DNA of 64,000 nt from Polaribacter pacificus (GTDB lineage Bacteria > Bacteroidota > Bacteroidia > Flavobacteriales > Flavobacteriaceae), in NCBI RefSeq assembly GCF_038024035.1, contig NZ_CP150664.1:2170001-2234000 (forward strand), read 5' to 3'. This document shows, one piece after another, positions 1-64,000 of this stretch. Both the position numbers and the translations under genes were made by a program. Within the stretch, counting starts at the first letter, position 1. Every line of letters starts with the position of its first letter. The notes beneath the pieces are model-generated. The model was not told the origin of the DNA. It saw nothing but the letters and a program-made list of their open reading frames with translations, and ran no database searches.

Positions 1-768
1 TCTCCTATCAAGTAGGCGTTCTAAAGCAGCAATATGTGCTTTTGCAAGATCAACTACGTGAATATAATCTCTAATTGCAGTGCCATCAGGTGTTGGATAA
101 TCATTCCCGAAAACCGATAATTCTTTTCTGATTCCAGCTGCAGTTTGAGTGATAAATGGGATTAAGTTCTGTGGAATTCCGAGCGGTAATTCTCCAATTT
201 TAGCAGTTGGATGTGCTCCAATAGGATTAAAATATCGCAGTGCAATGGCGTTTAAATCATATGCGCTACAACTTTCTTTAATGATTTCTTCACCAATCTG
301 CTTTGTGTTTCCATAAGGAGATTCTGCCGGCTTATTAGGAGCATTTTCAGTAATAGGTAATTCATCTGCTTGTCCATAAACTGTACAAGAAGAGCTAAAA
401 ATAAAGCAATCCAACCCTTTTTGTTTCATTTCTTGAAGAATATAGACCAAACACCCGATATTGTTTTCATAATAAGCCAAAGGCTCCTGAACACTTTCTC
501 CAACAGCTTTATAGGCAGCAAAATGAATTATTCCATCTACCTTATTCATTTCAAAAAAAGCAGAAACCTGAGCCTTGTCTCTTAAATCAATTTGAAAAAA
601 ATGTGGACGAATTCCTGTAATTGAAGTTATCTGATCAAGTACCTCTATTCGAGTATTTGATAAATTGTCGATGATGAGCACCTCAAAGCCTGATTGCTGT
701 AATTCAACTACGGTATGCGACCCTATAAAACCAAGTCCTCCGGTTACAAGTATTTTTTTTACTTCCAT
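1..768 (-). CDS. galE: UDP-glucose 4-epimerase, 3' end cut by window edge
   Basis: Short-chain dehydrogenase-type epimerase that interconverts UDP-glucose and UDP-galactose (Leloir pathway and sugar-nucleotide supply), cytoplasmic. The first ~256 residues are visible. They begin with a Rossmann NAD motif (TGGLGFIGSH, about residues 9-18), then an SSSCTVYG segment and the catalytic YxxxK in SPYGNTK near residue 150, then the RYFNPIGAH signature typical of GalE. ATG at 768 follows the upstream aminotransferase gene by 11 bp, so the two are probably cotranscribed and serve surface polysaccharide precursor synthesis. The C-terminal quarter lies outside the window. Family call is firm; substrate range (UDP-Glc versus UDP-GlcNAc) cannot be read here. 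Confidence 0.95.
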   Translation of the reverse strand, partial: MEVKKILVTGGLGFIGSHTVVELQQSGFEVLIIDNLSNTRIEVLDQITSITGIRPHFFQIDLRDKAQVSAFFEMNKVDGIIHFAAYKAVGESVQEPLAYYENNIGCLVYILQEMKQKGLDCFIFSSSCTVYGQADELPITENAPNKPAESPYGNTKQIGEEIIKESCSAYDLNAIALRYFNPIGAHPTAKIGELPLGIPQNLIPFITQTAAGIRKELSVFGNDYPTPDGTAIRDYIHVVDLAKAHIAALERLLDRR

Positions 769-779
769 TTTTTAATAAG

Positions 780-1928
780 TTAAGAAATGAAATCTAAAAT
801 AGTTTCTGTTATATATGCCAATTGCTCGTTGTCTAATTCTGTGTGCATTGGCAATGAGATGACCTCTTCTATTAACAGGTTGGTTACAGGGAAGTCTTTT
901 TCATTATAACGGTCATCTACATAGGCTTTTTGCTTGTGTAAAGGCACAGGATAATAAATGGCATTTGGAATGTTTTTTGCAAGCAAATGCTTGTGCAATT
1001 CATCTCTTTTTCCATTTGTAATTCTCAGTGTATACTGATGGAAAACATGGCAGTTACAGGTGTCGCAAATGTCACCACAACTCGATGATTTAGGTGTAAT
1101 AATATGCTCATTTGTAGAAAAAGCTTCATTGTAGAATTTAGCAGCCGTTCTACGTGCTTCGCAATAGGCATCTAAGAAAGGTAATTTTGCTTTTAACACT
1201 CCTGCTTGAATGCTGTCTAAACGAGAATTTACTCCAACTACATCATGGTAATAACGGGTGTACATTCCGTGATTTACGATTCCTCTAAGCGTATGAGCAA
1301 GTGCATCGTCGTTGGTGAAGATTGCGCCACCATCACCATAACATCCAAGGTTTTTAGAAGGGAAAAATGAAGTAGTCCCAACATTTCCGATAGTTCCAGC
1401 TTTCATTTTGGTTCCGTTAGAAAAAGTGTAATCGGCTCCAATTGCTTGTGCATTGTCTTCTATAACAAATAAATTGTGTTCTTTGGCAATTTCTAAAATG
1501 GCTTCCATATTAGCACATTGACCAAATAAATGTACAGGAACAATGGCTTTGGTTTTTGAAGTAATGGCCCTTTTTAAAGCTTCAATATCCATATTAAAGC
1601 TGTCAATTTCTACATCAACCAAGACCGGAGTTAATTTTAACAAACCAATGACTTCTACGGTAGCGGCAAAAGTAAAATCTGCAGTGATTACTTCATCCCC
1701 TTGCTCTAAATTTAAGCCCATCATTGCTATCTGCAATGCATCGGTACCGTTGGCACATGGTATTACGTGTTTTACATTGAGGTATTTTTCTAAATCGGCT
1801 TGAAACTCATGAACCAATGGTCCATTAATATATGTAGAACTGTCTAAAACTTCTTTGATTGAGGCATCAACAGTTTCTTTTATGTGTTGGTATTGACCTT
1901 GAAGGTCAACCATTTGTATTTTTTTCAT
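780..1928 (-). CDS. DegT/DnrJ/EryC1/StrS family PLP aminotransferase
   Basis: PLP-dependent sugar aminotransferase family (fold type I); members usually aminate keto-sugar nucleotides for O-antigen or capsule sugars. Visible: the substrate-loop start (MVDLQGQYQHIK), the PLP-stacking region VIEDNAQAIGA, and the PLP lysine in FFPSKNLG near residue 190. An unusual Cys-rich patch (SCGDICDTCNC) sits near residue 290. The start is placed at the ATG at 1928 (MKKIQMVDL) rather than an ATG 24 bases upstream, because a TAAATTTG -7 box at 1958-1965 puts transcription start at about 1952, on top of the upstream ATG. It lies just upstream of galE in the same direction. Exact sugar substrate unknown. Confidence 0.9.
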   Translation of the reverse strand: MKKIQMVDLQGQYQHIKETVDASIKEVLDSSTYINGPLVHEFQADLEKYLNVKHVIPCANGTDALQIAMMGLNLEQGDEVITADFTFAATVEVIGLLKLTPVLVDVEIDSFNMDIEALKRAITSKTKAIVPVHLFGQCANMEAILEIAKEHNLFVIEDNAQAIGADYTFSNGTKMKAGTIGNVGTTSFFPSKNLGCYGDGGAIFTNDDALAHTLRGIVNHGMYTRYYHDVVGVNSRLDSIQAGVLKAKLPFLDAYCEARRTAAKFYNEAFSTNEHIITPKSSSCGDICDTCNCHVFHQYTLRITNGKRDELHKHLLAKNIPNAIYYPVPLHKQKAYVDDRYNEKDFPVTNLLIEEVISLPMHTELDNEQLAYITETILDFIS

Positions 1929-1957
1929 GAAATTGAATTTTCGTAACAACAAAAATA

Positions 1958-1965
1958 CAAATTTA
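1958..1965 (-). promoter_or_regulatory. Bacteroidota -7 box for the DegT-galE genes
   Basis: Reads TAAATTTG on the minus strand, matching TAnnTTTG. It lies 29 bases upstream of the chosen ATG of the aminotransferase. No clear -33 TTTG was found. Confidence 0.5.
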
Positions 1966-1973
1966 ATTTCTGT

Positions 1974-1981
1974 TATCTTTG
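1974..1981 (+). promoter_or_regulatory. Bacteroidota -7 box for the penicillin-acylase gene
   Basis: Reads TATCTTTG, a perfect TAnnTTTG match. It ends 21 bases before the ATG at 2003. A possible TTG start at 1979 lies inside this box, which argues against that upstream start. It sits 8 bp from the opposing -7 box at 1958-1965. Confidence 0.55.
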
Positions 1982-2002
1982 AAGAAAATCAAACACAAAT
2001 TC

Positions 2003-4384
2003 ATGAAGTTGTTAAAGAAAATCCTAAAAATTGTTGCTGTTTTTTTAATTCTAAGCGTTTTAGGGCTTTGGCTGTTTAGCAGAACGTTACATCCAAAATA
2101 TGAAGGGAATTTAGAACTTCAAAATATCTCCGAAGAGGTAAAAGTATACTATGATGAAGTAGGAGTGCCGCATATTTCTGCTCAAAATCAACAGGATGCT
2201 TATACGGCATTAGGTTATGTTCATGCCCAAGATCGCCTTTGGCAAATGGAGCTGATAAGAAGAATCGCAGCAGGTAGATTATCAGAAGTATTTGGTAAGG
2301 ATTTATTGCAAACCGATGTGTTTTTTTCGGGCTTGGGAATTGAAGAGAATGCAGCCAAAACCATTAGAGAACTCGATACAAGTTCTAAGGCATATCAATT
2401 AACCATGGCTTATTTAAATGGAATCAATCAATTTATTAATGAAGGACCAACGCCAATAGAATTTTACTTAGTAGGGTTAAAAAAAGAACAATACACAATT
2501 AAAGATGTATACAATGTGTTTGGATATATGGCCTTTAGTTTTGCTGCTGCTCATAAAATAGATCCATTGCTAACTGAGATTAAAGAAAAACTAGGAGAAG
2601 ATTATTTACAAGATATAAGCGGTCCTAAAGTGATAAATACCACACTCATTCACAATCAAAAAAATGCTGAAATCACCTCTGAATTAGCTTCTTCACTTCA
2701 GGAAATGTATAAAAAACTACCAGTTTCACCATTTATCGGTAGTAATTCATGGGTGCTTGGAGCTGAAAAAACTAAAAAAGGAAAAGTCATTTTTGCCAAT
2801 GATCCACATATTGGATTTGCACAGCCTGCTGTTTGGTATCAATCACATATAAAAACTCCAGACTATGAAATGTATGGTTTTAATTTGGCCTTGACCCCTT
2901 TTCCGTTATTAGGACACAACAGAAGTTATGCTTATGGGTTGACCATGTTTGAAAATGACGATATCGATTTTTATTTTGAACAAAACAATCCAAACAATCC
3001 TTTAGAGTACAAAACCGCAGATGGTTATAAAAAATATGCCATCTTAGATAAAAAAATTAAAATTAAAGACGCTAAAGACACGGTCTATCAAATTAAAGTG
3101 AGTAAACACGGACCTGTTATGAATGATCTAATTGATTTTATTCATGAAGAAAGACCTATGGCCATGCAATGGGTTTACACCAAGATTAACAATCAATTGT
3201 TAGAGGTAGCTTATGAGTTGTCTCATGCAGAATCTTTAAGTGATTTTAAAGAGGGAGCTAGTAAATTACATGCGCCAGGTTTAAATATTATGTACGGAGA
3301 TGCCAAAGACAATATTGCTTGGTTTGCTTCAGGAGCATTGTATGAGCATGGCAGAAAACTGAATACCAAGACCATTTTAGATGGGGCATCTGGAACGGAT
3401 GAAATAACCAGTTATTTTGATTTTGAAGAAAATCCTCAGGCGATAAATCCAAGTTGGAATTATGTGTATTCTGCTAACAATCAGCCTGACAGTATAAAAA
3501 ACGGCTTCTATCCGGGATATTATTTGCCAGAGGATCGAGCAAAAAGAATTGTTGAATTACTTGAGGCAAAAAATGATTTTACCAAAGAGGATGTTGCAGC
3601 GATGCTTTATGATGTGACCTCTGCTAGCACACCTGTTTTAATATCTGATTTAGAAAAATCGATTGATAAAAATTCTCTGTCTGCGAGTGAGCGAAAAAGT
3701 TTACAGATTTTAAAATATTGGGATGGGTTTTATGGAAAATCCAGTCTTGCGCCAACAATTTACAACCGTTTTTTATATGAGTTTTTAGTAGGGACTTTCA
3801 AAGATGAGTTGGGGGTTAGTTTTGATCAATTTATCAATACGCCATTTCAGGACAAGGCAGTTGCGCTATTGGCAGCAAAAGAGAAGTCAGTTTGGTGGGA
3901 TGATATTAGTACTAAAAACACCAAAGAAAACAAAGGGCAAATTACTACCAAAGCCTTTCAGCAAGCCATTGCTTTTTTACAGAAACAATTGGGTGAAAAC
4001 ATCGATGATTGGACTTGGGATCGTGTAATTTCTGTTGAGTATAATCATCCGATGGGCAAGGTGGCAGCCTTGCGATCAATTTTTAATGTAGGGCCTTTTA
4101 AAACTCGAGGAGGTAATGAGGTGATCAACAATCAAATATTTAATTTGGATGCAAGCGGTGTTTACCAAATAACGGCAGGTCCATCATCCCGAAGAGTAAT
4201 TGATTTTTCAGATGTAGAAAACAGTTTAGGAATCCTTCCGACTGGGCAATCTGGAAATATTTTTAGCGATCATTATAAGGATCAAGCACAAAAGTACTTA
4301 GAAGGAAAGTTTGTGCCGATGAAACTAAATCAAAAAGAAATTAAAGATTCTGGAAGTTTGTTGCTCTTTAAGCCAAAAGAGTAA
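2003..4384 (+). CDS. Penicillin acylase (S45) family N-terminal nucleophile hydrolase
   Basis: About 793 residues. An N-terminal basic stretch and membrane helix (about residues 8-30) suggest export or membrane anchoring. S45 enzymes are made as a precursor cut before a Ser that becomes the N-terminal nucleophile of the beta chain; that Ser is Ser247 here, in GSNSWVL. The early segment VPHISAQNQQDAYTALGYVHAQDRLWQME is the family's alpha-chain signature. Members hydrolyse beta-lactams, acyl-homoserine lactones or other amides; which one applies here cannot be told. Start chosen at ATG 2003, since the earlier TTG lies in the -7 promoter box. It converges on the nitroreductase gene with only 8 bp between stops. 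Confidence 0.9.
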   Translation: MKLLKKILKIVAVFLILSVLGLWLFSRTLHPKYEGNLELQNISEEVKVYYDEVGVPHISAQNQQDAYTALGYVHAQDRLWQMELIRRIAAGRLSEVFGKDLLQTDVFFSGLGIEENAAKTIRELDTSSKAYQLTMAYLNGINQFINEGPTPIEFYLVGLKKEQYTIKDVYNVFGYMAFSFAAAHKIDPLLTEIKEKLGEDYLQDISGPKVINTTLIHNQKNAEITSELASSLQEMYKKLPVSPFIGSNSWVLGAEKTKKGKVIFANDPHIGFAQPAVWYQSHIKTPDYEMYGFNLALTPFPLLGHNRSYAYGLTMFENDDIDFYFEQNNPNNPLEYKTADGYKKYAILDKKIKIKDAKDTVYQIKVSKHGPVMNDLIDFIHEERPMAMQWVYTKINNQLLEVAYELSHAESLSDFKEGASKLHAPGLNIMYGDAKDNIAWFASGALYEHGRKLNTKTILDGASGTDEITSYFDFEENPQAINPSWNYVYSANNQPDSIKNGFYPGYYLPEDRAKRIVELLEAKNDFTKEDVAAMLYDVTSASTPVLISDLEKSIDKNSLSASERKSLQILKYWDGFYGKSSLAPTIYNRFLYEFLVGTFKDELGVSFDQFINTPFQDKAVALLAAKEKSVWWDDISTKNTKENKGQITTKAFQQAIAFLQKQLGENIDDWTWDRVISVEYNHPMGKVAALRSIFNVGPFKTRGGNEVINNQIFNLDASGVYQITAGPSSRRVIDFSDVENSLGILPTGQSGNIFSDHYKDQAQKYLEGKFVPMKLNQKEIKDSGSLLLFKPKE

Positions 4385-4392
4385 GTAAAGAG

Positions 4393-5127
4393 TTATTTAA
4401 CCTCTCGATACACCTCTTCAAATGGAATTCTAAAGCGTTCTCCGTAAACTCCTTCTGGTTTGCGGATTCCGCAGGATACAATCATAGTAATTTCTGCGCT
4501 TCTTGGCAAGCCCAATAAACGCTTAACACGCCAAGTATCAGAACCTTCCATAGGGCAAGTGTCATAACCGATTGCGGCCATGCTAATCATAAAATTTTGA
4601 GCAGCAAGTCCTGCTGTTTTATGAGCAACGATGCGCATGTCTTTTTGCCGCACTTCTCTATAAATGGGTTTAAAAATTCCAATAATCAAGATGATAAGGT
4701 ATTTAATCCATCCAAAGAGACCAAAAAAATCTACATAGGTAAACGGAATCAATTTGCTGTAATAGTTTTTTGCAAACTGCTCTCTACTGCTAGGTTTACT
4801 CCCAGGGCTTTTGGGGTAGAGACTGTCTATATGTGCTAGATTGGCTTTGGCTCGTTTTCTCCATAGATCTTTTCTAGCCACAAAGACAACGAGCTGTTGC
4901 GCTGTTTTTGCAGCATTTTGATTAAAGCACAAAGGGCTTATTTTTTCTATCATACTTTTAGAAGTAATGTGATAGAATTCCCAAAGTTGGAGATTGCTAC
5001 TCGTTGGAGCAAGACTCGCCTGTTGAATGCATTTTTTAACAAGAGCAGTGTCTAGTGGTTTTTCAGGGTCATACACCCGGACAGATCGTCTGTATTCTAT
5101 AGCTGCTGAAACTGTTTTTTCTTCCAT
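4393..5127 (-). CDS. Nitroreductase family FMN oxidoreductase
   Basis: 244 residues, nitroreductase-like fold: flavin-dependent NAD(P)H oxidoreductase. The N-terminal FMN-binding pattern is visible (IEYRRSVRVYDP, then LAPTSSNLQLWEFY), as is the C-terminal stretch ending in the GERFRIPFEEV region. A hydrophobic insert around residues 135-155 (KYLIILIIGIFKPIY) is longer than usual and may pack against the membrane. It is the last gene of the minus-strand run with the aldehyde dehydrogenase (9 bp gap). Natural substrate unknown; a role linked to the upstream hydroxylase is possible only by context. Confidence 0.85.
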   Translation of the reverse strand: MEEKTVSAAIEYRRSVRVYDPEKPLDTALVKKCIQQASLAPTSSNLQLWEFYHITSKSMIEKISPLCFNQNAAKTAQQLVVFVARKDLWRKRAKANLAHIDSLYPKSPGSKPSSREQFAKNYYSKLIPFTYVDFFGLFGWIKYLIILIIGIFKPIYREVRQKDMRIVAHKTAGLAAQNFMISMAAIGYDTCPMEGSDTWRVKRLLGLPRSAEITMIVSCGIRKPEGVYGERFRIPFEEVYREVK

Positions 5128-5136
5128 GGTGAGTGT

Positions 5137-6513
5137 TTATGAGAACAAGTTCATAAATTTTTTTAATAGGGCTACTTTGCCTTTGTATGGGGCGTATCTT
5201 ACCGGAACATCAAGCCAATTGTAACGATGAACCATGCCCTTGTGGTGAGAAAATAAATCAAAAGTACGCTTGCCGTGATAGTTGCCAATACCACTTTCTC
5301 CGACACCTCCAAAAGGCAATCTCGAATTGGCAAAATGTACCGTTGTGTCATTAATCGTTCCACCGCCAAAAGAAAAATTTCGAATGATTTGTTTGGCGAA
5401 GGCAGTTCTTTTTGTAAAGACGTAAAGAGCTAATGGTTTTTCATATCGAAGAATTAGAGCCTCCAATTCCGCCTCATCCTTGTATGTTAGTACGGGTGAT
5501 ATTGGGCCGAAAATCTCCCCTTTCATTACTTCACTGTCCATGGATGGGTTGTCAATTAAAGTAGGGGCTATGTATAAAGTTTCTTTGTCTGTGTTTCCTC
5601 CAACTAGTATTTTTTCATTGCTAAGCATATTGGCTAAACGATCAAAATTCTTCTCGTTTACAATTCTTGGATAGTCTTTAGATTCTTGTGGGTTTAGGCC
5701 GTAAGCTTTGGTAACTTCTTCTTGAAAACAACGTACAAACTCATCTTTAACCTTTTTATGTATGATTAAATAATCGGGTGCGATACAGGTTTGACCAGCA
5801 TTAATACATTTACCCCAAACGATTCTTTTAGCAGCTAAAGCAATGGCAGCTGTGTCATCTATAATACATGGATTTTTACCTCCTAACTCAAGTGTGATAG
5901 GAGTTAGGTGTTTAGCTGCAGCTTTGGCGATAATTTTACCAACCTGTACACTTCCTGTAAAAAAGATATAATCCCAACGCTCTTCAAGCAGCGCTGTAGA
6001 AACTTCAACACCTCCTTCTACCACAGCAACTAGTTGGGAAGCAAAAACAGCTTCGATAATTTCTTTGGTTATTTTACTGGTGTGAGGAGTTAATTCAGAA
6101 GGTTTTAATACCACTGTGTTCCCAGCAGCAATAGCTCCAATTAAAGGGACTAAGGCTAGTTGATATGGATAATTCCAAGGAGAAATAACCAAGACTGCTC
6201 CGTAAGGTTCTTTGTAGATTTTACTCGATGATGGAAAATTTAATAATGCGGGAAATACTCTTTTTGGTTTTGCCCAAGAACGGAGGTTTTTTATGCTTGA
6301 TTTAAGTTCCGATATCACAATCGAAGTTTCTGTCATGACACTCTCGTACTCTGACTTTTTAAAGTCTTTATGAAGGGCAGAAATGATGTCTTGCTCTTTT
6401 TCTTGAACTGCGACCAATAGTTTTTTTAAGAGACTGATTCTAAAGTCCAGATTTTTTGTTTGCTGACTCTTAAAGAAATGCTTTTGTTCTTGTACTAATT
6501 TAGGAATGTCCAT
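5137..6513 (-). CDS. Aldehyde dehydrogenase, class-3-like (fatty aldehyde type)
   Basis: 458 residues, short for the superfamily and lacking the long N-terminal arm, as in class-3/fatty aldehyde dehydrogenases. Catalytic residues are visible: Glu209 in LELGGKNP and Cys243 in NAGQTCIAPDY. The NAD site FTGSVQVGK is near residue 185. It oxidises aldehydes to carboxylates with NAD(P)+. It starts 3 bp after alkB stops, so the likely substrate is a fatty aldehyde from alkane or fatty-alcohol oxidation. The C-terminus (KGKVALLKKFMNLFS) is basic-amphipathic, compatible with membrane association. No alcohol dehydrogenase gene lies between alkB and this gene. Confidence 0.92.
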   Translation of the reverse strand: MDIPKLVQEQKHFFKSQQTKNLDFRISLLKKLLVAVQEKEQDIISALHKDFKKSEYESVMTETSIVISELKSSIKNLRSWAKPKRVFPALLNFPSSSKIYKEPYGAVLVISPWNYPYQLALVPLIGAIAAGNTVVLKPSELTPHTSKITKEIIEAVFASQLVAVVEGGVEVSTALLEERWDYIFFTGSVQVGKIIAKAAAKHLTPITLELGGKNPCIIDDTAAIALAAKRIVWGKCINAGQTCIAPDYLIIHKKVKDEFVRCFQEEVTKAYGLNPQESKDYPRIVNEKNFDRLANMLSNEKILVGGNTDKETLYIAPTLIDNPSMDSEVMKGEIFGPISPVLTYKDEAELEALILRYEKPLALYVFTKRTAFAKQIIRNFSFGGGTINDTTVHFANSRLPFGGVGESGIGNYHGKRTFDLFSHHKGMVHRYNWLDVPVRYAPYKGKVALLKKFMNLFS

Positions 6514-6516
6514 AGA

Positions 6517-7548
6517 TTAAAAGGCTTGTATTTTTTTGTTCATAAATTTAAACCATAAAGGCGGAATCAATGCTAAAAGCATCATTCCGGGGTAGCCAGT
6601 GGGCATTTGTGGGCTTTCTGGAACTGAGTTTAATAATTGATAATGCTTGCTTCCATTATAGTGATGGTCAGAGTGTCTTGATAAATTAAAAAGCATCAGG
6701 CGTCCTAAGACATGATCTGAATTCCAAGAATGGGTTCGTTTTACTCGCTCATAACGACCGTTCTCTTTTTGCTTTCTCAAGAGTCCGTAATGCTCAATAT
6801 AGTTGACTGTTTCTAATAAAAGTATGCCAACCATACTGGCCAAGATAAAAGCGGCTAAAACAAAAGTTCCGTAAAAGGCAAAGATAGCGCTCAATAAGGT
6901 TATTGAGCAGAGCGTGTAAATGACCATTCTGTTTTGTGGGTGAAACCAGTGGCGTCCGCTATTTTGCAATCGGGCATTTTCTAGCTGCCAAGCTTGGAGA
7001 TAACTAGTGGTATGTGAGCGAATCCAAAAAAGATATAAGGGCTCGTTAAGTCGTGCAGTGGCAGCGTCTTTTGGAGTGGCTACATTATTGTGATGTCCTG
7101 CATTGTGGTAGGGTAAGAAATGAGTGTTTAAAGAGGTAAGCAGTAAAAGTTCTCCTAAAAACTCATCAAAACGATTGTTGCGATGCCCTAATTCATGACC
7201 CACATTAATACCGAGAACTCCACACATTAAACCCATGCCAAAAACTCTGCCAATATAAGTGCTTGTTGTTAGTTGGGTTTCTTGAATTACGGTAAAAAAC
7301 CACGCTAAAAAAAAGAGCTGAATAGGGATGGTTAGGTATAGTATGTAGGTGTAGATTTTATTTTCTTTTTCTTTACTAGCCGTTTCTTTGTCAAAATTTT
7401 TAGCATTCGGAGGAAAGGCGTATTCTAAAATAGGAAGCAATCCAAAAAAAAGGAATACAGGTAAATAGCTAATCCAGCCATTTGTGGTAAAAGCAATGCC
7501 AACACTTAAAGGTAACAGTAAAAAAGAAAGGTATTTTATGCTTTTCAT
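6517..7548 (-). CDS. alkB: Alkane 1-monooxygenase, AlkB family
   Basis: 343-residue integral membrane di-iron hydroxylase; AlkB enzymes convert n-alkanes to 1-alkanols using rubredoxin electrons. The histidine boxes are all present: HELGHR (His118, His122), HNAGHH (148-153) and RHSDHHYNGSKH (292-302). The AlkB-specific NYIEHYGL (249-256) separates it from ordinary desaturases. Transmembrane segments cluster at about 5-42, 68-90, 100-115 and 215-247. It is flanked tightly by an aldehyde dehydrogenase gene downstream and a pseudouridine synthase gene 33 bp upstream. No rubredoxin gene is in the window. Substrate chain length cannot be read from sequence. Confidence 0.92.
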   Translation of the reverse strand: MKSIKYLSFLLLPLSVGIAFTTNGWISYLPVFLFFGLLPILEYAFPPNAKNFDKETASKEKENKIYTYILYLTIPIQLFFLAWFFTVIQETQLTTSTYIGRVFGMGLMCGVLGINVGHELGHRNNRFDEFLGELLLLTSLNTHFLPYHNAGHHNNVATPKDAATARLNEPLYLFWIRSHTTSYLQAWQLENARLQNSGRHWFHPQNRMVIYTLCSITLLSAIFAFYGTFVLAAFILASMVGILLLETVNYIEHYGLLRKQKENGRYERVKRTHSWNSDHVLGRLMLFNLSRHSDHHYNGSKHYQLLNSVPESPQMPTGYPGMMLLALIPPLWFKFMNKKIQAF

Positions 7549-7581
7549 AAATGAAACAAATAGGTCTCAATGTACGAAAAA

Positions 7582-8268
7582 TTATTGACAAGAATTCCAG
7601 ATGACATCTTGAGGAACAGGAGCTGTTAGGCTTATTTGTTCTTTGCTAACAGGATGGGTAAAATTAATTCTACGAGCGTGTAAGTGGATGCTTCCATCTT
7701 TATTACTCCTGTTAAAACCGTATTTTAAATCGCCCTTAATTGGAGATCCAATTGCAGAGAGTTGTGCTCTAATTTGATGATGTCTTCCCGTCTCTAAATC
7801 AACTTCTAAAAGGCTGTAATTATCTAATTTTTTAATGCATTTGTAATGCAAAACAGCTCTTTTGCTGCTTTCAATTTCTTTGCCGTAAACAGTGGATTTG
7901 TTATTTTTTGGGTTCTTTTTCAGAAAATTAATGAGTGTGTCTTCTTGCTTTTTTGGAGCGTTTTTAACAACTGCCCAATAGGTTTTTTGTATGCTTTTTT
8001 CACGAAGCATTTTGTTAAGTCGCTCTAAAGCTTTTGATGTTTTTGCAAAAATAATAATGCCAGAGGTGGGTCTGTCTAGGCGATGTACAACGCCTAAAAA
8101 AACATTGCCGGGCTTTTGGTGTTTGTCTTTGATATAAGCCTTGACAACATCACTTAGAGGTGTATCACCAGTTTTATCTCCTTGAGAGATGTCTCCAGGG
8201 CGTTTGTTGATAATAATTAAGTGATTGTCTTCCAATAAAATTTGTAAATTTTCTTTGGATGATTGCAT
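7582..8268 (-). CDS. RluA-family pseudouridine synthase
   Basis: 228 residues. It isomerises uridine to pseudouridine in rRNA or tRNA. The catalytic motif HRLDRPTSG (Asp65) is intact, followed by the family's later YWAVV and LETGRHHQIRAQL blocks. There is no N-terminal S4 domain, so this is a short RluA/TruC-like form. Target position unknown. It is spaced 6 bp after engB, consistent with one transcript whose first genes serve ribosome assembly. Confidence 0.92.
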   Translation of the reverse strand: MQSSKENLQILLEDNHLIIINKRPGDISQGDKTGDTPLSDVVKAYIKDKHQKPGNVFLGVVHRLDRPTSGIIIFAKTSKALERLNKMLREKSIQKTYWAVVKNAPKKQEDTLINFLKKNPKNNKSTVYGKEIESSKRAVLHYKCIKKLDNYSLLEVDLETGRHHQIRAQLSAIGSPIKGDLKYGFNRSNKDGSIHLHARRINFTHPVSKEQISLTAPVPQDVIWNSCQ

Positions 8269-8274
8269 GGCTTT

Positions 8275-8886
8275 TTATTTAAATTCTTCTGCCATGTCTG
8301 CATTTACACCGTCAATAAAATCTAAGAATTCTTTACGTCCAAGACCTGTTGATGAAGAGGTGAGAAATGACATGGGTGCAGTTTCCCAAGTGGCTAATAA
8401 TTTCTTTTTATAAGAGACAATTTGCTTGTTTAGTTTTGAGCTTCCTAGTTTGTCTGCTTTGGTAAAAACGATGCAAAAAGGAATGCCCTTTTCTCCTAAA
8501 AAGCGCATAAAATCTAAATCGATTTTTTGCGGATCATGTCTGCTATCTACCAGAACAAAGGTGCAGACCAATTGCTCTCTTTGAATAAAATAATCCTCAA
8601 TAAATTTTTGAAAACCAGCACGCATTTTTTTAGAAACTTTAGCGTATCCATACCCAGGTAAATCCACTAAAAACCAACTGTCGTTAATTTTAAAATGATT
8701 AATCAATTGGGTTTTACCGGGTGTTCCTGATATTTTAGCCAAGTCTTTTCGTTCCATCAACATGTTGATCAACGAAGATTTCCCTACGTTAGATCTGCCT
8801 ATAAAAGCGTATTCTGGGATTCTTTCTGTAGGACACTTGTACACATCAGTATTACTGATGATAAAATCTGCCGATTTAATTTTCAT
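8275..8886 (-). CDS. engB: Ribosome biogenesis GTPase EngB (YsxC/YihA)
   Basis: 203-residue TRAFAC GTPase required for late 50S assembly. G1 is GRSNVGKSS (30-38), G3 is DLPGYGYAKV near residue 74, and G4 is TKAD. Length and motif spacing match the family. ATG at 8886 follows the stop of the alpha/beta hydrolase by 2 bp. High confidence by motif and size. Confidence 0.97.
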   Translation of the reverse strand: MKIKSADFIISNTDVYKCPTERIPEYAFIGRSNVGKSSLINMLMERKDLAKISGTPGKTQLINHFKINDSWFLVDLPGYGYAKVSKKMRAGFQKFIEDYFIQREQLVCTFVLVDSRHDPQKIDLDFMRFLGEKGIPFCIVFTKADKLGSSKLNKQIVSYKKKLLATWETAPMSFLTSSSTGLGRKEFLDFIDGVNADMAEEFK

Positions 8887-8888
8887 GG

Positions 8889-9653
8889 TTATAGGTTTCT
8901 TTCCTTAAGCCAATTTTCTAGAATTTCGTTAAATTTTTCTGGAGTTTCCATCATGGCCGCATGACCACATTTATCAATCCAAAATAAATCAGAATCTGGT
9001 AAAAGCTTGTTAAAATCAATAGCAACCTCTGGCGGGGTTACCTTGTCTTGTTTTCCCCAGATTAAACAGGTTGGTTGCTGCATGGTAGGCAGGTCATTTG
9101 CCATATTATGACGGATAGCGCTTTTGGCAATTGATAAAGTTCTAATTAATGAATTTCGATCATTAATCACCACGTAAACATCGTCAATAAGTTCTTCTGT
9201 TGCTATAGAAGGATCGTAAAAAACATCTTGTGCTTTTTTGGTTACATAACCGCGATCACCTCTTTTAGGGTAGCTATCTCCCATTGAGTTTTCATACAAA
9301 CCAGAGCTTCCTGTTAAAACCAAAGCAGCTACTTTATCTGGGTAGTGTTTGGTAAAATACAAGCCTATATGCCCTCCTAAAGAATTGCCCAATAAGACAA
9401 CTTTATCTAGTTTTTTATAGGTGATAAAACTGTGTAGAAATTTCGTTAAATTTTTAACGTTTGTTTTTAATAAAGGCAATGAATACAAAGGGAGTTCGGG
9501 GATTAAAACCTTATATCCTTTTGCGGAAAAATGGTCAAAGGTGCTGTCAAAATTACTTAGTGCGCCCATAAGACCGTGCAAAATAATTATTGCTTGTCCC
9601 TCTCCGGCTTCTGCATAGGTAAAGTTGCCTTCTGTTTTTAATGTTTTCGTCAT
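8889..9653 (-). CDS. Alpha/beta hydrolase
   Basis: 254 residues with a canonical alpha/beta-hydrolase fold: oxyanion segment LHGLMGALSNF near the N-terminus, nucleophile elbow GNSLGGH near residue 90, acid in the WGKQDKVTP turn and catalytic His in CGHAAMMETP. It resembles the MhpC/BioH-like esterase group; substrate unknown. First gene of the minus-strand run that includes engB and alkB. Its promoter -7 box (TACATTTG) is at 9678-9685. Confidence 0.9.
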   Translation of the reverse strand: MTKTLKTEGNFTYAEAGEGQAIIILHGLMGALSNFDSTFDHFSAKGYKVLIPELPLYSLPLLKTNVKNLTKFLHSFITYKKLDKVVLLGNSLGGHIGLYFTKHYPDKVAALVLTGSSGLYENSMGDSYPKRGDRGYVTKKAQDVFYDPSIATEELIDDVYVVINDRNSLIRTLSIAKSAIRHNMANDLPTMQQPTCLIWGKQDKVTPPEVAIDFNKLLPDSDLFWIDKCGHAAMMETPEKFNEILENWLKERNL

Positions 9654-9677
9654 TGTCTATTTCATTTGACTTAAGCG

Positions 9678-9685
9678 CAAATGTA
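9678..9685 (-). promoter_or_regulatory. Bacteroidota -7 box for the hydrolase-engB-alkB run
   Basis: TACATTTG on the minus strand matches TAnnTTTG and lies 24 bases upstream of the ATG at 9653. No TTTG at the -33 distance was found. Confidence 0.5.
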
Positions 9686-9786
9686 GTTTTTTTTTGTTAC
9701 ATATCCATTTTTAATGAATTCTCAATTTCAAGGGATTTAGATGGTAGATAGTCAATCATTTACCTGAAAACACAAAACTTATCAAC

Positions 9787-9816
9787 AAAGTGGTAAAAAG
9801 TGGTAAAAAGTGGTAA
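9787..9816 (+). promoter_or_regulatory. MraZ operator: three direct AAAGTGGTAA-type repeats
   Basis: GTGG occurs at 9790, 9800 and 9810, an exact 10-bp period (one helical turn). This is the repeat arrangement MraZ binds upstream of its own gene in other bacteria. The repeats sit directly upstream of the -7 box at 9825-9832, covering the place of the -33 element, so binding should repress the dcw cluster. The sequence is seen directly; repression is inferred from the family. Confidence 0.85.
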
Positions 9817-9824
9817 AAAATTTA

Positions 9825-9832
9825 TATTTTTG
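9825..9832 (+). promoter_or_regulatory. mraZ/dcw promoter -7 box
   Basis: TATTTTTG matches TAnnTTTG, 9 bases after the MraZ operator. Predicted transcription start is about 9838, giving a leader of roughly 20 bases before the TTG start at 9860. Confidence 0.6.
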
Positions 9833-9859
9833 AAAAACAAATCCATAACAAACAACGTT

Positions 9860-10327
9860 TTGATAAACCTCATTGGTACATATGAAGCAAAGGCTGATGC
9901 TAAAGGGAGATTGATGATTTCATCAGCTCTCAAAAAGCAATTGCAAACTGTTTTGGCCGATGGTTTTGTGTTAAAGCGAAGTGTGTTTCAGCCATGTTTA
10001 GAATTATACCCAATGGCGGAGTGGAATTTGATGATGGAAAAAATTAACAAGCTTAACCGATTTGTAAAAAAGAACAATGATTTTATTCGAAGATTTACCG
10101 CAGGTGTAAAAACAGTAGAGTTGGATGCATCTGGTCGTTTGCTAATTCCGAAAGACTTATGTCATTTTGCAGGGATAGAAAAAGAGATCGTATTGTCTTC
10201 TGCGGTAAACATTGTTGAAATTTGGGATAAGGATAGTTATGAAAAAGTTATTGATGATGCAGCGTTAGATTTTGCAGCATTGGCAGAAGAAGTAATGGGT
10301 AATACCGAGGCAGATGAGTTATCATAA
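9860..10327 (+). CDS. mraZ: Transcriptional regulator MraZ
   Basis: 155 residues, an AbrB-fold DNA-binding protein that autoregulates the dcw cluster. Two MraZ half-domains are visible, each with a DxxGR motif: DAKGR at 13-17 and DASGR at 89-93. I start it at TTG 9860, giving MINLIGTYEAKADAKGR, which lines up with family N-termini. The in-frame GTG at 9800 lies inside the operator repeats and upstream of the -7 box, so it should not be transcribed. Its 3' end overlaps rsmH by 14 bp, indicating coupled translation. Confidence 0.93.
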   Translation: MINLIGTYEAKADAKGRLMISSALKKQLQTVLADGFVLKRSVFQPCLELYPMAEWNLMMEKINKLNRFVKKNNDFIRRFTAGVKTVELDASGRLLIPKDLCHFAGIEKEIVLSSAVNIVEIWDKDSYEKVIDDAALDFAALAEEVMGNTEADELS

Positions 10328-11210
10328 TCCAGTATTGTTAGAAGAGAGTGTAAATGCATTGGCTATTAAGCCTGATGGCATTTATGTAGATGTTACGTTT
10401 GGAGGTGGTGGTCACTCTAGAGAGATTTTAAGTCAGTTGGGACCAAATGGGAAGTTGTTTGCTTTTGATCAGGATCCAGATGCTTGGGAGAATAAAATTG
10501 ATGATGATCGTTTTGTTTTGATTGCAGAAAATTTTCGTCACATATCACGTTTTTTAAAGTTCTATAAAGTTAAAAAAGTAGACGGTATTTTGGCTGATTT
10601 AGGGGTTTCCTCTCATCAGTTTGATGTTGCAGAAAGAGGGTTTTCGACGCGGTTTGATGCAGATTTGGATATGAGAATGGATCAGAAATCGACCTTATCA
10701 GCAAAAAAAATCATCAATAAATATCCAGAAGATAGGCTTGCGGATATCTTATTTCAGTATGGAGAATTAAGAAATGCAAGAGCCTTAGCAAGAACCATTG
10801 TTGAAGCGAGAAGTGAGCAAGAGATTTTAACCAGTTCTCAATTGAAAGCTGTTTTAAAATTGCATTTGCCTACTGCAAAAGAACATAAAATATTAGCGCA
10901 GATTTTTCAGGCTGTGCGAATTGAAGTAAATCAAGAATTGGAAGTTTTAAAAGAGTTTTTAGAACAGACGCCAGATTTGTTAATGGAAGACGGGAGGTTA
11001 AGTGTAATTTCTTATCATTCTTTAGAAGACAGGTTGGTTAAAAGATTTATTCAAACTGGTTTATTTAGTGGCGAGCCCGAAAAAGATTTTTTTGGAAATA
11101 TAACTGTTCCCTTGAAAAAAGTTGGGAAGTTGATCGTGCCTACCCTGGTAGAAATTAAACAGAACAATAGGGCTCGTAGTGCTAAATTAAGAGTTGCAAC
11201 GCCAAAGTAA
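10314..11210 (+). CDS. rsmH: 16S rRNA (cytosine-1402-N4)-methyltransferase RsmH
   Basis: 298 residues. It methylates N4 of C1402 in 16S rRNA using S-adenosylmethionine. The N-terminus HNPVLLEESV and the SAM-binding FGGGGHSREIL (29-39) are diagnostic, as is the later ISYHSLEDRLVK block. Second gene of the dcw cluster; overlaps mraZ by 14 bp. Confidence 0.97.
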   Translation: MSYHNPVLLEESVNALAIKPDGIYVDVTFGGGGHSREILSQLGPNGKLFAFDQDPDAWENKIDDDRFVLIAENFRHISRFLKFYKVKKVDGILADLGVSSHQFDVAERGFSTRFDADLDMRMDQKSTLSAKKIINKYPEDRLADILFQYGELRNARALARTIVEARSEQEILTSSQLKAVLKLHLPTAKEHKILAQIFQAVRIEVNQELEVLKEFLEQTPDLLMEDGRLSVISYHSLEDRLVKRFIQTGLFSGEPEKDFFGNITVPLKKVGKLIVPTLVEIKQNNRARSAKLRVATPK

Positions 11211-11211
11211 G

Positions 11212-11544
11212 ATGAATGTAAGAGTCAAAAAGAACGTATACGATATTTTGAGAGGGAGTTTCCTTACAGATGCGTCTGCTTTTAAAAACTGGCGGATAAT
11301 CATCTTTGTTGTGCTGCTTTTGCTGATCATGATTTCTAGCGGCCATCGAGTTGATGGAAAAGTTCAAAAAATTGCAACTTTAAACAAAGAGCAAAGAGAA
11401 GTTAGGGCAGAGTATATTGATACGAAAACCATATTGATGCGGATGAAAATGGAGTCTAATATCCGACAGCAAGTGAAGCTTAAAGGATTGGCGCCTTCAG
11501 AAACCTCACCAAAAAAAATAAAAATAACCTATAAAAAAGATTAG
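11212..11544 (+). CDS. ftsL: FtsL-like division protein
   Basis: 110 residues, a bitopic membrane protein: cytoplasmic tail ~1-30, one transmembrane helix ~31-48, then an extracytoplasmic segment with coiled-coil character (LNKEQREVRAEYIDTKT). Topology, size and position between rsmH and the PBP gene are those of FtsL, which bridges the divisome and FtsW/FtsI. Sequence conservation in FtsL is low, so the call rests on position and topology. ATG 11212 is one base after the rsmH stop codon; an in-frame start at 11194 would overlap rsmH. Confidence 0.85.
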   Translation: MNVRVKKNVYDILRGSFLTDASAFKNWRIIIFVVLLLLIMISSGHRVDGKVQKIATLNKEQREVRAEYIDTKTILMRMKMESNIRQQVKLKGLAPSETSPKKIKITYKKD

Positions 11545-11546
11545 CC

Positions 11547-13532
11547 TTGTCAACCCAGAAAAAAAGCATATTAAACAAACTATACGTAGTCACTGCTTTA
11601 ATGACGCTTTTTTTTGTGGTTTTATTTATCCGCGTTTTTAATATACAATATGTTCAAGGGGATGAATTGCGCGGGGAATCGAAAGCAAATACCATAAAGA
11701 ATGACACTATTTTTTCTAACCGAGGCAATGTATATGCTGCGGATGGAAATTTGTTGGCTACTTCTATGTATAAGTATACGGTTCGAATGGATTTAATGTC
11801 TGTTCAGAAAAAAATATTCGATAGAGATTTGTCAGGATTGGCAAAGTCATTAGCCGATCTTTTAGGGAAAACACCAGCTTATTATAAAGAGAAACTGCAA
11901 CTGGCAAGAAAACAAAAAAACAGGTACTTACTCATTGCTAGAGATTTGGGCTATATCGATTATGTAAAAATGAAGCAATTTCCAATTTTTAAGTTGGGTC
12001 CTTATCGTGGAGGTTTTATTACTGAGCAAAAAACAGTTCGGGTAAAGCCAATTGGAAAGATAGCAGAGAGAACCATTGGCTATGATGATTATAGAGGGGG
12101 AGCAGGAATCGAAGGAGCTTTTGCTGAATATTTAGAAGGTGAAAATGGTTGGCGATTAAAGCAGAAAATTGCCAAGGGGCAATGGAAGCCTATTAACAGC
12201 GGAAATGAAAAGGAGCCTATTGATGGGAGAGATGTTATTACGACGCTAGATGTTAATATTCAAGATATTACCCATCATGCTTTACTTCGTCAGTTGGAGT
12301 ATTTTGAGGCGGATCACGGTTGTGCAATTGTTATGGAGACGGCTACAGGAGAAATTAAAGCCATAGCAAATTTGGGGAGAACCTCAGAAGGCACTTATTA
12401 TGAAAAGAGAAATTATGCCATTTGGGAAACTCAAGAGCCAGGCTCAACGTTTAAACTAGCTAGTTTAATGGTGGCTTTAGAAGATAAGGTTATAGACACT
12501 TCTACGGTTGTTGATACAGAGCGAGGTATTTTAATGCTACACGGTAGTAAAGTTGAAGATTCTCACCGAGGTGGTTACGGAAAAATATCAGCAGGGCGAG
12601 TTATTGAAGTGTCGTCCAATGTTGGTATTGTAAAGTTAATAAGAGAACACTATGATGAGAATCCTCAAAAGTTTATCGATAAAATAAATTCTTTTGGATT
12701 AGGAAGTAAAATAGGATTGCCGATACAAGGAGAAGGCGCACCTTTTATTCCTTCACCAGCCAATAAAAAAGTATGGAATAAAATTTCATTAGAATGGATG
12801 GCATGGGGGTATGGGGTTTCATTTACACCATTACAGATGCTAACATTTTACAATGCAGTAGCCAATAATGGAGAAATGGTGAAGCCGCGTTTTATCAAAG
12901 AATTGAGAGTGCAGAATAAAACGGATGAGGTTTTTGAGAAAGAGGTGATGATTAAAAAGATAGCTAGCCAAGAAACCATTGATAAGGTAAGAAAGGTATT
13001 AGAAAATGTGGTTATTAAAGGAACAGCAGACAATATCTACTCTCCAAATTTTTCAATGGCAGGAAAAACTGGAACAGCCAAGAAAGCGGTAAACGGAGGC
13101 TATTCAAATCAACTTTATGTTGCTTCTTTTGCAGGGTTTTTTCCTGCAGATAATCCAAAGTATTCATGCATCGTAGTCATTCATGAACCAAAGAAAGAAA
13201 AGGGTTATTACGGAGCAACTGTGGCAGCACCAGTATTTAAAGAGATTGCTCAAAAAATTTACACCACCACGCCAGTTAATGTTCAGCAAGTAACTGATAC
13301 GCCAAACTTTAAAGAGATCAATGAAGCATATGACTCTTATTATAAAAAAGAATTAGGCGAAGTTACTAAAGTTCCGAACGTTTATGGAATGTCTGGAATG
13401 GATGCAATTTCATTATTAGAAAACATGGGATTAAAAGTAAAGTTTTCTGGAACAGGTTCAGTTGTTAAGCAATCTAAAAGAAAAGGAGAGTCCTTTAAAA
13501 AAGGAGAAGTAATTATTTTGAAACTATCATAA
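11547..13532 (+). CDS. ftsI: Division-specific class B penicillin-binding protein with PASTA domain
   Basis: 661 residues, the septal transpeptidase. N-terminal anchor at about 12-32, dimerisation domain, then the transpeptidase with all three motifs: S300TFK (nucleophile Ser300), S356SN and K507TGT. A single PASTA domain closes the protein (~605-661). The start is TTG 11547, 2 bp after ftsL; the resulting N-terminus (ILNKLYVVTALMTLFF...IQYVQGDELR) matches flavobacterial homologues and no ATG precedes the helix. Target of beta-lactams. The PASTA tail is unlike the E. coli enzyme but usual in Bacteroidota. Confidence 0.95.
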   Translation: MSTQKKSILNKLYVVTALMTLFFVVLFIRVFNIQYVQGDELRGESKANTIKNDTIFSNRGNVYAADGNLLATSMYKYTVRMDLMSVQKKIFDRDLSGLAKSLADLLGKTPAYYKEKLQLARKQKNRYLLIARDLGYIDYVKMKQFPIFKLGPYRGGFITEQKTVRVKPIGKIAERTIGYDDYRGGAGIEGAFAEYLEGENGWRLKQKIAKGQWKPINSGNEKEPIDGRDVITTLDVNIQDITHHALLRQLEYFEADHGCAIVMETATGEIKAIANLGRTSEGTYYEKRNYAIWETQEPGSTFKLASLMVALEDKVIDTSTVVDTERGILMLHGSKVEDSHRGGYGKISAGRVIEVSSNVGIVKLIREHYDENPQKFIDKINSFGLGSKIGLPIQGEGAPFIPSPANKKVWNKISLEWMAWGYGVSFTPLQMLTFYNAVANNGEMVKPRFIKELRVQNKTDEVFEKEVMIKKIASQETIDKVRKVLENVVIKGTADNIYSPNFSMAGKTGTAKKAVNGGYSNQLYVASFAGFFPADNPKYSCIVVIHEPKKEKGYYGATVAAPVFKEIAQKIYTTTPVNVQQVTDTPNFKEINEAYDSYYKKELGEVTKVPNVYGMSGMDAISLLENMGLKVKFSGTGSVVKQSKRKGESFKKGEVIILKLS

Positions 13533-13537
13533 AAGGA

Positions 13538-14998
13538 GTGAAAAATTTAAAAGACATATTGTATAAAATACCTTTAGAAGAAGTTCTTGGGACTACGGAT
13601 AGAAACATACATCAGGTGGTGTTTGATTCGAGAAAAGTTGTGCAAGATGATCTTTTTGTAGCCATCAAAGGAACCTTGTCAGATGGGCATCTTTTTATCG
13701 AAAAGGCCATTGATTTAGGAGCTACGGCAGTTGTTTGTGAAGAATTACCAAAAGAAATAAACCCAAAGATTAGCTATATACAAGTAAAGGATTCTCATAG
13801 TGCATTGGCTGTTTTGGCTTCAAATTATTATGAAAATCCATCTTCAAAATTACAGCTAATTGGGGTGACAGGTACCAATGGAAAAACGACTATTGCAACC
13901 TTGTTGTATCAGTTGTTTCAGAAAGCAGGTTATAAAGTAGGGCTCCTATCTACTGTAAAAGTATTGGTAGATGACAAAGCCTATAAAACGACACATACCA
14001 CTCCAGATTCAATGACCATTAATGGGTATTTGGATCAAATGGTGCAGACAGGGGTTCGCTATTGTTTTATGGAGGTTAGTTCTCATGGGATTGATCAAAA
14101 AAGAACACATGGTTTGCAGTTTTTTGGAGGTATTTTTACCAACCTAAGTCATGATCATTTAGATTATCACAAAACTTTTTTAGCTTATAGAGATGTTAAA
14201 AAAGCTTTTTTTGACGAGCTTCCATCAACTGCATTTGCCTTGGTAAACCTCGATGATAAAAATGGCGCTGTGATGTTGCAAAACACCAAGGCCATTAAAA
14301 AGACCTATGCATTAAAAACTATTGCTGATTTTAAGGCCAAGATTTTAGAAAAAAGCATGTCAGGATCACTATTGTCAATTGGCGGTACCGAGGTTTGGAC
14401 CAGGCTTATAGGAACATTTAATGTTTATAATTTACTGGCCATAGTTGGTGCAGCCGAGTTGTGTGGTTTAGAGAAAATGGAAGTGCTGCGATTGCTTAGT
14501 GAATTGGAGAGTGTGAGTGGTCGTTTTCAATACCTTATAAAAAATGATGTTACCGCAATAGTTGATTATGCGCATACTCCAGATGCTTTAAAAAATGTAC
14601 TCGAAACCATTGGCGGAATCAGAACGGGAAAAGAGCAAGTGTTTACGGTTGTTGGTTGTGGAGGTGATAGAGATAAAACCAAAAGACCTAAAATGGCGTT
14701 GATTGCAAGTCAATTAAGTGATCAGGTTATCCTTACCTCAGACAATCCACGAACAGAAGATCCACAGGTTATCCTCAATGAAATGGAGCGAGGAGTATCA
14801 GAAGATTTACTATTTAAAACACTGTCAATATTAGATAGAAAACAGGCAATTAAGACCGCTTGTAAGCTAGCTAAAAAAGGAGATATTATTTTAATTGCAG
14901 GGAAAGGGCATGAAAACTATCAAGAAATTAACGGAGAGCGTTTGCATTTTGATGATTTTGAAATTGTATCCGAATGTTTAACTCAACAACAAGCTTAA
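13538..14998 (+). CDS. murE: UDP-N-acetylmuramoyl-tripeptide synthetase MurE (meso-DAP type)
   Basis: 486 residues. It adds the third amino acid to UDP-MurNAc-L-Ala-D-Glu using ATP. Nucleotide-binding [10 protein letters not shown] at 109-118; the DNPR motif at 402-405 indicates meso-diaminopimelate rather than lysine as substrate. GTG start at 13538 is preceded by an AAGGA sequence, one of the clearer ribosome-binding sites in the window. Two bases separate its stop from mraY. Confidence 0.97.
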
Positions 14999-14999
14999 T

Positions 15000-16226
15000 A
15001 TGCTGTATTATTTATTTGAATATTTAGAAAGTCAATTTAATTTAACTGGGGCGAGTGTGTTTCAGTTTATCACATTTAGAGCAGCTTTGGCTTTTGTGTT
15101 TTCCTTGTTGATTTCTACCATTTTCGGAAAAAGAATCATCAAATATTTACAGCGTCAGCAAGTTGGTGAGACCATTAGAGATTTGGGTTTAGAAGGGCAA
15201 GTTCAAAAAGCTGGGACTCCAACTATGGGAGGGATTATTATTATTTTGGCAACCCTATTGCCTGTTATATTATTGGCCAAGCTAGAAAATATTTATGTCA
15301 TTATTTTAATCATTACCACACTTTGGATGGGCTTTATCGGCTTTGTTGATGATTATATTAAAATATTTAAAAAAGATAAGGGAGGTTTAAAAGGAAAATT
15401 TAAAATTTTAGGACAAGTAGGGCTAGGGATTATTGTGGGCTCAATGCTGTATTTTCATCCAGAAGTGACTATTAAAGAACAGTTGCCTATAAGCGAGCAA
15501 ATTGTGCAAGAAACAGGTAAGAAGCAAGTTTTTGGTGAAGCACACAAATCAACAAAAACAACCATCCCTTTTTTAAAAGACAATGAATTGGATTACTCTA
15601 AGGCCTTGAGTTTTTTAGGTGATGGTTATGAAAAATATGCCTGGGTTGTTTTTATCTTTTTTGTTGTGTTTATCGTTACAGGGGTTTCTAATGGAGCTAA
15701 TTTAACAGATGGTATTGATGGATTGGCTGCAGGGTCCTCGGCGATAATCGTAATTACCTTGGCAATTTTTGCATGGGTCTCTGGAAATATCATTTTTGCT
15801 GATTATTTAGATGTCATGTACATCCCTAATTCTGGAGAAATGACTGTATTTATATTGGCATTTGCAGGGGCATTGATAGGGTTTTTATGGTACAATACCT
15901 ATCCAGCTCAAGTATTTATGGGTGATACAGGAAGTTTAACCATCGGTGGTATTATCGCTGTGATTGCAATTGCAATTAGAAAAGAATTACTGTTAGTAAT
16001 TCTTGCCGGAATTTTTGTAATAGAAAATCTCTCAGTGATTTTACAGGTATCCTATTTTAAATATACAAGAAAAAAGTATGGAGAAGGACGACGTATATTT
16101 AAGATGTCTCCTTTGCATCATCACTATCAAAAATCGGGATATCATGAAAGTAAAATTGTGACTCGCTTTTGGATTGTTGGAATTTTATTAGCTGTGTTGA
16201 CTATTGTAACTCTGAAGTTGAGATAG
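15000..16226 (+). CDS. mraY: Phospho-N-acetylmuramoyl-pentapeptide transferase MraY
   Basis: 408 residues, about ten transmembrane segments. It makes lipid I from UDP-MurNAc-pentapeptide and undecaprenyl phosphate. Signatures: GTPTMGG near residue 72, the Asp pair GFVDDYIK near 116, [10 protein letters not shown] near 236, MGDTGSL near 308 and the cytoplasmic MSPLHHHYQ loop near 375. An insertion around residues 155-205, polar and largely hydrophilic, makes it longer than the E. coli enzyme (360), as in other Bacteroidota. Starts one base after murE ends. Confidence 0.97.
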
Positions 16227-17564
16227 ATGGAAAGATTGGTCATTTTAGGCGGTGGAGAAAGTGGGGTAGGTACCGCTTTATTGGGGAAGCAAAAGGGCTA
16301 TGATGTGTTTGTTTCTGATCAATCAGCAATAAAAACCAAGTACAAAGCTGTACTTGTAGAGAATGAAATTGCCTTTGAAGAAAATGGGCATAGTGAAGAA
16401 AAAATAATGAGTGCCAATTTGGTAATGAAGAGCCCCGGGATTCCGGATAGTGCTCCTTTGGTTCAAGCCTTGTTAACAAAGGGTATTTCTGTAATATCAG
16501 AGATAGAATTTGCTGCTAGGTATACCAAGGCAAGCATCGTTGGGGTTACAGGTTCAAATGGAAAGACCACAACCACATTGTTGTGTCATCATATTCTCAA
16601 AGCAGCAAATTTATCAGTAGGTGCTGCGGGAAATATCGGTGATAGTTTTGCGCAACAAGTGGCAGAAAATAAGTATGACGTCTATGTGTTAGAACTGAGT
16701 AGTTTTCAGTTGGATGGCATTGTGAAATTTGCTCCGCATATAGCGATTATAACAAACATAAGTCCAGATCATTTAGATCGATATGATTATGATTATAAAA
16801 AGTATATCGCGTCAAAATTTAGAATTACAGAAAATCAAACTGAAGAAGATTATTTAATCTATGATGCAGATGACATAGCCATTAAAGAATGGTTAGAAAA
16901 TAATAAAACGAAAGCAAAACGAGTCCCATTTTCTCTTGAACAAAAATTGGAAAATGGAGCGTTTTTAAACGGAGATACTATAGAGATACATTTAAATACA
17001 GAAGAATTTAAAATGAGCACAACAAACTTAACATTAAAAGGAAAACACAATATAAAAAACGCGATGGCTTCGGCAATGGCAGCTCAATTGCTTAAGGTAA
17101 GAAAGCAAACCATTAAGGAGAGTATGTCAAGTTTTGAAGGGGCAGAACATCGTTTAGAGACGGTTCAAAAAGTTAGAGAGGTGCTCTATATTAATGATTC
17201 TAAAGCAACCAACGTAAATGCAACTTTTTACGCTTTGGAATGCATGGACAATCCAACCGTTTGGATCGTTGGAGGAGTGGATAAAGGAAACGATTATACT
17301 GATCTATTGCCATTGGTACGAGAAAAGGTAAAAGCCATTGTTTGTTTAGGTGTTGATAATCAAAAAATCATAAGCACTTTTAATAATGTGGTTGATGTCA
17401 TCGTAGAAACTGCTGGGGCAGAAGAAGCGGTAAAAGTGGCCGCTAAAATTGCCAGCAAAGGAGATAGTGTTTTATTGTCGCCTGCTTGTGCAAGTTTTGA
17501 TTTGTTTGATAATTATGAAGACAGAGGAAGACAATTTAAAAAAGCAGTTCGAACCTTATTGTAA
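16227..17564 (+). CDS. murD: UDP-N-acetylmuramoylalanine-D-glutamate ligase MurD
   Basis: 445 residues. It ligates D-glutamate to UDP-MurNAc-L-Ala with ATP. N-terminal Rossmann-like ILGGGESGVG, P-loop GVTGSNGKTTTT near 104-115, HRLE in the Mur ligase middle region and the DSKATN block near residue 332. ATG directly abuts the mraY stop. Length is normal for the family. Confidence 0.97.
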   Translation: MERLVILGGGESGVGTALLGKQKGYDVFVSDQSAIKTKYKAVLVENEIAFEENGHSEEKIMSANLVMKSPGIPDSAPLVQALLTKGISVISEIEFAARYTKASIVGVTGSNGKTTTTLLCHHILKAANLSVGAAGNIGDSFAQQVAENKYDVYVLELSSFQLDGIVKFAPHIAIITNISPDHLDRYDYDYKKYIASKFRITENQTEEDYLIYDADDIAIKEWLENNKTKAKRVPFSLEQKLENGAFLNGDTIEIHLNTEEFKMSTTNLTLKGKHNIKNAMASAMAAQLLKVRKQTIKESMSSFEGAEHRLETVQKVREVLYINDSKATNVNATFYALECMDNPTVWIVGGVDKGNDYTDLLPLVREKVKAIVCLGVDNQKIISTFNNVVDVIVETAGAEEAVKVAAKIASKGDSVLLSPACASFDLFDNYEDRGRQFKKAVRTLL

Positions 17565-17575
17565 GATTAAAAACT

Positions 17576-18763
17576 ATGGGTGGATTAATTAAACATATAA
17601 AAGGAGATAGGACCATCTGGTCTATCGTGGCTATTCTAGCCATCTTTTCTTTTATGCCTGTCTACAGCGCAAGTACAAACTTGGTTTATGTTGTTGGCTC
17701 AGGGTCTACTTTTGGTTATTTGATTAAACACTTGGTCTTGTTATTAATGGGCTTTGTGATTATATATGGGGTGCATAAAATACCCTATCGATATTTTAGT
17801 GGAGGCTCGGTTTTGATGCTGCCTGTGGTTATAATCTTGTTGATTTTTACACTTTCTCAAGGAACTACAATTGGAGGAGCAAATGCTAGTAGATGGATTA
17901 AGATACCTTTTGTAGGTATTGGTTTTCAAACATCAACTTTGGCAGGGCTAATATTAATGGTATATGTAGCTAGATATTTAGCAAGACACAAAGAAAAAGA
18001 GATTGTGTTTAAAGAGAGTTTGTTGCAGTTATGGTTGCCGATAGCCTTGGTTTTGGCGCTTATTTTGCCAGCCAATTTTTCTACGACAGCGATTATTTTT
18101 AGTATGATTATGCTCTTGTGTTTTATTGGAGGGTATCCTTTAAAATACATAGGATATATTATTGGAATGGGCTTGGCCGGACTGATGTTATTTATCTTAA
18201 TAGCAAAAGCCTTTCCAGATGCCATGAGTAATCGAGTTCAGACTTGGGAAAACAGAATTGAAAGCTTTTCAAAGGCTGATGGTGTAGAAGGCTATCAAGT
18301 TAAAAAGGCAAAAATAGCCATTGCTACTGGCGGTTTAATTGGATTAGGACCAGGAAAAAGTGTTCAAAAAAACTTTTTACCCCAATCTTCATCCGATTTT
18401 ATTTACGCAATTATCATTGAAGAATTTGGGCTTGTAGGAGCATTTGTCGTGATTTTTATTTATTTTTTATTGCTCTTCAGAATTGTGATAGCAGCAAAAA
18501 AAGCCAGGACGATTTTTGCATCATTGTTGGTGATTGGAGTGGGTTTGCCGATCGTTTTTCAGGCAATTATTAATATGGCTGTGGCCAGTAATTTATTTCC
18601 AGTAACTGGGCAAACCTTGCCATTGATAAGTAGTGGGGGAACCTCTATTTGGATGACCTGTTTTGCTTTGGGGATGATTCTAAGTGTAAGTGCATCAAAA
18701 GATGAAACAGAAGAAACAATTTTGGATGACAATCCTTTAAATATATTACATGAAACCCTATAA
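17576..18763 (+). CDS. ftsW: Septal peptidoglycan polymerase FtsW (SEDS)
   Basis: 395 residues with about ten transmembrane helices; SEDS glycosyltransferase that polymerises lipid II at the septum with the class B PBP. The conserved SEDS region is visible (GLIGLGPGKSVQKNFLPQSSSDFIYA, positions ~258-284, with the FIYAIIIEEFG segment) and the LPLISSGGTS motif near residue 347. ATG 17576 lies 11 bp after murD. Confidence 0.95.
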   Translation: MGGLIKHIKGDRTIWSIVAILAIFSFMPVYSASTNLVYVVGSGSTFGYLIKHLVLLLMGFVIIYGVHKIPYRYFSGGSVLMLPVVIILLIFTLSQGTTIGGANASRWIKIPFVGIGFQTSTLAGLILMVYVARYLARHKEKEIVFKESLLQLWLPIALVLALILPANFSTTAIIFSMIMLLCFIGGYPLKYIGYIIGMGLAGLMLFILIAKAFPDAMSNRVQTWENRIESFSKADGVEGYQVKKAKIAIATGGLIGLGPGKSVQKNFLPQSSSDFIYAIIIEEFGLVGAFVVIFIYFLLLFRIVIAAKKARTIFASLLVIGVGLPIVFQAIINMAVASNLFPVTGQTLPLISSGGTSIWMTCFALGMILSVSASKDETEETILDDNPLNILHETL

Positions 18764-18811
18764 AGAAAATTAGGTAGCAAAAACAAGAATATTAGAATCA
18801 ATATCATTTGT

Positions 18812-19906
18812 ATGGAACAACAAATTAACATTTTGATTAGCGGTGGTGGTACAGGAGGACATATCTATCCTGCAATTGCCATTGCCAATGAATTAAAGTT
18901 GAGGTATCCTGAAGCTAATTTTCTATTTGTCGGAGCTAAAGATAAAATGGAAATGGAAAAAGTTCCGCAGGCAGGTTATGCTATTGAAGGTTTGTGGATC
19001 TCTGGAATCCAACGCAAAAAAGTACTTCAAAACCTATCGTTTCCATTTAAGCTAATCAGTAGTTTGTTTAGAGCGAGAACGCTAATTAAAAAGTTTAAAC
19101 CTACCGTTGCAATTGGGACAGGTGGTTTTGCAAGTGGTCCGACATTGTATATGGCGCGACTTATGGGAGTTCCAACGCTGATTCAAGAACAGAACTCATA
19201 TCCAGGAATCACCAATAAACTCTTGGGTAAAAAAGCAGACAAAATCTGTGTTGCTTACAATAACTTAGAGCGTTTTTTTCCAGCAAGCAAAATTCTTAAA
19301 ACGGGGAATCCTGTTCGGCAAGATTTACTGTCAATTTACAGTAAAAAAGAAGAAGGAAAAGACTTTTTTAATTTAAACAATAGCCAAAAAACAGTCCTGG
19401 TTTTGGGAGGCAGTTTAGGGGCTCGTAGAATCAATCAATTAATAGAGAGTCAGTTGAGTTTTTTTGATAGTCAGCAGGTGCAAGTTCTTTGGCAGTGTGG
19501 TAAATTGTATGTGGATGAGTATAAAAAATACAATGAAAATAAATCTGTGCAGGTACACGCGTATTTAAATAGAATGGATTTGGCTTATGCAGCAGCAGAT
19601 TTTATCATTTCGAGGGCTGGAGCAAGTTCTGTTTCAGAATTGTGTATTGTTGGGAAGCCTACAATTTTTATTCCATCTCCAAATGTGGCAGAGGATCATC
19701 AGACTAAAAATGCTCAGGCAATAGAAGACAAGCATGGGGCAATAACAATTAAAGAAGCAGAATTGAGCAATTTTCCAATTGTTTTTGAAACGCTGTTAAA
19801 AGACAAAGGAAAGCAAGAGAGTTTAAGTGAAAATATTCATGAGCTGGCTTTGCCAAATGCGACCAGTGATATTGTGAATGAAATTGAAAAATTAATTAAA
19901 AAATAA
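18812..19906 (+). CDS. murG: UDP-GlcNAc:lipid I N-acetylglucosaminyltransferase MurG
   Basis: 364 residues, peripheral membrane GT-B enzyme that forms lipid II. Signatures: [12 protein letters not shown] (10-21), GTGGFASGP near residue 105, QEQNSYPGI near 127 and the donor-site [10 protein letters not shown] near 267. The 48-bp gap after ftsW is the largest within this part of the cluster; I see no terminator in it. Confidence 0.97.
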
Positions 19907-19939
19907 GAAGAGCTATTCATAGGCTTAAGAGTGTTAGAA

Positions 19940-21286
19940 ATGAATTTAAAAAACATCCATAATGTTTATTTTATCGGTGCAGGCGGCATTGGCATGAGTG
20001 CCCTTGCTCGTTATTTTGCTGCGCAGGGAAAACAAGTTGCGGGTTATGATAAAACAAGTTCAGAAATCACAGAATCTTTAGCGCTTTTAGGGGTTAAAAT
20101 CCATTTTGATGATGCAGTAGCCAATATTCCAATTTCTTTTCTAGATAGCAAAGAAACTTTGGTAGTGTATACGCCTGCAATTTCAAAAGACAATCTTGAA
20201 TTGGGTTATTTTATGTCGATGGGATACGCTGTTTTAAAGCGATCAGAAGTCCTTGGGATTATTACAAAGAACTCATTTTGTTTGGCTGTAGCTGGGACTC
20301 ACGGAAAGACCACTACCTCTTCTATTTTAGGGCATATTATGCAGCCGAGTGGTGCAACTGCTTTTTTAGGAGGTATATCTGAAAATTATCAATCAAATTT
20401 AATTTTGGGGGCAGATAAGCTCAGTGTGGTTGAGGCAGATGAGTTTGATCGTTCATTTTTACAATTGGCGCCAAACATTGCTTGTATAACGTCTATGGAT
20501 GCCGATCATCTGGATATTTATAAAAATCCAGAAGCCTTAAATACATCTTTTGTAGATTTTTCAAACAAAGTAACAGATACCTTAATCGTTGCAAAAGGAT
20601 TGCCAATTAAAGGTTTAACCTATGCTATTGATGAAGAATCTGATTACAGAGCTTTTCATGTGCGAATCGAAAATGGGGCTTATGTATTTGATGTACAAAC
20701 ACCAACAGAATTAATTTGCGATGTTACGTTTTATTTGCCGGGTAGGCACAATATAATGAATGCTCTAGCCGCTTTGGCCATGGCAGATGTTTATGGTATT
20801 CCTCTACAGCAAATTAAAGCTTCTTTAGCAAGTTTTAAGGGGGTAAGAAGAAGGTTCTCATATGCAATCAAAACGGATGATTTGGTTTTGATTGATGATT
20901 ATGCACATCATCCAACAGAAATAAAAGCCGTTGCTAAAGCAGTGCGAGAACTGTACCCAGAAGAAAAAGTAACCTGTGTTTTTCAGCCTCACTTATTTAG
21001 CAGAACCAGAGATTTTATTGATGATTTTGCAATCGCTTTATCTCAATTTGACAAGCTTTTGTTATTGGATATTTATCCAGCAAGAGAAGAGCCAATAGCG
21101 GGCGTAAATTCAGATTGGTTATTAGAGAAAGTTAGTTTGAATGATAAAAAAATAGTGGCTAAAAAAGATCTTTTGCCAGAGTTGAAAAAAGACGATTCAA
21201 AGATAGTAGTGATGCTTGGAGCAGGAGATATAGGTGTTTTAATTACAGAAGCTGCGAATGCGCTTCAAAAAAAAGAAATAATCTAG
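19940..21286 (+). CDS. murC: UDP-N-acetylmuramate-L-alanine ligase MurC
   Basis: 448 residues. It adds L-Ala to UDP-MurNAc, the first peptide-stem step. N-terminal Rossmann FIGAGGIGMSALA, ATP loop AGTHGKTTTSS near residue 117, DDYAHHPTEI near 316. I take ATG 19940 (MNLKNIHNVYFIG) as the start rather than the in-frame GTG nine bases upstream. Downstream ftsQ begins directly after its stop. Confidence 0.96.
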   Translation: MNLKNIHNVYFIGAGGIGMSALARYFAAQGKQVAGYDKTSSEITESLALLGVKIHFDDAVANIPISFLDSKETLVVYTPAISKDNLELGYFMSMGYAVLKRSEVLGIITKNSFCLAVAGTHGKTTTSSILGHIMQPSGATAFLGGISENYQSNLILGADKLSVVEADEFDRSFLQLAPNIACITSMDADHLDIYKNPEALNTSFVDFSNKVTDTLIVAKGLPIKGLTYAIDEESDYRAFHVRIENGAYVFDVQTPTELICDVTFYLPGRHNIMNALAALAMADVYGIPLQQIKASLASFKGVRRRFSYAIKTDDLVLIDDYAHHPTEIKAVAKAVRELYPEEKVTCVFQPHLFSRTRDFIDDFAIALSQFDKLLLLDIYPAREEPIAGVNSDWLLEKVSLNDKKIVAKKDLLPELKKDDSKIVVMLGAGDIGVLITEAANALQKKEII

Positions 21287-22006
21287 ATGAAAAAGGCTTT
21301 AAGTTATATTGTTTTTGTCTTGCTTTTTACAAGTTTGATTTTTTTGTTCGGCTTTTCTTCTCGAAGAAATTCAGAAAAGAAAGTGAAGCAAATTTCGATT
21401 GAATTTGCAGATGGATTTAAAGAATTTTTAACTCAAGAAATGGTTGATAAATTGTTAATACAAAATCAGGAACCTGTTCAAAACAAAGCAAAATCTATCA
21501 TAGATTTACAAGAGATAGAACATACAGTAGTTTCTAACCCGTTTATTGAGAGCGCCAGTGTGTATTTAACAATCGATGGCTTGTTAAAAGCACGCGTAAA
21601 ACAGCGCACTCCTATTGCTCGGGTTTATTCGGGTGGTGATATGTATTATCTTGATAAAGAAGGGGTGAGAGTGCCCTTGTCTAATCATTATTCTGCAAGA
21701 GTTCTTCTGGTAACAGGTCAATTTGAAGCAGAAGATGATCAAGAAATTAAAAGCTTTGTTCAGCGAATTTTAGCAGATGATTTTTTGAAAAAAGAAATCA
21801 TAGGTCTGCATAAAACGCAGAAAAATGAGTGGGTGTTAGACACTCGAATCGGAAATCAAAAGATCGAGTTTGGCTCTTTAGAGAGAATTTCAGTAAAATT
21901 TAAAAAGCTAAAAGCGTTTTACAATACAACCTTTGAAGATCAAACGATCAATAAGTATCGAACAATAAATTTAAAATATCACAACCAAGTTGTGTGCACA
22001 AAATAA
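21287..22006 (+). CDS. ftsQ: Cell division protein FtsQ-like (POTRA domain)
   Basis: 239 residues: short cytoplasmic N-terminus, transmembrane helix ~5-24, then a periplasmic POTRA/beta domain (segment IEHTVVSNPFIESASVYLTIDGLLKARVKQRTPIARV is characteristic in pattern, residues ~82-118). FtsQ recruits the FtsBL complex. Abuts murC; ftsA begins 8 bp after its stop. Confidence 0.9.
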   Translation: MKKALSYIVFVLLFTSLIFLFGFSSRRNSEKKVKQISIEFADGFKEFLTQEMVDKLLIQNQEPVQNKAKSIIDLQEIEHTVVSNPFIESASVYLTIDGLLKARVKQRTPIARVYSGGDMYYLDKEGVRVPLSNHYSARVLLVTGQFEAEDDQEIKSFVQRILADDFLKKEIIGLHKTQKNEWVLDTRIGNQKIEFGSLERISVKFKKLKAFYNTTFEDQTINKYRTINLKYHNQVVCTK

Positions 22007-22014
22007 TTACAGCA

Positions 22015-23370
22015 ATGGAGAACAATAAAATATCAGTTGGTTTAGATATTGGAACAACCAAGATTGTTGCCATGATTGGACGTAAAAACGAGTACAACAA
22101 GTTAGAGATTTTGGGTATTGGTAAGGCTAAAAGCTTGGGTGTAAAACGTGGGGTAGTAAGTAATATTACCCAAACTATTCAATCAATACAGCAAGCTGTC
22201 GAGGAGGCAGAAAGTGTTTCTGGTCATAAAATTGAAGAGGTTGTGGTTGGAATTGCAGGACAGCATATCCGTAGTTTACATCACAGTGATTATATCACCA
22301 GAGAGAACTCAGATGAAGTTATTGATGAAGCTGATATAGATAATTTGGTTAATCAAGTACACAAATTAGTGATGTTGCCTGGAGAAGAAATAATCCATGT
22401 ATTACCTCAGGAGTTTAAAGTAGATAGTCAGGGTGAAATTAAAGAACCAGTAGGGATGTATGGAGGCCGACTAGAGGCTAATTTCCATGTAGTAGTGGGG
22501 CAAGTTTCATCAATTCGAAATATTGGAAGATGTGTAAAAAGCGCAGGTTTAGATCTTTTTAAAATTACTCTAGAACCTTTGGCATCAGCCGCGGCTGTTT
22601 TGAGTCAAGAAGAAAAAGAAGCAGGTGTTGCTTTGATTGATATAGGAGGAGGAACTACAGATTTGGCTATTTTTAAAGATGGAATTATTAGACATACGGC
22701 TGTTATTCCATTTGGAGGAAATGTCATAACAGAAGATATTAAAGAGGGCTGTTCAATTATTGAAAAGCAAGCAGAATTGTTAAAGATTAAGTTTGGATCA
22801 GCTTGGCCAGGTGAAAATAAAGAAACAGAAATAGTTTCGATACCTGGATTGAGAGGTAGAGAGCCTAAAGAAATTACTTTAAAAAATCTCTCTAAAATAA
22901 TTCATGCACGAGTTCAAGAAATTATTGAGCATGTTTATTTAGAAATTAAGAATTACGGACATGAAACCGCAAAAGGGAAACTTATTGGTGGGATTGTGTT
23001 AACTGGTGGTGGAGCGCAGCTAAAACACTTACGTCAATTAGTTGAGTATATTACTGGAATGGATGCTAGAATAGGTTATCCTAATGAACATTTGGCGGGA
23101 GATTCTGATGATGCTTTGTCTAGCCCAGCATATGCGACAGCAGTTGGATTGTTAATGGAAGGCTTAGAAAAAGGAACCAAGCAACAGCAAGAAGAAGATG
23201 CCTTAAAAGCAGCAGAAGAAGCTTTGGCTGAAGAAGAAAATGAACTTGCTGATACAGATCAAAAAGAAGTAGAAAAACAGGTGTCAGAAGAGCCTTCTAA
23301 ACCTAGAGGGAAATCATTTTTTGACAAATTTACTGAGCGGTTTAAAGATTTTTTAGACAACGCTGAGTAA
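22015..23370 (+). CDS. ftsA: Cell division protein FtsA
   Basis: 451 residues, actin-fold ATPase that anchors FtsZ to the membrane. Phosphate-1 motif VGLDIGTTKI near residue 10, SHS2/1C insertion (residues ~85-160), phosphate-2 LIDIGGGTTDLAIF near 206, adenosine motif VLTGGGAQLK near 325. A charged linker (EEDALKAAEEALAEEENE, residues ~395-425) leads to a C-terminal amphipathic segment (SFFDKFTERFKDFLDN) that is the likely membrane anchor. Start at ATG 22015; a start at 21994 would overlap ftsQ and add residues before the family N-terminus. Confidence 0.96.
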   Translation: MENNKISVGLDIGTTKIVAMIGRKNEYNKLEILGIGKAKSLGVKRGVVSNITQTIQSIQQAVEEAESVSGHKIEEVVVGIAGQHIRSLHHSDYITRENSDEVIDEADIDNLVNQVHKLVMLPGEEIIHVLPQEFKVDSQGEIKEPVGMYGGRLEANFHVVVGQVSSIRNIGRCVKSAGLDLFKITLEPLASAAAVLSQEEKEAGVALIDIGGGTTDLAIFKDGIIRHTAVIPFGGNVITEDIKEGCSIIEKQAELLKIKFGSAWPGENKETEIVSIPGLRGREPKEITLKNLSKIIHARVQEIIEHVYLEIKNYGHETAKGKLIGGIVLTGGGAQLKHLRQLVEYITGMDARIGYPNEHLAGDSDDALSSPAYATAVGLLMEGLEKGTKQQQEEDALKAAEEALAEEENELADTDQKEVEKQVSEEPSKPRGKSFFDKFTERFKDFLDNAE

Positions 23371-23417
23371 AAGATAAAGAACAGATAGTATAATCACATT
23401 AAAAGAATAGAATAATT

Positions 23418-25334
23418 ATGAGCGAAGAATTTGACAGCATTTCATTCGACATGCCAAAATCACAATCCAATGCCATTAAGGTAATTGGTGTCGGAGGTGG
23501 AGGTAGCAATGCCGTAAATCACATGTTCCAACAAGATATTAGAGGAGTAGATTTTGTGATTTGTAACACAGATGCCCAGGCCTTAGAAAATAGTCCAGTA
23601 CCTAATAAAATTCAATTAGGAGCTGATCTAACTTCGGGATTAGGTGCGGGTGCAAATCCAGAAATTGGAGAAAAAGCAGCCGAAGAAAGCATAAAAGAGA
23701 TTCAGCAAATGTTAAGCACTCAGACCAAGATGGTTTTTATCACTGCAGGAATGGGTGGAGGTACCGGTACAGGAGCTGCTCCAATTATTGCTAAAATAGC
23801 CAAAGACATGGATATTTTAACGGTAGGAATCGTTACCATGCCTTTTCAATTTGAAGGAAGAATGCGCTCAAAGCAAGCGCAAATTGGGATTGATACGCTT
23901 CGTGATAATGTAGATTCTTTAATCGTGATTAACAATAACAAACTAAGAGAAGTTTATGGAAATCTTGGTTTTAAAGCTGGTTTTTCTAAAGCAGATGAGG
24001 TCTTGTCAACCGCAGCTAGAGGAATTGCAGAAGTAATTACACATCACTATAAGCAAAATATAGATTTACACGATGCAAAGACAGTACTATCTAACAGTGG
24101 AACTGCTATTATGGGTTCTGCAAAAGAAGATGGTAAAACACGTGCTAAAAATGCGATTATCAAAGCCTTGGATTCTCCATTGTTAAATGACAATAAAATT
24201 ACTGGTGCAAAGAATGTGCTGTTGTTGATTGTGTCTGGAGTAAATGAGGTTACCTTAGATGAAATAGGAGAAATTAATGACCACATCCAAATAGAAGCAG
24301 GTTATGATGCAAACATCATTATGGGTATTGGAGAGGATGATTCTCTTGGAGATGCCATTTCTGTTACTGTTGTGGCTACTGGTTTTGCAGCAGATCAACA
24401 AGGGGCGATTACCAATACAGAAGTTAGAAAAATTATTCATACACTAGAAGACGAGCAAAAAGCAACCTACGATTTTTCTGAGACTTCAGTTCAAAAATCC
24501 TCTTTATTAGATGAGCCGATTAGCAGTTTGCCAACCAAAGAGAAAATTGTACATGTATTAGAAGAAGAAGTTGAAGAGCCAAGAGAGCCTTTAGTTGCTA
24601 CAACAGCAGCTATAGAAAATATTGATGTTGTTTTTGAAGAGATTTCTGTTGATACAGTATCAGAAGATGATTTTATTATCACAGATGCAATTCCGCAAGT
24701 AGAGAATACTCCTGAGATAAAGGAAGAGGAGCCTGTGCAATTGCAAGCAGATTTATTATTTGATTTGCCTTTAAATAGCTATGAAGAAATTAAGGCAGAG
24801 CCAAAAGAAATAAAACGCTTTGATTTGTCTATTGACGATGTAAATGATATTGAGGTGCACGATGCTATAGAAATAGTTGCCAAGAAAACTGAAGTAGTTG
24901 AAAAGCGTTATGTCTTAGAAGATTTTGACTCACAACCTACGATCGGAAAAAGTTCTACCCCAAAACAAACCAAAGAACTTGTTTTGGAAGAAGAAGAGAT
25001 GAACTTTGAGGTAAAAACCAAAGAGGTTCCAAATGTAAATGAGATTGAAACAATTTCTGATGAGATCTCTCCTTTAAGTTTGACAATTTCTGAGTTAGAG
25101 AAGACTGCAGAAATGAGAAAGCAAAAAATGAAAGGATTTAACTATAAGTTTTCAGATCAGGTTCATAAGAATATTGATGAGATTGAGCGCCAACCAGCAT
25201 ATAAGAGATTGGGTGTAGATTTGGATGAGGTTAACTCTGATCTAAGCAAATCTAGAACCACGTTAAGTACTGATGCAAGTGATGAAGTTCAGTTAAGATC
25301 AAATAATTCTTTTTTACACGATAATGTAGATTAG
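23418..25334 (+). CDS. ftsZ: Cell division protein FtsZ with long acidic C-terminal tail
   Basis: 638 residues. Tubulin-like GTPase forming the Z ring. GTP-binding GGGTGTG at 113-119, the N-terminal [15 protein letters not shown] and the T7-loop region are intact. The GTPase core ends near residue 330; the remaining ~300 residues are acidic, low in hydrophobic clusters and probably disordered, much longer than the ~60-residue linker of E. coli FtsZ. A conserved-looking block rich in basic residues ([13 protein letters not shown]) lies near residue 570. Last gene of the dcw cluster; a terminator follows at 25361-25389. Confidence 0.97.
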
Positions 25335-25360
25335 TAAAGAAATAATAGCCAATAAACTTT

Positions 25361-25389
25361 AAAAATTCCTGAGAAATCAGGAATTTTTT
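25361..25389 (+). terminator. Rho-independent terminator after ftsZ
   Basis: Stem AAAAATTCCTGA / TCAGGAATTTTTT around a GAAA loop, ending in a T run. It closes the dcw cluster just before the yqeY promoter. Confidence 0.85.
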
Positions 25390-25394
25390 ATGTG

Positions 25395-25402
25395 TATATT
25401 TG
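25395..25402 (+). promoter_or_regulatory. yqeY promoter -7 box
   Basis: TATATTTG, a perfect TAnnTTTG, 19 bases before the ATG at 25422 and directly after the ftsZ terminator. Confidence 0.6.
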
Positions 25403-25421
25403 CAATATAAAAACACAAAAC

Positions 25422-25874
25422 ATGAGTTTGCAAACCCAATTAATGGATCAAATGAAAACGGCAATGAAAGCCAAGGATACTGTTGCTTTACAAGCTTTGA
25501 GAGCTGTAAAGTCTGCTATTTTATTAGCAAAAACAGAGTCTGGTGCTACAGAAGAATTGACCGAAGAACAGGAGTTGAAAATTCTACAGAAACAAGTTAA
25601 ACAAAGAAAGGATAGTGCAGCTGTATATGTAGAACAAGGTCGTGAAGACTTAGCTAAACCAGAATTGGAAGAAGCAGCTATTATCGAACAATTTTTACCA
25701 GAAGCACTTTCTGAAGAAGCTATTGAAGCAGTTGTAATTGCAACGATTCAAAAGACAGGTGCAGAAGGCATGAAAGATATGGGTAAAGTAATGGGTATGG
25801 TCTCTAAAGAATTAGCAGGACAAGCCGATGGAAAAACCATTTCTACCTTGGTTAAAAAGAATTTAGCCTCATAA
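25422..25874 (+). CDS. GatB/YqeY domain protein
   Basis: 150 residues. YqeY-type protein related to the helical tail domain of the GatB subunit of tRNA amidotransferase; molecular function not settled. Pattern MKAKDTVALQALRAVKSAI near the N-terminus and YVEQGREDLAKPELEEAAIIEQFLP in the middle are typical. Start at ATG 25422 (MSLQTQLMDQMK), since earlier in-frame codons fall in the -7 box. tRNA-Arg begins 14 bp after its stop, so both may share a transcript. Confidence 0.92.
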   Translation: MSLQTQLMDQMKTAMKAKDTVALQALRAVKSAILLAKTESGATEELTEEQELKILQKQVKQRKDSAAVYVEQGREDLAKPELEEAAIIEQFLPEALSEEAIEAVVIATIQKTGAEGMKDMGKVMGMVSKELAGQADGKTISTLVKKNLAS

Positions 25875-25887
25875 AAATAAATTTACT

Positions 25888-25961
25888 GGCTCCGTAGTTC
25901 AACTGAATAGAATATCAGATTTCGGCTCTGAGGGTTGCAGGTTTGAATCCTGCCGGAGTCA
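25888..25961 (+). tRNA. tRNA-Arg (anticodon TCG)
   Basis: Cloverleaf by eye: acceptor GGCTCCG / CGGAGTC (one G-T), anticodon stem TCAGA / TCTGA with loop TTTCGGC giving anticodon TCG, and T arm around GGTTTGAATCC. Discriminator A. A 17-bp terminator stem follows at 25966. Confidence 0.93.
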
Positions 25962-25965
25962 CAAT

Positions 25966-26028
25966 AAAACAAAAAACCAGACGTCAAATCAAGCTCGCTT
26001 GAATTTGTAAGTCTGGTTTTTTGTTTTT
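25966..26028 (+). terminator. Double-hairpin terminator after tRNA-Arg
   Basis: A 17-bp perfect stem (25966-25982 with 26011-26027), whose 3' arm contains the T-rich run, encloses a second small hairpin (CAAG...CTTG core). The outer A/T-rich base makes it work on either strand. Confidence 0.85.
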
Positions 26029-26033
26029 CAAAA

Positions 26034-26487
26034 CGGACGCCAAAGGATCAACGACCGAAGGGAGTTAATCCTAGTCCGTTTTGATATTGAGATGTGTTTG
26101 CGGACACCAAAGGATCAACGACCGAAGGGAGTTAATCCTAGTCCGTTTTGATATTGAGATGTGTTTGCGGACGCCAAAGGATCAACGACCGAAGGGAGTT
26201 AATCCTAGTCCGTTTTGATATTGAGATGTGTTTGCGGACACCAAAGGATCAACGACCGAAGGGAGTTAATCCTAGTCCGTTTTGATATTGAGATGTGTTT
26301 GCGGACGCCAAAGGATCAACGACCGAAGGGAGTTAATCCTAGTTCGTTTTGATATTGAGATGTGTTTGCGGACGCCAAAGGATCAACGACCGAAGGGAGT
26401 TAATCCTAGTTCGTTTTGATATTGAGATGTGTTTACGGACGCCAAAGGATCAACGACCGAAGGGAGTTAATCCTAGTCCGTTTTGAT
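26034..26487. repeat. Tandem array of seven 67-bp hairpin-forming repeats
   Basis: Units begin at 26034, 26101, 26168, 26235, 26302, 26369 and 26436; the last is cut after ~52 bp. Each unit starts with CGGACRCCAAAGGATCAAC and contains GTTAATCCTAGTYCG, which are inverted complements: the AGGATCAAC/GTTAATCCT and CGGAC/GTCCG arms form a long stem, extended by AAAA/TTTT flanks. A 15-17-bp AT-rich linker separates hairpins. Copies 1 and 3, and copies 2 and 4, share the same base at position 6, pointing to a dimer duplication. Copies 5 and 6 carry GTTCG, which keeps pairing by wobble. No coding frame spans it. Confidence 0.93.
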
Positions 26488-26488
26488 C

Positions 26489-26518
26489 TAGACCATTTTA
26501 ATTTATTAAAATGGTCTA
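26489..26518. terminator. Inverted repeat closing the array
   Basis: Perfect 13-bp arms (TAGACCATTTTAA / TTAAAATGGTCTA) with a 4-base loop, abutting the last 67-bp unit. It has no long T run outside the stem, so terminator function for the minus-strand DUF2200 gene is likely but not certain. Confidence 0.55.
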
Positions 26519-26569
26519 TGTAACCCGTATGAAACTAGTACTATACCCAAGAAATTTCTACAGCGTATT

Positions 26570-26920
26570 TTAACCCCTTAAAATCTTCTCTATTTTTCTT
26601 CCTCTAGCCAATTCATCAATAAGTTTGTCTAGATATCGAATCTTTTGCATTAAAGGATCTTCTATTTCTTCTACCCGGTGGCCACAAATCACCCCCGTTA
26701 TTTTAGACACATTCGTATTGATTTGAGGACACTGATCAAAGAAGTTTTCAAAATCAGTTTTTGCATCTAAATGTTTTTGCAGCTTCTCTTGATCGTAACC
26801 AGTAAGCCAGCAAATAATTAAATCTACTTCTTCTTTAGTTCGACCCTTTTTCTCGGCCTTTTCTACATAGTGAGGATAGACACCTGCAAAAGAGGTGGTG
26901 AAGATTCTATGTTTTTTCAT
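26570..26920 (-). CDS. DUF2200 domain protein
   Basis: 116 residues, soluble. The pattern [30 protein letters not shown] followed by IICWLTGY matches the DUF2200 family as I know it (described here by pieces, residues 4-47). Function unknown. ATG lies 9 bp after the stop of the ChaN-like gene, so they are likely cotranscribed; the link between the two functions is unclear. Confidence 0.85.
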
Positions 26921-26929
26921 TTAGCTAAC

Positions 26930-27814
26930 TTATCTTTTTGTCTGTGTCATTGAGTCTGCAACTACAATGGTGTAATTTGAGATTGTTGCTTTTTCTTCAT
27001 CGGTCATTTTATCCCACTCTGCTTGCATTACTGTTGTTATTGATCCTATTTTTAAGCCAGGTTTTATTTTGTTAATCCACCAGATGATTCCTTGATTGTA
27101 ATTAGAATGGTAAGAACCTTCAAAATGTAATAATAAATCTCCTTCGCTAAAATTCTTTAATGAAAAATAAGCCATAGTAGCGTCTTTTGCAGCTTGTGCC
27201 GTTTGAATGTTTAACATGTTTGGTGGTACATGACCTCCCATTTTGCTAGCCATTTCTGCATAGGCTTTTACTGTTGGATCAAAAAGATTTTCTAAGTCTG
27301 GACCAATTAAAGCCAATGCTTCTGGGCTTAATTCTTTTAAGGCACCCATTCCTTTTTTATTGATCATGGCAGCATACCTTCTCGGGATATTCGTTGCGAT
27401 AAAACGCAATTGTTTTTCTTTAGCAAATTCAACAAGAGGTTTGTAGTCTGTTTGATAATTCCCCCATAATTGGGTGATTTCTGGAAGCATTTTGCTTTCG
27501 TCGTAAAAGCCAGCTAAGTATTCATTTAAAACTAATTGATTGCCGCTTTCAAACATTTCTGCACCAAAAAATAATTTCTCTCCTTTTAGTTCGTGAAAAC
27601 TTTTGGCCATTTCTATCTGCAACCAATGAGAAATTGGGTTGGTGTGGTATTCCCCAAAAAAGACCATGTCATTTTTAGCAAGATCTTTAATCATTTTTTG
27701 GTATTTAACTTGCTTTCCTTTTTGATTGAACAATTGATAGGCCGGTTTGTCTTGAGCAAAAGATGAGCTCATAAAAGTCAATAGTAGGATACTTGTGTAT
27801 AGAATACGCTGCAT
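26930..27814 (-). CDS. ChaN-family haem-binding-like exported protein
   Basis: 294 residues with a signal peptide (about 1-20, cleavage after SSSFA). ChaN proteins bind haem and belong to the Tiki/EreA-like metal-hydrolase superfamily. The signature MVFFGEYHTNPISHWLQ (residues ~52-68) with its Glu and His residues and the ETTF-like GAEMFE segment are present, as is the late LLHFEGSYHSNYNQG. Likely periplasmic, with a role in iron or haem uptake by family analogy. Not obviously a lipoprotein (no lipobox Cys). Confidence 0.85.
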   Translation of the reverse strand: MQRILYTSILLLTFMSSSFAQDKPAYQLFNQKGKQVKYQKMIKDLAKNDMVFFGEYHTNPISHWLQIEMAKSFHELKGEKLFFGAEMFESGNQLVLNEYLAGFYDESKMLPEITQLWGNYQTDYKPLVEFAKEKQLRFIATNIPRRYAAMINKKGMGALKELSPEALALIGPDLENLFDPTVKAYAEMASKMGGHVPPNMLNIQTAQAAKDATMAYFSLKNFSEGDLLLHFEGSYHSNYNQGIIWWINKIKPGLKIGSITTVMQAEWDKMTDEEKATISNYTIVVADSMTQTKR

Positions 27815-27953
27815 GATTTTTGTTTTTTAAAGATTGAAGTTTGGTTACAGAATTCTAATATAGTTAAATTTTAAATAATCAAAGCTGATTTAAATCATAC
27901 AATTAACAGTTTTATAGCTTGATCTTTATATAACAATTTAAACCCAGAGAATT

Positions 27954-28373
27954 ATGAAAAAAAGAGAATTAGTAACTAAGATCATGTCTAATAATTTAAT
28001 CACTGTAAATTTATCAAACAATTTAGTCGAAGCAGAAAAACTATTTAAAGAGTATAGTATCCGTCATATTCCGGTTGTAAATGGAGCTAAAATTATAGGA
28101 ATGTTAAGTCTCACAGATTTGTTGCGAATTAGCTATGTTGATTCTTATGGAGCTGGAGAGAGTGAGGTTGATAGTACTGTGTATAGTGTCTTAACAATAG
28201 GGCAGGTAATGGTAAAAGATATCGTATCGGTTTCTGTAACTCATACCATTAAAGAAGTTGCTGAGATTTTAGCTAAAAATGAATTCCACGCCTTGCCAGT
28301 TTTGGATCAAGATAAATTAGTAGGAATCGTAACAACCACAGATTTGTTACAATATCTATTAGATCAATATTAA
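27954..28373 (+). CDS. CBS-domain protein
   Basis: 139 residues made of two CBS motifs only (about 8-62 and 76-136), each with the HIPVV or HALPVL strand and the TDLL end. Such Bateman modules bind adenosyl ligands and regulate a partner; no partner domain is attached and none is evident next door. Divergent from the ChaN-like gene with 139 bp between. A strong terminator follows at 28381. Confidence 0.88.
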   Translation: MKKRELVTKIMSNNLITVNLSNNLVEAEKLFKEYSIRHIPVVNGAKIIGMLSLTDLLRISYVDSYGAGESEVDSTVYSVLTIGQVMVKDIVSVSVTHTIKEVAEILAKNEFHALPVLDQDKLVGIVTTTDLLQYLLDQY

Positions 28374-28380
28374 TTGTATA

Positions 28381-28413
28381 AAAAAAGCCGAAGCAAATGC
28401 TTCGGCTTTTTTT
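28381..28413. terminator. Bidirectional terminator between CBS gene and rpe
   Basis: AAAAAAGCCGAAGC / GCTTCGGCTTTTTTT hairpin around AAAT, with A and T runs on both sides, between convergent genes. Confidence 0.92.
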
Positions 28414-28427
28414 ATATTTCAATGTTT

Positions 28428-29078
28428 TTACATCGTTTTTAAATCAGCAATGGTTGCCAAAGGATCTTCTGATCCAAAAACATAACTTCCAGCGACCAAA
28501 ACATCAGCACCAGCTTCTGTTAACGCAGCAGCGTTTTTATTGGTAACTCCTCCGTCTATTTCTATTTGACAGTCTGATTTTGAAAACTCGATCAAATGTT
28601 TTAATTGACGTACCTTTTTGTAAGTATTTTCAATAAATGACTGTCCTCCAAATCCTGGGTTTACGCTCATAATACAAACCAAGTCTAGATCAGCGATAAC
28701 ATCTTCTAATACAGCAATTGGTGTATGTGGGTTTAAGGCCACTCCGGCTTTCATCCCTGCAGCTTTAATAGCTTGTATAGTTCTGTGTAAATGAGTGCAA
28801 GCTTCGTAGTGTACCGTTAAAATATTAGCTCCTAAATCGGCAAAGGTTTTAATATAGCGATCAGGGTCTACAATCATTAAATGTACATCAATGGTTTTAT
28901 TGGCATGTTTTGCAATGGCTTTTAAAACAGGCATTCCAAAAGAAATGTTTGGTACAAATACACCATCCATGATGTCAATATGAAACCAATCAGCTTCACT
29001 TTTATTAACCATTTCGATGTCTCGTTGTAAGTTGGCAAAATCTGCCGCTAGTATTGAAGGAGCAATTAAAGTTGTCAT
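28428..29078 (-). CDS. rpe: Ribulose-phosphate 3-epimerase
   Basis: 216 residues, TIM-barrel epimerase of ribulose-5-P and xylulose-5-P in the pentose phosphate pathway. Metal/catalytic residues visible: His33 and Asp35 in FHIDIMDG, His66 in DVHLM, Asp175 in EIDGGV; phosphate-binding VNPGFGGQ near 139. Own promoter: TTTG (29134-29137), N21, TATTTTTG (29105-29112) on the minus strand. Confidence 0.97.
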   Translation of the reverse strand: MTTLIAPSILAADFANLQRDIEMVNKSEADWFHIDIMDGVFVPNISFGMPVLKAIAKHANKTIDVHLMIVDPDRYIKTFADLGANILTVHYEACTHLHRTIQAIKAAGMKAGVALNPHTPIAVLEDVIADLDLVCIMSVNPGFGGQSFIENTYKKVRQLKHLIEFSKSDCQIEIDGGVTNKNAAALTEAGADVLVAGSYVFGSEDPLATIADLKTM

Positions 29079-29104
29079 TTGTTGTGTTGTTGTGTTATTC
29101 TTTG

Positions 29105-29137
29105 CAAAAATACAATATAAAAAAGAAAGCGTTCAAA
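29105..29137 (-). promoter_or_regulatory. rpe promoter
   Basis: Minus strand TTTG at 29134-29137, 21-base spacer, TATTTTTG at 29105-29112; leader of about 20 bases. The -33 box lies inside the rpoD terminator hairpin. Confidence 0.65.
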
Positions 29138-29155
29138 ATAAATTGAACGCTTTTT
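29126..29155 (-). terminator. rpoD terminator
   Basis: AAAGCGTTCAA / TTGAACGCTTT arms with a 6-base loop; on the minus strand followed by a T-rich tract. It ends rpoD transcription before rpe. Confidence 0.85.
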
Positions 29156-29176
29156 ATGATTGATTTTCTTTAGGGT

Positions 29177-30040
29177 TTATCCTAAATAAGTCATTAATAT
29201 TTTACTTCTAGAAGTGTGTTTTAATCTTCTAATAGCTTTCTCTTTAATTTGACGAACACGCTCGCGAGTCAAATCAAAAGTTTCACCAATTTCTTCTAGA
29301 GTCATTGGTTGGTGCTCTCCTAAACCAAAGTATAGTTTTACTACATCTGCTTCACGTGGAGTTAAAGTTTCTAGAGCTCTAGAGATTTCAACGCGTAAAG
29401 ATTCATGTAATAAAGCCTTGTCAGGGTTTGGTGATTCACCAGAGTTTAAAACGTCGTATAGGTTAGAATCTTCTCCTTCAATTAAAGGTGCATCCATAGA
29501 TACATGACGTCCCGAGTTCTTCATAGACTCTTTTACGTCATTTACAGTCATGTCTAATTTCTTAGCAATTTCTTCTGCACTAGGAGGACGTTCATTTTCT
29601 TGTTCTAAGAAAGCGTACATCTTATTAATCTTATTGATAGACCCAATTTTATTTAAAGGCAAACGAACAATTCTTGATTGTTCTGCTAATGCTTGTAAAA
29701 TAGATTGACGAATCCACCAAACAGCATAAGAAATAAATTTAAAACCACGAGTTTCATCAAAACGCTTTGCTGCTTTGATCAATCCTAAATTTCCTTCATT
29801 AATTAAATCAGGTAGGGTTAATCCTTGGTTTTGATATTGTTTTGCAACTGAGACTACGAAACGCAAATTTGCTTTGGTTAATTTTTCAAGAGCAATTTGA
29901 TCACCAGCTTTAATTCGCTGAGCTAATTCTACTTCTTCATCGGCTGTAATTAAATCAACCTTTCCTATCTCTTGTAAATATTTGTCTAATGATGCGGTTT
30001 CTCTATTGGTAACCTGCTTGGTAATTTTAAGTTGTCTCAT
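29177..30040 (-). CDS. rpoD: Primary RNA polymerase sigma factor RpoD/SigA
   Basis: 287 residues, the short Bacteroidota form of the housekeeping sigma factor lacking a large region 1.1. Region 1.2 at ~15-50, region 2 at ~55-125 ([17 protein letters not shown] and [10 protein letters not shown] for core and -10 recognition), region 3 ~135-205, region 4 HTH at ~250-275 ([17 protein letters not shown]). This factor reads the TAnnTTTG promoters seen throughout the window. Monocistronic, with its own terminator. Confidence 0.97.
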
Positions 30041-30157
30041 CTAATTGTCTCTCTTCTTTTGTAAATGTGATTACTAATTTCGCTACATATATTTATACGT
30101 AAAAACATCAAATAATGTTACAAACAAAAAAAAGTTTTTTTTTATTGAAAAATTAAT

Positions 30158-30165
30158 TAACTTTG
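30158..30165 (+). promoter_or_regulatory. -7 box upstream of small membrane gene
   Basis: TAACTTTG, a perfect TAnnTTTG, about 155 bases upstream of the ATG at 30321. The intervening leader (30172-30320) shows no structure I can support. Confidence 0.4.
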
Positions 30166-30320
30166 TCTCAGCAAAATAAGCAATAAATAAAACTGAAAAC
30201 TTTTTTATATTGCTCCTTGCTATTCCCCTCATTAATTTTTTAGTTGTAATAACTTCTTTCGCCCCCAAAGAAATGGGAAGTTTGTTTACGCTAGTTTGTC
30301 TAAGCTTAAAAACAAGAAGT

Positions 30321-30623
30321 ATGGAATTTACAAAAGCAGAAAGTCGCTTTACTATCTTAAGAGAAAAATTAAAAACAAACAAGAGGAAAATTCTTGTTTT
30401 TAAAATTATGAGCCCAATTTTAATGGCTTTATTTATTGTTTTTTCTTTTTTGATTTTTTATTATAACAATGTTGCTCAAACTAGTTCAGATTTGACTTTG
30501 ATTTTCTCTAGCTTATTGGTAGCATTATTTATCTCTTTGGCTGTTATTGATTACGTCGTGAGTAAAAAAATTAGAGAAAATAAATATTTAGATAATAAAA
30601 TATATAAACTATTGAAAATATAA
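30321..30623 (+). CDS. Small membrane protein, function unknown
   Basis: 100 residues if read from ATG 30321: a charged N-terminal helix (MEFTKAESRFTILREKLKTNKRK), two transmembrane segments (~28-48 and ~58-78) and a basic tail. The open frame extends upstream to a TTG at 30210 with a hydrophobic stretch, but ATG with the preceding AACAAGAAG is the better start. I do not recognise the family. It is followed by a possible small RNA and a bidirectional terminator. Confidence 0.55.
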   Translation: MEFTKAESRFTILREKLKTNKRKILVFKIMSPILMALFIVFSFLIFYYNNVAQTSSDLTLIFSSLLVALFISLAVIDYVVSKKIRENKYLDNKIYKLLKI

Positions 30624-30662
30624 TTTTTTATAAAATAATTCAAATTTTATAAAAAAAAACCC

Positions 30663-30745
30663 GTACTTTGTCAACATGATAGGTATTGGGGGATTTCTAT
30701 CATAATTTAAAAGGGCTATCGAAGATATTCGATAGCCCTTATTTT
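30663..30745 (+). ncRNA. Possible small RNA with two hairpins
   Basis: A near-promoter GTACTTTG (30663-30670, one base short of TAnnTTTG spacing) is followed by hairpin ATGATAG / CTATCAT (30676-30703) with a G-rich 14-base loop, and then by the strong terminator at 30711-30745. No open frame. It may instead be only the 3' trailer of the small membrane gene. Confidence 0.25.
30711..30745. terminator. Bidirectional terminator
   Basis: Perfect 13-bp stem AAGGGCTATCGAA / TTCGATAGCCCTT with GATA loop and T-rich flanks, between converging genes. Confidence 0.88.
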
Positions 30746-30770
30746 ATATGGGTTGGTTAAGTATAGTGCC

Positions 30771-31385
30771 TTAAAATAAACCGTTTATTTGTGCATCTAT
30801 ACGATCAATAACATAGCCTAAATCTTCTTGATTTTCTACGAAATTCAGATTATCTACGTCGATAATTAATAATTTTCCTTTTGTATACGTAGATATCCAA
30901 GCCTCATAACGTTCATTAAGCCTGCTTAAATAATCAATACTGATAGAGTTTTCATAATCTCTTCCTCTTTTATGAATCTGTCCAACCAAATTAGAAATGC
31001 TAGATCTTAAATAAATGAGTAAATCTGGTGGTTTTACTAAATTCTCCATCAGTTCAAATAGCGAACTGTAATTTTGAAAATCTCTGTTAGTCATTAATCC
31101 CATGGCATGAAGATTGGGCGCAAATATATGAGCGTCTTCATAGATGGTTCTGTCTTGAATTATATTGTTTCCGCTTTCTCTTAATTCGAGTATTTGTCGA
31201 AATCTACTGTTTAAGAAATAAACTTGTAGATTAAATGACCAGCGTTCCATTTCGGCATAAAAATCGTCCAAATAAGGATTTTCATCAACTGATTCAAAAT
31301 GAGGTTTCCAATGATAGTGTTTGGCTAATAATTGAGTAAGTGTGGTTTTCCCGGCACCAATATTTCCTGCAATAGCTACATGCAT
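30771..31385 (-). CDS. Deoxynucleoside kinase
   Basis: 204 residues, dNK/dGK-dCK family; phosphorylates deoxynucleosides with ATP for salvage. Walker A is GNIGAGKT (7-14), the DRTIYED segment (catalytic ERS/DRS-type region) is near residue 83, and the lid arginines lie in QIHKRGRDYE near 134. Ends at the bidirectional terminator. Specific nucleoside not determinable by eye. Confidence 0.9.
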   Translation of the reverse strand: MHVAIAGNIGAGKTTLTQLLAKHYHWKPHFESVDENPYLDDFYAEMERWSFNLQVYFLNSRFRQILELRESGNNIIQDRTIYEDAHIFAPNLHAMGLMTNRDFQNYSSLFELMENLVKPPDLLIYLRSSISNLVGQIHKRGRDYENSISIDYLSRLNERYEAWISTYTKGKLLIIDVDNLNFVENQEDLGYVIDRIDAQINGLF

Positions 31386-31506
31386 AATAGTTCTATAGAA
31401 TTAAATGGTCGATAAAGTTAAACAAATTTTAGCAGTCGAAGGCAGTTTAGCAAATCAATTTATATACTTAATCGCTAATGTTTATAATTAAAATCAATGC
31501 TTGGGA

Positions 31507-32016
31507 TTAGTCTATTCTTTTTCCAATCGTTGTAAAAGATAAGCCCTGTTGTCCCATTGTTGAGCTCATGATTCCTTCAAAAATTGGTTCAGGACTAGCT
31601 ATTGGTGTTTTCCATTCAAAGATAAAATTAGCTCCAGTTCCACCACTGATGTCCAACTCATCTATAATAATTTCTACGGTTTCTAAAGGACTTAAATAAA
31701 TAGGTTTATTAAAATAACTTCGGATGCGTTTTCCTTTGGTGTCAAAATAATCGGCCTTTAAAATATATATGGTGTCAGAGATACTCGTATTTCTCAAGCT
31801 AACCATAGCTGTCAAATTATGGGTCTTGTGTTCTGTTTGACTGTAAATTTGAGAGTAAACAGAGAGGTAGGTTTTTCCGGCTGACATGCTAGTCTCTGGA
31901 TTAATTGTAGCTATTCTTTTGTCCCAGTTTACAGGATTAATAGAGCTAATTTCTGGAGTTTCTTGACAGGCAAAAATTAGTGGTATAGCTAAAAAAAAGT
32001 AAAAAAATTTTTTCAT
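31507..32016 (-). CDS. DUF3124 lipoprotein
   Basis: 169 residues. Lipobox LIFAC places the lipidated Cys at residue 17. The body matches DUF3124 as I recall it: the YLSVYSQIYSQ start, LTAMVSLRNTS, then the LSPLETVEIIIDELDISGGTGANFIFEW stretch (residues ~105-132, described in parts). Function unknown. A weak TAACTTTC -7-like box lies at 32050-32057 on the minus strand. No partner gene. Confidence 0.8.
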   Translation of the reverse strand: MKKFFYFFLAIPLIFACQETPEISSINPVNWDKRIATINPETSMSAGKTYLSVYSQIYSQTEHKTHNLTAMVSLRNTSISDTIYILKADYFDTKGKRIRSYFNKPIYLSPLETVEIIIDELDISGGTGANFIFEWKTPIASPEPIFEGIMSSTMGQQGLSFTTIGKRID

Positions 32017-32303
32017 TTTTATTGTATTAATAGTGCAATACAGCAGTGTGAAAGTTACGTATTTTAAGCGTATTTAACAACAAAAAAATGTGAGTTATGT
32101 TGTTTGTTTCTAGAAGTTGTAGAATAGCATACATCTGTTTTTCTCTAGGTTTATTTAGAAAAAGAAAAAATGGAGCGTTTTAAATAACACTTTAGGATAA
32201 ATATTTTGTGTCCTAACTACGAAACAGATAAAACGTTTTGCATTCAAGGCTATTTGTTCCAGTTTTAGGTATAAAAATAATATATTTACAAAAATTTTTT
32301 AGA

Positions 32304-33443
32304 ATGAAAATATTTGATGTAGCAGTAATTGGAAGTGGCCCCGCAGGAGCTTCTGCTGCTTTAAAGTTGGCGGAGAATGGTATTTCTACAGTGCTAATAG
32401 AAAAAGAAACATTGCCACGATATAAAACTTGTGGAGGAGGTTTTGTGTTTAGAGGACGTAAGAACATGCCTTTTGATGTGAGTTCTGTAGTTGAAAGAGA
32501 ATTTTACAAGATTGATGTTTATTTTGATAAGGCAGGAATCCACTTACAACCAGAGAGAGATGAGCCTATTGTAAGCATGATTATGCGTGATGATTTTGAT
32601 AACTTAATTGTACAGAAAGCAAAAGAAGCTGGAATTACGTTGTTAGAAGGTCACAAATTAAAAGACATTACGTTTGGTGAGACGATCACCTTACATACAT
32701 CTCAAGGAGATATACAGTCAAAATTTGTCATAGCAGCTGATGGAGCTCTTAGTCCAACTGCAAAACTTACTGGTTGGGAAGATACTCGTTATTTGATTCC
32801 AGCTTTAGAATATGAAGTTGAAGTGTCGCCAGAAGATTTTGAAAGATTGTCTAAAGAAGTACGCTTTGATTTTGACGCAGTTCCATTGGGTTACGGTTGG
32901 AGTTTTCCAAAGAAAAACCACCTGTCTATTGGAGTAGCTTCTGCCAGAAGAACCAAAATTGATTTAAAGAAATATTACAGAGAATACTTAATTACCCTTG
33001 GGATTACTGAGGTTGTAAATGAAGAATTTCACGGTTTTCAAATACCTGTTTCACCTAGAGAAGATGGATTCTTTAGAAAAAATGTACTCTTAGTAGGAGA
33101 TGCAGCAGGATTTGCAGACCCGGTAACGGCTGAAGGTATTTCTAATGCAATACTTACCGGAGTTATGGCTGCGGAATCTATTATAGATGCTAAATTGGAC
33201 AGTCAAAAAACAGAAGAAATTTACAATGCCAAGCTTAATGAAGTTTTGATCCCTGAGTTAAAAACAGGTGTTTATTTGTCAAAATTGTTTTATGAAAATG
33301 CAAGAGTTAGACATTTTTTAATGAAAAAATACGGAGTTCGTTTTGGTGAAGCAATGACAGATGTGTTTATGGGCTTGCGCTCGTACCCAGCTGATATTAA
33401 GAAAAGCATATTAGACAAACTTAAAGGATTTGTGTTTAAATAG
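32304..33443 (+). CDS. Geranylgeranyl reductase family FAD oxidoreductase
   Basis: 379 residues. FAD-binding GSGPAGASAALKLAENG at about 10-26, then the family motif LPRYKTCGGG near 45 and the GDAAGFADPVTAEGIS motif near 275. Members saturate isoprenoid chains (archaeal lipids, chlorophyll side chain) or act on menaquinone-like molecules; in a flavobacterium an isoprenoid or quinone substrate is plausible but not shown. Start at ATG 32304; an upstream in-frame extension to 32238 lies in the promoter region. The 287-bp gap before it holds a weak inverted repeat (TTAGGA/TCCTAA near 32190-32215) and nothing else I can support. Confidence 0.85.
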   Translation: MKIFDVAVIGSGPAGASAALKLAENGISTVLIEKETLPRYKTCGGGFVFRGRKNMPFDVSSVVEREFYKIDVYFDKAGIHLQPERDEPIVSMIMRDDFDNLIVQKAKEAGITLLEGHKLKDITFGETITLHTSQGDIQSKFVIAADGALSPTAKLTGWEDTRYLIPALEYEVEVSPEDFERLSKEVRFDFDAVPLGYGWSFPKKNHLSIGVASARRTKIDLKKYYREYLITLGITEVVNEEFHGFQIPVSPREDGFFRKNVLLVGDAAGFADPVTAEGISNAILTGVMAAESIIDAKLDSQKTEEIYNAKLNEVLIPELKTGVYLSKLFYENARVRHFLMKKYGVRFGEAMTDVFMGLRSYPADIKKSILDKLKGFVFK

Positions 33444-33470
33444 ATTCTTAAGCAGAAAATAACCAAAAGA

Positions 33471-33504
33471 AAACCTCCTAACAAAATTGCTAGGAGGTTT
33501 TTTT
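33471..33504. terminator. Terminator between the reductase gene and metK
   Basis: AAACCTCCTA / TAGGAGGTTT 10-bp stem followed by a T run, between convergent genes. Confidence 0.9.
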
Positions 33505-33524
33505 ATGTGAATTAAACAAGTGTA

Positions 33525-34778
33525 TTACAAGCCAAAAGCCTCTTTTACTTTGTCTACATAATCTAATTTCTCCCAAGTAAACAACTCTACATCCATAGTT
33601 ATAGGATCTCCATTTGGTTGTTCAAAGGTTTTGGTTACTACCTCGTTTTGACGACCCATATGTCCATAAGCAGCTGTTTCGCTATAGATTGGGTTACGTA
33701 GTTTTAACCTGTCTTCAATTGCCGCTGGTCTCATATCAAAAAGTGTACTTACTTTGGCAGCAATTTCACCGTCAGTCATATTAAAAGGGCAGGTTCCGTA
33801 AGTGTCTACAAAAACACCCATCGGCTCTGCAACTCCAATTGCATAAGAAACCTGTACTAAAATTTCATCAGCAACACCCGCTGCAACAAGATTTTTTGCA
33901 ATATGACGTGTTGCATAAGCAGCACTTCTATCTACCTTACTTGGATCTTTTCCAGAAAAAGCACCACCACCATGGGCTCCTTTTCCTCCGTATGTATCTA
34001 CGATGATTTTTCTTCCTGTTAAGCCCGTATCTCCATGAGGTCCGCCAATCACAAATTTACCTGTTGGATTGATGTGATATTTAATGTCATCTGTAAATAA
34101 GGTTTGAATCTCTGGGCTTAATTGAGCTTTAACTCTAGGAATCAATATTTCAATAATATCTTTTCTGATTTTTGCCAACATTGCTGTTTCTTCATCAAAG
34201 TCATCGTGCTGAGTAGAAACCACAATCGCTTCGATTCTTTGAGGAACATTGTTATCAGAATATTCAATTGTCACCTGGCTTTTTGCATCAGGTCTTAGGT
34301 ATTCTATTTCTTTGTTTTCTCTTCGTAAAACAGCTAATTCCTTTAAAATAAGATGCGATAAATCTAAAGCCAACGGCATTAAGTTTTCAGTTTCATTGGT
34401 TGCGTAACCAAACATCATTCCTTGATCTCCTGCACCTTGCTCTTCTTTATTAGCTTTGTCTACACCGCGATTGATATCATCAGATTGCTCGTGAATAGCA
34501 GAGAAAACACCACATGAATTTCCATCAAACATGTATTCACTTTTTGTGTAACCAATTTTATTGATCACATCTCTTGCAATTTTTTGAACATCTAAGTAGG
34601 TGTTTGATTTTACCTCGCCGGCAAGCACAACCTGTCCTGTGGTAACAAGTGTTTCACAAGCTACTTTTGACGCTGGGTCAAAGGCTAAAAAATGATCAAT
34701 TAATGCATCAGAAATCTGATCTGCAACTTTGTCTGGGTGTCCTTCTGAAACAGATTCGGACGTAAAAAAATAAGACAT
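33525..34778 (-). CDS. metK: S-adenosylmethionine synthetase
   Basis: 417 residues. Makes SAM from methionine and ATP. Signatures: [13 protein letters not shown] at 5-17, [12 protein letters not shown] near 120 and the P-loop-like [19 protein letters not shown] near 270. It lies next to, but diverges from, the methionine operon and has its own promoter (TACCTTTG, 34914-34921). Its ~130-base leader contains a structured element with a T9 tract (34807-34885). Confidence 0.98.
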
Positions 34779-34806
34779 AATTATTCTAGTTTTAAATTAA
34801 ACTTCG

Positions 34807-34885
34807 AAAAAAAAATGTGATTGCGTTAGAGCGATAAAGGAGTAGAAATGTACTGCTTTAGCTTTTTTTAATGAGGTTGCAATCA
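34807..34885 (-). promoter_or_regulatory. Structured metK leader, attenuator or riboswitch candidate
   Basis: On the minus strand, TGATTGC (34885-34879) pairs perfectly with GCAATCA (34824-34818), and a run of nine T follows two bases later (34815-34807), as in an intrinsic terminator. Inside, a 10-bp hairpin with one C-C mismatch (TAAAGCAGTA / TACTCCTTTA, 34860-34835) is flanked by unpaired AACCTCATTAAAAAA and CTAAC. It does not match the SAM-I, SAM-II or SAM/SAH patterns I know. Regulation by SAM is inference from the gene. Confidence 0.45.
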
Positions 34886-34913
34886 GTTCAAATTTTTCCT
34901 CGAGTATTAAGGG

Positions 34914-34921
34914 CAAAGGTA
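34914..34921 (-). promoter_or_regulatory. metK promoter -7 box
   Basis: TACCTTTG on the minus strand; a TTTG lies at 34937-34940, somewhat close for a -33 box (15-base spacer). Confidence 0.5.
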
Positions 34922-35005
34922 CGCTTAAAATTGAAACAAAAAAGAGATTCACTTGAAAATATTTAGCAGCTCATTTGCTGTTTTTTAAAAAAAATCAAAA
35001 AAAGC

Positions 35006-35037
35006 TTGCGTATTAACTTTTTCTAACTGAATATTTG
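35006..35037 (+). promoter_or_regulatory. Promoter of the methionine operon
   Basis: TTG at 35006-35008, 21-base spacer, AATATTTG at 35030-35037 (one mismatch to TAnnTTTG). Predicted start near 35043, about 25 bases before the riboswitch. Confidence 0.5.
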
Positions 35038-35067
35038 CACTCAGAAAGTTCAAGAACTTATTGAAAT

Positions 35068-35188
35068 GTTATCAAGAAAGGTGGAGGGATTAGACCCATT
35101 GAAACCTTAGCAACCCTTTACACTTAGTAAAGAAGGTGCTAAATTCTACTTAATTTCGGATTCATTTATCAGAAATTGGATAGATAAC
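35068..35188 (+). promoter_or_regulatory. SAM-I (S-box) riboswitch
   Basis: The aptamer core is visible: P1 arms GTTATC (35068) and GATAAC (35183), the strand AAGAAAGGTGGAGGGATTAG, then ACCCATTGAAACCTTAGCAACC read in pieces, which match the conserved S-box. P3 is the CTTTAC...GTAAAG hairpin. SAM binding should lower expression of the operon starting at 35314. The ~125-base platform after it holds hairpins ACAATTAC/GTAATTGT (35196-35217) and CGTCAGT/ATTGACG (35250-35267), the second followed by a broken T-rich tract, so transcription termination is plausible. Confidence 0.93.
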
Positions 35189-35313
35189 TAAACAAACAAT
35201 TACAGGCCAGTAATTGTATGCAATCTTTATAACATTTTTCTAGTAGGTACGTCAGTAAAAATTGACGCATTTGGCTTTTGTTTTAATTTTTTATTAACTC
35301 AAAAAAAAGAAAA

Positions 35314-36606
35314 ATGAGTACACAAAATTTTGCAACCAATGCGTTGCACGCAGGACACGATGTTGCACAAACATCAGGCACCAGAGCAGTCCCAATTTAC
35401 CAATCAACCTCGTATGTGTTTAACGATTCAAACCATGCTGCAAATCTTTTTTCATTAAAGGAGTTGGGTTTTATTTATACCCGATTAAACAATCCTACAA
35501 ATCAAGTTTTACAAGATCGTTTAGCGGCTTTAGAAGGCGGAATTGGTGCGGTGGTATTTGCTTCAGGCGCCGCTGCTATTTCTACGGGTTTACTAACCTT
35601 GTTAAAAGCAGGAGATCATATTGTGGCTTCTAGCAGTTTGTATGGAGGGACTTATAATTTGTTAAAGGTCACCTTACCAAGATTGGGCATTACAACCACT
35701 TTTGTGGATGCTACAGAGCCAGAAAATTTTGGGGCAGCGGTTCAAGAAAACACCAGAGCTATTTTTGTGGAGTCTTTAGGGAATCCAAAATTAGATGTGT
35801 TGGATTTGAAAGCAATTTCTCAAGAAGCCAAAAAGGCTAAAATCCCATTTATTGTAGATAATACTGTAGCGAGTCCAGCCTTGTTAAACCCAATAAAACA
35901 CGGTGCGGATATAGTTATTCACTCGTTGACAAAATACATTGGAGGGCATGGAAATTCTTTAGGAGGCGCAATTATTGATGCAGGAACCTTTGATTGGTCT
36001 AGCGGAAAATTCCCAGAGTTTACAGAACCTTCTGCAGGTTACCACGGTTTGGTATATCACCAAGTTTTAGGTGCCGCGGCTTTTACTTTTAAATTAATTT
36101 TAGAGGGCCTCCGTGATTTTGGAGGGGCATTAAGTCCTACGAATGCTTTTCATATTATTCAGGGCTTAGAAACTTTAGAATTGAGAATTAAAAAACACAG
36201 CGAGAACGCATTGGCTTTGGCGCAATGGCTAGAACATCAAAAAGAAGTTGCCTGGGTTAATTATCCAGGATTGTCCAGCAGTCCCTATAAATCATTGGCT
36301 GATATGTATCTCCCAAAAGGTCAAAGTGGCTTGGTTACTTTTGGCGTCAAAGGAGGTTTTGAAGCTGCAAAAACCATTGCTGATTCTACTCAGTTATTTT
36401 CTCTGTTGGCAAATATTGGAGACACAAAATCACTCATCATTCATCCAGCGAGTACCACACATCAGCAATTAAACAACGAGGAGCAACTTAGTGCAGGAGT
36501 CTCTGAAGATTTAATCAGGTTGTCTGTTGGTATAGAGGATCTTGAAGATCTAAAAAAAGATTTGCAAGAGGCATTTGCTAAGATTAATCATCAGGTTCTT
36601 GCCTAA
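35314..36606 (+). CDS. metY: O-acetylhomoserine sulfhydrylase (MetY)
   Basis: 430 residues, cystathionine gamma-synthase-family PLP enzyme of the longer MetY type. It makes homocysteine from O-acetylhomoserine and sulfide. PLP Lys207 in HSLTKYIGGHG; early YQSTSYVF and YTRLNNPTNQVLQ motifs; late HPASTTHQQL. First gene of the SAM-riboswitch operon. ATG 35314 is preceded by an AAAAAAAGAAAA stretch. Direct sulfhydrylation is thus encoded beside a second family member at 40136. Confidence 0.95.
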   Translation: MSTQNFATNALHAGHDVAQTSGTRAVPIYQSTSYVFNDSNHAANLFSLKELGFIYTRLNNPTNQVLQDRLAALEGGIGAVVFASGAAAISTGLLTLLKAGDHIVASSSLYGGTYNLLKVTLPRLGITTTFVDATEPENFGAAVQENTRAIFVESLGNPKLDVLDLKAISQEAKKAKIPFIVDNTVASPALLNPIKHGADIVIHSLTKYIGGHGNSLGGAIIDAGTFDWSSGKFPEFTEPSAGYHGLVYHQVLGAAAFTFKLILEGLRDFGGALSPTNAFHIIQGLETLELRIKKHSENALALAQWLEHQKEVAWVNYPGLSSSPYKSLADMYLPKGQSGLVTFGVKGGFEAAKTIADSTQLFSLLANIGDTKSLIIHPASTTHQQLNNEEQLSAGVSEDLIRLSVGIEDLEDLKKDLQEAFAKINHQVLA

Positions 36607-36620
36607 AACACATCTCTATA

Positions 36621-36657
36621 AACGCAGTCAGAAGTTTAATAAGCTTTTGACTGCGTT
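36621..36657 (+). other. Intercistronic hairpin between metY and metX
   Basis: AACGCAGTCAGAAG (36621-36634) pairs with CTTTTGACTGCGTT (36644-36657), 14 bp with one G-T, 9-base loop. No T run follows, so it is more likely an mRNA-stability or processing element than a terminator. Confidence 0.6.
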
Positions 36658-36681
36658 AAATCAGCTTAAAAATCATCACAA

Positions 36682-37641
36682 ATGAAACCAGCTTTATCTC
36701 ATATTCAGTTACTTAATTTTTCTACCGAAAAAGGGAATCAAATAGACAGTATATCCCTTAGCTATGAATTGTTTGGGCCCGCATTAGGAACAGCACCTGT
36801 TGTGCTAGTCAATCATGCGCTCACAGGGAACAGTACTGTTTGCGGAGCTGCAGGTTGGTGGAGTGATTTAATTGGTCCCCAAAAAGTAATAGACACCCAT
36901 AAGTATAGCATTTTGGCATTTAATATTCCCGGAAATGGATATGATGGGCAGCAAATAGAAAATTATAAAGATTGGCAATGCAAAGATGTGGCACGTTTGT
37001 TTTTAGAGGGTTTAAAAGCCTTAAATATAAAGCAATTATTTGCCGTCATTGGCGGGTCTTTAGGTGGTGGAATCGCTTGGGAGATGGCAGTTCTTGCACC
37101 CAATTTAACGCAGCATTTGATTCCTGTAGCCTCTGATTGGAAAGCCACTGATTGGTTGATTGCCAACTGTTTGATTCAGGAAAAGCTGTTATTAAACTCA
37201 AGTCAACCAGTTCATGATGCACGCATGCACGCCATGCTGTGTTATAGAACTCCAGCATCTTTTAAAGCGCGTTTTAAACGGACAACTAATGAGGCACTTA
37301 AAATATTTAACGTAGAAAGCTGGTTGTTGCATCACGGCAAAAAACTACAAGAACGATTTCAGGTGTCATCCTATCTTTTAATGAATCAATTGCTAAAAAG
37401 TATTGCGGTTGATCAAAATACAGAAAATGTAAGGGCGTTGCTAAAAAGTATTAAGGCACAAATTCATCTGGTTGCAGTAGATTCTGATTTGTTTTTTACA
37501 GCAGAAGAAAATAGAGAAACCTATATGCTTTTAGGATCAGAAAAAGCGAGTTATCACGAGATCAAATCGATCCATGGGCATGATGCCTTTTTAATAGAGT
37601 ATAAACAATTACAAAAAATTCTCACACCTATTTTTAATTAG
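36682..37641 (+). CDS. metX: Homoserine O-acetyltransferase-like alpha/beta hydrolase (MetX)
   Basis: 319 residues, shorter than the usual ~370 of MetX. Fold and catalytic triad visible: nucleophile Ser126 in GGSLGGG, Asp in AVDSDLFF near 272, His in SIHGHDAFL near 295. NHALTGN near 44 and the GWW...LIGP region are MetX-like. It would supply O-acetylhomoserine to the adjacent metY product. Operon position makes the activity likely; acyl donor (acetyl versus succinyl) is inferred. Its stop is 3 bp before the thrA start. Confidence 0.88.
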   Translation: MKPALSHIQLLNFSTEKGNQIDSISLSYELFGPALGTAPVVLVNHALTGNSTVCGAAGWWSDLIGPQKVIDTHKYSILAFNIPGNGYDGQQIENYKDWQCKDVARLFLEGLKALNIKQLFAVIGGSLGGGIAWEMAVLAPNLTQHLIPVASDWKATDWLIANCLIQEKLLLNSSQPVHDARMHAMLCYRTPASFKARFKRTTNEALKIFNVESWLLHHGKKLQERFQVSSYLLMNQLLKSIAVDQNTENVRALLKSIKAQIHLVAVDSDLFFTAEENRETYMLLGSEKASYHEIKSIHGHDAFLIEYKQLQKILTPIFN

Positions 37642-37644
37642 GTG

Positions 37645-40080
37645 ATGACCCATAAAAAAATGAAAGTTATAAAATTTGGAGGCATTTCTTTGTCAAATGG
37701 TATTGGCATAGACAATGCAATCGCCATCATCAAAAAGAAGATAAAAAAAGGAGAGCAAATTGTTGTGGTCGCATCAGCTAGAGGAAACACCACAGATCAA
37801 TTAGAACAGCTCTTAGAAAAAGCGGCAAGAGGATCTGCCTATAAAACAGCATTAGAAAATTTTAAAGAAGAACAGCAGCAACCAACCCAAAATGCTGATT
37901 TAAGTGTTGAGTTTTTGCGCTTAGAAAATTTATTAGAGGCGGTCTTTTTACTTAAAGATTGCAGCCAAAAAATTAAGGATGAGGTTTTGGCGCAAGGTGA
38001 GCTATTGGCTGTAAAAATGCTTACGTCTTTGTTAGAAAGTTCAGGGATCACTGCACAAGCCATCGATGCAAGACAATTGCTGGTGACAGATGAAAACTTT
38101 GGCAATGCCAGTCCAATTGAGGCACTGTCAAAAGAAAAAGTTTTGGCTTGTTTTAATAAAATTGACAAGAATGTAGTGCCCGTGGTTACTGGGTTTATTG
38201 CGGCTAATATTAAAAATGAAACCACCACCTTGGGCAGAAACGGAAGTAATTATACTGCTTCACTTTTGGCCAATTATTTGGCTGCCGAAGAACTGCAAAA
38301 CTACACTCATGTAAATGGTATTTATACCGCAAACCCTGATTTGGTTAAGGATGCAAAAAAAATAGCGCAACTGTCTTTTGCCGAAGCCAATGAGATGGCC
38401 AATTTTGGTGCTACTATTTTGCATGCTAAAACCATTACGCCCCTTTTAGAAAAGAATATCAATTTGCGTATTTTAAATAGTTTTAATCTGGAGGATCAAG
38501 GCACTTTAATTACTTCAGAGTCCAATCAGAAAGGGATTAAATCAATAGCGGTTTTAAACCAGGTTGCCCTCATTAATTTTGAAGGAAGAGGTTTGTTGGG
38601 AAAGGTTGGGGTAGATGCTCGAATTTTTAAAGCTTTAAGTGATCAGCAGATTAGTGTAAGTATTATTTCTCAGGGTTCTTCTGAGCGTGGAATTGGTCTT
38701 GTTGTTGATGCGGAAAAAGCCACAGAGGCTGTTTTGGCCCTTGAGGCTGCTTTTGAAATGGATTTTTACACCAAAGATGTGCATCGAATTTCTGTGATTG
38801 ATGATGTTGCAGTGGTTTCAATTATTGGACAAGATCTAAATAATTTTCACCATCCCTTTAATGCCTTGATAAAAAATCAGATTGTTCCGCTGCTGTTTAA
38901 CAATACCATTACGGGTAAAAATGTGAGTTTGGTTATAAAAAAAGCAGACCTTCACAAGGCTGTAAATGTAATTCACGGTCAGGTTTTTGGGGTGGCTAAA
39001 AAGGTAAACATTGCTGTTTTTGGCAAGGGATTGGTTGGAGGAACTCTTATAAATCAAATTTTAGAAAATGCCAAAGCGGTCTTAGATCGACGAAAAATAG
39101 AACTGAAAATTTTTGCCATTGCAAATTCTAAGCAGGTTTTAGTCAATCAAGATGGGGTTTCTAAAGATTGGGCTCATCAGTTAGAAAATCAAGAGACCAC
39201 AAAGCTAGGTGTAGAAACGATCATTCAATTTGCAAAGACACATCATTTAGAAAATTTAATTGCCGTAGACAATACTGCCTCTGCAGATTTTGTCTCAAAT
39301 TACCTGCCTTTGGTAAGTGCTGGTTTTGACTTGGTGTCTTCTAATAAAATTGCCAATACCAACTCTTTTTCTTTTTATAAAACCTTGAGAGAGGCCTTAA
39401 AAGAACACAAAAAAGAGTATTTGTATGAAACCAATGTGGGAGCGGGCTTGCCCTTAATAGATACCATTAAATTACTGCATGAATCAGGAGAGAATATCAC
39501 GCGAATACGAGGCGTTTTTTCTGGCTCATTAAGCTATCTGTTTAACAAGTTTTCATCAGCTGATATTCCTTTTTCTACCGTCTTACAAGAAGCCATTGAT
39601 TTGGGCTATACAGAACCAGATCCAAGAGAAGATTTGTGCGGAAATGACGTGGCGAGAAAATTATTGATTTTAGCCAGAGAACTCGATCTGGAAAATGAGT
39701 TTGAAGATATCCATATTGAAAATTTAATCCCACCGGCTTTTAGAGAGACTTCTTCTGCTAAATTTTTAAGCTCTTTGGCTGATCTTAATGCTGTTTTTAC
39801 GGCTAAAAAGCAGGCTCAAAAAGAGGATCATGTACTAAGATATATAGGAGATCTTTCTGGCGATTTGTTTCAGAACAAAGGTCATTTAGATGTTAAGCTA
39901 ACCTCTGTTCCCGTAAGTTCTCCCTTGGGATCTTTAAAAGGTTCTGATGCTATTTTTGAAATTTACACAGAATCCTATGGAGAGCAACCTATTGTTATTC
40001 AGGGAGCAGGAGCTGGAGCAAAAGTAACTGCTAGGGGTGTTTTTGGAGATATTTTACGTTTGGCAAAAAACAATAATTAA
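37645..40080 (+). CDS. thrA: Bifunctional aspartokinase / homoserine dehydrogenase
   Basis: 811 residues. Aspartokinase ~1-285, tandem ACT regulatory domains ~300-450, homoserine dehydrogenase ~455-811. The kinase start is KFGGISLSNG, where most family members have KFGGTS. The dehydrogenase shows NAD-binding FGKGLVGGTLINQIL near 455 and the late GYTEPDPREDLCGNDVARKLLIL. It feeds the pathway with homoserine for metX. ATG 37645 chosen; GTG 37642 and ATG 37660 are also possible. SAM-riboswitch control suggests this isozyme serves methionine rather than threonine. Confidence 0.93.
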   Translation: MTHKKMKVIKFGGISLSNGIGIDNAIAIIKKKIKKGEQIVVVASARGNTTDQLEQLLEKAARGSAYKTALENFKEEQQQPTQNADLSVEFLRLENLLEAVFLLKDCSQKIKDEVLAQGELLAVKMLTSLLESSGITAQAIDARQLLVTDENFGNASPIEALSKEKVLACFNKIDKNVVPVVTGFIAANIKNETTTLGRNGSNYTASLLANYLAAEELQNYTHVNGIYTANPDLVKDAKKIAQLSFAEANEMANFGATILHAKTITPLLEKNINLRILNSFNLEDQGTLITSESNQKGIKSIAVLNQVALINFEGRGLLGKVGVDARIFKALSDQQISVSIISQGSSERGIGLVVDAEKATEAVLALEAAFEMDFYTKDVHRISVIDDVAVVSIIGQDLNNFHHPFNALIKNQIVPLLFNNTITGKNVSLVIKKADLHKAVNVIHGQVFGVAKKVNIAVFGKGLVGGTLINQILENAKAVLDRRKIELKIFAIANSKQVLVNQDGVSKDWAHQLENQETTKLGVETIIQFAKTHHLENLIAVDNTASADFVSNYLPLVSAGFDLVSSNKIANTNSFSFYKTLREALKEHKKEYLYETNVGAGLPLIDTIKLLHESGENITRIRGVFSGSLSYLFNKFSSADIPFSTVLQEAIDLGYTEPDPREDLCGNDVARKLLILARELDLENEFEDIHIENLIPPAFRETSSAKFLSSLADLNAVFTAKKQAQKEDHVLRYIGDLSGDLFQNKGHLDVKLTSVPVSSPLGSLKGSDAIFEIYTESYGEQPIVIQGAGAGAKVTARGVFGDILRLAKNNN

Positions 40081-40135
40081 AAGCTATTCGCTTATAAAAA
40101 AGCCTAGTTCGATTGCAGCTAGGAAGAAGAATACT

Positions 40136-41329
40136 ATGGAAGATTTACATTTTGAAACACTGGCCATTCGAAGCCAATCAGAGCGCAGTCAATTTGGAGA
40201 GCATTCTACTCCTTTGTACCTAACCTCGAGTTTTGTCTTTGACGATGCCGAAGATATGAGAGCTTCGTTTGCAGAGGAGAAAGAGAAGAATTTGTACAGT
40301 CGTTTTACAAATCCAAATACGACAGAATTTGTCAATAAAATGGTGACTATGGAGCACGCAGAAGCTGGGTATGCATTTGCAACGGGGATGGCGGCAGTGT
40401 TTTCTACTTTTGGAGCCTTATTAAATGCTGGTGATCATATAGTTTCTTGTCGATCTGTATTTGGTTCTACGCATACGCTGTTTACTAAGTACTTGCCTAA
40501 ATGGCAAATAGAAACCAGTTATTTTAATGTCTCAGAGCTTGATAAAATAGAGAGCCTGATACAGGCAAATACCAAGATCTTGTACGCAGAAACCCCTACC
40601 AATCCTGGAGTAGATCTTTTAGATTTAGAGCTTTTGGGAAGATTAGCTAAAAAGCACAACTTATTGTTGGTGATAGACAACTGTTTTGCAACACCCTATT
40701 TGCAAAACCCCATTGATTTTGGAGCAGATCTCGTAATTCATTCGGCCACCAAATTAATTGATGGACAAGGACGAGTTTTAGGAGGGGTTGTCGTGGGTAA
40801 AAAAGCTCTGGTTAAAGAGATTTACTTGTTTTCTAGGAACACTGGGCCCGCCATGTCTCCATTTAATGCTTGGGTATTGTCTAAAAGTTTAGAAACGCTA
40901 GCGATTCGGGTAGAAAAGCACTGTGAAAATGCGCTAAAAGTAGCCGAGTTTTTAGAAACACAGGCGCAAGTTAATTTTGTAAGATATCCTTTTTTGATAT
41001 CGCATCCGCAGTATAAAATAGCCAAAAAACAAATGAAATTAGGAGGCAGTATTGTTGCCTTTGAGTTGGCAGGAGGATTGTCTGCTGGGCGTCAATTTTT
41101 AAACGCATTAAAACTCTGTTCACTCTCTGCAAATTTGGGAGATACCAGAAGTATCGTAACGCATCCAGCCAGCACTACCCATAGCAAATTAGCTGAGGCA
41201 GATCGTTTGGAAGTAAAAATTACCGATGGCTTGGTAAGAGTCTCCGTTGGCTTAGAACATGTCTCTGATATAATCGCCGATTTAAAACAAGCTTTAGCAA
41301 CAATAAAAGTGCAGGCAAAAAAACAATAA
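40136..41329 (+). CDS. Cystathionine gamma-synthase family PLP enzyme (MetZ-like)
   Basis: 397 residues. PLP Lys206 in [25 protein letters not shown] and [12 protein letters not shown] at the N-terminal side; [10 protein letters not shown] near the C-terminus. Closest in pattern to O-succinylhomoserine sulfhydrylases (MetZ), but cystathionine gamma-synthase activity cannot be excluded. Start at ATG 40136 ([16 protein letters not shown]) with AGGAAGAAG upstream; an in-frame start at 40037 would lie within thrA. Second family member in the operon after metY. Confidence 0.88.
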
Positions 41330-41331
41330 CA

Positions 41332-42333
41332 ATGAAGGAAACTAGAATTTTTAAAGAATTACAAAAACGAATTTTGGTGCTCGATGGGGCCATGGGTACG
41401 ATGCTACAAGCCTATAAGTTTTCTGAAGCTGATTTTAGGGGTGAGCGATTTAAAGATTATCCAACCCCATTACAAGGCAATAATGATTTGCTTTCTATTA
41501 CACAGCCTAAGGCAATTAAAGAAATTCACGCAAAATATTTTGAGGCAGGTGCAGATATTGTCGAGACCAATACCTTTTCTGGTACTTCCATTGCCATGGC
41601 AGATTATCAGTTAGAATCTTTGGTCTATGAATTAAATTTTGAGTCGGCTAAAATTGCCAAAGAAGTAGCAGAAGAATTTACTAAAAAAGAACCTCATAAA
41701 CCACGATTTGTAGCAGGAAGCATCGGCCCTACTAACAGAACTGCAAGCATGTCTCCAGATGTTAACGACCCTGGATACAGAGCGGTTACTTTTGATGAAC
41801 TGCGGATTGCCTATAAAGAACAGGTAGAAGCTTTGCTTGATGGTGGGGTAGATTTATTATTGGTAGAAACAGTGTTTGATACCTTAAATGCCAAAGCCGC
41901 TTTATTTGCTATTGAACAAGTAAAAGAAGAGCGAGGAATTAGCATTCCTATTATGCTAAGTGGAACCATCACAGATGCCAGCGGACGCACTTTGTCTGGG
42001 CAAACTGCAGAAGCCTTTTTAATTTCAGTTTCACATATTCCTCTTTTTTCGGTGGGCTTTAATTGCGCACTTGGTGCCAATTTGTTGCAACCTCATTTAG
42101 AGGCAATTGCTCAGAAAACCAGCTTTGCCATTTCTGCTCATCCCAACGCAGGACTGCCCAATGCTTTTGGAGAGTATGATGAAAGCCCAGAAGAGATGGG
42201 AGCTCAAATAGAAGAATACCTAAAGAAAGATTTGATCAATATTATTGGCGGCTGCTGTGGTACTACACCAGAACATATTAAAGTGATCGCGAGTATTGCA
42301 GCGAAGTATCAACCTAGAAAAATTTCTGTTTAG
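41332..42333 (+). CDS. metH: Homocysteine S-methyltransferase module of methionine synthase (MetH, N-terminal part)
   Basis: 333 residues corresponding only to the homocysteine-binding barrel of Met[11 protein letters not shown] at about 18-27; zinc-ligand cysteines in FNCALG near 245 and GGCCG (Cys308, Cys309). The folate, cobalamin and reactivation modules are on the next gene, 21 bp downstream. Splitting after the first barrel is common in Bacteroidota and is not a frameshift: this gene has its own stop and the next its own start. Confidence 0.95.
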
Positions 42334-42354
42334 AAGAACCTAAAATCACAAAAA

Positions 42355-45033
42355 ATGAAGCAAACTAAATACATGAAACTCTCTGGTTTAGAGCCTTTGG
42401 TTTTAAATGAAAACAGCAATTTTATCAATGTTGGTGAGCGAACCAATGTGGCGGGTTCTCGTAAGTTTTTAAGATTGATCAAAGAAGAAAAATTTGATGA
42501 GGCTTTAAACATTGCCAGACATCAGGTAGAAGGAGGTGCTCAAATTATCGATATTAACATGGATGATGGTCTAATTGATGGAAAAGAAGCCATGGTGCGT
42601 TTTTTAAATTTAGTAGCCGCAGAGCCTGATATTAGTCGAGTTCCTATTATGATAGACAGTTCTAAATGGGAAATTTTAGAAGCGGGTTTGCAGGTGGTTC
42701 AAGGAAAAAGCGTGGTCAATTCTATTAGTTTAAAAGAAGGCGAAGAAACTTTTATTTGGCAAGCTGCCCAGATTAAGCGCTATGGGGCAGCGGTCATTGT
42801 AATGGCTTTTGATGAAAACGGACAGGCAGATACTTATGAGAGACGTATAGAAATTGCTGAGCGATCTTATAAATTACTTATAGATACTGTAGGTTTTCCT
42901 GCAGAGGATATCATTTTTGATTTGAATATTTTTCCGGTAGCAACTGGGATGGATGAGCATAGAAAAAATGCCATTGATTTTATTGAAGCGACTCGATGGG
43001 TGCGTAGTAATTTACCCAATGTAAGTGTTAGTGGAGGTGTGAGCAATGTGTCTTTTTCATTTAGAGGAAATGACACCGTTAGAGAAGCCATGCACTCTGT
43101 GTTTTTGTATTATGCCATTCAGGCTGGTATGAATATGGGTATCGTAAATCCAGCCTTATTAGAGGTTTATGACAATATTCCAAAAGATTTATTAGAGGCA
43201 ATTGAGGCTGTTATTTTTGATAAAAATGATGGGGCTACAGAACGATTAATGGATTTGGCAGAATCTGTAAAAGGAGTTAAAAGAGATGATCCAGTTGCAG
43301 TGCTAGAATGGAGGTCCTTACCACTACAAGAAAGAATTACTCATAGTTTGGTTAAAGGGATTGATGCTTTTATTGTAGAAGACGTAGAAGAAGCGCGTTT
43401 AGAAACTGCTAAAACCATAGATGTTATTGAGGGGCATTTAATGATTGGAATGTCAGTAGTAGGTGATTTGTTTGGGGCAGGGAAAATGTTTTTGCCTCAG
43501 GTGGTAAAATCGGCTCGAGTGATGAAAAAAGCAGTGGCCTATCTAAATCCATTTATCGAAGCTCAAAAAACTGAAAAACAACGTGCTTTAGGGAAGGTTT
43601 TAATGGCAACCGTAAAAGGAGATGTGCACGATATCGGAAAAAATATTGTGAGTGTGGTTTTGGGCTGTAACAACTATCAAATTATTGATTTAGGGGTTAT
43701 GGTGCCTCCAGAAAAAATTATTGAAACCGCTAAAAAAGAACAGGTAGATATTATTGGTTTGAGTGGTTTGATAACCCCTTCACTAGATGAGATGGTTTAT
43801 CTGGCAAAAGAAATGGAGCGACAAAATTTTATAGTTCCTTTATTAATTGGAGGTGCAACCACCTCTAAAGCACATACGGCTGTAAAAATAGCACCTCAAT
43901 ACAAAAATGCGGTGGTGCATGTAAACGATGCATCAAGAGCGGTAACTGTTGTGGGTGATTTATTGCATCCAACAACCAGTAATTTATATGTAGCCAAATT
44001 AAAAAAAGACTATGATGAGTTTCGTGAAAAATTTCTAAAACGAGGCAAAACCAAAACCTATACAAGCCTTAAAGAGGCAAGAGCACGTAAGTTTCAAATA
44101 GATTGGCAACAGCGTCAACTTGTAAAACCCAAGGCTTTGGGAATTCAGAAATTAGAACAGGTGAGTTTAAAAACCTTGCTGCCATTTATTGATTGGAGTC
44201 CATTTTTTAGAAGCTGGGATTTGCATGGAAAATACCCTGCTATTTTAACGGATAATCTGGTAGGAGAGCAGGCAACTCAACTCTTTTCTGATGCTCAAAC
44301 TGTACTCAAAGAAATTTTGCAAAAACAACAATTAAAGGCCAAGGCCATTTTTGGTCTGTTTGAAGCCAATACAATAGATGACGATGACATTTTGATTACT
44401 AAAAACGGCAAAGAAAAAGCGGTGTTTAGAACCTTAAGGCAGCAGCTAAAAAAACGAGAAGGAAAACCAAGTTTTGCCTTGGCTGATTTTATAGCGCCTA
44501 AAAGTTCTGGTAAGCAAGATTATATGGGCGCATTTGCAACGGCTGTTTTTGGTGCTGATGAACTGGCTGCCAAATACAGAGAACAACAGGATGATTACAA
44601 TGCCATTATGGTGCAGGCTTTAGCCGATCGTTTTGCAGAAGCTCTGGCAGAATACTTACACAAAGAAGTACGGCTACGTCATTGGGGATATGCAGCTGAT
44701 GAGGCATTGACTAATGATGATTTGATTAAAGAAGCTTACAAAGGAATTCGGCCCGCACCCGGTTATCCAGCCTGCCCAGATCATCTAGAAAAAGAGACCA
44801 TTTGGGAGCTGTTAGATGTAGAAAAACAAGTTGGCATTTCGCTAACCGAAAGCTTGGCGATGTGGCCAGGAGCCGCGGTGTCTGGTTATTATTTTGCCAA
44901 CCCTGAAGCCCGTTATTTTGGGCTCGGAAAAATTACCGATGAGCAAGTAAGAGATTTTGCTAGTCGCAAAGGAATCGCCTTAGACAAAGCTAGAAAATGG
45001 TTGCATCCATCCATTGCTGATGATTCGTGTTAA
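42355..45033 (+). CDS. metH: Cobalamin-dependent methionine synthase, folate/B12/activation modules
   Basis: 892 residues. Methyltetrahydrofolate (pterin-binding) domain ~10-270 ([16 protein letters not shown]), cap ~305-395, cobalamin domain with the lower ligand His425 in [10 protein letters not shown], and C-terminal AdoMet-reactivation domain with [12 protein letters not shown] near 800. Together with the preceding gene it reconstitutes full MetH and remethylates homocysteine. The organism must therefore make or take up cobalamin. Confidence 0.97.
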
Positions 45034-45093
45034 ACATAAAAAGACTGCGAATCCTTGTGGATCGCATTTAAAAAATAAGATAAAAACAGCGTT

Positions 45094-46047
45094 ATGAAAG
45101 TAACTGAACATTTAGAAAAAGGAGCAGGAAAAACCTTGTTTTCTTTTGAGATTATTCCGCCTAAAAAAGGGCATCATATTAAAGATTTATATGAGAATAT
45201 TGCACCATTAATGGAGTTTAACCCTCCTTTTATTGATGTAACAACCTCTAGAGAAGAGCATGTTTATTTAGAAAAAGACGGCTTGTTAGATAGGCGAATT
45301 ACTCGAATGCGTCCAGGCACTGTTGGTATTTGTGCTGCCATTAAACACAAGTTTGATGTGGATACGGTTCCGCATGTGCTTTGTGGAGGATTTACCAAAG
45401 AGGAGACTGAGTATTTATTGGTTGATTGTCATTATTTAGGGATCGACAATGTGATGGCTTTGCGAGGTGATGCCATGAGTCATCAAAAATATTTTGAGCC
45501 AACTGTAGGAGGTCATCAATATGCGACTCAGCTAGTCGATCAAATTAAAAATTTAAGCAAGGGTACTTATTTACACAATGTGGTAGAGACAGATTATAAA
45601 CCTAATTTTTGCATCGGAGTTGCAGGCTATCCAGAAAAGCATCTCGAAGCCCCTTCTTTGCAGTCAGATTTAAAACGATTGAAAGAAAAAGTGGCAGCTG
45701 GTGCCGATTATGTGGTAACCCAAATGTTTTTTGACAATCAGAAGTATTTTGATTTTGTTGCTGCTGCAAGAGCTATAGGGATTACAGTTCCTATTATTCC
45801 TGGGCTAAAACCCATGGCCATTAACAGACATTTGCAATTGCTACCGCAGGTTTTTAAGATTGATTTGCCAGAGCCCTTAATTAAAGATGTTGAAGCTTGT
45901 AAAAGCAATGCTGATGTTAGAGCAGTAGGTGTAGATTGGTGCATACAACAATCAAAAGAGTTGCTAGCAGCAGGCGTGCCTTTGATCCATTACTACTCTA
46001 TGGGTAAGAGTGACAATATCAGGGCAATAGCTACTGAGGTTTTTTAA
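45094..46047 (+). CDS. metF: 5,10-methylenetetrahydrofolate reductase
   Basis: 317 residues, FAD-dependent TIM barrel that makes the methyltetrahydrofolate used by MetH. FSFEIIPPKKG at ~16-26 (catalytic Glu), FIDVTTSREEH near 50, ALRGD near 125 and VTQMFFDNQKY near 210. Last gene of the riboswitch operon; the 60-bp gap upstream contains an ATCC/GGAT hairpin (45051-45070) without a T run. Confidence 0.96.
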   Translation: MKVTEHLEKGAGKTLFSFEIIPPKKGHHIKDLYENIAPLMEFNPPFIDVTTSREEHVYLEKDGLLDRRITRMRPGTVGICAAIKHKFDVDTVPHVLCGGFTKEETEYLLVDCHYLGIDNVMALRGDAMSHQKYFEPTVGGHQYATQLVDQIKNLSKGTYLHNVVETDYKPNFCIGVAGYPEKHLEAPSLQSDLKRLKEKVAAGADYVVTQMFFDNQKYFDFVAAARAIGITVPIIPGLKPMAINRHLQLLPQVFKIDLPEPLIKDVEACKSNADVRAVGVDWCIQQSKELLAAGVPLIHYYSMGKSDNIRAIATEVF

Positions 46048-46103
46048 ATTTGGCATCATAGAGTGTATTGATACTATCATTGTGAAAAGTAATTTTCTTT
46101 GGA

Positions 46104-46133
46104 TTGCACAGCTTAATTATTTGATTACTTTTG
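46104..46133 (+). promoter_or_regulatory. trxA promoter
   Basis: TTG at 46104-46106, 19-base spacer, TACTTTTG at 46126-46133. Textbook Bacteroidota promoter; leader of about 35 bases. Confidence 0.7.
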
Positions 46134-46173
46134 TAATACAGAAAAGAATTAATAATTTAAAAATATAAAGAAC

Positions 46174-46491
46174 ATGGCATTAGAAATTACAGATGCGAAT
46201 TTTGAAGAGGTGGTATTGAAATCTGACAAGCCAGTATTGGTTGACTTTTGGGCAGCTTGGTGTGGACCTTGTAGAATGGTAGGACCAATCGTTGATGAAA
46301 TTCATACAGAATACGAAGGGAAAGCAGTAGTAGGTAAAGTAGATGTGGATGCAAATCAAGAGTTTGCTGCTAAATACGGTGTGCGTAATATTCCTACTGT
46401 ATTGATCTTTAAAAACGGTGAAGTAGTAGACAAACAAGTAGGAGTTGCTCCTAAAAATGTCTATACAGGTAAAATTGATGCTGCCATCTAA
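46174..46491 (+). CDS. trxA: Thioredoxin
   Basis: 105 residues, cytoplasmic disulfide reductase. Active site WCGPC (Cys30, Cys33), DFWAAWCGPCRM context and cis-Pro in NIPTVLIF near residue 75. No signal peptide. Own promoter and terminator, so expressed alone. Confidence 0.98.
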   Translation: MALEITDANFEEVVLKSDKPVLVDFWAAWCGPCRMVGPIVDEIHTEYEGKAVVGKVDVDANQEFAAKYGVRNIPTVLIFKNGEVVDKQVGVAPKNVYTGKIDAAI

Positions 46492-46530
46492 GTAGCATTC
46501 AATTAGAAACTAATTTTCAAGAATAGTATA

Positions 46531-46558
46531 AAAGGTTTGGCTTAGGTCAAACCTTTTT
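46531..46558 (+). terminator. trxA terminator
   Basis: AAAGGTTTG / CAAACCTTT stem with an 8-base loop and T5 tail, 17 bases before the next start. Confidence 0.9.
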
Positions 46559-46575
46559 CTATTTTAGATACTTCT

Positions 46576-47499
46576 ATGGAACTCTCAAAAGAACATACGG
46601 CAACGCTAAGTCATTTAAACATTCTCGCTAAACAAGTGGTAGAAGGTTTTATTACAGGCATGCATAAAAGTCCTTTTCATGGATTTTCTGTAGAGTTTTC
46701 AGAACACAAGCTGTATAATGCCGGCGAAAGCACTAGGCATATTGATTGGAAACTATTTGCTAAAACAGAAAAATTATACACCAAGAAATACGAAGAAGAG
46801 ACCAATTTACGCTGTCATATTATTATAGACAACTCTGGTTCCATGCAATATCCACAGGAAAAAAACACAGCGCTAAACAAATTAAACAAAATTGGTTTTT
46901 CTGCAGTGGCAGCAGCCTGCTTGCTAGAAATACTAAAGCGTCAACGCGATGCGGTTGGTTTGAGTATCTACTCTGACACCTATGAGTATTACGCTCTAGA
47001 AAAAGGGAGCGAAAGGCATAGAAACATGCTTTTACATACCTTAGAAAACCTACTGCAATCAACAAAAAACACCAAAGCCACAGACACCTATCGATTTTTG
47101 CATGAGATCGCCGAGAAAATACACAGAAGGTCCTTGCTTTTTGTCTTTACGGATATGTGGCAAACTACCACAGCTAAAGAGCAGTTATTTGAAGCATTGC
47201 GTCATTTAAAATACAACAAACATGAGGTCGTTTTGTTCCATGTATATGATAAGGATACAGAAATCTCATTAAATTTTGATGACAGTCCAAAGAAATTTGT
47301 TGACTTAGAAACCGGGGATGAAGTGCAGTTGTTTAGCCAAGAAGTACAAAAAGAATATCAAGAAGCTGTTGAGGATTATTTTAAAGAGTTGAAAGAGAAA
47401 TGCTTGAAGTACCAAATAGATTATGTACCCGTAGACTGTAAGGCAGGCTTTGATACGGTGCTTACCAGCTACTTGGTAAGTCGACGAAAATTTTTGTAA
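46576..47499 (+). CDS. DUF58 domain protein with vWA fold
   Basis: 307 residues. N-terminal segment GFSVEFSEHKLYNAGESTRHIDWKLFAKTEKLYTKKY (residues ~37-73) carries the DUF58 signature, followed by a MIDAS-like DNSGSM near 93 for metal binding. Soluble, no membrane helix. DUF58 proteins usually sit beside MoxR-type ATPases and batch-like aerotolerance genes; here it is alone between trxA and tRNA-Asp. Role unknown. Confidence 0.85.
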   Translation: MELSKEHTATLSHLNILAKQVVEGFITGMHKSPFHGFSVEFSEHKLYNAGESTRHIDWKLFAKTEKLYTKKYEEETNLRCHIIIDNSGSMQYPQEKNTALNKLNKIGFSAVAAACLLEILKRQRDAVGLSIYSDTYEYYALEKGSERHRNMLLHTLENLLQSTKNTKATDTYRFLHEIAEKIHRRSLLFVFTDMWQTTTAKEQLFEALRHLKYNKHEVVLFHVYDKDTEISLNFDDSPKKFVDLETGDEVQLFSQEVQKEYQEAVEDYFKELKEKCLKYQIDYVPVDCKAGFDTVLTSYLVSRRKFL

Positions 47500-47516
47500 A
47501 TTTTTTTAGTTTTTCT

Positions 47517-47547
47517 TTTGGTAATATTAAAAACCATCCTATATTTG
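47517..47547 (+). promoter_or_regulatory. tRNA-Asp promoter
   Basis: TTTG at 47517-47520, 19-base spacer, TATATTTG at 47540-47547: perfect match to the Bacteroidota consensus, 17 bases before the tRNA. Confidence 0.8.
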
Positions 47548-47564
47548 CATCCGCTAAGAGCAAC

Positions 47565-47638
47565 GGTCTGGTAGTTCAGCTGGTTAGAATACCTGCCTGT
47601 CACGCAGGGGGTCGCGGGTTCGAGTCCCGTCCAGACCG
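47565..47638 (+). tRNA. tRNA-Asp (anticodon GTC)
   Basis: Acceptor GGTCTGG / CCAGACC, anticodon stem CTGCC...GGCAG-type arm with loop reading GTC, T arm GGTTCGAGTCC. Discriminator G. The accessory stretch begins directly after its terminator. Confidence 0.96.
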
Positions 47639-47640
47639 CA

Positions 47641-47673
47641 AAAAGCTTCTCAATTTATTGAGGAGCTTTTTTT
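47641..47673 (+). terminator. tRNA-Asp terminator
   Basis: AAAAGCTTCTCAA / TTGAGGAGCTTTT stem, TTTA loop, T7 tail. Following it, 47674-47936 has no gene I can support; it holds only an AGCTCTC/GAGAGCT hairpin at 47727-47744. Confidence 0.88.
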
Positions 47674-47936
47674 GTTTCCGTACATATCGAATGGTTTCGG
47701 TTATGTTTGGATACAAAAAAGGTCTAAGCTCTCCATAGAGAGCTGTCTTTATAAGAGGCATTTTAAAAACTCATCTACCACCACCTCCAAAACTTTTTTA
47801 TAATGCTATTTTTCTTACTTTAGTAAAAAATTGAAAACTAGTTGTTTGTCAGTAAACGTCTTTTAACATGATCTTTATGTGAGATAGAAGGATTGAAATG
47901 CATTATATTACTAGTTGGCAGTAATAAATAAAAACT

Positions 47937-49844
47937 TTGGAAAATCATATAATAAATAGAACTACCTTCTGGATAGAGTTATGGGAAGACTTAATAAAAG
48001 ATTTTTTAAAAAAATCTTTTGGTTTATCTCTACAAACACCGCATACATTAATTGAAGATATAATTACTGAAATTGAAGAAAATTCGTTTAAAAACAAAAA
48101 CAATAAAGAATATTTTTATTCTAAAATAAATGATTATTCTGAAAATGATCCAGTAATAAAAAAACAATTCGCTTCCAAATTCAAACTACTTAGATCAAAT
48201 TTCAATTCTGATAGAACAAAATTAATTTTAGAAATCGCTAAAAACATAAAGGTTGAATTTGAAAAAGGAAAATATTTTGACAATAATTTAGAATTGTTAT
48301 GTAAACACTTAAACAAGAATGAACCCATAGATATTCAGTTTATCTCTGACATTAAAAACCTAACTCAAAACGTAATAGTAGAATTCATTATTAAAGGTTA
48401 TAGCTTAAAGGATACAGAGAAATTTTCAAGTAATATTTTTGATGAATACCATCTTCATAGCAAAATAAGTAACACATATTATTCAAACTTTCCACATAAT
48501 ATAAATCACAACATATATATATCTAACGATGGTGTATATGATTATGAAAAATTCAATAAAGAATTAAAAAAAATAATTGACAATCTAACAACTGAAAAAA
48601 GGATTAGAACTCTCTCATATTATTATTATAAAGCCAAAGAAAGAGCTAATTATATTTTTGAAATTCGAGGAATCAAAGGTTCAGCCTTATTAAAAATAGC
48701 GGGAGTCACTTTTTATTCTTTAGATAAAAAAAGGTTTATAACTAAAGAAGCATCTTCAGCAAGAGAAATTTTGAATTCAAAAAATAAAGATAACGAGGAG
48801 AAATTTGTTCAAGTTTCTGTGGAAATTGACGATTATTTATTACCTAATTCTTCTTTGTCAAAAGCTTTAAACAAACTTGAAAATGCTATTGATTTGATTA
48901 ATTGTTATATAAATAACAAAACTTCAATTGAAGTAAATTCATCAAATTATATTATTGAACAAAATGGAGATTGTGTTTTTGGTAGTTGGAGTGCAAATAA
49001 AGAAGCTAAAAAAATTATGGATTCTTTAGATTTAAAGGATTACGAAGAGTATTTATTAAAAATTAATAAGCATAGTTTTCTTTGGGATTTAAAAAAACCG
49101 AACACAAACACTAAACTTTTAAACGCAATACATTGGTATAGTAAAGCTGAACAAGCTACAAGACAAGAAGATAAAATTTTAAACTATTGGATTGCCATAG
49201 AAAGCTTATTTAAAAAAGACAAGACAGTTATAGATGAAGTAATAAAATCTAATAGAAAAAGCGAAATCCAATTAATTCAAGAAATAGTTTCAGCAAATAA
49301 AATGTTTTCTTTCATATATGATTATGGATGGGAGGTTTACTATTACTATAGTAATTCTGTTCAATCTGTATTTAATAAAAACCCATATGGTTTTAGTGAA
49401 GAATTAATACTTAAAGCAAATCTTAAAACTCGTTTTGGAGAGAAAATTTATTTAAACAAGTTTGTACAACACTTGGGCGAAATAAATAAATTAGAAAAAG
49501 ATATATTCAAAAAACAACAAAATCAAAAAATAATTGATTTTTATTCTGAATCTACAACCTCTATAAAAGTAATACAAAATCAAATTTCAGTGATAAAGAA
49601 TGATATTTTAATGATTTACAGGCTTAGAAACCTAATAGTTCATAATGCACATTTTAATAATGCCTTATTACCATATTATGTATGGAAAGCTAAGAATTAT
49701 ACTGGTTCTATCATACGGGAATTAATTTCAACTGAAGATATTGATGATAATAAAATATCAAATGCATTGATAAATATATACTTGAGAAAAGAAGAATTGT
49801 TGTTAGATTTAAAGAATAACACTGTAGATTTATTTAAAATTTAA
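47937..49844 (+). CDS. Large AT-rich protein with C-terminal Apea-like HEPN domain
   Basis: 635 residues, TTG start (in-frame stop just upstream at 47925, no ATG until deep inside). The N-terminal ~390 residues are Asn/Lys/Ile-rich and unrecognised. From ~398 a helical region begins with HWYSKAEQ and NYWIAIESLFKKD, typical of Apea-type HEPN domains, and ends with RNLIVH: Arg564-x4-His569, the catalytic Rx4-6H pair of HEPN ribonucleases. No membrane segments. Composition is more AT-rich than neighbouring housekeeping genes. Position right after tRNA-Asp and before a transposase remnant suggests acquired DNA. Defence or toxin RNase is a reasonable hypothesis, not shown. Confidence 0.7.
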   Translation: MENHIINRTTFWIELWEDLIKDFLKKSFGLSLQTPHTLIEDIITEIEENSFKNKNNKEYFYSKINDYSENDPVIKKQFASKFKLLRSNFNSDRTKLILEIAKNIKVEFEKGKYFDNNLELLCKHLNKNEPIDIQFISDIKNLTQNVIVEFIIKGYSLKDTEKFSSNIFDEYHLHSKISNTYYSNFPHNINHNIYISNDGVYDYEKFNKELKKIIDNLTTEKRIRTLSYYYYKAKERANYIFEIRGIKGSALLKIAGVTFYSLDKKRFITKEASSAREILNSKNKDNEEKFVQVSVEIDDYLLPNSSLSKALNKLENAIDLINCYINNKTSIEVNSSNYIIEQNGDCVFGSWSANKEAKKIMDSLDLKDYEEYLLKINKHSFLWDLKKPNTNTKLLNAIHWYSKAEQATRQEDKILNYWIAIESLFKKDKTVIDEVIKSNRKSEIQLIQEIVSANKMFSFIYDYGWEVYYYYSNSVQSVFNKNPYGFSEELILKANLKTRFGEKIYLNKFVQHLGEINKLEKDIFKKQQNQKIIDFYSESTTSIKVIQNQISVIKNDILMIYRLRNLIVHNAHFNNALLPYYVWKAKNYTGSIIRELISTEDIDDNKISNALINIYLRKEELLLDLKNNTVDLFKI

Positions 49845-49910
49845 AACTAGCCAACACCGTGTATAATTAATGGCTAGTTCTAGCCTACTTACGAAAACCC
49901 CTTCCTACGG
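49845..49910. repeat. Spacer repeat, copy A
   Basis: Begins at the stop of the HEPN gene with AACTAGCC...GGCTAGTT arms (49845-49852, 49872-49879) and continues CTAGCCTACTTACGAAAACC and CCTTCC. Related spacers occur at 52567-52605 and 53190-53240. A palindromic CCTGCC/GGCAGG patch follows (49901-49952). Confidence 0.6.
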
Positions 49911-49952
49911 CAGGCAAGCTCGCGGATTTTCTACCTGCCAGCGGCAGGCAGG

Positions 49953-50126
49953 AATGCAATGGCAGAGCGCGTAAAAGGTATCTTAAAAGATGAATTTTAT
50001 CTCGACCAAACCTTTGATAATGTGGCTCACGCAAAGAGAGCTGCAAAAAATTTATACAACGAAATAAGATTACACATATCTTTAGACTATAATACACCAA
50101 ATATGGTATATAAATTATCAGCGTAA
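49953..50126 (+). pseudogene. IS3-family transposase, C-terminal remnant
   Basis: A 57-codon frame reads AERVKGILKDEFYLDQ, then AKNLYNEIRLHISLDY and NTPNMVYKLSA before the stop, the C-terminal end of IS3/IS150-type OrfB transposases (DDE catalytic core missing). It is truncated on its left by the GGCAGG palindromic patch. No terminal inverted repeats recognised. The stretch 50127-50233 holds nothing else I can support. Confidence 0.85.
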
Positions 50127-50233
50127 ATTCAATTTTTACCTTTAGCCATATTTCAGGACTAGACATTAGATTCACAACTGAAAGATTGTAACAGAAAGAA
50201 AATTTAATCGTCTAAAAATAAAACACTCTTCTT

Positions 50234-51271
50234 ATGAAATTATTTAAACATATAGCAATATCAACATTATCAATTATACTTATTACTGTTGGTTTGCTAT
50301 TTTGGAGTTTATTGACAATAGACAATGATATTCAAACCAACACAATTGAAGAAACCAAAAATAAATTTGGATCTTTTAAGGCAAATGAGATTTTAAAAAA
50401 ACAAAAATTAGAAAGTTTTCAGTATCATTTATTAGGCTTTTACGGAAATATTCTTCCAAAATTCAAGCCTTTAAACAATACAATTCATTACTCAATAGCA
50501 TACAAAAGTGACGGATTAATTGTTACTGGCAGTTTGGTAACGCCTAAGAAAGAAGGTAAGTATCCTTGTATCATATTTAATAGAGGAGGAAATAGAGATT
50601 ATGGTAGACTTGACTTTAGGATGGTTAATAAATATATGACCGTACTTGCAGAACAAGGCTATGTTGTTATTGCTTCAAATTATAGAGGAAACAGTGGTAG
50701 CGAAGGGAAAGAAGAATTTGGAGGAGCAGATGTTAATGATGTATTAAACTTAGTATCTACACTCTCAGAAGAAACAATGGCCGATACGTCTAAAATAGGT
50801 ATTTATGGTCATAGTAGAGGAGGTATGATGACGTATAAAGCCCTTCAAAAGTCAAATATATTTAAAGCGGCAGTAGTAATGGCAGGTTCAGCCAATGAAT
50901 TTACATCAGTCGAAGATCGTCCAGAGTTAGAAAAAAATGTGCATGAGCAACTTATCCCTAATTATTATAAAAATAAAAACCAAGAATTAACTGATCGTTC
51001 TGTTGTTTTTTGGTCAGAAGAGCTTAATAAGACTCCGTTACTTTTATTACATGGCAAAGATGACAAAAGAGTAAATTATACTGAAGCTAAACAATTAGCA
51101 ACAAAACTTGACAGTTTAAACTTCCCCTACAAACTAGTGTCTTTTAATGATGATGATCATACTTTATCAAAAAATAAGAAAAAAGCAGATTCAATTACCA
51201 TAAGTTGGTTTAATAAATACTTAAGAGGCAACCAAGTATTCAATGAAGACACACAAAAAGAGCATATATAA
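50234..51271 (+). CDS. Exported or membrane-anchored alpha/beta hydrolase (S9/dienelactone-like)
   Basis: 345 residues. N-terminal hydrophobic helix ~8-28 gives export or anchoring. Catalytic triad visible: Ser in GHSRGGM near 194, Asp in HGKDDKRVNY near 278, His in DDDHTL near 315. NRGGN near 115 and SNYRGNSGSEG near 152 are S9 peptidase/esterase-like. Substrate unknown. Accessory location; no operon partner. Downstream 51272-51610 contains a AAACTTTC/GAAAGTTT hairpin near 51407-51431 and no gene. Confidence 0.85.
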   Translation: MKLFKHIAISTLSIILITVGLLFWSLLTIDNDIQTNTIEETKNKFGSFKANEILKKQKLESFQYHLLGFYGNILPKFKPLNNTIHYSIAYKSDGLIVTGSLVTPKKEGKYPCIIFNRGGNRDYGRLDFRMVNKYMTVLAEQGYVVIASNYRGNSGSEGKEEFGGADVNDVLNLVSTLSEETMADTSKIGIYGHSRGGMMTYKALQKSNIFKAAVVMAGSANEFTSVEDRPELEKNVHEQLIPNYYKNKNQELTDRSVVFWSEELNKTPLLLLHGKDDKRVNYTEAKQLATKLDSLNFPYKLVSFNDDDHTLSKNKKKADSITISWFNKYLRGNQVFNEDTQKEHI

Positions 51272-51558
51272 ACAGTAAAAAAATTGAACTAATTATAATA
51301 TTCGCTTATTGCAATCATTTAAAATGAAAACAAAAGAAACACTAAGCACAATAAATTATATAAAAAATAGGCAAAAAGTAATAAAATAAATGCTTTTGGC
51401 TCGTATCAAACTTTCTGCTTAATCGAAAGTTTAGTACCTCCTAACCGCCTACTTTTCATATACTAAACGTTGTGTGTCATTTGAGAATAGAATCCGAAAA
51501 CTGAAATTGTAATTAATTATTAAAGTATTTTATAAAAAACAAAAAGATTGAAAAATAT

Positions 51559-51591
51559 AGTTCATTAAACACTGAACTTTATGTGCCTTTG
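51559..51591 (+). promoter_or_regulatory. Possible autoregulatory operator and -7 box for the GbsR/MarR gene
   Basis: Inverted repeat AGTTCA-N8-TGAACT (51559-51578) lies just upstream of TGCCTTTG (51584-51591, one mismatch to TAnnTTTG) and 20 bases before the ATG at 51611. The placement between promoter elements fits a repressor site. Confidence 0.4.
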
Positions 51592-51610
51592 TTGAATACG
51601 AATTTAAACA

Positions 51611-52063
51611 ATGACTAAAAAAGAAAAATATATTGAAGATGTCGGATTATTTTATGAGAATTATGGATTACCCAAAATGGCAGGACGAATATTGGGATAT
51701 TTAATTTCTTCTGAATCTGACAATAATTCATTTGATGATTTGAAAGATTCACTTAAAGCCAGTAAAGGTTCCATAAGTGGAAATGTAAACTTGTTGCTAA
51801 ATCAAAATATGATTGAAAGGCATATGATTTCAGGTGATAGAAAATCATATTACAAAATAGCTTTGAATAATCTTGAAAAGATTTTGGAATCCAAGGTGAA
51901 ATCAGTTACACAATTTAAAATAATTTTGGAAAAAGGATTGCAATTTGATTTAAGTACAGATAGTTTAAAGAAACAAAACCTAAATGAAATTCTAAATTAT
52001 TATGAATTTCTTGAAAGTGAAATACCACTACTGAAAATTAAATGGGAGCAAAAAAACAAATAG
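51611..52063 (+). CDS. GbsR/MarR-type winged-helix regulator
   Basis: 150 residues. Winged-helix DNA-binding core ~15-85: LPKMAGRILGYLISSE, then the recognition region SLKASKGSISGNVNLLLNQ and wing MISGDRKSYYKI, in the pattern of the GbsR family. A C-terminal helix probably dimerises. It lies 4 bp before the DUF6653-like membrane gene, so it likely controls that gene and itself. Confidence 0.85.
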   Translation: MTKKEKYIEDVGLFYENYGLPKMAGRILGYLISSESDNNSFDDLKDSLKASKGSISGNVNLLLNQNMIERHMISGDRKSYYKIALNNLEKILESKVKSVTQFKIILEKGLQFDLSTDSLKKQNLNEILNYYEFLESEIPLLKIKWEQKNK

Positions 52064-52067
52064 AATT

Positions 52068-52562
52068 ATGGCATTAGAAAAACGGATAGCAAAAATATTC
52101 AAACTTGAAGGGGAGAGTTGGATGAGGCATACTAATCCTTGGTCTATATGGACAAGGTTTGCTACATTACCTTTTATAATTCTAGCTGTATGGTCAAGAG
52201 TTTGGATTGGATGGTATTGTCTAATTCCAATTGCAATTCTTATTGTTTGGATAATTTTAAATCCAACCTTATTTAATAAGCCAAAAAGTATAGATAATTG
52301 GGGTGCAGAAGCTGTATTAGGAGAAAGGTGTTGGGCTGAACGAAAGACTTTCCCAGTACCAAAACACCACTCTACACCAGTTCTTATTCTAACCATATTA
52401 CAAACTATAGGCGGAATTATATTAATAATTGGTTTATGGAAATTAGAAATAAATTTGACAATAATGGGTTCAATTACTGCATATATGGCTAAAATGTGGT
52501 TTTTAGATAGAATGGTTTGGATATTTAGAGAAATGAAAACGAACGCACAACAAAGTATATAA
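52068..52562 (+). CDS. DUF6653-like membrane protein
   Basis: 164 residues, four probable transmembrane segments (about 30-46, 50-66, 102-120, 124-142). The conserved-looking blocks are HTNPWSIWTRF near 21 and NPTLFNKP near 65, then WGAEAVLGERCW. I recall these as DUF6653; function unknown. Coupled to the upstream GbsR/MarR gene by a 4-bp gap. Confidence 0.7.
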   Translation: MALEKRIAKIFKLEGESWMRHTNPWSIWTRFATLPFIILAVWSRVWIGWYCLIPIAILIVWIILNPTLFNKPKSIDNWGAEAVLGERCWAERKTFPVPKHHSTPVLILTILQTIGGIILIIGLWKLEINLTIMGSITAYMAKMWFLDRMVWIFREMKTNAQQSI

Positions 52563-52566
52563 TACA

Positions 52567-52615
52567 TTGCTAGTACAAACCTACTTACCAAAACCCCTTC
52601 CTGCTGGCAGACAGG
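52567..52615. repeat. Spacer repeat, copy B
   Basis: After the DUF6653-like gene: GCTAGTACAAACCTACTTAC, then CAAAACCCCTTCCTGC and GGCAGACAGGC, closely matching copy A at 49870-49920 in the shared CTAGT...CCTACTTAC.AAAACCCCTTCC core. Confidence 0.6.
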
Positions 52616-52654
52616 CCCAGCAAATCATACAAACACGTTCGTAAATACTAAAAA

Positions 52655-53182
52655 ATGAAACCCACATTTATAATACTTTTTTTCTTTTTTATAGTATTGG
52701 TTAGTAATCAGAGAGCGCTTGGCCAACATAAAATAACGTTAACTGGAAAGGTTATTCATTACAATGACAAACAGAGTCTTCCGGGAGTAATTGTACAAAC
52801 ATATTCTGGTACTAAATATTTGAATGAAACTTCTACCAATTTTGAAAGTGGTTCATTTACCTTAAGCACAGAAGAGACATTTGATAAAATAGTTTTCACA
52901 TATTTGTTTTTTTATCCACTTATTATAGAGAACATCAAAAAGATTGATAGTGCCCAATTAAATCTTGGTGAAATTAAATTAATTGAGGTTCCTATGCCTT
53001 TAACGCATTTTTCTTCTAAAAAAGCAGAGCGAATTGAAAAGAAAAAAGAAAAATTAGAGGTATTAAAACTTAAAAAAGGAATTATTATTAGCGATGGAAA
53101 AGTAATGTACAGAATGAAATTGAAGAAAAGAAAGGGGGAATATGCTTTTTATATTGACTATAAAGATTTTAAAAATAAATAA
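52655..53182 (+). CDS. Secreted carboxypeptidase-regulatory-like (CarboxypepD_reg) protein
   Basis: 175 residues. Signal peptide ~1-23 (cleavage after RALGQ). Body starts with ITLTGKVIHYNDKQSLPGV and ends its beta-sandwich near residue 110, the pattern of the carboxypeptidase-like regulatory domain common at the N-terminus of TonB-dependent receptors; here it stands alone with a Lys/Glu-rich helical tail. Role unknown; in this phylum such proteins are often cell-surface associated. Confidence 0.7.
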   Translation: MKPTFIILFFFFIVLVSNQRALGQHKITLTGKVIHYNDKQSLPGVIVQTYSGTKYLNETSTNFESGSFTLSTEETFDKIVFTYLFFYPLIIENIKKIDSAQLNLGEIKLIEVPMPLTHFSSKKAERIEKKKEKLEVLKLKKGIIISDGKVMYRMKLKKRKGEYAFYIDYKDFKNK

Positions 53183-53189
53183 AGTATTT

Positions 53190-53245
53190 GCCCAACACCA
53201 CCAAAAATCAATCACTAGCTCCTGTCTACTCTAGTAACCCCTCCC
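53190..53245. repeat. Spacer repeat, diverged copy C
   Basis: GCCCAACACCACC...CACTAGCTCCTGTCTACT and AACCCCTCCC follow the same order as copy A (CCAACACC, CTAGTTCTAGCCTACT, AACCCCTTCC) but with more differences. Confidence 0.45.
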
Positions 53246-53312
53246 TTAATGAATAATAATCTTTTTTGCTGTTGAAAATCACATAAGCAATACTCCTGTT
53301 TATTTTCTCCTG

Positions 53313-53343
53313 TTTGCTTTTATGTGGATTTACCTTATATTTA
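53313..53343 (+). promoter_or_regulatory. Promoter of the 53385 membrane gene
   Basis: TTTG at 53313-53316, 19-base spacer, TATATTTA at 53336-53343 (last base differs from consensus). The TTTG lies in the 3' arm of an imperfect hairpin (AAATCACATAAGCAA with TTGCTTTTATGTGGATTT, 53277-53332). Confidence 0.5.
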
Positions 53344-53384
53344 ACAGCTGTAGCTGTATAAGCACAGCGCATCAATAAAAAAAT

Positions 53385-53759
53385 ATGAAAACAGCAGAGC
53401 TGCTTAAAAAATTACTAGTAAAACTACCTTCAGTTGTCATGGCGGTTATTTTTATTCAAAATGGACTTACCAAAGTTTTCAATTCTGGCCAACTTGATAA
53501 GGTGATTAAAAACCAAACAGTGCTTATTCTGGTAGGTGTCTTACTACTTATCGCTACTTGTTTGTTTTTATTTCAAAAAACACTGCTCATCGGAACCGTT
53601 TTCTTGTCTTTGTATATGTGTTTTATTGTCTGTGTCCATTTGTACAAAGGAAAGCCGATAGAAGTTACGGCGCTTATTATTGTGGCAACCATTTTTGCAG
53701 CCTACTTAAGAAAACCTGAACTTTTTTATCAGGATAAACTCAATACACAAAATCATTAA
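53385..53759 (+). CDS. DoxX/MauE-like small membrane protein
   Basis: 124 residues with four hydrophobic segments (about 14-30, 45-62, 66-84, 92-108). FIQNGLTKVFNSGQ after the first helix resembles the DoxX/MauE-type core, which lacks an assigned role in many species. ATG directly precedes the 53760 gene with no gap, so the two are translationally linked. Confidence 0.6.
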   Translation: MKTAELLKKLLVKLPSVVMAVIFIQNGLTKVFNSGQLDKVIKNQTVLILVGVLLLIATCLFLFQKTLLIGTVFLSLYMCFIVCVHLYKGKPIEVTALIIVATIFAAYLRKPELFYQDKLNTQNH

Positions 53760-54539
53760 ATGCTTTATATTAAATTTAATATAGAAGACCCGTTAAAATA
53801 TCAAGATTTTCAAAAACTCTATGCACATATGCATGCTGTTAGAGCACCTGGATTTCAGTTTGCAGAAGAGGAAGGTCCCGTAATTGATTGGGATGATAAA
53901 CAAACAGACGAAGAAGTGGCTGCTGCGGTTGCCGAAATTTCTGAATTTTTAGACCAAAAACCAGAAGAGCGAAGATGCAAAGAGCTATTGCCTAAGTATG
54001 TACTAAGTTTTTTTGAGAATTACCTAAAAGAAGACAATGAAAAACTCCAAGCATTAGGAGTGCAAGATATGCTTTCGCTCTTTAACTATTTAGAGTTTGG
54101 TTTTGAGGTAGAATTGGATGCGCTAACCAAGATAGATGAAAATTCTGGTAGGGTAGATTTTTCTACAGCCAATTATCCCTTTGGTGGTCTTGAGCGTTTT
54201 ATAATTTGCTTAAAAGCCTATGGATTAAGCGCTACAGAATGCTATGATGGCTTTGCCGTTAATCAAATAGTATGGTCAAGTGCATTTGAGTACAAATTGA
54301 TCGAAGTTCCTGAGGAAGTTGAGGAATCTACTTCCAAAAAAGTGTTAAGAATGCTTATCGGAATCGGTTCACTTTTTCTTAGTTTTGGACAAACAGTTAT
54401 GATAAAACCTACCATTGCTACGTATATAGAATCTGAGTTGATGTTAGATCTGTTACAGATTTTATGTGTCATTGTGGGTTGGGCCTTACTGTACACTTTT
54501 ATCATACAAAATGTTTTTGCTAAGAAAAAGAAGGGATAA
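53760..54539 (+). CDS. Unrecognised protein with soluble N-terminus and two C-terminal membrane helices
   Basis: 259 residues. Residues 1-190 are acidic and probably cytoplasmic (several FxxL helices, FSTANYPFGGLERFIICLKAYGL segment); two transmembrane helices lie at ~196-216 and ~228-248, followed by a basic KKKKG end. I do not recognise the family. It abuts the DoxX-like gene and precedes a 63-residue glycine-rich membrane gene by 45 bp. Confidence 0.6.
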   Translation: MLYIKFNIEDPLKYQDFQKLYAHMHAVRAPGFQFAEEEGPVIDWDDKQTDEEVAAAVAEISEFLDQKPEERRCKELLPKYVLSFFENYLKEDNEKLQALGVQDMLSLFNYLEFGFEVELDALTKIDENSGRVDFSTANYPFGGLERFIICLKAYGLSATECYDGFAVNQIVWSSAFEYKLIEVPEEVEESTSKKVLRMLIGIGSLFLSFGQTVMIKPTIATYIESELMLDLLQILCVIVGWALLYTFIIQNVFAKKKKG

Positions 54540-54584
54540 AATTTATAGCTGCTTATTTAAACATGTTAATTAAAATGAAATAGT

Positions 54585-54776
54585 ATGGATAAAGAAAAAA
54601 AAGCAGGTTCTAAACTTGCAATTTCAGTTGCCTTAGGAGTTGCCATCGGTACAAGTTTAGGTGTTGCAACAAACAATTTGGGTTTATGGCTAGGTGTGGG
54701 TATTGCCATTGGAGCAGGAATCGGAAGTGCTCTAATGCAAAAAGGAAAAAATGAAGAAGAGGATAATAAAGAATAA
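54585..54776 (+). CDS. Small glycine-zipper membrane protein
   Basis: 63 residues: charged ends around a single long hydrophobic span (~10-53) full of GxxxG spacing (VALGVAIGTSLGVA, WLGVGIAIGAGIGSALM). This kind of glycine zipper packs tightly or oligomerises in membranes. Similar small proteins often carry no known function. Followed by a terminator. Confidence 0.6.
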   Translation: MDKEKKAGSKLAISVALGVAIGTSLGVATNNLGLWLGVGIAIGAGIGSALMQKGKNEEEDNKE

Positions 54777-54812
54777 AAAAAGCCTCTTTTTTAAAAGTTA
54801 AAAGAGGCTTTT
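54777..54812. terminator. Bidirectional terminator
   Basis: AAGCCTCTTTT / AAAAGAGGCTTTT stem with A and T runs, between the small membrane gene and the convergent efflux adaptor. Confidence 0.85.
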
Positions 54813-54829
54813 GTGTTTTTAAGAATTTG

Positions 54830-55975
54830 TTAGATGCCCAAAAGAGTATAAGCTCCTTGAGTTAAAAATTGTGTATTTGCATTAAAATCAGCTGCATTTT
54901 CTATCAGTACAAAGCCCTCGTGGCTCTTTGTAGTTTTAACCTCTTTCTTGTGAAAAAGATAGCCCTTGTCATCTTGCTTATCTAAGATAAGTACAAAGTT
55001 TTTTCCTTCAATATCAACAACGGCTTCGCTTGGTAAGGCAAGCTTGGTTTGAGACGCTGTAACAATAGCAGCCTCTATAAACATCCCAGTTAAAAAATGT
55101 TTGTGATCTTCATCATTTATATGTCCATGTACTTTTACAGTGCGGTTGGCTTCTAATGCAGTCCCAACTAAATGTACTGTCGCTTTGTATTTTTGTGATG
55201 AAGCTTCAGGAATACTAAACACAATTTCTTGTCCTTTTTTAATTTGCATGATGTCTTTTTCAAACAGTGATAACTCTAGATGAATATGATCATTGTTAAT
55301 AATCTCTAAAATTAAAGTGGATGGAGAAACATACGAGCCTCTACTTACGTTTACTTTGGTAATGCTACCAGAAATAGGAGCATATACTGTTGCAATGCTG
55401 GTAAAATTTCCTTGGATTACCTGCTCCTTAGAAATGTTTAGTAACTGTAGTTGTTTTGCAATTCCTTTGTAAGTAGCAAGCATGGTTTTATAATCGCTCT
55501 CTGCCTTTAAATAGTTTTTTTCTGAGCTTATTTTTTCGGCAAATAAGGTTTGCTCTCTTTTATAGGCAGCCTCTAATGAAGGCAATTGACTGTGACTCTC
55601 AAGGTATTTTTGTTGTAGGCTTACAAACTCAGGGTTCTCAATGGTAACCAATACCTGTCCTTTTTTAACTTTATCTCCAATTAGTAAAGGAGTCGTTTTA
55701 ATATACCCACCCATGGTTGCATTGACAATGGCTCTGTTTTCTGGCGGAACATCAATCGTTCCATTGGCATTTACAATATTTGGAAACGGCTTTTCTACTA
55801 GGCTTCCAAACTGCATTTTTTGATGTTCAAACTGAGCTTTTGTCAAGCTAATTTGGTTTTCTTGAGTACTTGTAATAAAGGTCTCTTCTGCACTTTTTTC
55901 TGATGGCTTGCTGTTGCAACTAAATAGCATCAATAGTGAGCTAAAGAAGATTAATTTGTATTTATTTTGTGGCAT
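54830..55975 (-). CDS. RND efflux periplasmic adaptor (CusB/CzcB family) lipoprotein
   Basis: 381 residues. Lipobox LMLFSC places lipidation at Cys20. Membrane-fusion domains in order: barrel-sandwich half (NATMGGYIKTTPLLIGDKVKKGQ, ~92-113), alpha-hairpin (~125-180), second lipoyl half (APISGSITKVNVSRGSYV), beta-barrel and membrane-proximal domain. It joins the inner-membrane pump to the outer-membrane factor. Lies 10 bp after the pump gene; heavy-metal (Cu/Ag or Zn/Co/Cd) export is inferred from the pump type. Confidence 0.9.
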   Translation of the reverse strand: MPQNKYKLIFFSSLLMLFSCNSKPSEKSAEETFITSTQENQISLTKAQFEHQKMQFGSLVEKPFPNIVNANGTIDVPPENRAIVNATMGGYIKTTPLLIGDKVKKGQVLVTIENPEFVSLQQKYLESHSQLPSLEAAYKREQTLFAEKISSEKNYLKAESDYKTMLATYKGIAKQLQLLNISKEQVIQGNFTSIATVYAPISGSITKVNVSRGSYVSPSTLILEIINNDHIHLELSLFEKDIMQIKKGQEIVFSIPEASSQKYKATVHLVGTALEANRTVKVHGHINDEDHKHFLTGMFIEAAIVTASQTKLALPSEAVVDIEGKNFVLILDKQDDKGYLFHKKEVKTTKSHEGFVLIENAADFNANTQFLTQGAYTLLGI

Positions 55976-55985
55976 GATTTGATAC

Positions 55986-58900
55986 TTATAAGGTTAAGAA
56001 ATTGATGTCTATAATAATTTGATTGTACTGATTTAGAGCATCCAGATACCCTAGTTTAATAGTGTAGGCGCTCTCCAAACTCTGAATGTATTGGTAAAAG
56101 TCAATGGCTCCATTTTTAAAACTTCCGTTAGCGGTTTTTAAAATTTCTTCAGAAAGGACAAGTCCTTCGTTTTCATAATAACTTATAGAGCTTTGCACTT
56201 GTTTTAACTGAGTTTGCAAACTTTTTAATTTTGCTATCAACTCAATTTTGTAGTTTTCAGCTTCAGAGATGGCTACATCGGTTGCAATTTTTGCTGATTT
56301 TATTTTTGCTGATTTCCCTCCGAATAAAATTGGGATTTTAACCCCAATCTGATAGCCATTTAGGTTGCCATTTAACAATGAATTGCTCCCTTGAAAATAC
56401 TGAAGACTAATGTCTGGTAATGCCTGTTGCTTTTCAAGACGACTCTCTGCCTCATGTACTGCTATCATATTTTGCTGATAGGCCATTTCGGCGCTGTTGG
56501 CAGGCTCTAAAACAGTTAAAGGTAGTTTTAAGGATGCTTCTTCAGCAATCTTTAGACTATCCGTTGATTGAACCGTTTGTTTTAGTTGATTATAGGCCAA
56601 AAACAACTCTTGCTGTGACTTGGTATAGGCCAAAGCTATTTGTTGCTGTTTAGAAGCCGCTGTAATTTTTTCTAAATAATTGGTTTCTCCAAGCTCAAAA
56701 CGCCTTTTTGCAGCTTTTGCAAAATCAGTATAAAGCAATTGAAGGCTTTTGTAGACAGCTTCTTTTTTTCTAGTATTCTGATATTGATAATAGGCTGAAT
56801 ACACTTTTCGGTTTAAAGCTTTTTGATCAATTTCAAGCTTTGTACTACTCATTTTTAATCGTGACTGATGCAGCTTTTTCTCTGCTAAAAAGGCAGTAGG
56901 AAAACGAATGTCTTGCTGTATTCCAAACACTTTTAAAGGTAGATTGTTTGGCGCCAGATTATTTTCATTGAACTCGTAATACAGATGCGTTTTGTCAAAA
57001 AGAACAGCGCTGTTTTTTAAGGCATCAAATTGATCCACTTGTAGTTTAGTGGCCTTTAAAAGTGCATTGTTTTCTTGAGCCATATTTAGCAGTTCTTTTA
57101 AACTTAACTCGTTGGTTTCTTGCGCAAAACCTGTTAAAGAAAAGCACACCAAAGCGATTGTTAACACTGTTTTTGTTTTGCTTGTACTGCTCTTTTCTGT
57201 ATTGTTTTTAGGACGATTAAAAAGGGCGTACAAAACTGGTAAAACAATTAAAGTTAACAAGGTGGCAGTCACCAATCCACCAATAACCACTGTTGCCAGA
57301 GGTCTTTGTACTTCGGCTCCTGCGTTGGTAGAGATGGCCATCGGTAAAAAACCTAAGGCTGCCGCTGCTGCTGTTAATAAGACGGCTCTTAATCGATCTT
57401 TTGTTCCTTGTTTAATGAGTGCTTCCATACTTTCAAAGCCTTGTTTTTTTAGTTCTTTAAAATGCTCTATTAAAACGATTCCATTTAAGACGGCGATTCC
57501 AAAGAGCGCAATAAACCCAACTCCTGCAGAGATGCTAAAAGGCAAGTCACGGAGCCATAGGAGTAAGATTCCGCCGACTGCTGCCAAAGGAATTGCAGAG
57601 TAAATCATCAGTGCTTCTTTTACAGAATGAAAGGCAAAATACAGTAAAATAAAGATCAGAACCAAGGCAATAGGTACGGCAATCAACAATCTCGCTTTGG
57701 CACTTTGAAGATTTTCAAATTGACCTCCATAGGTAATGGTGTAGCCTATCGGTAGTTTAATATTCGTATCAATAAGATTTTGCACATCGTCCACCACAGA
57801 TTGTAAATCGCGGTTTCGAACATTTATCCCGACAACAATTCGTCTTTTGGTGTTGTCTCTAGAGATTTTAGCAGCTCCTTTTTTATAGCTAATCTCTGCC
57901 AGTTCACTTAATGGAATTTTCCCTCCATTGGGCAAGTCAATTTGTAAATTTTTAAGGTTGTCTATGTCTTTTCGCTGTGTTTGTTCTAATCGTACGACCA
58001 AATCAAAACGTCTTTCACCTTCAAAAACACTCCCGACAATTTTCCCGGCAAAGCCCATAGAGATCATCTCATTTAAATCTTGGATGTTTAGGCCATAACG
58101 CGCTATTTTTTGTCGGTTATAGTTGACATTCATCTCAGGAAGCCCCTCAATTTTTTCGACAGAAATATCAGCAGCTCCAGGAACATCTTTAATTAAATTG
58201 CTAATTTCTTCTGCTTTTTTTGCAAGTGTGTTTAGATCATCACCAAAAATCTTGATTGCGATGTCTGCTCTTACTCCTGTAATTAATTCATTAAAACGCA
58301 TTTCTATAGGTTGCGTAAACTCTACTTCCATTCCAGGGATCACAGCCAAGGCTTCCTTAAATAGATCAGCCAACTCATCCTTAGAGTTAGCAGAAGTCCA
58401 CTCACTTTTTGGTTTTAATGTAATAATCACATCACTTTCTTCCATAGACATAGGGTCCGTAGGTACTTCTGCAGCGCCAATTCTAGTTACAACTTGCTTT
58501 ACTTCTGGGAATTTTTCTAACAATATTTTTTCTATATCCGTAGTAATGGCAACTGTTTTACTTAGTGAGGTTCCTGTTTTTAGCACAGGTTGAATTACAA
58601 AATCCCCTTCATCTAAAGTAGGAACAAACTCACCGCCCATGGTGGTAAAGAGATAGATAGAAAAACCTAAAAGCGCTACGGCAATGCTTAAAACTAGCTT
58701 TTTGCTAAGTAAGGCCCAGTGTATGATTGGCTCATATCTTTTGTGCAGCCATTTCATAAGGCGAACAGAAATGTTTTTATCACTTGCCTTGCTAGGTTTT
58801 AAAAAGATAGAGGCTACTACGGGTACGTAGGTAAAGCACAATAGCATGGCGCCAATCAAAGCAAAGCTAAAGGTTAGTGCCATGGGTTTAAACATTTTTC

Positions 58901-60323
58901 CCTCCACACCACTTAAAGATAAGATTGGGATAAAAACAATCAAGATAATTAATTGACCAAAGATGGCTGAGTTCATCATTTTTGATGCCCCAGTAAACGT
59001 GATTTGATCTTTTAAATCTTGTTGCTCTTGTGGTTTTAAACTATTTATTTGCTGTTGTTTTTGACTTATCTGAAAGGCTATATACTCTACTATAATGACG
59101 GCTCCATCAATGATGATTCCAAAATCAATTGCACCCAAACTCATTAAGTTAGCATCCACTCCAAAAATATACATTAATGAAAGAGCAAATAATAAACAGA
59201 GCGGTATTACAGATGCGACCACCAGTCCAGATCTTAGATTCCCTAAGAGTAGGACCACCACAAAAATAACAATCAAACAACCTAAAATAAGGTTTTCACT
59301 CACTGTAAATGTGGTCTTGGCAATCAAATCACTTCGGTCTAAGAAGGCATTAATATACACCCCTTCTGGTAAAGAGCTTTCTATACTCTCAACGCGTTCT
59401 TTAATGGCTTCAATTACTTTTTTAGAGTTGGCATCTTTAAGCATCATTACTTGACCCAATACCTTTTCTCCCTCACCGTTTCCGGTGATGGCTCCAAAGC
59501 GGATTGCGTTTCCATAGCCAACACTGGCAATGTCCTTAATAAGGATCGGTAAGCCATTGCTGTTTTTGACCACAATATTTTCAATGTCTTCTATAGATCC
59601 AATCAAACCTTCACCTCTAATAAAATAGGCTTGATTGACTTTTTCTATATAACCACCTCCAGAAACGCTGTTGTTTTTTTCTAGGGCAGTAAAAACTTCT
59701 TGAGCACTAATATTAACGGCATTGAGTTTTTGCGTATTAATGGCAACCTCATATTGCTTTAGAAAACCACCCCAAGTATTTACCTCAATCACTCCAGGAA
59801 TTCCAGAGAGTTGACGTTTAACCACCCAGTCTTGGATACTGCGTAAGTCTTGTGGTGTGTACTGATCTTTAAACTCGGGTTTTACATCTAAAATGTATTG
59901 GTAGATTTCCCCAAGTCCTGTGGTAATAGGTCCCATTTCTGGAGTCCCAAAGCCTTCAGGGATTTTTTCTGTTGCAGATTTTATTTTTTCTGCAATAAGC
60001 TGCCTGGGTAAAAAGGTACCTAAGTCATCATCAAAAACGATGGTGACCACAGAAAGGCCAAATTTAGAAATAGATCTAATTTCCTGTACTCCAGGAAGAT
60101 TCGCCATTTCTAGTTCTACAGGATAAGTAATAAACTGCTCCATATCTTGTGTAGATAGGTTGCGAGAAGTTGTAATTACCTGCACCTGATTGTTGGTGAC
60201 ATCTGGAACAGCTCCAATTGGAATTTGCGATAAAGAATACAAGCCAAAACCAATAATAAAGCTTGTAAAAAGTAGAACAACAAATTTGTTCTTAATACTG
60301 AAATTTATAATATAGGATAACAT
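55986..60323 (-). CDS. CusA/CzcA-type heavy-metal RND pump fused to a TolC-like outer-membrane factor
   Basis: 1445 residues. Residues 1-~1035 are a full HME-RND pump with twelve transmembrane segments; proton-relay residues lie in LGAIDFGIIIDGAVIIVEY near 405, and the GxxxxPxxEGD-type porter start is PTLDEGDF near 570. After RPKNNTEKSSTSKTKT, a helix resembling a signal peptide (VLTIALVCFSLTGFAQ, ~1048-1064) leads into ~380 residues of OMF repeats (LSLKELLNMAQENN, RRFELGETNYLEKITA). The fusion couples inner pump and outer channel in one chain, as in other Bacteroidota. Metal specificity not readable with confidence. Confidence 0.93.
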   Translation of the reverse strand: MLSYIINFSIKNKFVVLLFTSFIIGFGLYSLSQIPIGAVPDVTNNQVQVITTSRNLSTQDMEQFITYPVELEMANLPGVQEIRSISKFGLSVVTIVFDDDLGTFLPRQLIAEKIKSATEKIPEGFGTPEMGPITTGLGEIYQYILDVKPEFKDQYTPQDLRSIQDWVVKRQLSGIPGVIEVNTWGGFLKQYEVAINTQKLNAVNISAQEVFTALEKNNSVSGGGYIEKVNQAYFIRGEGLIGSIEDIENIVVKNSNGLPILIKDIASVGYGNAIRFGAITGNGEGEKVLGQVMMLKDANSKKVIEAIKERVESIESSLPEGVYINAFLDRSDLIAKTTFTVSENLILGCLIVIFVVVLLLGNLRSGLVVASVIPLCLLFALSLMYIFGVDANLMSLGAIDFGIIIDGAVIIVEYIAFQISQKQQQINSLKPQEQQDLKDQITFTGASKMMNSAIFGQLIILIVFIPILSLSGVEGKMFKPMALTFSFALIGAMLLCFTYVPVVASIFLKPSKASDKNISVRLMKWLHKRYEPIIHWALLSKKLVLSIAVALLGFSIYLFTTMGGEFVPTLDEGDFVIQPVLKTGTSLSKTVAITTDIEKILLEKFPEVKQVVTRIGAAEVPTDPMSMEESDVIITLKPKSEWTSANSKDELADLFKEALAVIPGMEVEFTQPIEMRFNELITGVRADIAIKIFGDDLNTLAKKAEEISNLIKDVPGAADISVEKIEGLPEMNVNYNRQKIARYGLNIQDLNEMISMGFAGKIVGSVFEGERRFDLVVRLEQTQRKDIDNLKNLQIDLPNGGKIPLSELAEISYKKGAAKISRDNTKRRIVVGINVRNRDLQSVVDDVQNLIDTNIKLPIGYTITYGGQFENLQSAKARLLIAVPIALVLIFILLYFAFHSVKEALMIYSAIPLAAVGGILLLWLRDLPFSISAGVGFIALFGIAVLNGIVLIEHFKELKKQGFESMEALIKQGTKDRLRAVLLTAAAAALGFLPMAISTNAGAEVQRPLATVVIGGLVTATLLTLIVLPVLYALFNRPKNNTEKSSTSKTKTVLTIALVCFSLTGFAQETNELSLKELLNMAQENNALLKATKLQVDQFDALKNSAVLFDKTHLYYEFNENNLAPNNLPLKVFGIQQDIRFPTAFLAEKKLHQSRLKMSSTKLEIDQKALNRKVYSAYYQYQNTRKKEAVYKSLQLLYTDFAKAAKRRFELGETNYLEKITAASKQQQIALAYTKSQQELFLAYNQLKQTVQSTDSLKIAEEASLKLPLTVLEPANSAEMAYQQNMIAVHEAESRLEKQQALPDISLQYFQGSNSLLNGNLNGYQIGVKIPILFGGKSAKIKSAKIATDVAISEAENYKIELIAKLKSLQTQLKQVQSSISYYENEGLVLSEEILKTANGSFKNGAIDFYQYIQSLESAYTIKLGYLDALNQYNQIIIDINFLTL

Positions 60324-60401
60324 CTTTTATAAAATAATCAAAGTGAATAGGTTCCAAATCAAAAAATGAAAAGGAACAGAAAAAAAATAAACTCGATAAT
60401 T

Positions 60402-60797
60402 TTATGCGATGCGGGGAGGCTGAAAGAGTCCTTCAGCGTGATGCGTTGATGTAGGATCTTGATAGTAAAAGTTAGTGCTGGTGTGTTCTGCAAAATCTAA
60501 TTCAATGAGCTCGATTTTTGGAAGGTCAGCTTCAAAAGCATTCATAGAAATATGATACTGATGTTGAAATGGTAATTGTTGGTGATCTTTTTTTTCTTCT
60601 TGGTGTTGCTCTTCATGCTCGGCTTTTAACTCACCATAGTGCTTAGAAAGAAACACAAAGACATTATCTCCGTATTCTTTGCTGTGAAATTGAGCGTGTT
60701 CAATAAGCTCATCCAGTTGAATTAAGTCACTAATGTGAATACCAACGCTTTGCATCAGTAAAAAAAATGAGAGTGATATGGATAAAAATGATTTCAA
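60402..60797 (-). CDS. Small exported His-rich protein of the metal efflux module
   Basis: 131 residues. N-terminal hydrophobic signal ~1-21 (MKSFLSISLSFFLLMQSVG). The mature part is strongly His/Glu-rich, with a central HEEQHQEEKKDHQQ cluster (~75-90) and further His at both sides, and ends FQPPRIA. No known domain recognised; it resembles in size and position the small periplasmic proteins found ahead of cusA in this phylum. It lies 78 bp upstream of the pump gene in the same direction. A periplasmic metal-binding or sensing role is inferred. Confidence 0.65.
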   Translation of the reverse strand: MKSFLSISLSFFLLMQSVGIHISDLIQLDELIEHAQFHSKEYGDNVFVFLSKHYGELKAEHEEQHQEEKKDHQQLPFQHQYHISMNAFEADLPKIELIELDFAEHTSTNFYYQDPTSTHHAEGLFQPPRIA

Positions 60798-60801
60798 GTG
60801 A

Positions 60802-60833
60802 TAAATATACTATTTTGATAGTTGTAAAAACAA
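60802..60833 (-). promoter_or_regulatory. Promoter of the efflux module
   Basis: On the minus strand TTG (60833-60831), 21-base spacer, TATATTTA (60809-60802), which is one base off TAnnTTTG. It abuts the chosen ATG closely, so a start slightly downstream in the gene is possible. Confidence 0.4.
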
Positions 60834-60947
60834 GTCTTTTTAAAAAAAAAGAAGCTCAGAATCTAATTGCAAATTAGATTTGTTAAAAATAAGGATTGAG
60901 CAACTATATCGATATCGTTAAAAATAGCTGCATTTTTTTTAGTAAAG

Positions 60948-60978
60948 TTTGTTTGTTTCAAATTAATCTTTAGATTTG
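60948..60978 (+). promoter_or_regulatory. Promoter of the pheA operon
   Basis: TTTG at 60948-60951, 19-base spacer, TAGATTTG at 60971-60978. Perfect consensus; predicted transcription start near 60984, 19 bases before the leader peptide ATG. Confidence 0.8.
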
Positions 60979-61002
60979 TCAGCATATAACAATTAGACAA
61001 AG

Positions 61003-61062
61003 ATGTTACAAAACGTTTGGCAAGGTTTCTATTTTTACTTTTATTTTTTTAATAAGAGCTGA
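61003..61062 (+). CDS. Leader peptide of the phenylalanine/tyrosine operon
   Basis: A 19-codon frame, MLQNVWQGFYFYFYFFNKS, ends with TGA at 61060. Codons 9-16 (61027-61050) are an unbroken run of five Phe and three Tyr. Such runs mark leader peptides of ribosome-mediated attenuation (as in pheL of enterobacteria). Its stop codon overlaps the start of the antiterminator arm (61060-61068), so a ribosome that finishes translation masks that arm while one stalled in the run leaves it free. Too short to be a normal protein gene. Confidence 0.85.
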   Translation: MLQNVWQGFYFYFYFFNKS

Positions 61063-61130
61063 GACTTTGTATCGTATTGTTACCTAAAAATAATATTTCA
61101 TAAAGTCTCGAATTTCGAGGCTTTTTTTTT
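61060..61130 (+). promoter_or_regulatory. pheA attenuator: mutually exclusive antiterminator and terminator
   Basis: GAGACTTT (61061-61068) is perfectly complementary to AAAGTCTC (61102-61109). The latter is also the 5' arm of the terminator AAAGTCTCGA (61102-61111) / TCGAGGCTTT (61115-61124), loop ATT, followed by T to 61130. The two stems cannot form together. The terminator ends 9 bases before the pheA ATG. Confidence 0.85.
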
Positions 61131-61138
61131 GCACTAAA

Positions 61139-61966
61139 ATGAACAAAAAAATTGCCATACAAGGAGCTGAAGGCTCCAATCACCATAAGGTCGCTTACGA
61201 TTATTATGGCGCTAATATAGCCATTGTAGAATGCATGTCTTTTGATGCCTTGGTTGCAGCTTTGCTAGACAACACCTGTGATGAAGCTGTCATGGCGCTA
61301 GAAAATACAATTGCAGGGTCTATCATCCCAAACTATGCGCTTATAGATCAGAATAACCTATACGTTAGCGGTGAGTACTACTTAAATATACATCATCATT
61401 TAATGGCGTTGCCTAATCAAAAGCTTGGTGATATTGTAGAGGTTTGCTCACATCCCATGGCCTTATTGCAGTGCAAAGAATACTTTAAAAAGTACCCGCA
61501 GATTAGATTGGTAGAAGATGTAGATACTGCCGAAGTCGCCAAGAGAATCGCTAAAAACAAATTAAAAGGAGTTGCGGCAATTGCACCAAAAATCGCCGCT
61601 GATATTTTTGGCTTAGAGGTGTTGGCTGATGACATACAAACCATCAATAGCAATGCAACACGCTTTGTTATTCTAAAAACTAAGGATGCAGAAGATTCAG
61701 AGAAAAGTGCTAATAAAGCCTCGTTAAAATTCACTTTAGATCATCAAAGAGGAAGCCTAGCAGCGCTTTTAAATGTAATGAGTGATTGCAATTTAAATCT
61801 AACCAAAATACAATCATTGCCCATCATAGAAACGCCTTGGAAATACGCATTTTTTGTCGATGTAACCTTTGAGAACTATGCAGATTATCAAAAAGCAAAA
61901 TCAATCATCGCCATCATGGCCGATGAATTTAAAATTTTAGGAGCCTATAAAAACGGAAAACTATGA
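61139..61966 (+). CDS. pheA: Prephenate dehydratase
   Basis: 275 residues, dehydratase plus C-terminal ACT domain, no chorismate mutase domain. Converts prephenate to phenylpyruvate. Catalytic region ALENTIAGSI near 59 and NATRFVIL near 175 (the TRF motif). In the ACT domain (~195-275) the usual Phe-binding GALV and ESRP motifs read GSLAAL and QSLP. Overlaps the next start by 4 bp (ATGA). Expression is predicted to respond to charged Phe/Tyr tRNA through the upstream attenuator. Confidence 0.95.
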   Translation: MNKKIAIQGAEGSNHHKVAYDYYGANIAIVECMSFDALVAALLDNTCDEAVMALENTIAGSIIPNYALIDQNNLYVSGEYYLNIHHHLMALPNQKLGDIVEVCSHPMALLQCKEYFKKYPQIRLVEDVDTAEVAKRIAKNKLKGVAAIAPKIAADIFGLEVLADDIQTINSNATRFVILKTKDAEDSEKSANKASLKFTLDHQRGSLAALLNVMSDCNLNLTKIQSLPIIETPWKYAFFVDVTFENYADYQKAKSIIAIMADEFKILGAYKNGKL

Positions 61967-63111
61967 TCGCACCAGCAGCAAGATTAGAACAAATACAAGA
62001 GTACTACTTCTCTACAAAGTTAAGAGAAGTTAGAAGCCTAATAGACGCAGGAAAACCTGTCATTAATTTGGGTATCGGAAGTCCAGATTTACAACCATCT
62101 CCCAAAGTGATTAAAGCTTTGAGCAGTAGTTTTGATGTAGAGTCAGCACATATGTATCAGAGTTATCAAGGAACAGCTGCATTTAGAGAAGCCATTGCTG
62201 GTTTTTATAAAAAACAATTTGCTGTGGTCTTAAATCAAGATACAGAGGTGCTACCGCTAATGGGTAGCAAAGAAGGGGTTTTGCAAATTTCTTTGGCTTT
62301 TTTAAACAAAGGTGATGCTGTCTTGATTCCCAATCCAGGCTATCCAACTTACAGTTCTGTAACCAATTTGGTTGGAGCAAAACCTGTGTTTTATAATTTA
62401 AGTGCTCAAAACGATTGGCAACCAGATTTTGATGCTTTAGAGCAAGAAGATTTGTCAGCCGTTAAATTGATGTGGGTTAATTACCCGCACATGCCCACAG
62501 GTGCCAGCGCGCAATCGCAAACCTTTGAACGTTTGATAGCCTTTGCGACCAAACACAAGATTTTAATAGTAAATGACAATCCATATAGTTTTATTTTAAA
62601 TGAAAGTCCTAAAAGCATCTTGCAATATCAAGGGGCAAAAGACTGTGCATTAGAGTTAAACTCGCTGAGTAAAAGTTTTAATATGGCAGGTTGGAGAGTC
62701 GGAATGTTATTGGGAAAACAATCCTATTTAGAGCAGGTTTTAAAGGTGAAAACTCAAAGTGATTCTGGGATGTTTTTTGGGATTCAACAAGGCGCCATTG
62801 CTGCGCTTAACCTAGAGCAGGATTGGTTTAGAGCACAAGATGAGATTTACCATGAACGGAGAAAATTGGTTTGGCAACTTGCAGAAGAATTGGGTTGTAA
62901 GGTTGATAAAACCGCTGCAGGATTGTTTGTTTGGGCGCAGGTACCTCTAGCTAAATCCTCAGAAGAAATGACAGACATGTTATTGTATGATTATAATGTT
63001 TTTGTGGCGCCAGGAACCGTTTTTGGATCTAACGGAGAGGGCTATATTCGTTTTTCACTTTGTGTAAGTAAAGAAGTGATTCTTAAAGCCTTGAATCGAG
63101 TAAAAAAATAA
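61963..63111 (+). CDS. PLP aminotransferase, class I/II, of aromatic operon
   Basis: 382 residues, fold-type-I aminotransferase. GSPDLQPSP near 40, NPGYPTYSS near 125, VNYPHMPTGA near 180, PLP lysine in LNSLSKSFNMAGWR near 232. Its place between prephenate dehydratase and prephenate dehydrogenase genes indicates transamination of phenylpyruvate and 4-hydroxyphenylpyruvate (or prephenate). The canonical NxPTG motif has His-Met before PTG here (YPHMPTG). Translation is coupled to pheA by a 4-bp overlap. Confidence 0.9.
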   Translation: MIAPAARLEQIQEYYFSTKLREVRSLIDAGKPVINLGIGSPDLQPSPKVIKALSSSFDVESAHMYQSYQGTAAFREAIAGFYKKQFAVVLNQDTEVLPLMGSKEGVLQISLAFLNKGDAVLIPNPGYPTYSSVTNLVGAKPVFYNLSAQNDWQPDFDALEQEDLSAVKLMWVNYPHMPTGASAQSQTFERLIAFATKHKILIVNDNPYSFILNESPKSILQYQGAKDCALELNSLSKSFNMAGWRVGMLLGKQSYLEQVLKVKTQSDSGMFFGIQQGAIAALNLEQDWFRAQDEIYHERRKLVWQLAEELGCKVDKTAAGLFVWAQVPLAKSSEEMTDMLLYDYNVFVAPGTVFGSNGEGYIRFSLCVSKEVILKALNRVKK

Positions 63112-63121
63112 ACTAGAAAAA

Positions 63122-63973
63122 ATGAACGTAGTAATTATAGGTTTGGGTTTAATTGGAGGAAGCTTTGCTTTAGATCTTCAAGAGCACTATGATGAGATAG
63201 CGGTTTTTGGGATTGATGCAAATGAAGACCATATAAAAAGTGCAATTGCTTTGGGAATCATACAAGAGAAAACCAGTTTTGAGCGATTGAATGAAGCAGA
63301 TGTTGTGTTGGTCGCTATCCCAGTAGATGCACAATTGCAAGTGCTGCCCAAGGTGTTGGATGCTATCAATGACCATGCGTTGGTTATTGATGTAGGATCA
63401 ACAAAAGAAAAAATTTGTGCTCTGTTAAATACACATCCCAAAAGAAGAAACTATTTAGCGGCACACCCGATTGCAGGAACAGAATATTCTGGACCAACTG
63501 CGGCAATTAAAAATTTATTCTCTAACAAAACCAATATAATTTGTGAGGTAGAAAAAACGGCCTTTAAATTGCAAGAAAAGGCTTTGGATATTTTTTATAA
63601 ACTGGGAATGCGAATTCGATATATGGATGCAGTTTCTCATGATAAACACATTGCCTATGTATCGCATTTATCGCATATCAGTGCCTTTATGTTAGGGAAA
63701 ACAGTCATAAAAAAAGAGAAAAACGAGCGCGATATTTTTGATATGGCAGGGAGTGGCTTTGCCAGTACGGTTCGATTGGCTAAAAGTTCTCCGGCTATGT
63801 GGGCTCCCATTTTTGAGCACAACAAAACCAATGTAATTGAAGCCTTGGATGGCTATATAGAAAACCTTCAGCAGTTTAAAAAACTGATGGAAAATGATCA
63901 ATTTACAGCCATTTATGAAGAAATGGCAAATACAAATAGAATAAAAGAAATATTAAACGGAATAAACCTATAA
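63122..63973 (+). CDS. tyrA: Prephenate dehydrogenase
   Basis: 283 residues. NAD(P)-binding IIGLGLIGGSFA at 4-15, catalytic His in AAHPIAGTEYSG near 115 and HDKHIAYVSHLSH near 178. Oxidatively decarboxylates prephenate (or arogenate) toward tyrosine. No ACT domain, so little feedback control is expected at the enzyme. Third gene of the attenuated operon; an ATG at 63996, right at the window edge, may open a fourth gene that cannot be identified. Confidence 0.93.
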   Translation: MNVVIIGLGLIGGSFALDLQEHYDEIAVFGIDANEDHIKSAIALGIIQEKTSFERLNEADVVLVAIPVDAQLQVLPKVLDAINDHALVIDVGSTKEKICALLNTHPKRRNYLAAHPIAGTEYSGPTAAIKNLFSNKTNIICEVEKTAFKLQEKALDIFYKLGMRIRYMDAVSHDKHIAYVSHLSHISAFMLGKTVIKKEKNERDIFDMAGSGFASTVRLAKSSPAMWAPIFEHNKTNVIEALDGYIENLQQFKKLMENDQFTAIYEEMANTNRIKEILNGINL

Positions 63974-64000
63974 CTTTGAAGAACAAATTTTAACAATGGA

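Follow-up and report, generated by a model that had tools for sequence, protein, structure and literature searches.

The enterobacterial pheL/pheA attenuator has a short leader, arms that pair as 1:2, 2:3 and 3:4, and a terminator before pheA, as at the locus described here. However, pheL is Phe-rich and is not known to contain a Phe-Tyr run, and the enterobacterial tyrA lies in another operon. The enterobacterial leaders thrL (Thr/Ile) and ilvL (Ile/Val/Leu) each read several end products of a single pathway. These leaders serve other amino acids and operons than the present one and, to our knowledge, neither contains an alternation like the Phe-Tyr run.

Closer in both gene and family is a structured 5′ element upstream of pheA in Flavobacterium psychrophilum, which was described without an Rfam hit and as conserved in other genera of the Flavobacteriaceae (Guerin et al. 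2021, PMC9723704). Leader-peptide attenuation is also named there for amino-acid operons of F. psychrophilum. In the main text of that paper, as far as it was available, there is nothing on leader sequence, codon content, antiterminator or operon logic, though its supplements may cover part of it. Bacteroid-trp RNA (RF01692), a candidate cis-regulatory RNA of Bacteroidetes (PMC2864571), is named for trp and by its name is no pheA element; the pheA leader studied here has no Rfam match at gathering thresholds. An earlier note on this DNA, made from the sequence alone, had held that few attenuators of this kind are described in Flavobacteriia; few indeed came up, but the pheA element of F. psychrophilum is already in print (PMC9723704). 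The kind of attenuator, and probably this pheA element, is already known. What is added here is the anatomy of the element, its dual code, its spread through the class, its matched arms and the operon logic, none of which we found in the open-access papers searched, a set outside which most subscription papers fall.

The window is a 64,000-nucleotide stretch of Polaribacter pacificus DNA, and the parts of the leader are as follows.

60948..60951, + strand: putative −33 element TTTG (sequence; the TTTG/TANNTTTG consensus is quoted in PMC6847099)
60971..60978, + strand: putative −7 element TAGATTTG (sequence; the G at −10 is unusual)
61003..61062, + strand: leader peptide ORF MLQNVWQGFYFYFYFFNKS, 19 codons, ATG at 61003-61005 and stop TGA at 61060-61062 (sequence and chance control)
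61018..61020, + strand: Trp codon 6 of the leader (in relatives with a placeable column, almost always W, F or Y)
61022..61029, + strand: arm 1 (AAGGTTTC), protector strand, within the leader and pairing with arm 2 (folding)
61027..61050, + strand: sensor run, codons 9-16, F Y F Y F Y F F (sequence; a mixed Phe/Tyr run in relatives)
61061..61068, + strand: arm 2 (GAGACTTT), 5′ strand of the antiterminator, overlapping the leader stop by 2 bases (sequence, folding and swap test)
61102..61109, + strand: arm 3 (AAAGTCTC), common to antiterminator and terminator (folding and swap test)
61117..61130, + strand: arm 4 (GAGGCTTT, 61117-61124) and six T (61125-61130), completing the intrinsic terminator (sequence, terminator search and folding)

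Much of this layout had been read correctly in the earlier note, namely a 19-residue frame whose codons 9-16 are all Phe or Tyr, an arm that begins at the stop codon and pairs with an arm of the terminator, and a terminator before pheA. The note had placed the terminator 9 bases from pheA; the T-tract ends 8 bases upstream of the pheA start at 61139. It had also called the attenuator complete: arms 2 and 3 and the terminator stand, but arm 1 had gone unnamed. The terminator search returned a single site, with its stem at 61102-61124 (shuffles, mean 0.3, sd 0.6), and Rfam 15 covariance models at gathering thresholds gave four matches in the window, none of them at the pheA leader. The start codon of the leader has a favourable context, with A at −3, −6 and −12 but C at −13; in F. 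johnsoniae these positions are important (PMC6847099). Bacteroidia mRNAs are described in the same source as lacking Shine-Dalgarno sequences.

The promoter, which had been called perfect, did not live up to that word. The promoter-like box, TTTG-N19-TAGATTTG at 60948-60978, fits TTTG/TANNTTTG but carries a G at −10, which departs from the revised F. johnsoniae consensus TAHHTTTG and is virtually absent in the set underlying it (PMC6847099). Among the first 30 loci, only 21 have TANNTTTG within 60 nt of the leader ATG, and the nine that lack it have AAGATTTG. Across 229 leaders an exact TANNTTTG lies within 80 nt in 60, against 9/229 in mononucleotide shuffles, and 169/229 have no exact box upstream. 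We regard a promoter at 60948-60978 as plausible and not as perfect. The G that TAHHTTTG excludes is found in TAGATTTG, yet this element recurs in 19/30 of the first loci.

The leader precedes four genes, the last of which runs past the end of the window.

61139..61966, + strand: pheA, prephenate dehydratase (PF00800 above cut-off; NCBIfam NF008865 at 185 bits, below its cut-off of 219)
61963..63111, + strand: class I/II aminotransferase (PF00155 above cut-off; no NCBIfam model above cut-off among the best 25 of 70)
63122..63973, + strand: tyrA, prephenate dehydrogenase (NF006307 above cut-off)
63996-65081, running past the window end: DAHP synthase (PF00793) fused to a type II chorismate mutase (PF01817) (profile search)

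For the DAHP synthase, too, NCBIfam models score below their cut-offs. Therefore, the names of pheA, the aminotransferase and the DAHP synthase rest on Pfam and gene order. An operon of pheA, aminotransferase and tyrA had been proposed; the three genes are there, but its extent was too short, since the DAHP synthase-chorismate mutase follows beyond the window. A search of the one-contig genome with PF00793 returned two proteins, the other being the KDO-8-P synthase KdsA (TIGR01362, 372.9 bits, cut-off 314), and PF01474, a further DAHP synthase model, had no match in this genome. The DAHP synthase-chorismate mutase of the operon is the sole DAHP synthase found in the genome. We fetched 96 leader loci with 1.8 to 5.3 kb of downstream DNA, and all 96 carry a relative of this gene (48-86% identity, against 27% for the genome's own KdsA) that starts no more than 3.3 kb after the pheA start. 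In 12/96 of these loci tyrA was not found downstream, one of them, L116, holding just 1.8 kb; all 12 leaders keep Tyr codons.

We compared the 400 bases upstream of pheA at 178 loci, which are part of those available (one scan found pheA in 277/299 genomes of the family). The window's family contributed 123 of these, other families in the order 21 and other orders in the class 34. A leader was scored where an ATG ORF contained at least 5 Phe/Tyr in 8 residues. By this threshold 153/178 loci carry a leader (122/123 in the family, 9/21, one doubtful, elsewhere in the order and 22/34 elsewhere in the class), compared with 8/178 on the antisense strand and 150/3560 dinucleotide-preserving shuffles. 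At a threshold of at least 7 in 8 the counts were 106/178, 0/178 and 2/3560, respectively. The earlier note had proposed such a comparison of upstream regions and would have taken a lack of conservation as refuting its reading; the Phe/Tyr-rich frame proved to be conserved, which favours that reading. Thus a predicted Phe/Tyr switch of the same kind is borne by many relatives across Bacteroidia.

The 25/178 loci without a leader by this threshold include those of family f5, which have a distant pheA (0/8 with a leader), and those of tiny genomes in family f16, where the only leader in four loci is the doubtful L077. The others are L074, L054 in the window's own family and 12 class loci. L077 meets the threshold and is counted among the 153, but it has no terminator and is probably a chance match. 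Two of the loci that failed the threshold were inspected by eye and counted as lacking a leader: L097 has a short frame ending TYFWFY before a terminator and may be a missed leader, whilst L112 showed none. At the level of the phylum, 20 genomes were picked from the 128 that gave a match. A leader was found in 4/4 further members of the class, one with a GTG start. Members of other classes with a Bacteroidia-like pheA (42-44% identity) had one in 3/3 cases, and genomes with a more distant pheA in 0/13. The Phe/Tyr-rich leaders of those three members of other classes (L270, L271 and L272) may reflect either shared descent or transfer of gene and switch together. A set of named records, the best 80 of at least 592 loci and overlapping the 178, gave 77/80 with a leader, among them Tenacibaculum, Polaribacter, Flavobacterium, Maribacter, Arenibacter and Zobellia; of the three that lack it, one has a pheA truncated by a contig end.

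Within the leaders the Phe/Tyr content is kept while other residues vary. The 43 leaders of the window's group contain 13 distinct runs that differ mostly at third codon positions, the rows having been chosen by their Phe/Tyr pattern. The length of the frame varies among these relatives. In many close relatives (L004, L010, L014 and others) the TGA at 61060-61062 is replaced by a sense codon and the frame continues through arm 2, for example as ...RRDFVSCC.

The whole leader of the window folds as 1:2 plus 3:4 (−31.2 kcal/mol, z −4.46), and with RNA up to 61098 the probability of 1:2 is 0.99. The window RNA folds as 2:3 if its 5′ part is left out or if transcription has not yet reached arm 4. 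Arm 1 lies inside the leader ORF in the window, and the folds of some relatives also show a protector arm. A terminator, searched for downstream of the run and consisting of a hairpin and a T-tract, follows in 152/153 leader loci, all at −8 kcal/mol or better with a median of −13.4. Six of these picks had an over-long arm 3 and were excluded, together with L077, from the pair counts and from both stall simulations across relatives (n=146).

The arms recur in relatives with changed sequences, and the pairs vary by lineage (GAGAC/GTCTC, GGGAC/GTCCC, GGGAT/ATCCC, GAGGC/GCCTC and others). When arm 3 was swapped among 54 representatives, the summed duplex energy of each arm 2 with its own arm 3 was −590.4 against −408.9 (sd 16.6) for swapped arms, and 0/5000 permutations were as good; a representative's own arm 3 was among the best tenth for 27/54. 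Compensatory changes, which had been anticipated in both stems, are thus likely for arms 2 and 3, relatedness being ignored in the swap test as well. At pair 2, 133 anchored loci gave 65 A-U, 50 G-C, 15 A-C and 3 G-U, counts that ignore relatedness and drop 20/153 leaders (the six with an over-long arm 3, L077 and 13 without an anchorable arm). A misplaced anchor is indicated in 13/15 of the A-C rows, which have GGG elsewhere in the stretch. In a MAFFT alignment of 97 loci, arm 2 is out of register between groups by a column or two. At the stage when arm 3 has been made, the fold is more stable than 95% of shuffles in 136/152, an energy that includes the hairpin inside the run, but the share of arm 3 paired upstream (at least 60% paired) beats shuffles in only 23/152; in some loci (L038, L053, L098) this test took the protector hairpin as the terminator.

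We simulated stalls by masking the ribosome footprint on the RNA and calculating folding probabilities by A-site codon. For the full-length RNA of the window, the probability of 2:3 was 0.96-0.98 with codons 9, 10 or 12 (Phe9, Tyr10, Tyr12) in the A site and 0.76-0.95, depending on the footprint, with codon 11 (Phe11). With the ribosome at the stop codon, or with none, 3:4 had a probability of 0.95. In simulation the window's RNA thus behaves as the geometry of classical amino-acid attenuation, recognised earlier, would predict: stalls at the first Phe and Tyr codons favour the antiterminator, and a ribosome at the stop codon favours the terminator. Stalls at codons 2-8, before the run, can antiterminate too. 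Codon 13 is mixed and stalls at codons 14-16 favour the terminator, and therefore the effective stretch after the start of the run is short. Alternation of Phe and Tyr places codons of both amino acids within it.

Across the relatives, at the point where arm 3 had just been made, upstream pairing took up half of it or more in 139/146 leaders at both the first-Phe and the first-Tyr stall, compared with 38/146 when the ribosome was at the stop. Without a ribosome arm 3 was already paired upstream in 110/146, and therefore termination without translation relies on earlier formation of 1:2. In full-length equilibrium folding a stall switches to the antiterminator in only 32/146 (Phe) and 28/146 (Tyr) leaders; the terminator usually wins, and for most of these 146 the switch does not follow from equilibrium folding alone. 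Therefore, the switch must be kinetic, a matter of timing, in most leaders. In classical attenuation, too, timing decides the fold.

Taken together, these data make it very probable that the pheA leader is a ribosome-mediated transcription attenuator with a two-amino-acid sensor, acting as a Phe/Tyr OR-gate. For promoter use, leader translation, termination and the response to Phe or Tyr we infer the following course. Transcription would start near 60983, with a ribosome translating the 19-codon leader behind the polymerase. When Phe-tRNA and Tyr-tRNA are both plentiful, the ribosome would reach the stop codon at 61060 and its front would cover arm 2; arm 3 could then pair with arm 4, and transcription would stop near 61130, giving an RNA of about 148 bases. 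Should either charged tRNA run short, the ribosome would stall near codons 9-12 and cover arm 1, leaving arm 2 free to pair with arm 3, and the polymerase would enter pheA-aminotransferase-tyrA-DAHP synthase/chorismate mutase. Without translation, 1:2 would form first and then the terminator. Aromatic amino-acid synthesis in many Bacteroidia thereby gains a regulatory model that is concrete and can be tested.

It is conceivable that the attenuator responds in effect to Phe alone, as enterobacterial pheL does, with Tyr codons tolerated for the sake of a T-rich RNA and Tyr starvation playing a minor part. Phe does outnumber Tyr (24.2% vs 15.0% of leader residues) and 1/153 leaders has a single Tyr codon. 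However, Phe and Tyr codons are both present in 153/153 leaders, so that not one of them has the Phe-only control codons of the pheL type, and none of the 77 leaders found in the named set (best 80 of at least 592 loci) lacks Tyr. The first Phe and the first Tyr of the run are adjacent in 108/153. Moreover, the 66 distinct strings switch between the two residues 3.5 times on average against 3.03 (sd 0.13) in same-residue shuffles, 0/2000 of which did as well, relatedness being ignored. Simulated first-Tyr stalls match first-Phe stalls (140 and 139 of 146), and the 12 operons without a found tyrA retain their Tyr codons. We consider a Phe-only response unlikely on these grounds, and the suggestion that one switch senses both end products of the operon comes out strengthened. 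The dual code fits the operon's DAHP synthase, the entry enzyme common to both products, rather than tyrA alone: it tracks this shared enzyme and not tyrA, because the DAHP synthase is present at 96/96 loci whilst Tyr codons persist at the 12 without a found tyrA. This suggests that sensing follows the shared entry enzyme.

In another explanation, the leader binds a protein or tRNA, as in T-box or RNA-binding-protein systems, and the short frame is incidental. A terminator with an antiterminator is, by itself, common to such systems, yet no Rfam family was found at the locus at gathering thresholds and the Phe/Tyr content of the frame is kept where other residues are not. The third-position differences among the 13 distinct runs point the same way, a weak argument given that the rows were selected by Phe/Tyr pattern. 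We hold such a binding leader to be very improbable. Still less credible is a constitutive terminator behind a T-rich spacer, the Phe/Tyr frame being a by-product of T-richness. The region is T-rich, TTT and TAT codons come easily in such DNA, and the pattern FYFYF has 16 matches in the window's own genome against 11 in a reversed control, which is near chance, two of the 16 being the leader itself. Against this, dinucleotide-preserving shuffles and the antisense strand rarely yield frames of this kind, and arms 2 and 3 are matched in the swap test.

A two-amino-acid attenuator remains our preferred reading, and its natural leaders vary in the order and number of Phe, Tyr and Trp codons, a set in which the reading of several amino acids by one attenuator could be studied. 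The column three codons ahead of the run could be placed in 107 distinct leaders out of 216; it is W in 77 of these, F in 19, Y in 6 and a different residue in 5. On a pheA tree of 80 labelled loci, with L130 removed from the labels by hand, this column changes at least 15 times but crosses between aromatic and non-aromatic as few as two times at minimum, although there is no single-base route from TGG to a Phe or Tyr codon. These data suggest that the column is under selection for any aromatic amino acid. A simulated stall at the Trp codon of the window allows antitermination (0.52-0.76), though less strongly than stalls at codons 9, 10 and 12 do. It is possible, though we think it rather doubtful, that the leader is a three-input OR-gate through which Phe, Tyr and Trp would all control the pathway's sole entry enzyme. 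Against Trp sensing, 59/153 leaders have no W and one codon is a weak sensor. If the three-input reading were true, alternation would place the codons of each amino acid in the short stretch where a stall works.

Lastly, elsewhere in the window a SAM-II riboswitch and a SAM/S-box riboswitch stand back to back in one intergenic region, at 34848-34907 (−) and 35066-35190 (+). The former precedes a gene that reads, by eye, like a SAM synthetase (33525-34778, −), and the latter one that reads, likewise by eye, like a sulfhydrylase of Cys/Met metabolism (35314-36606, +).
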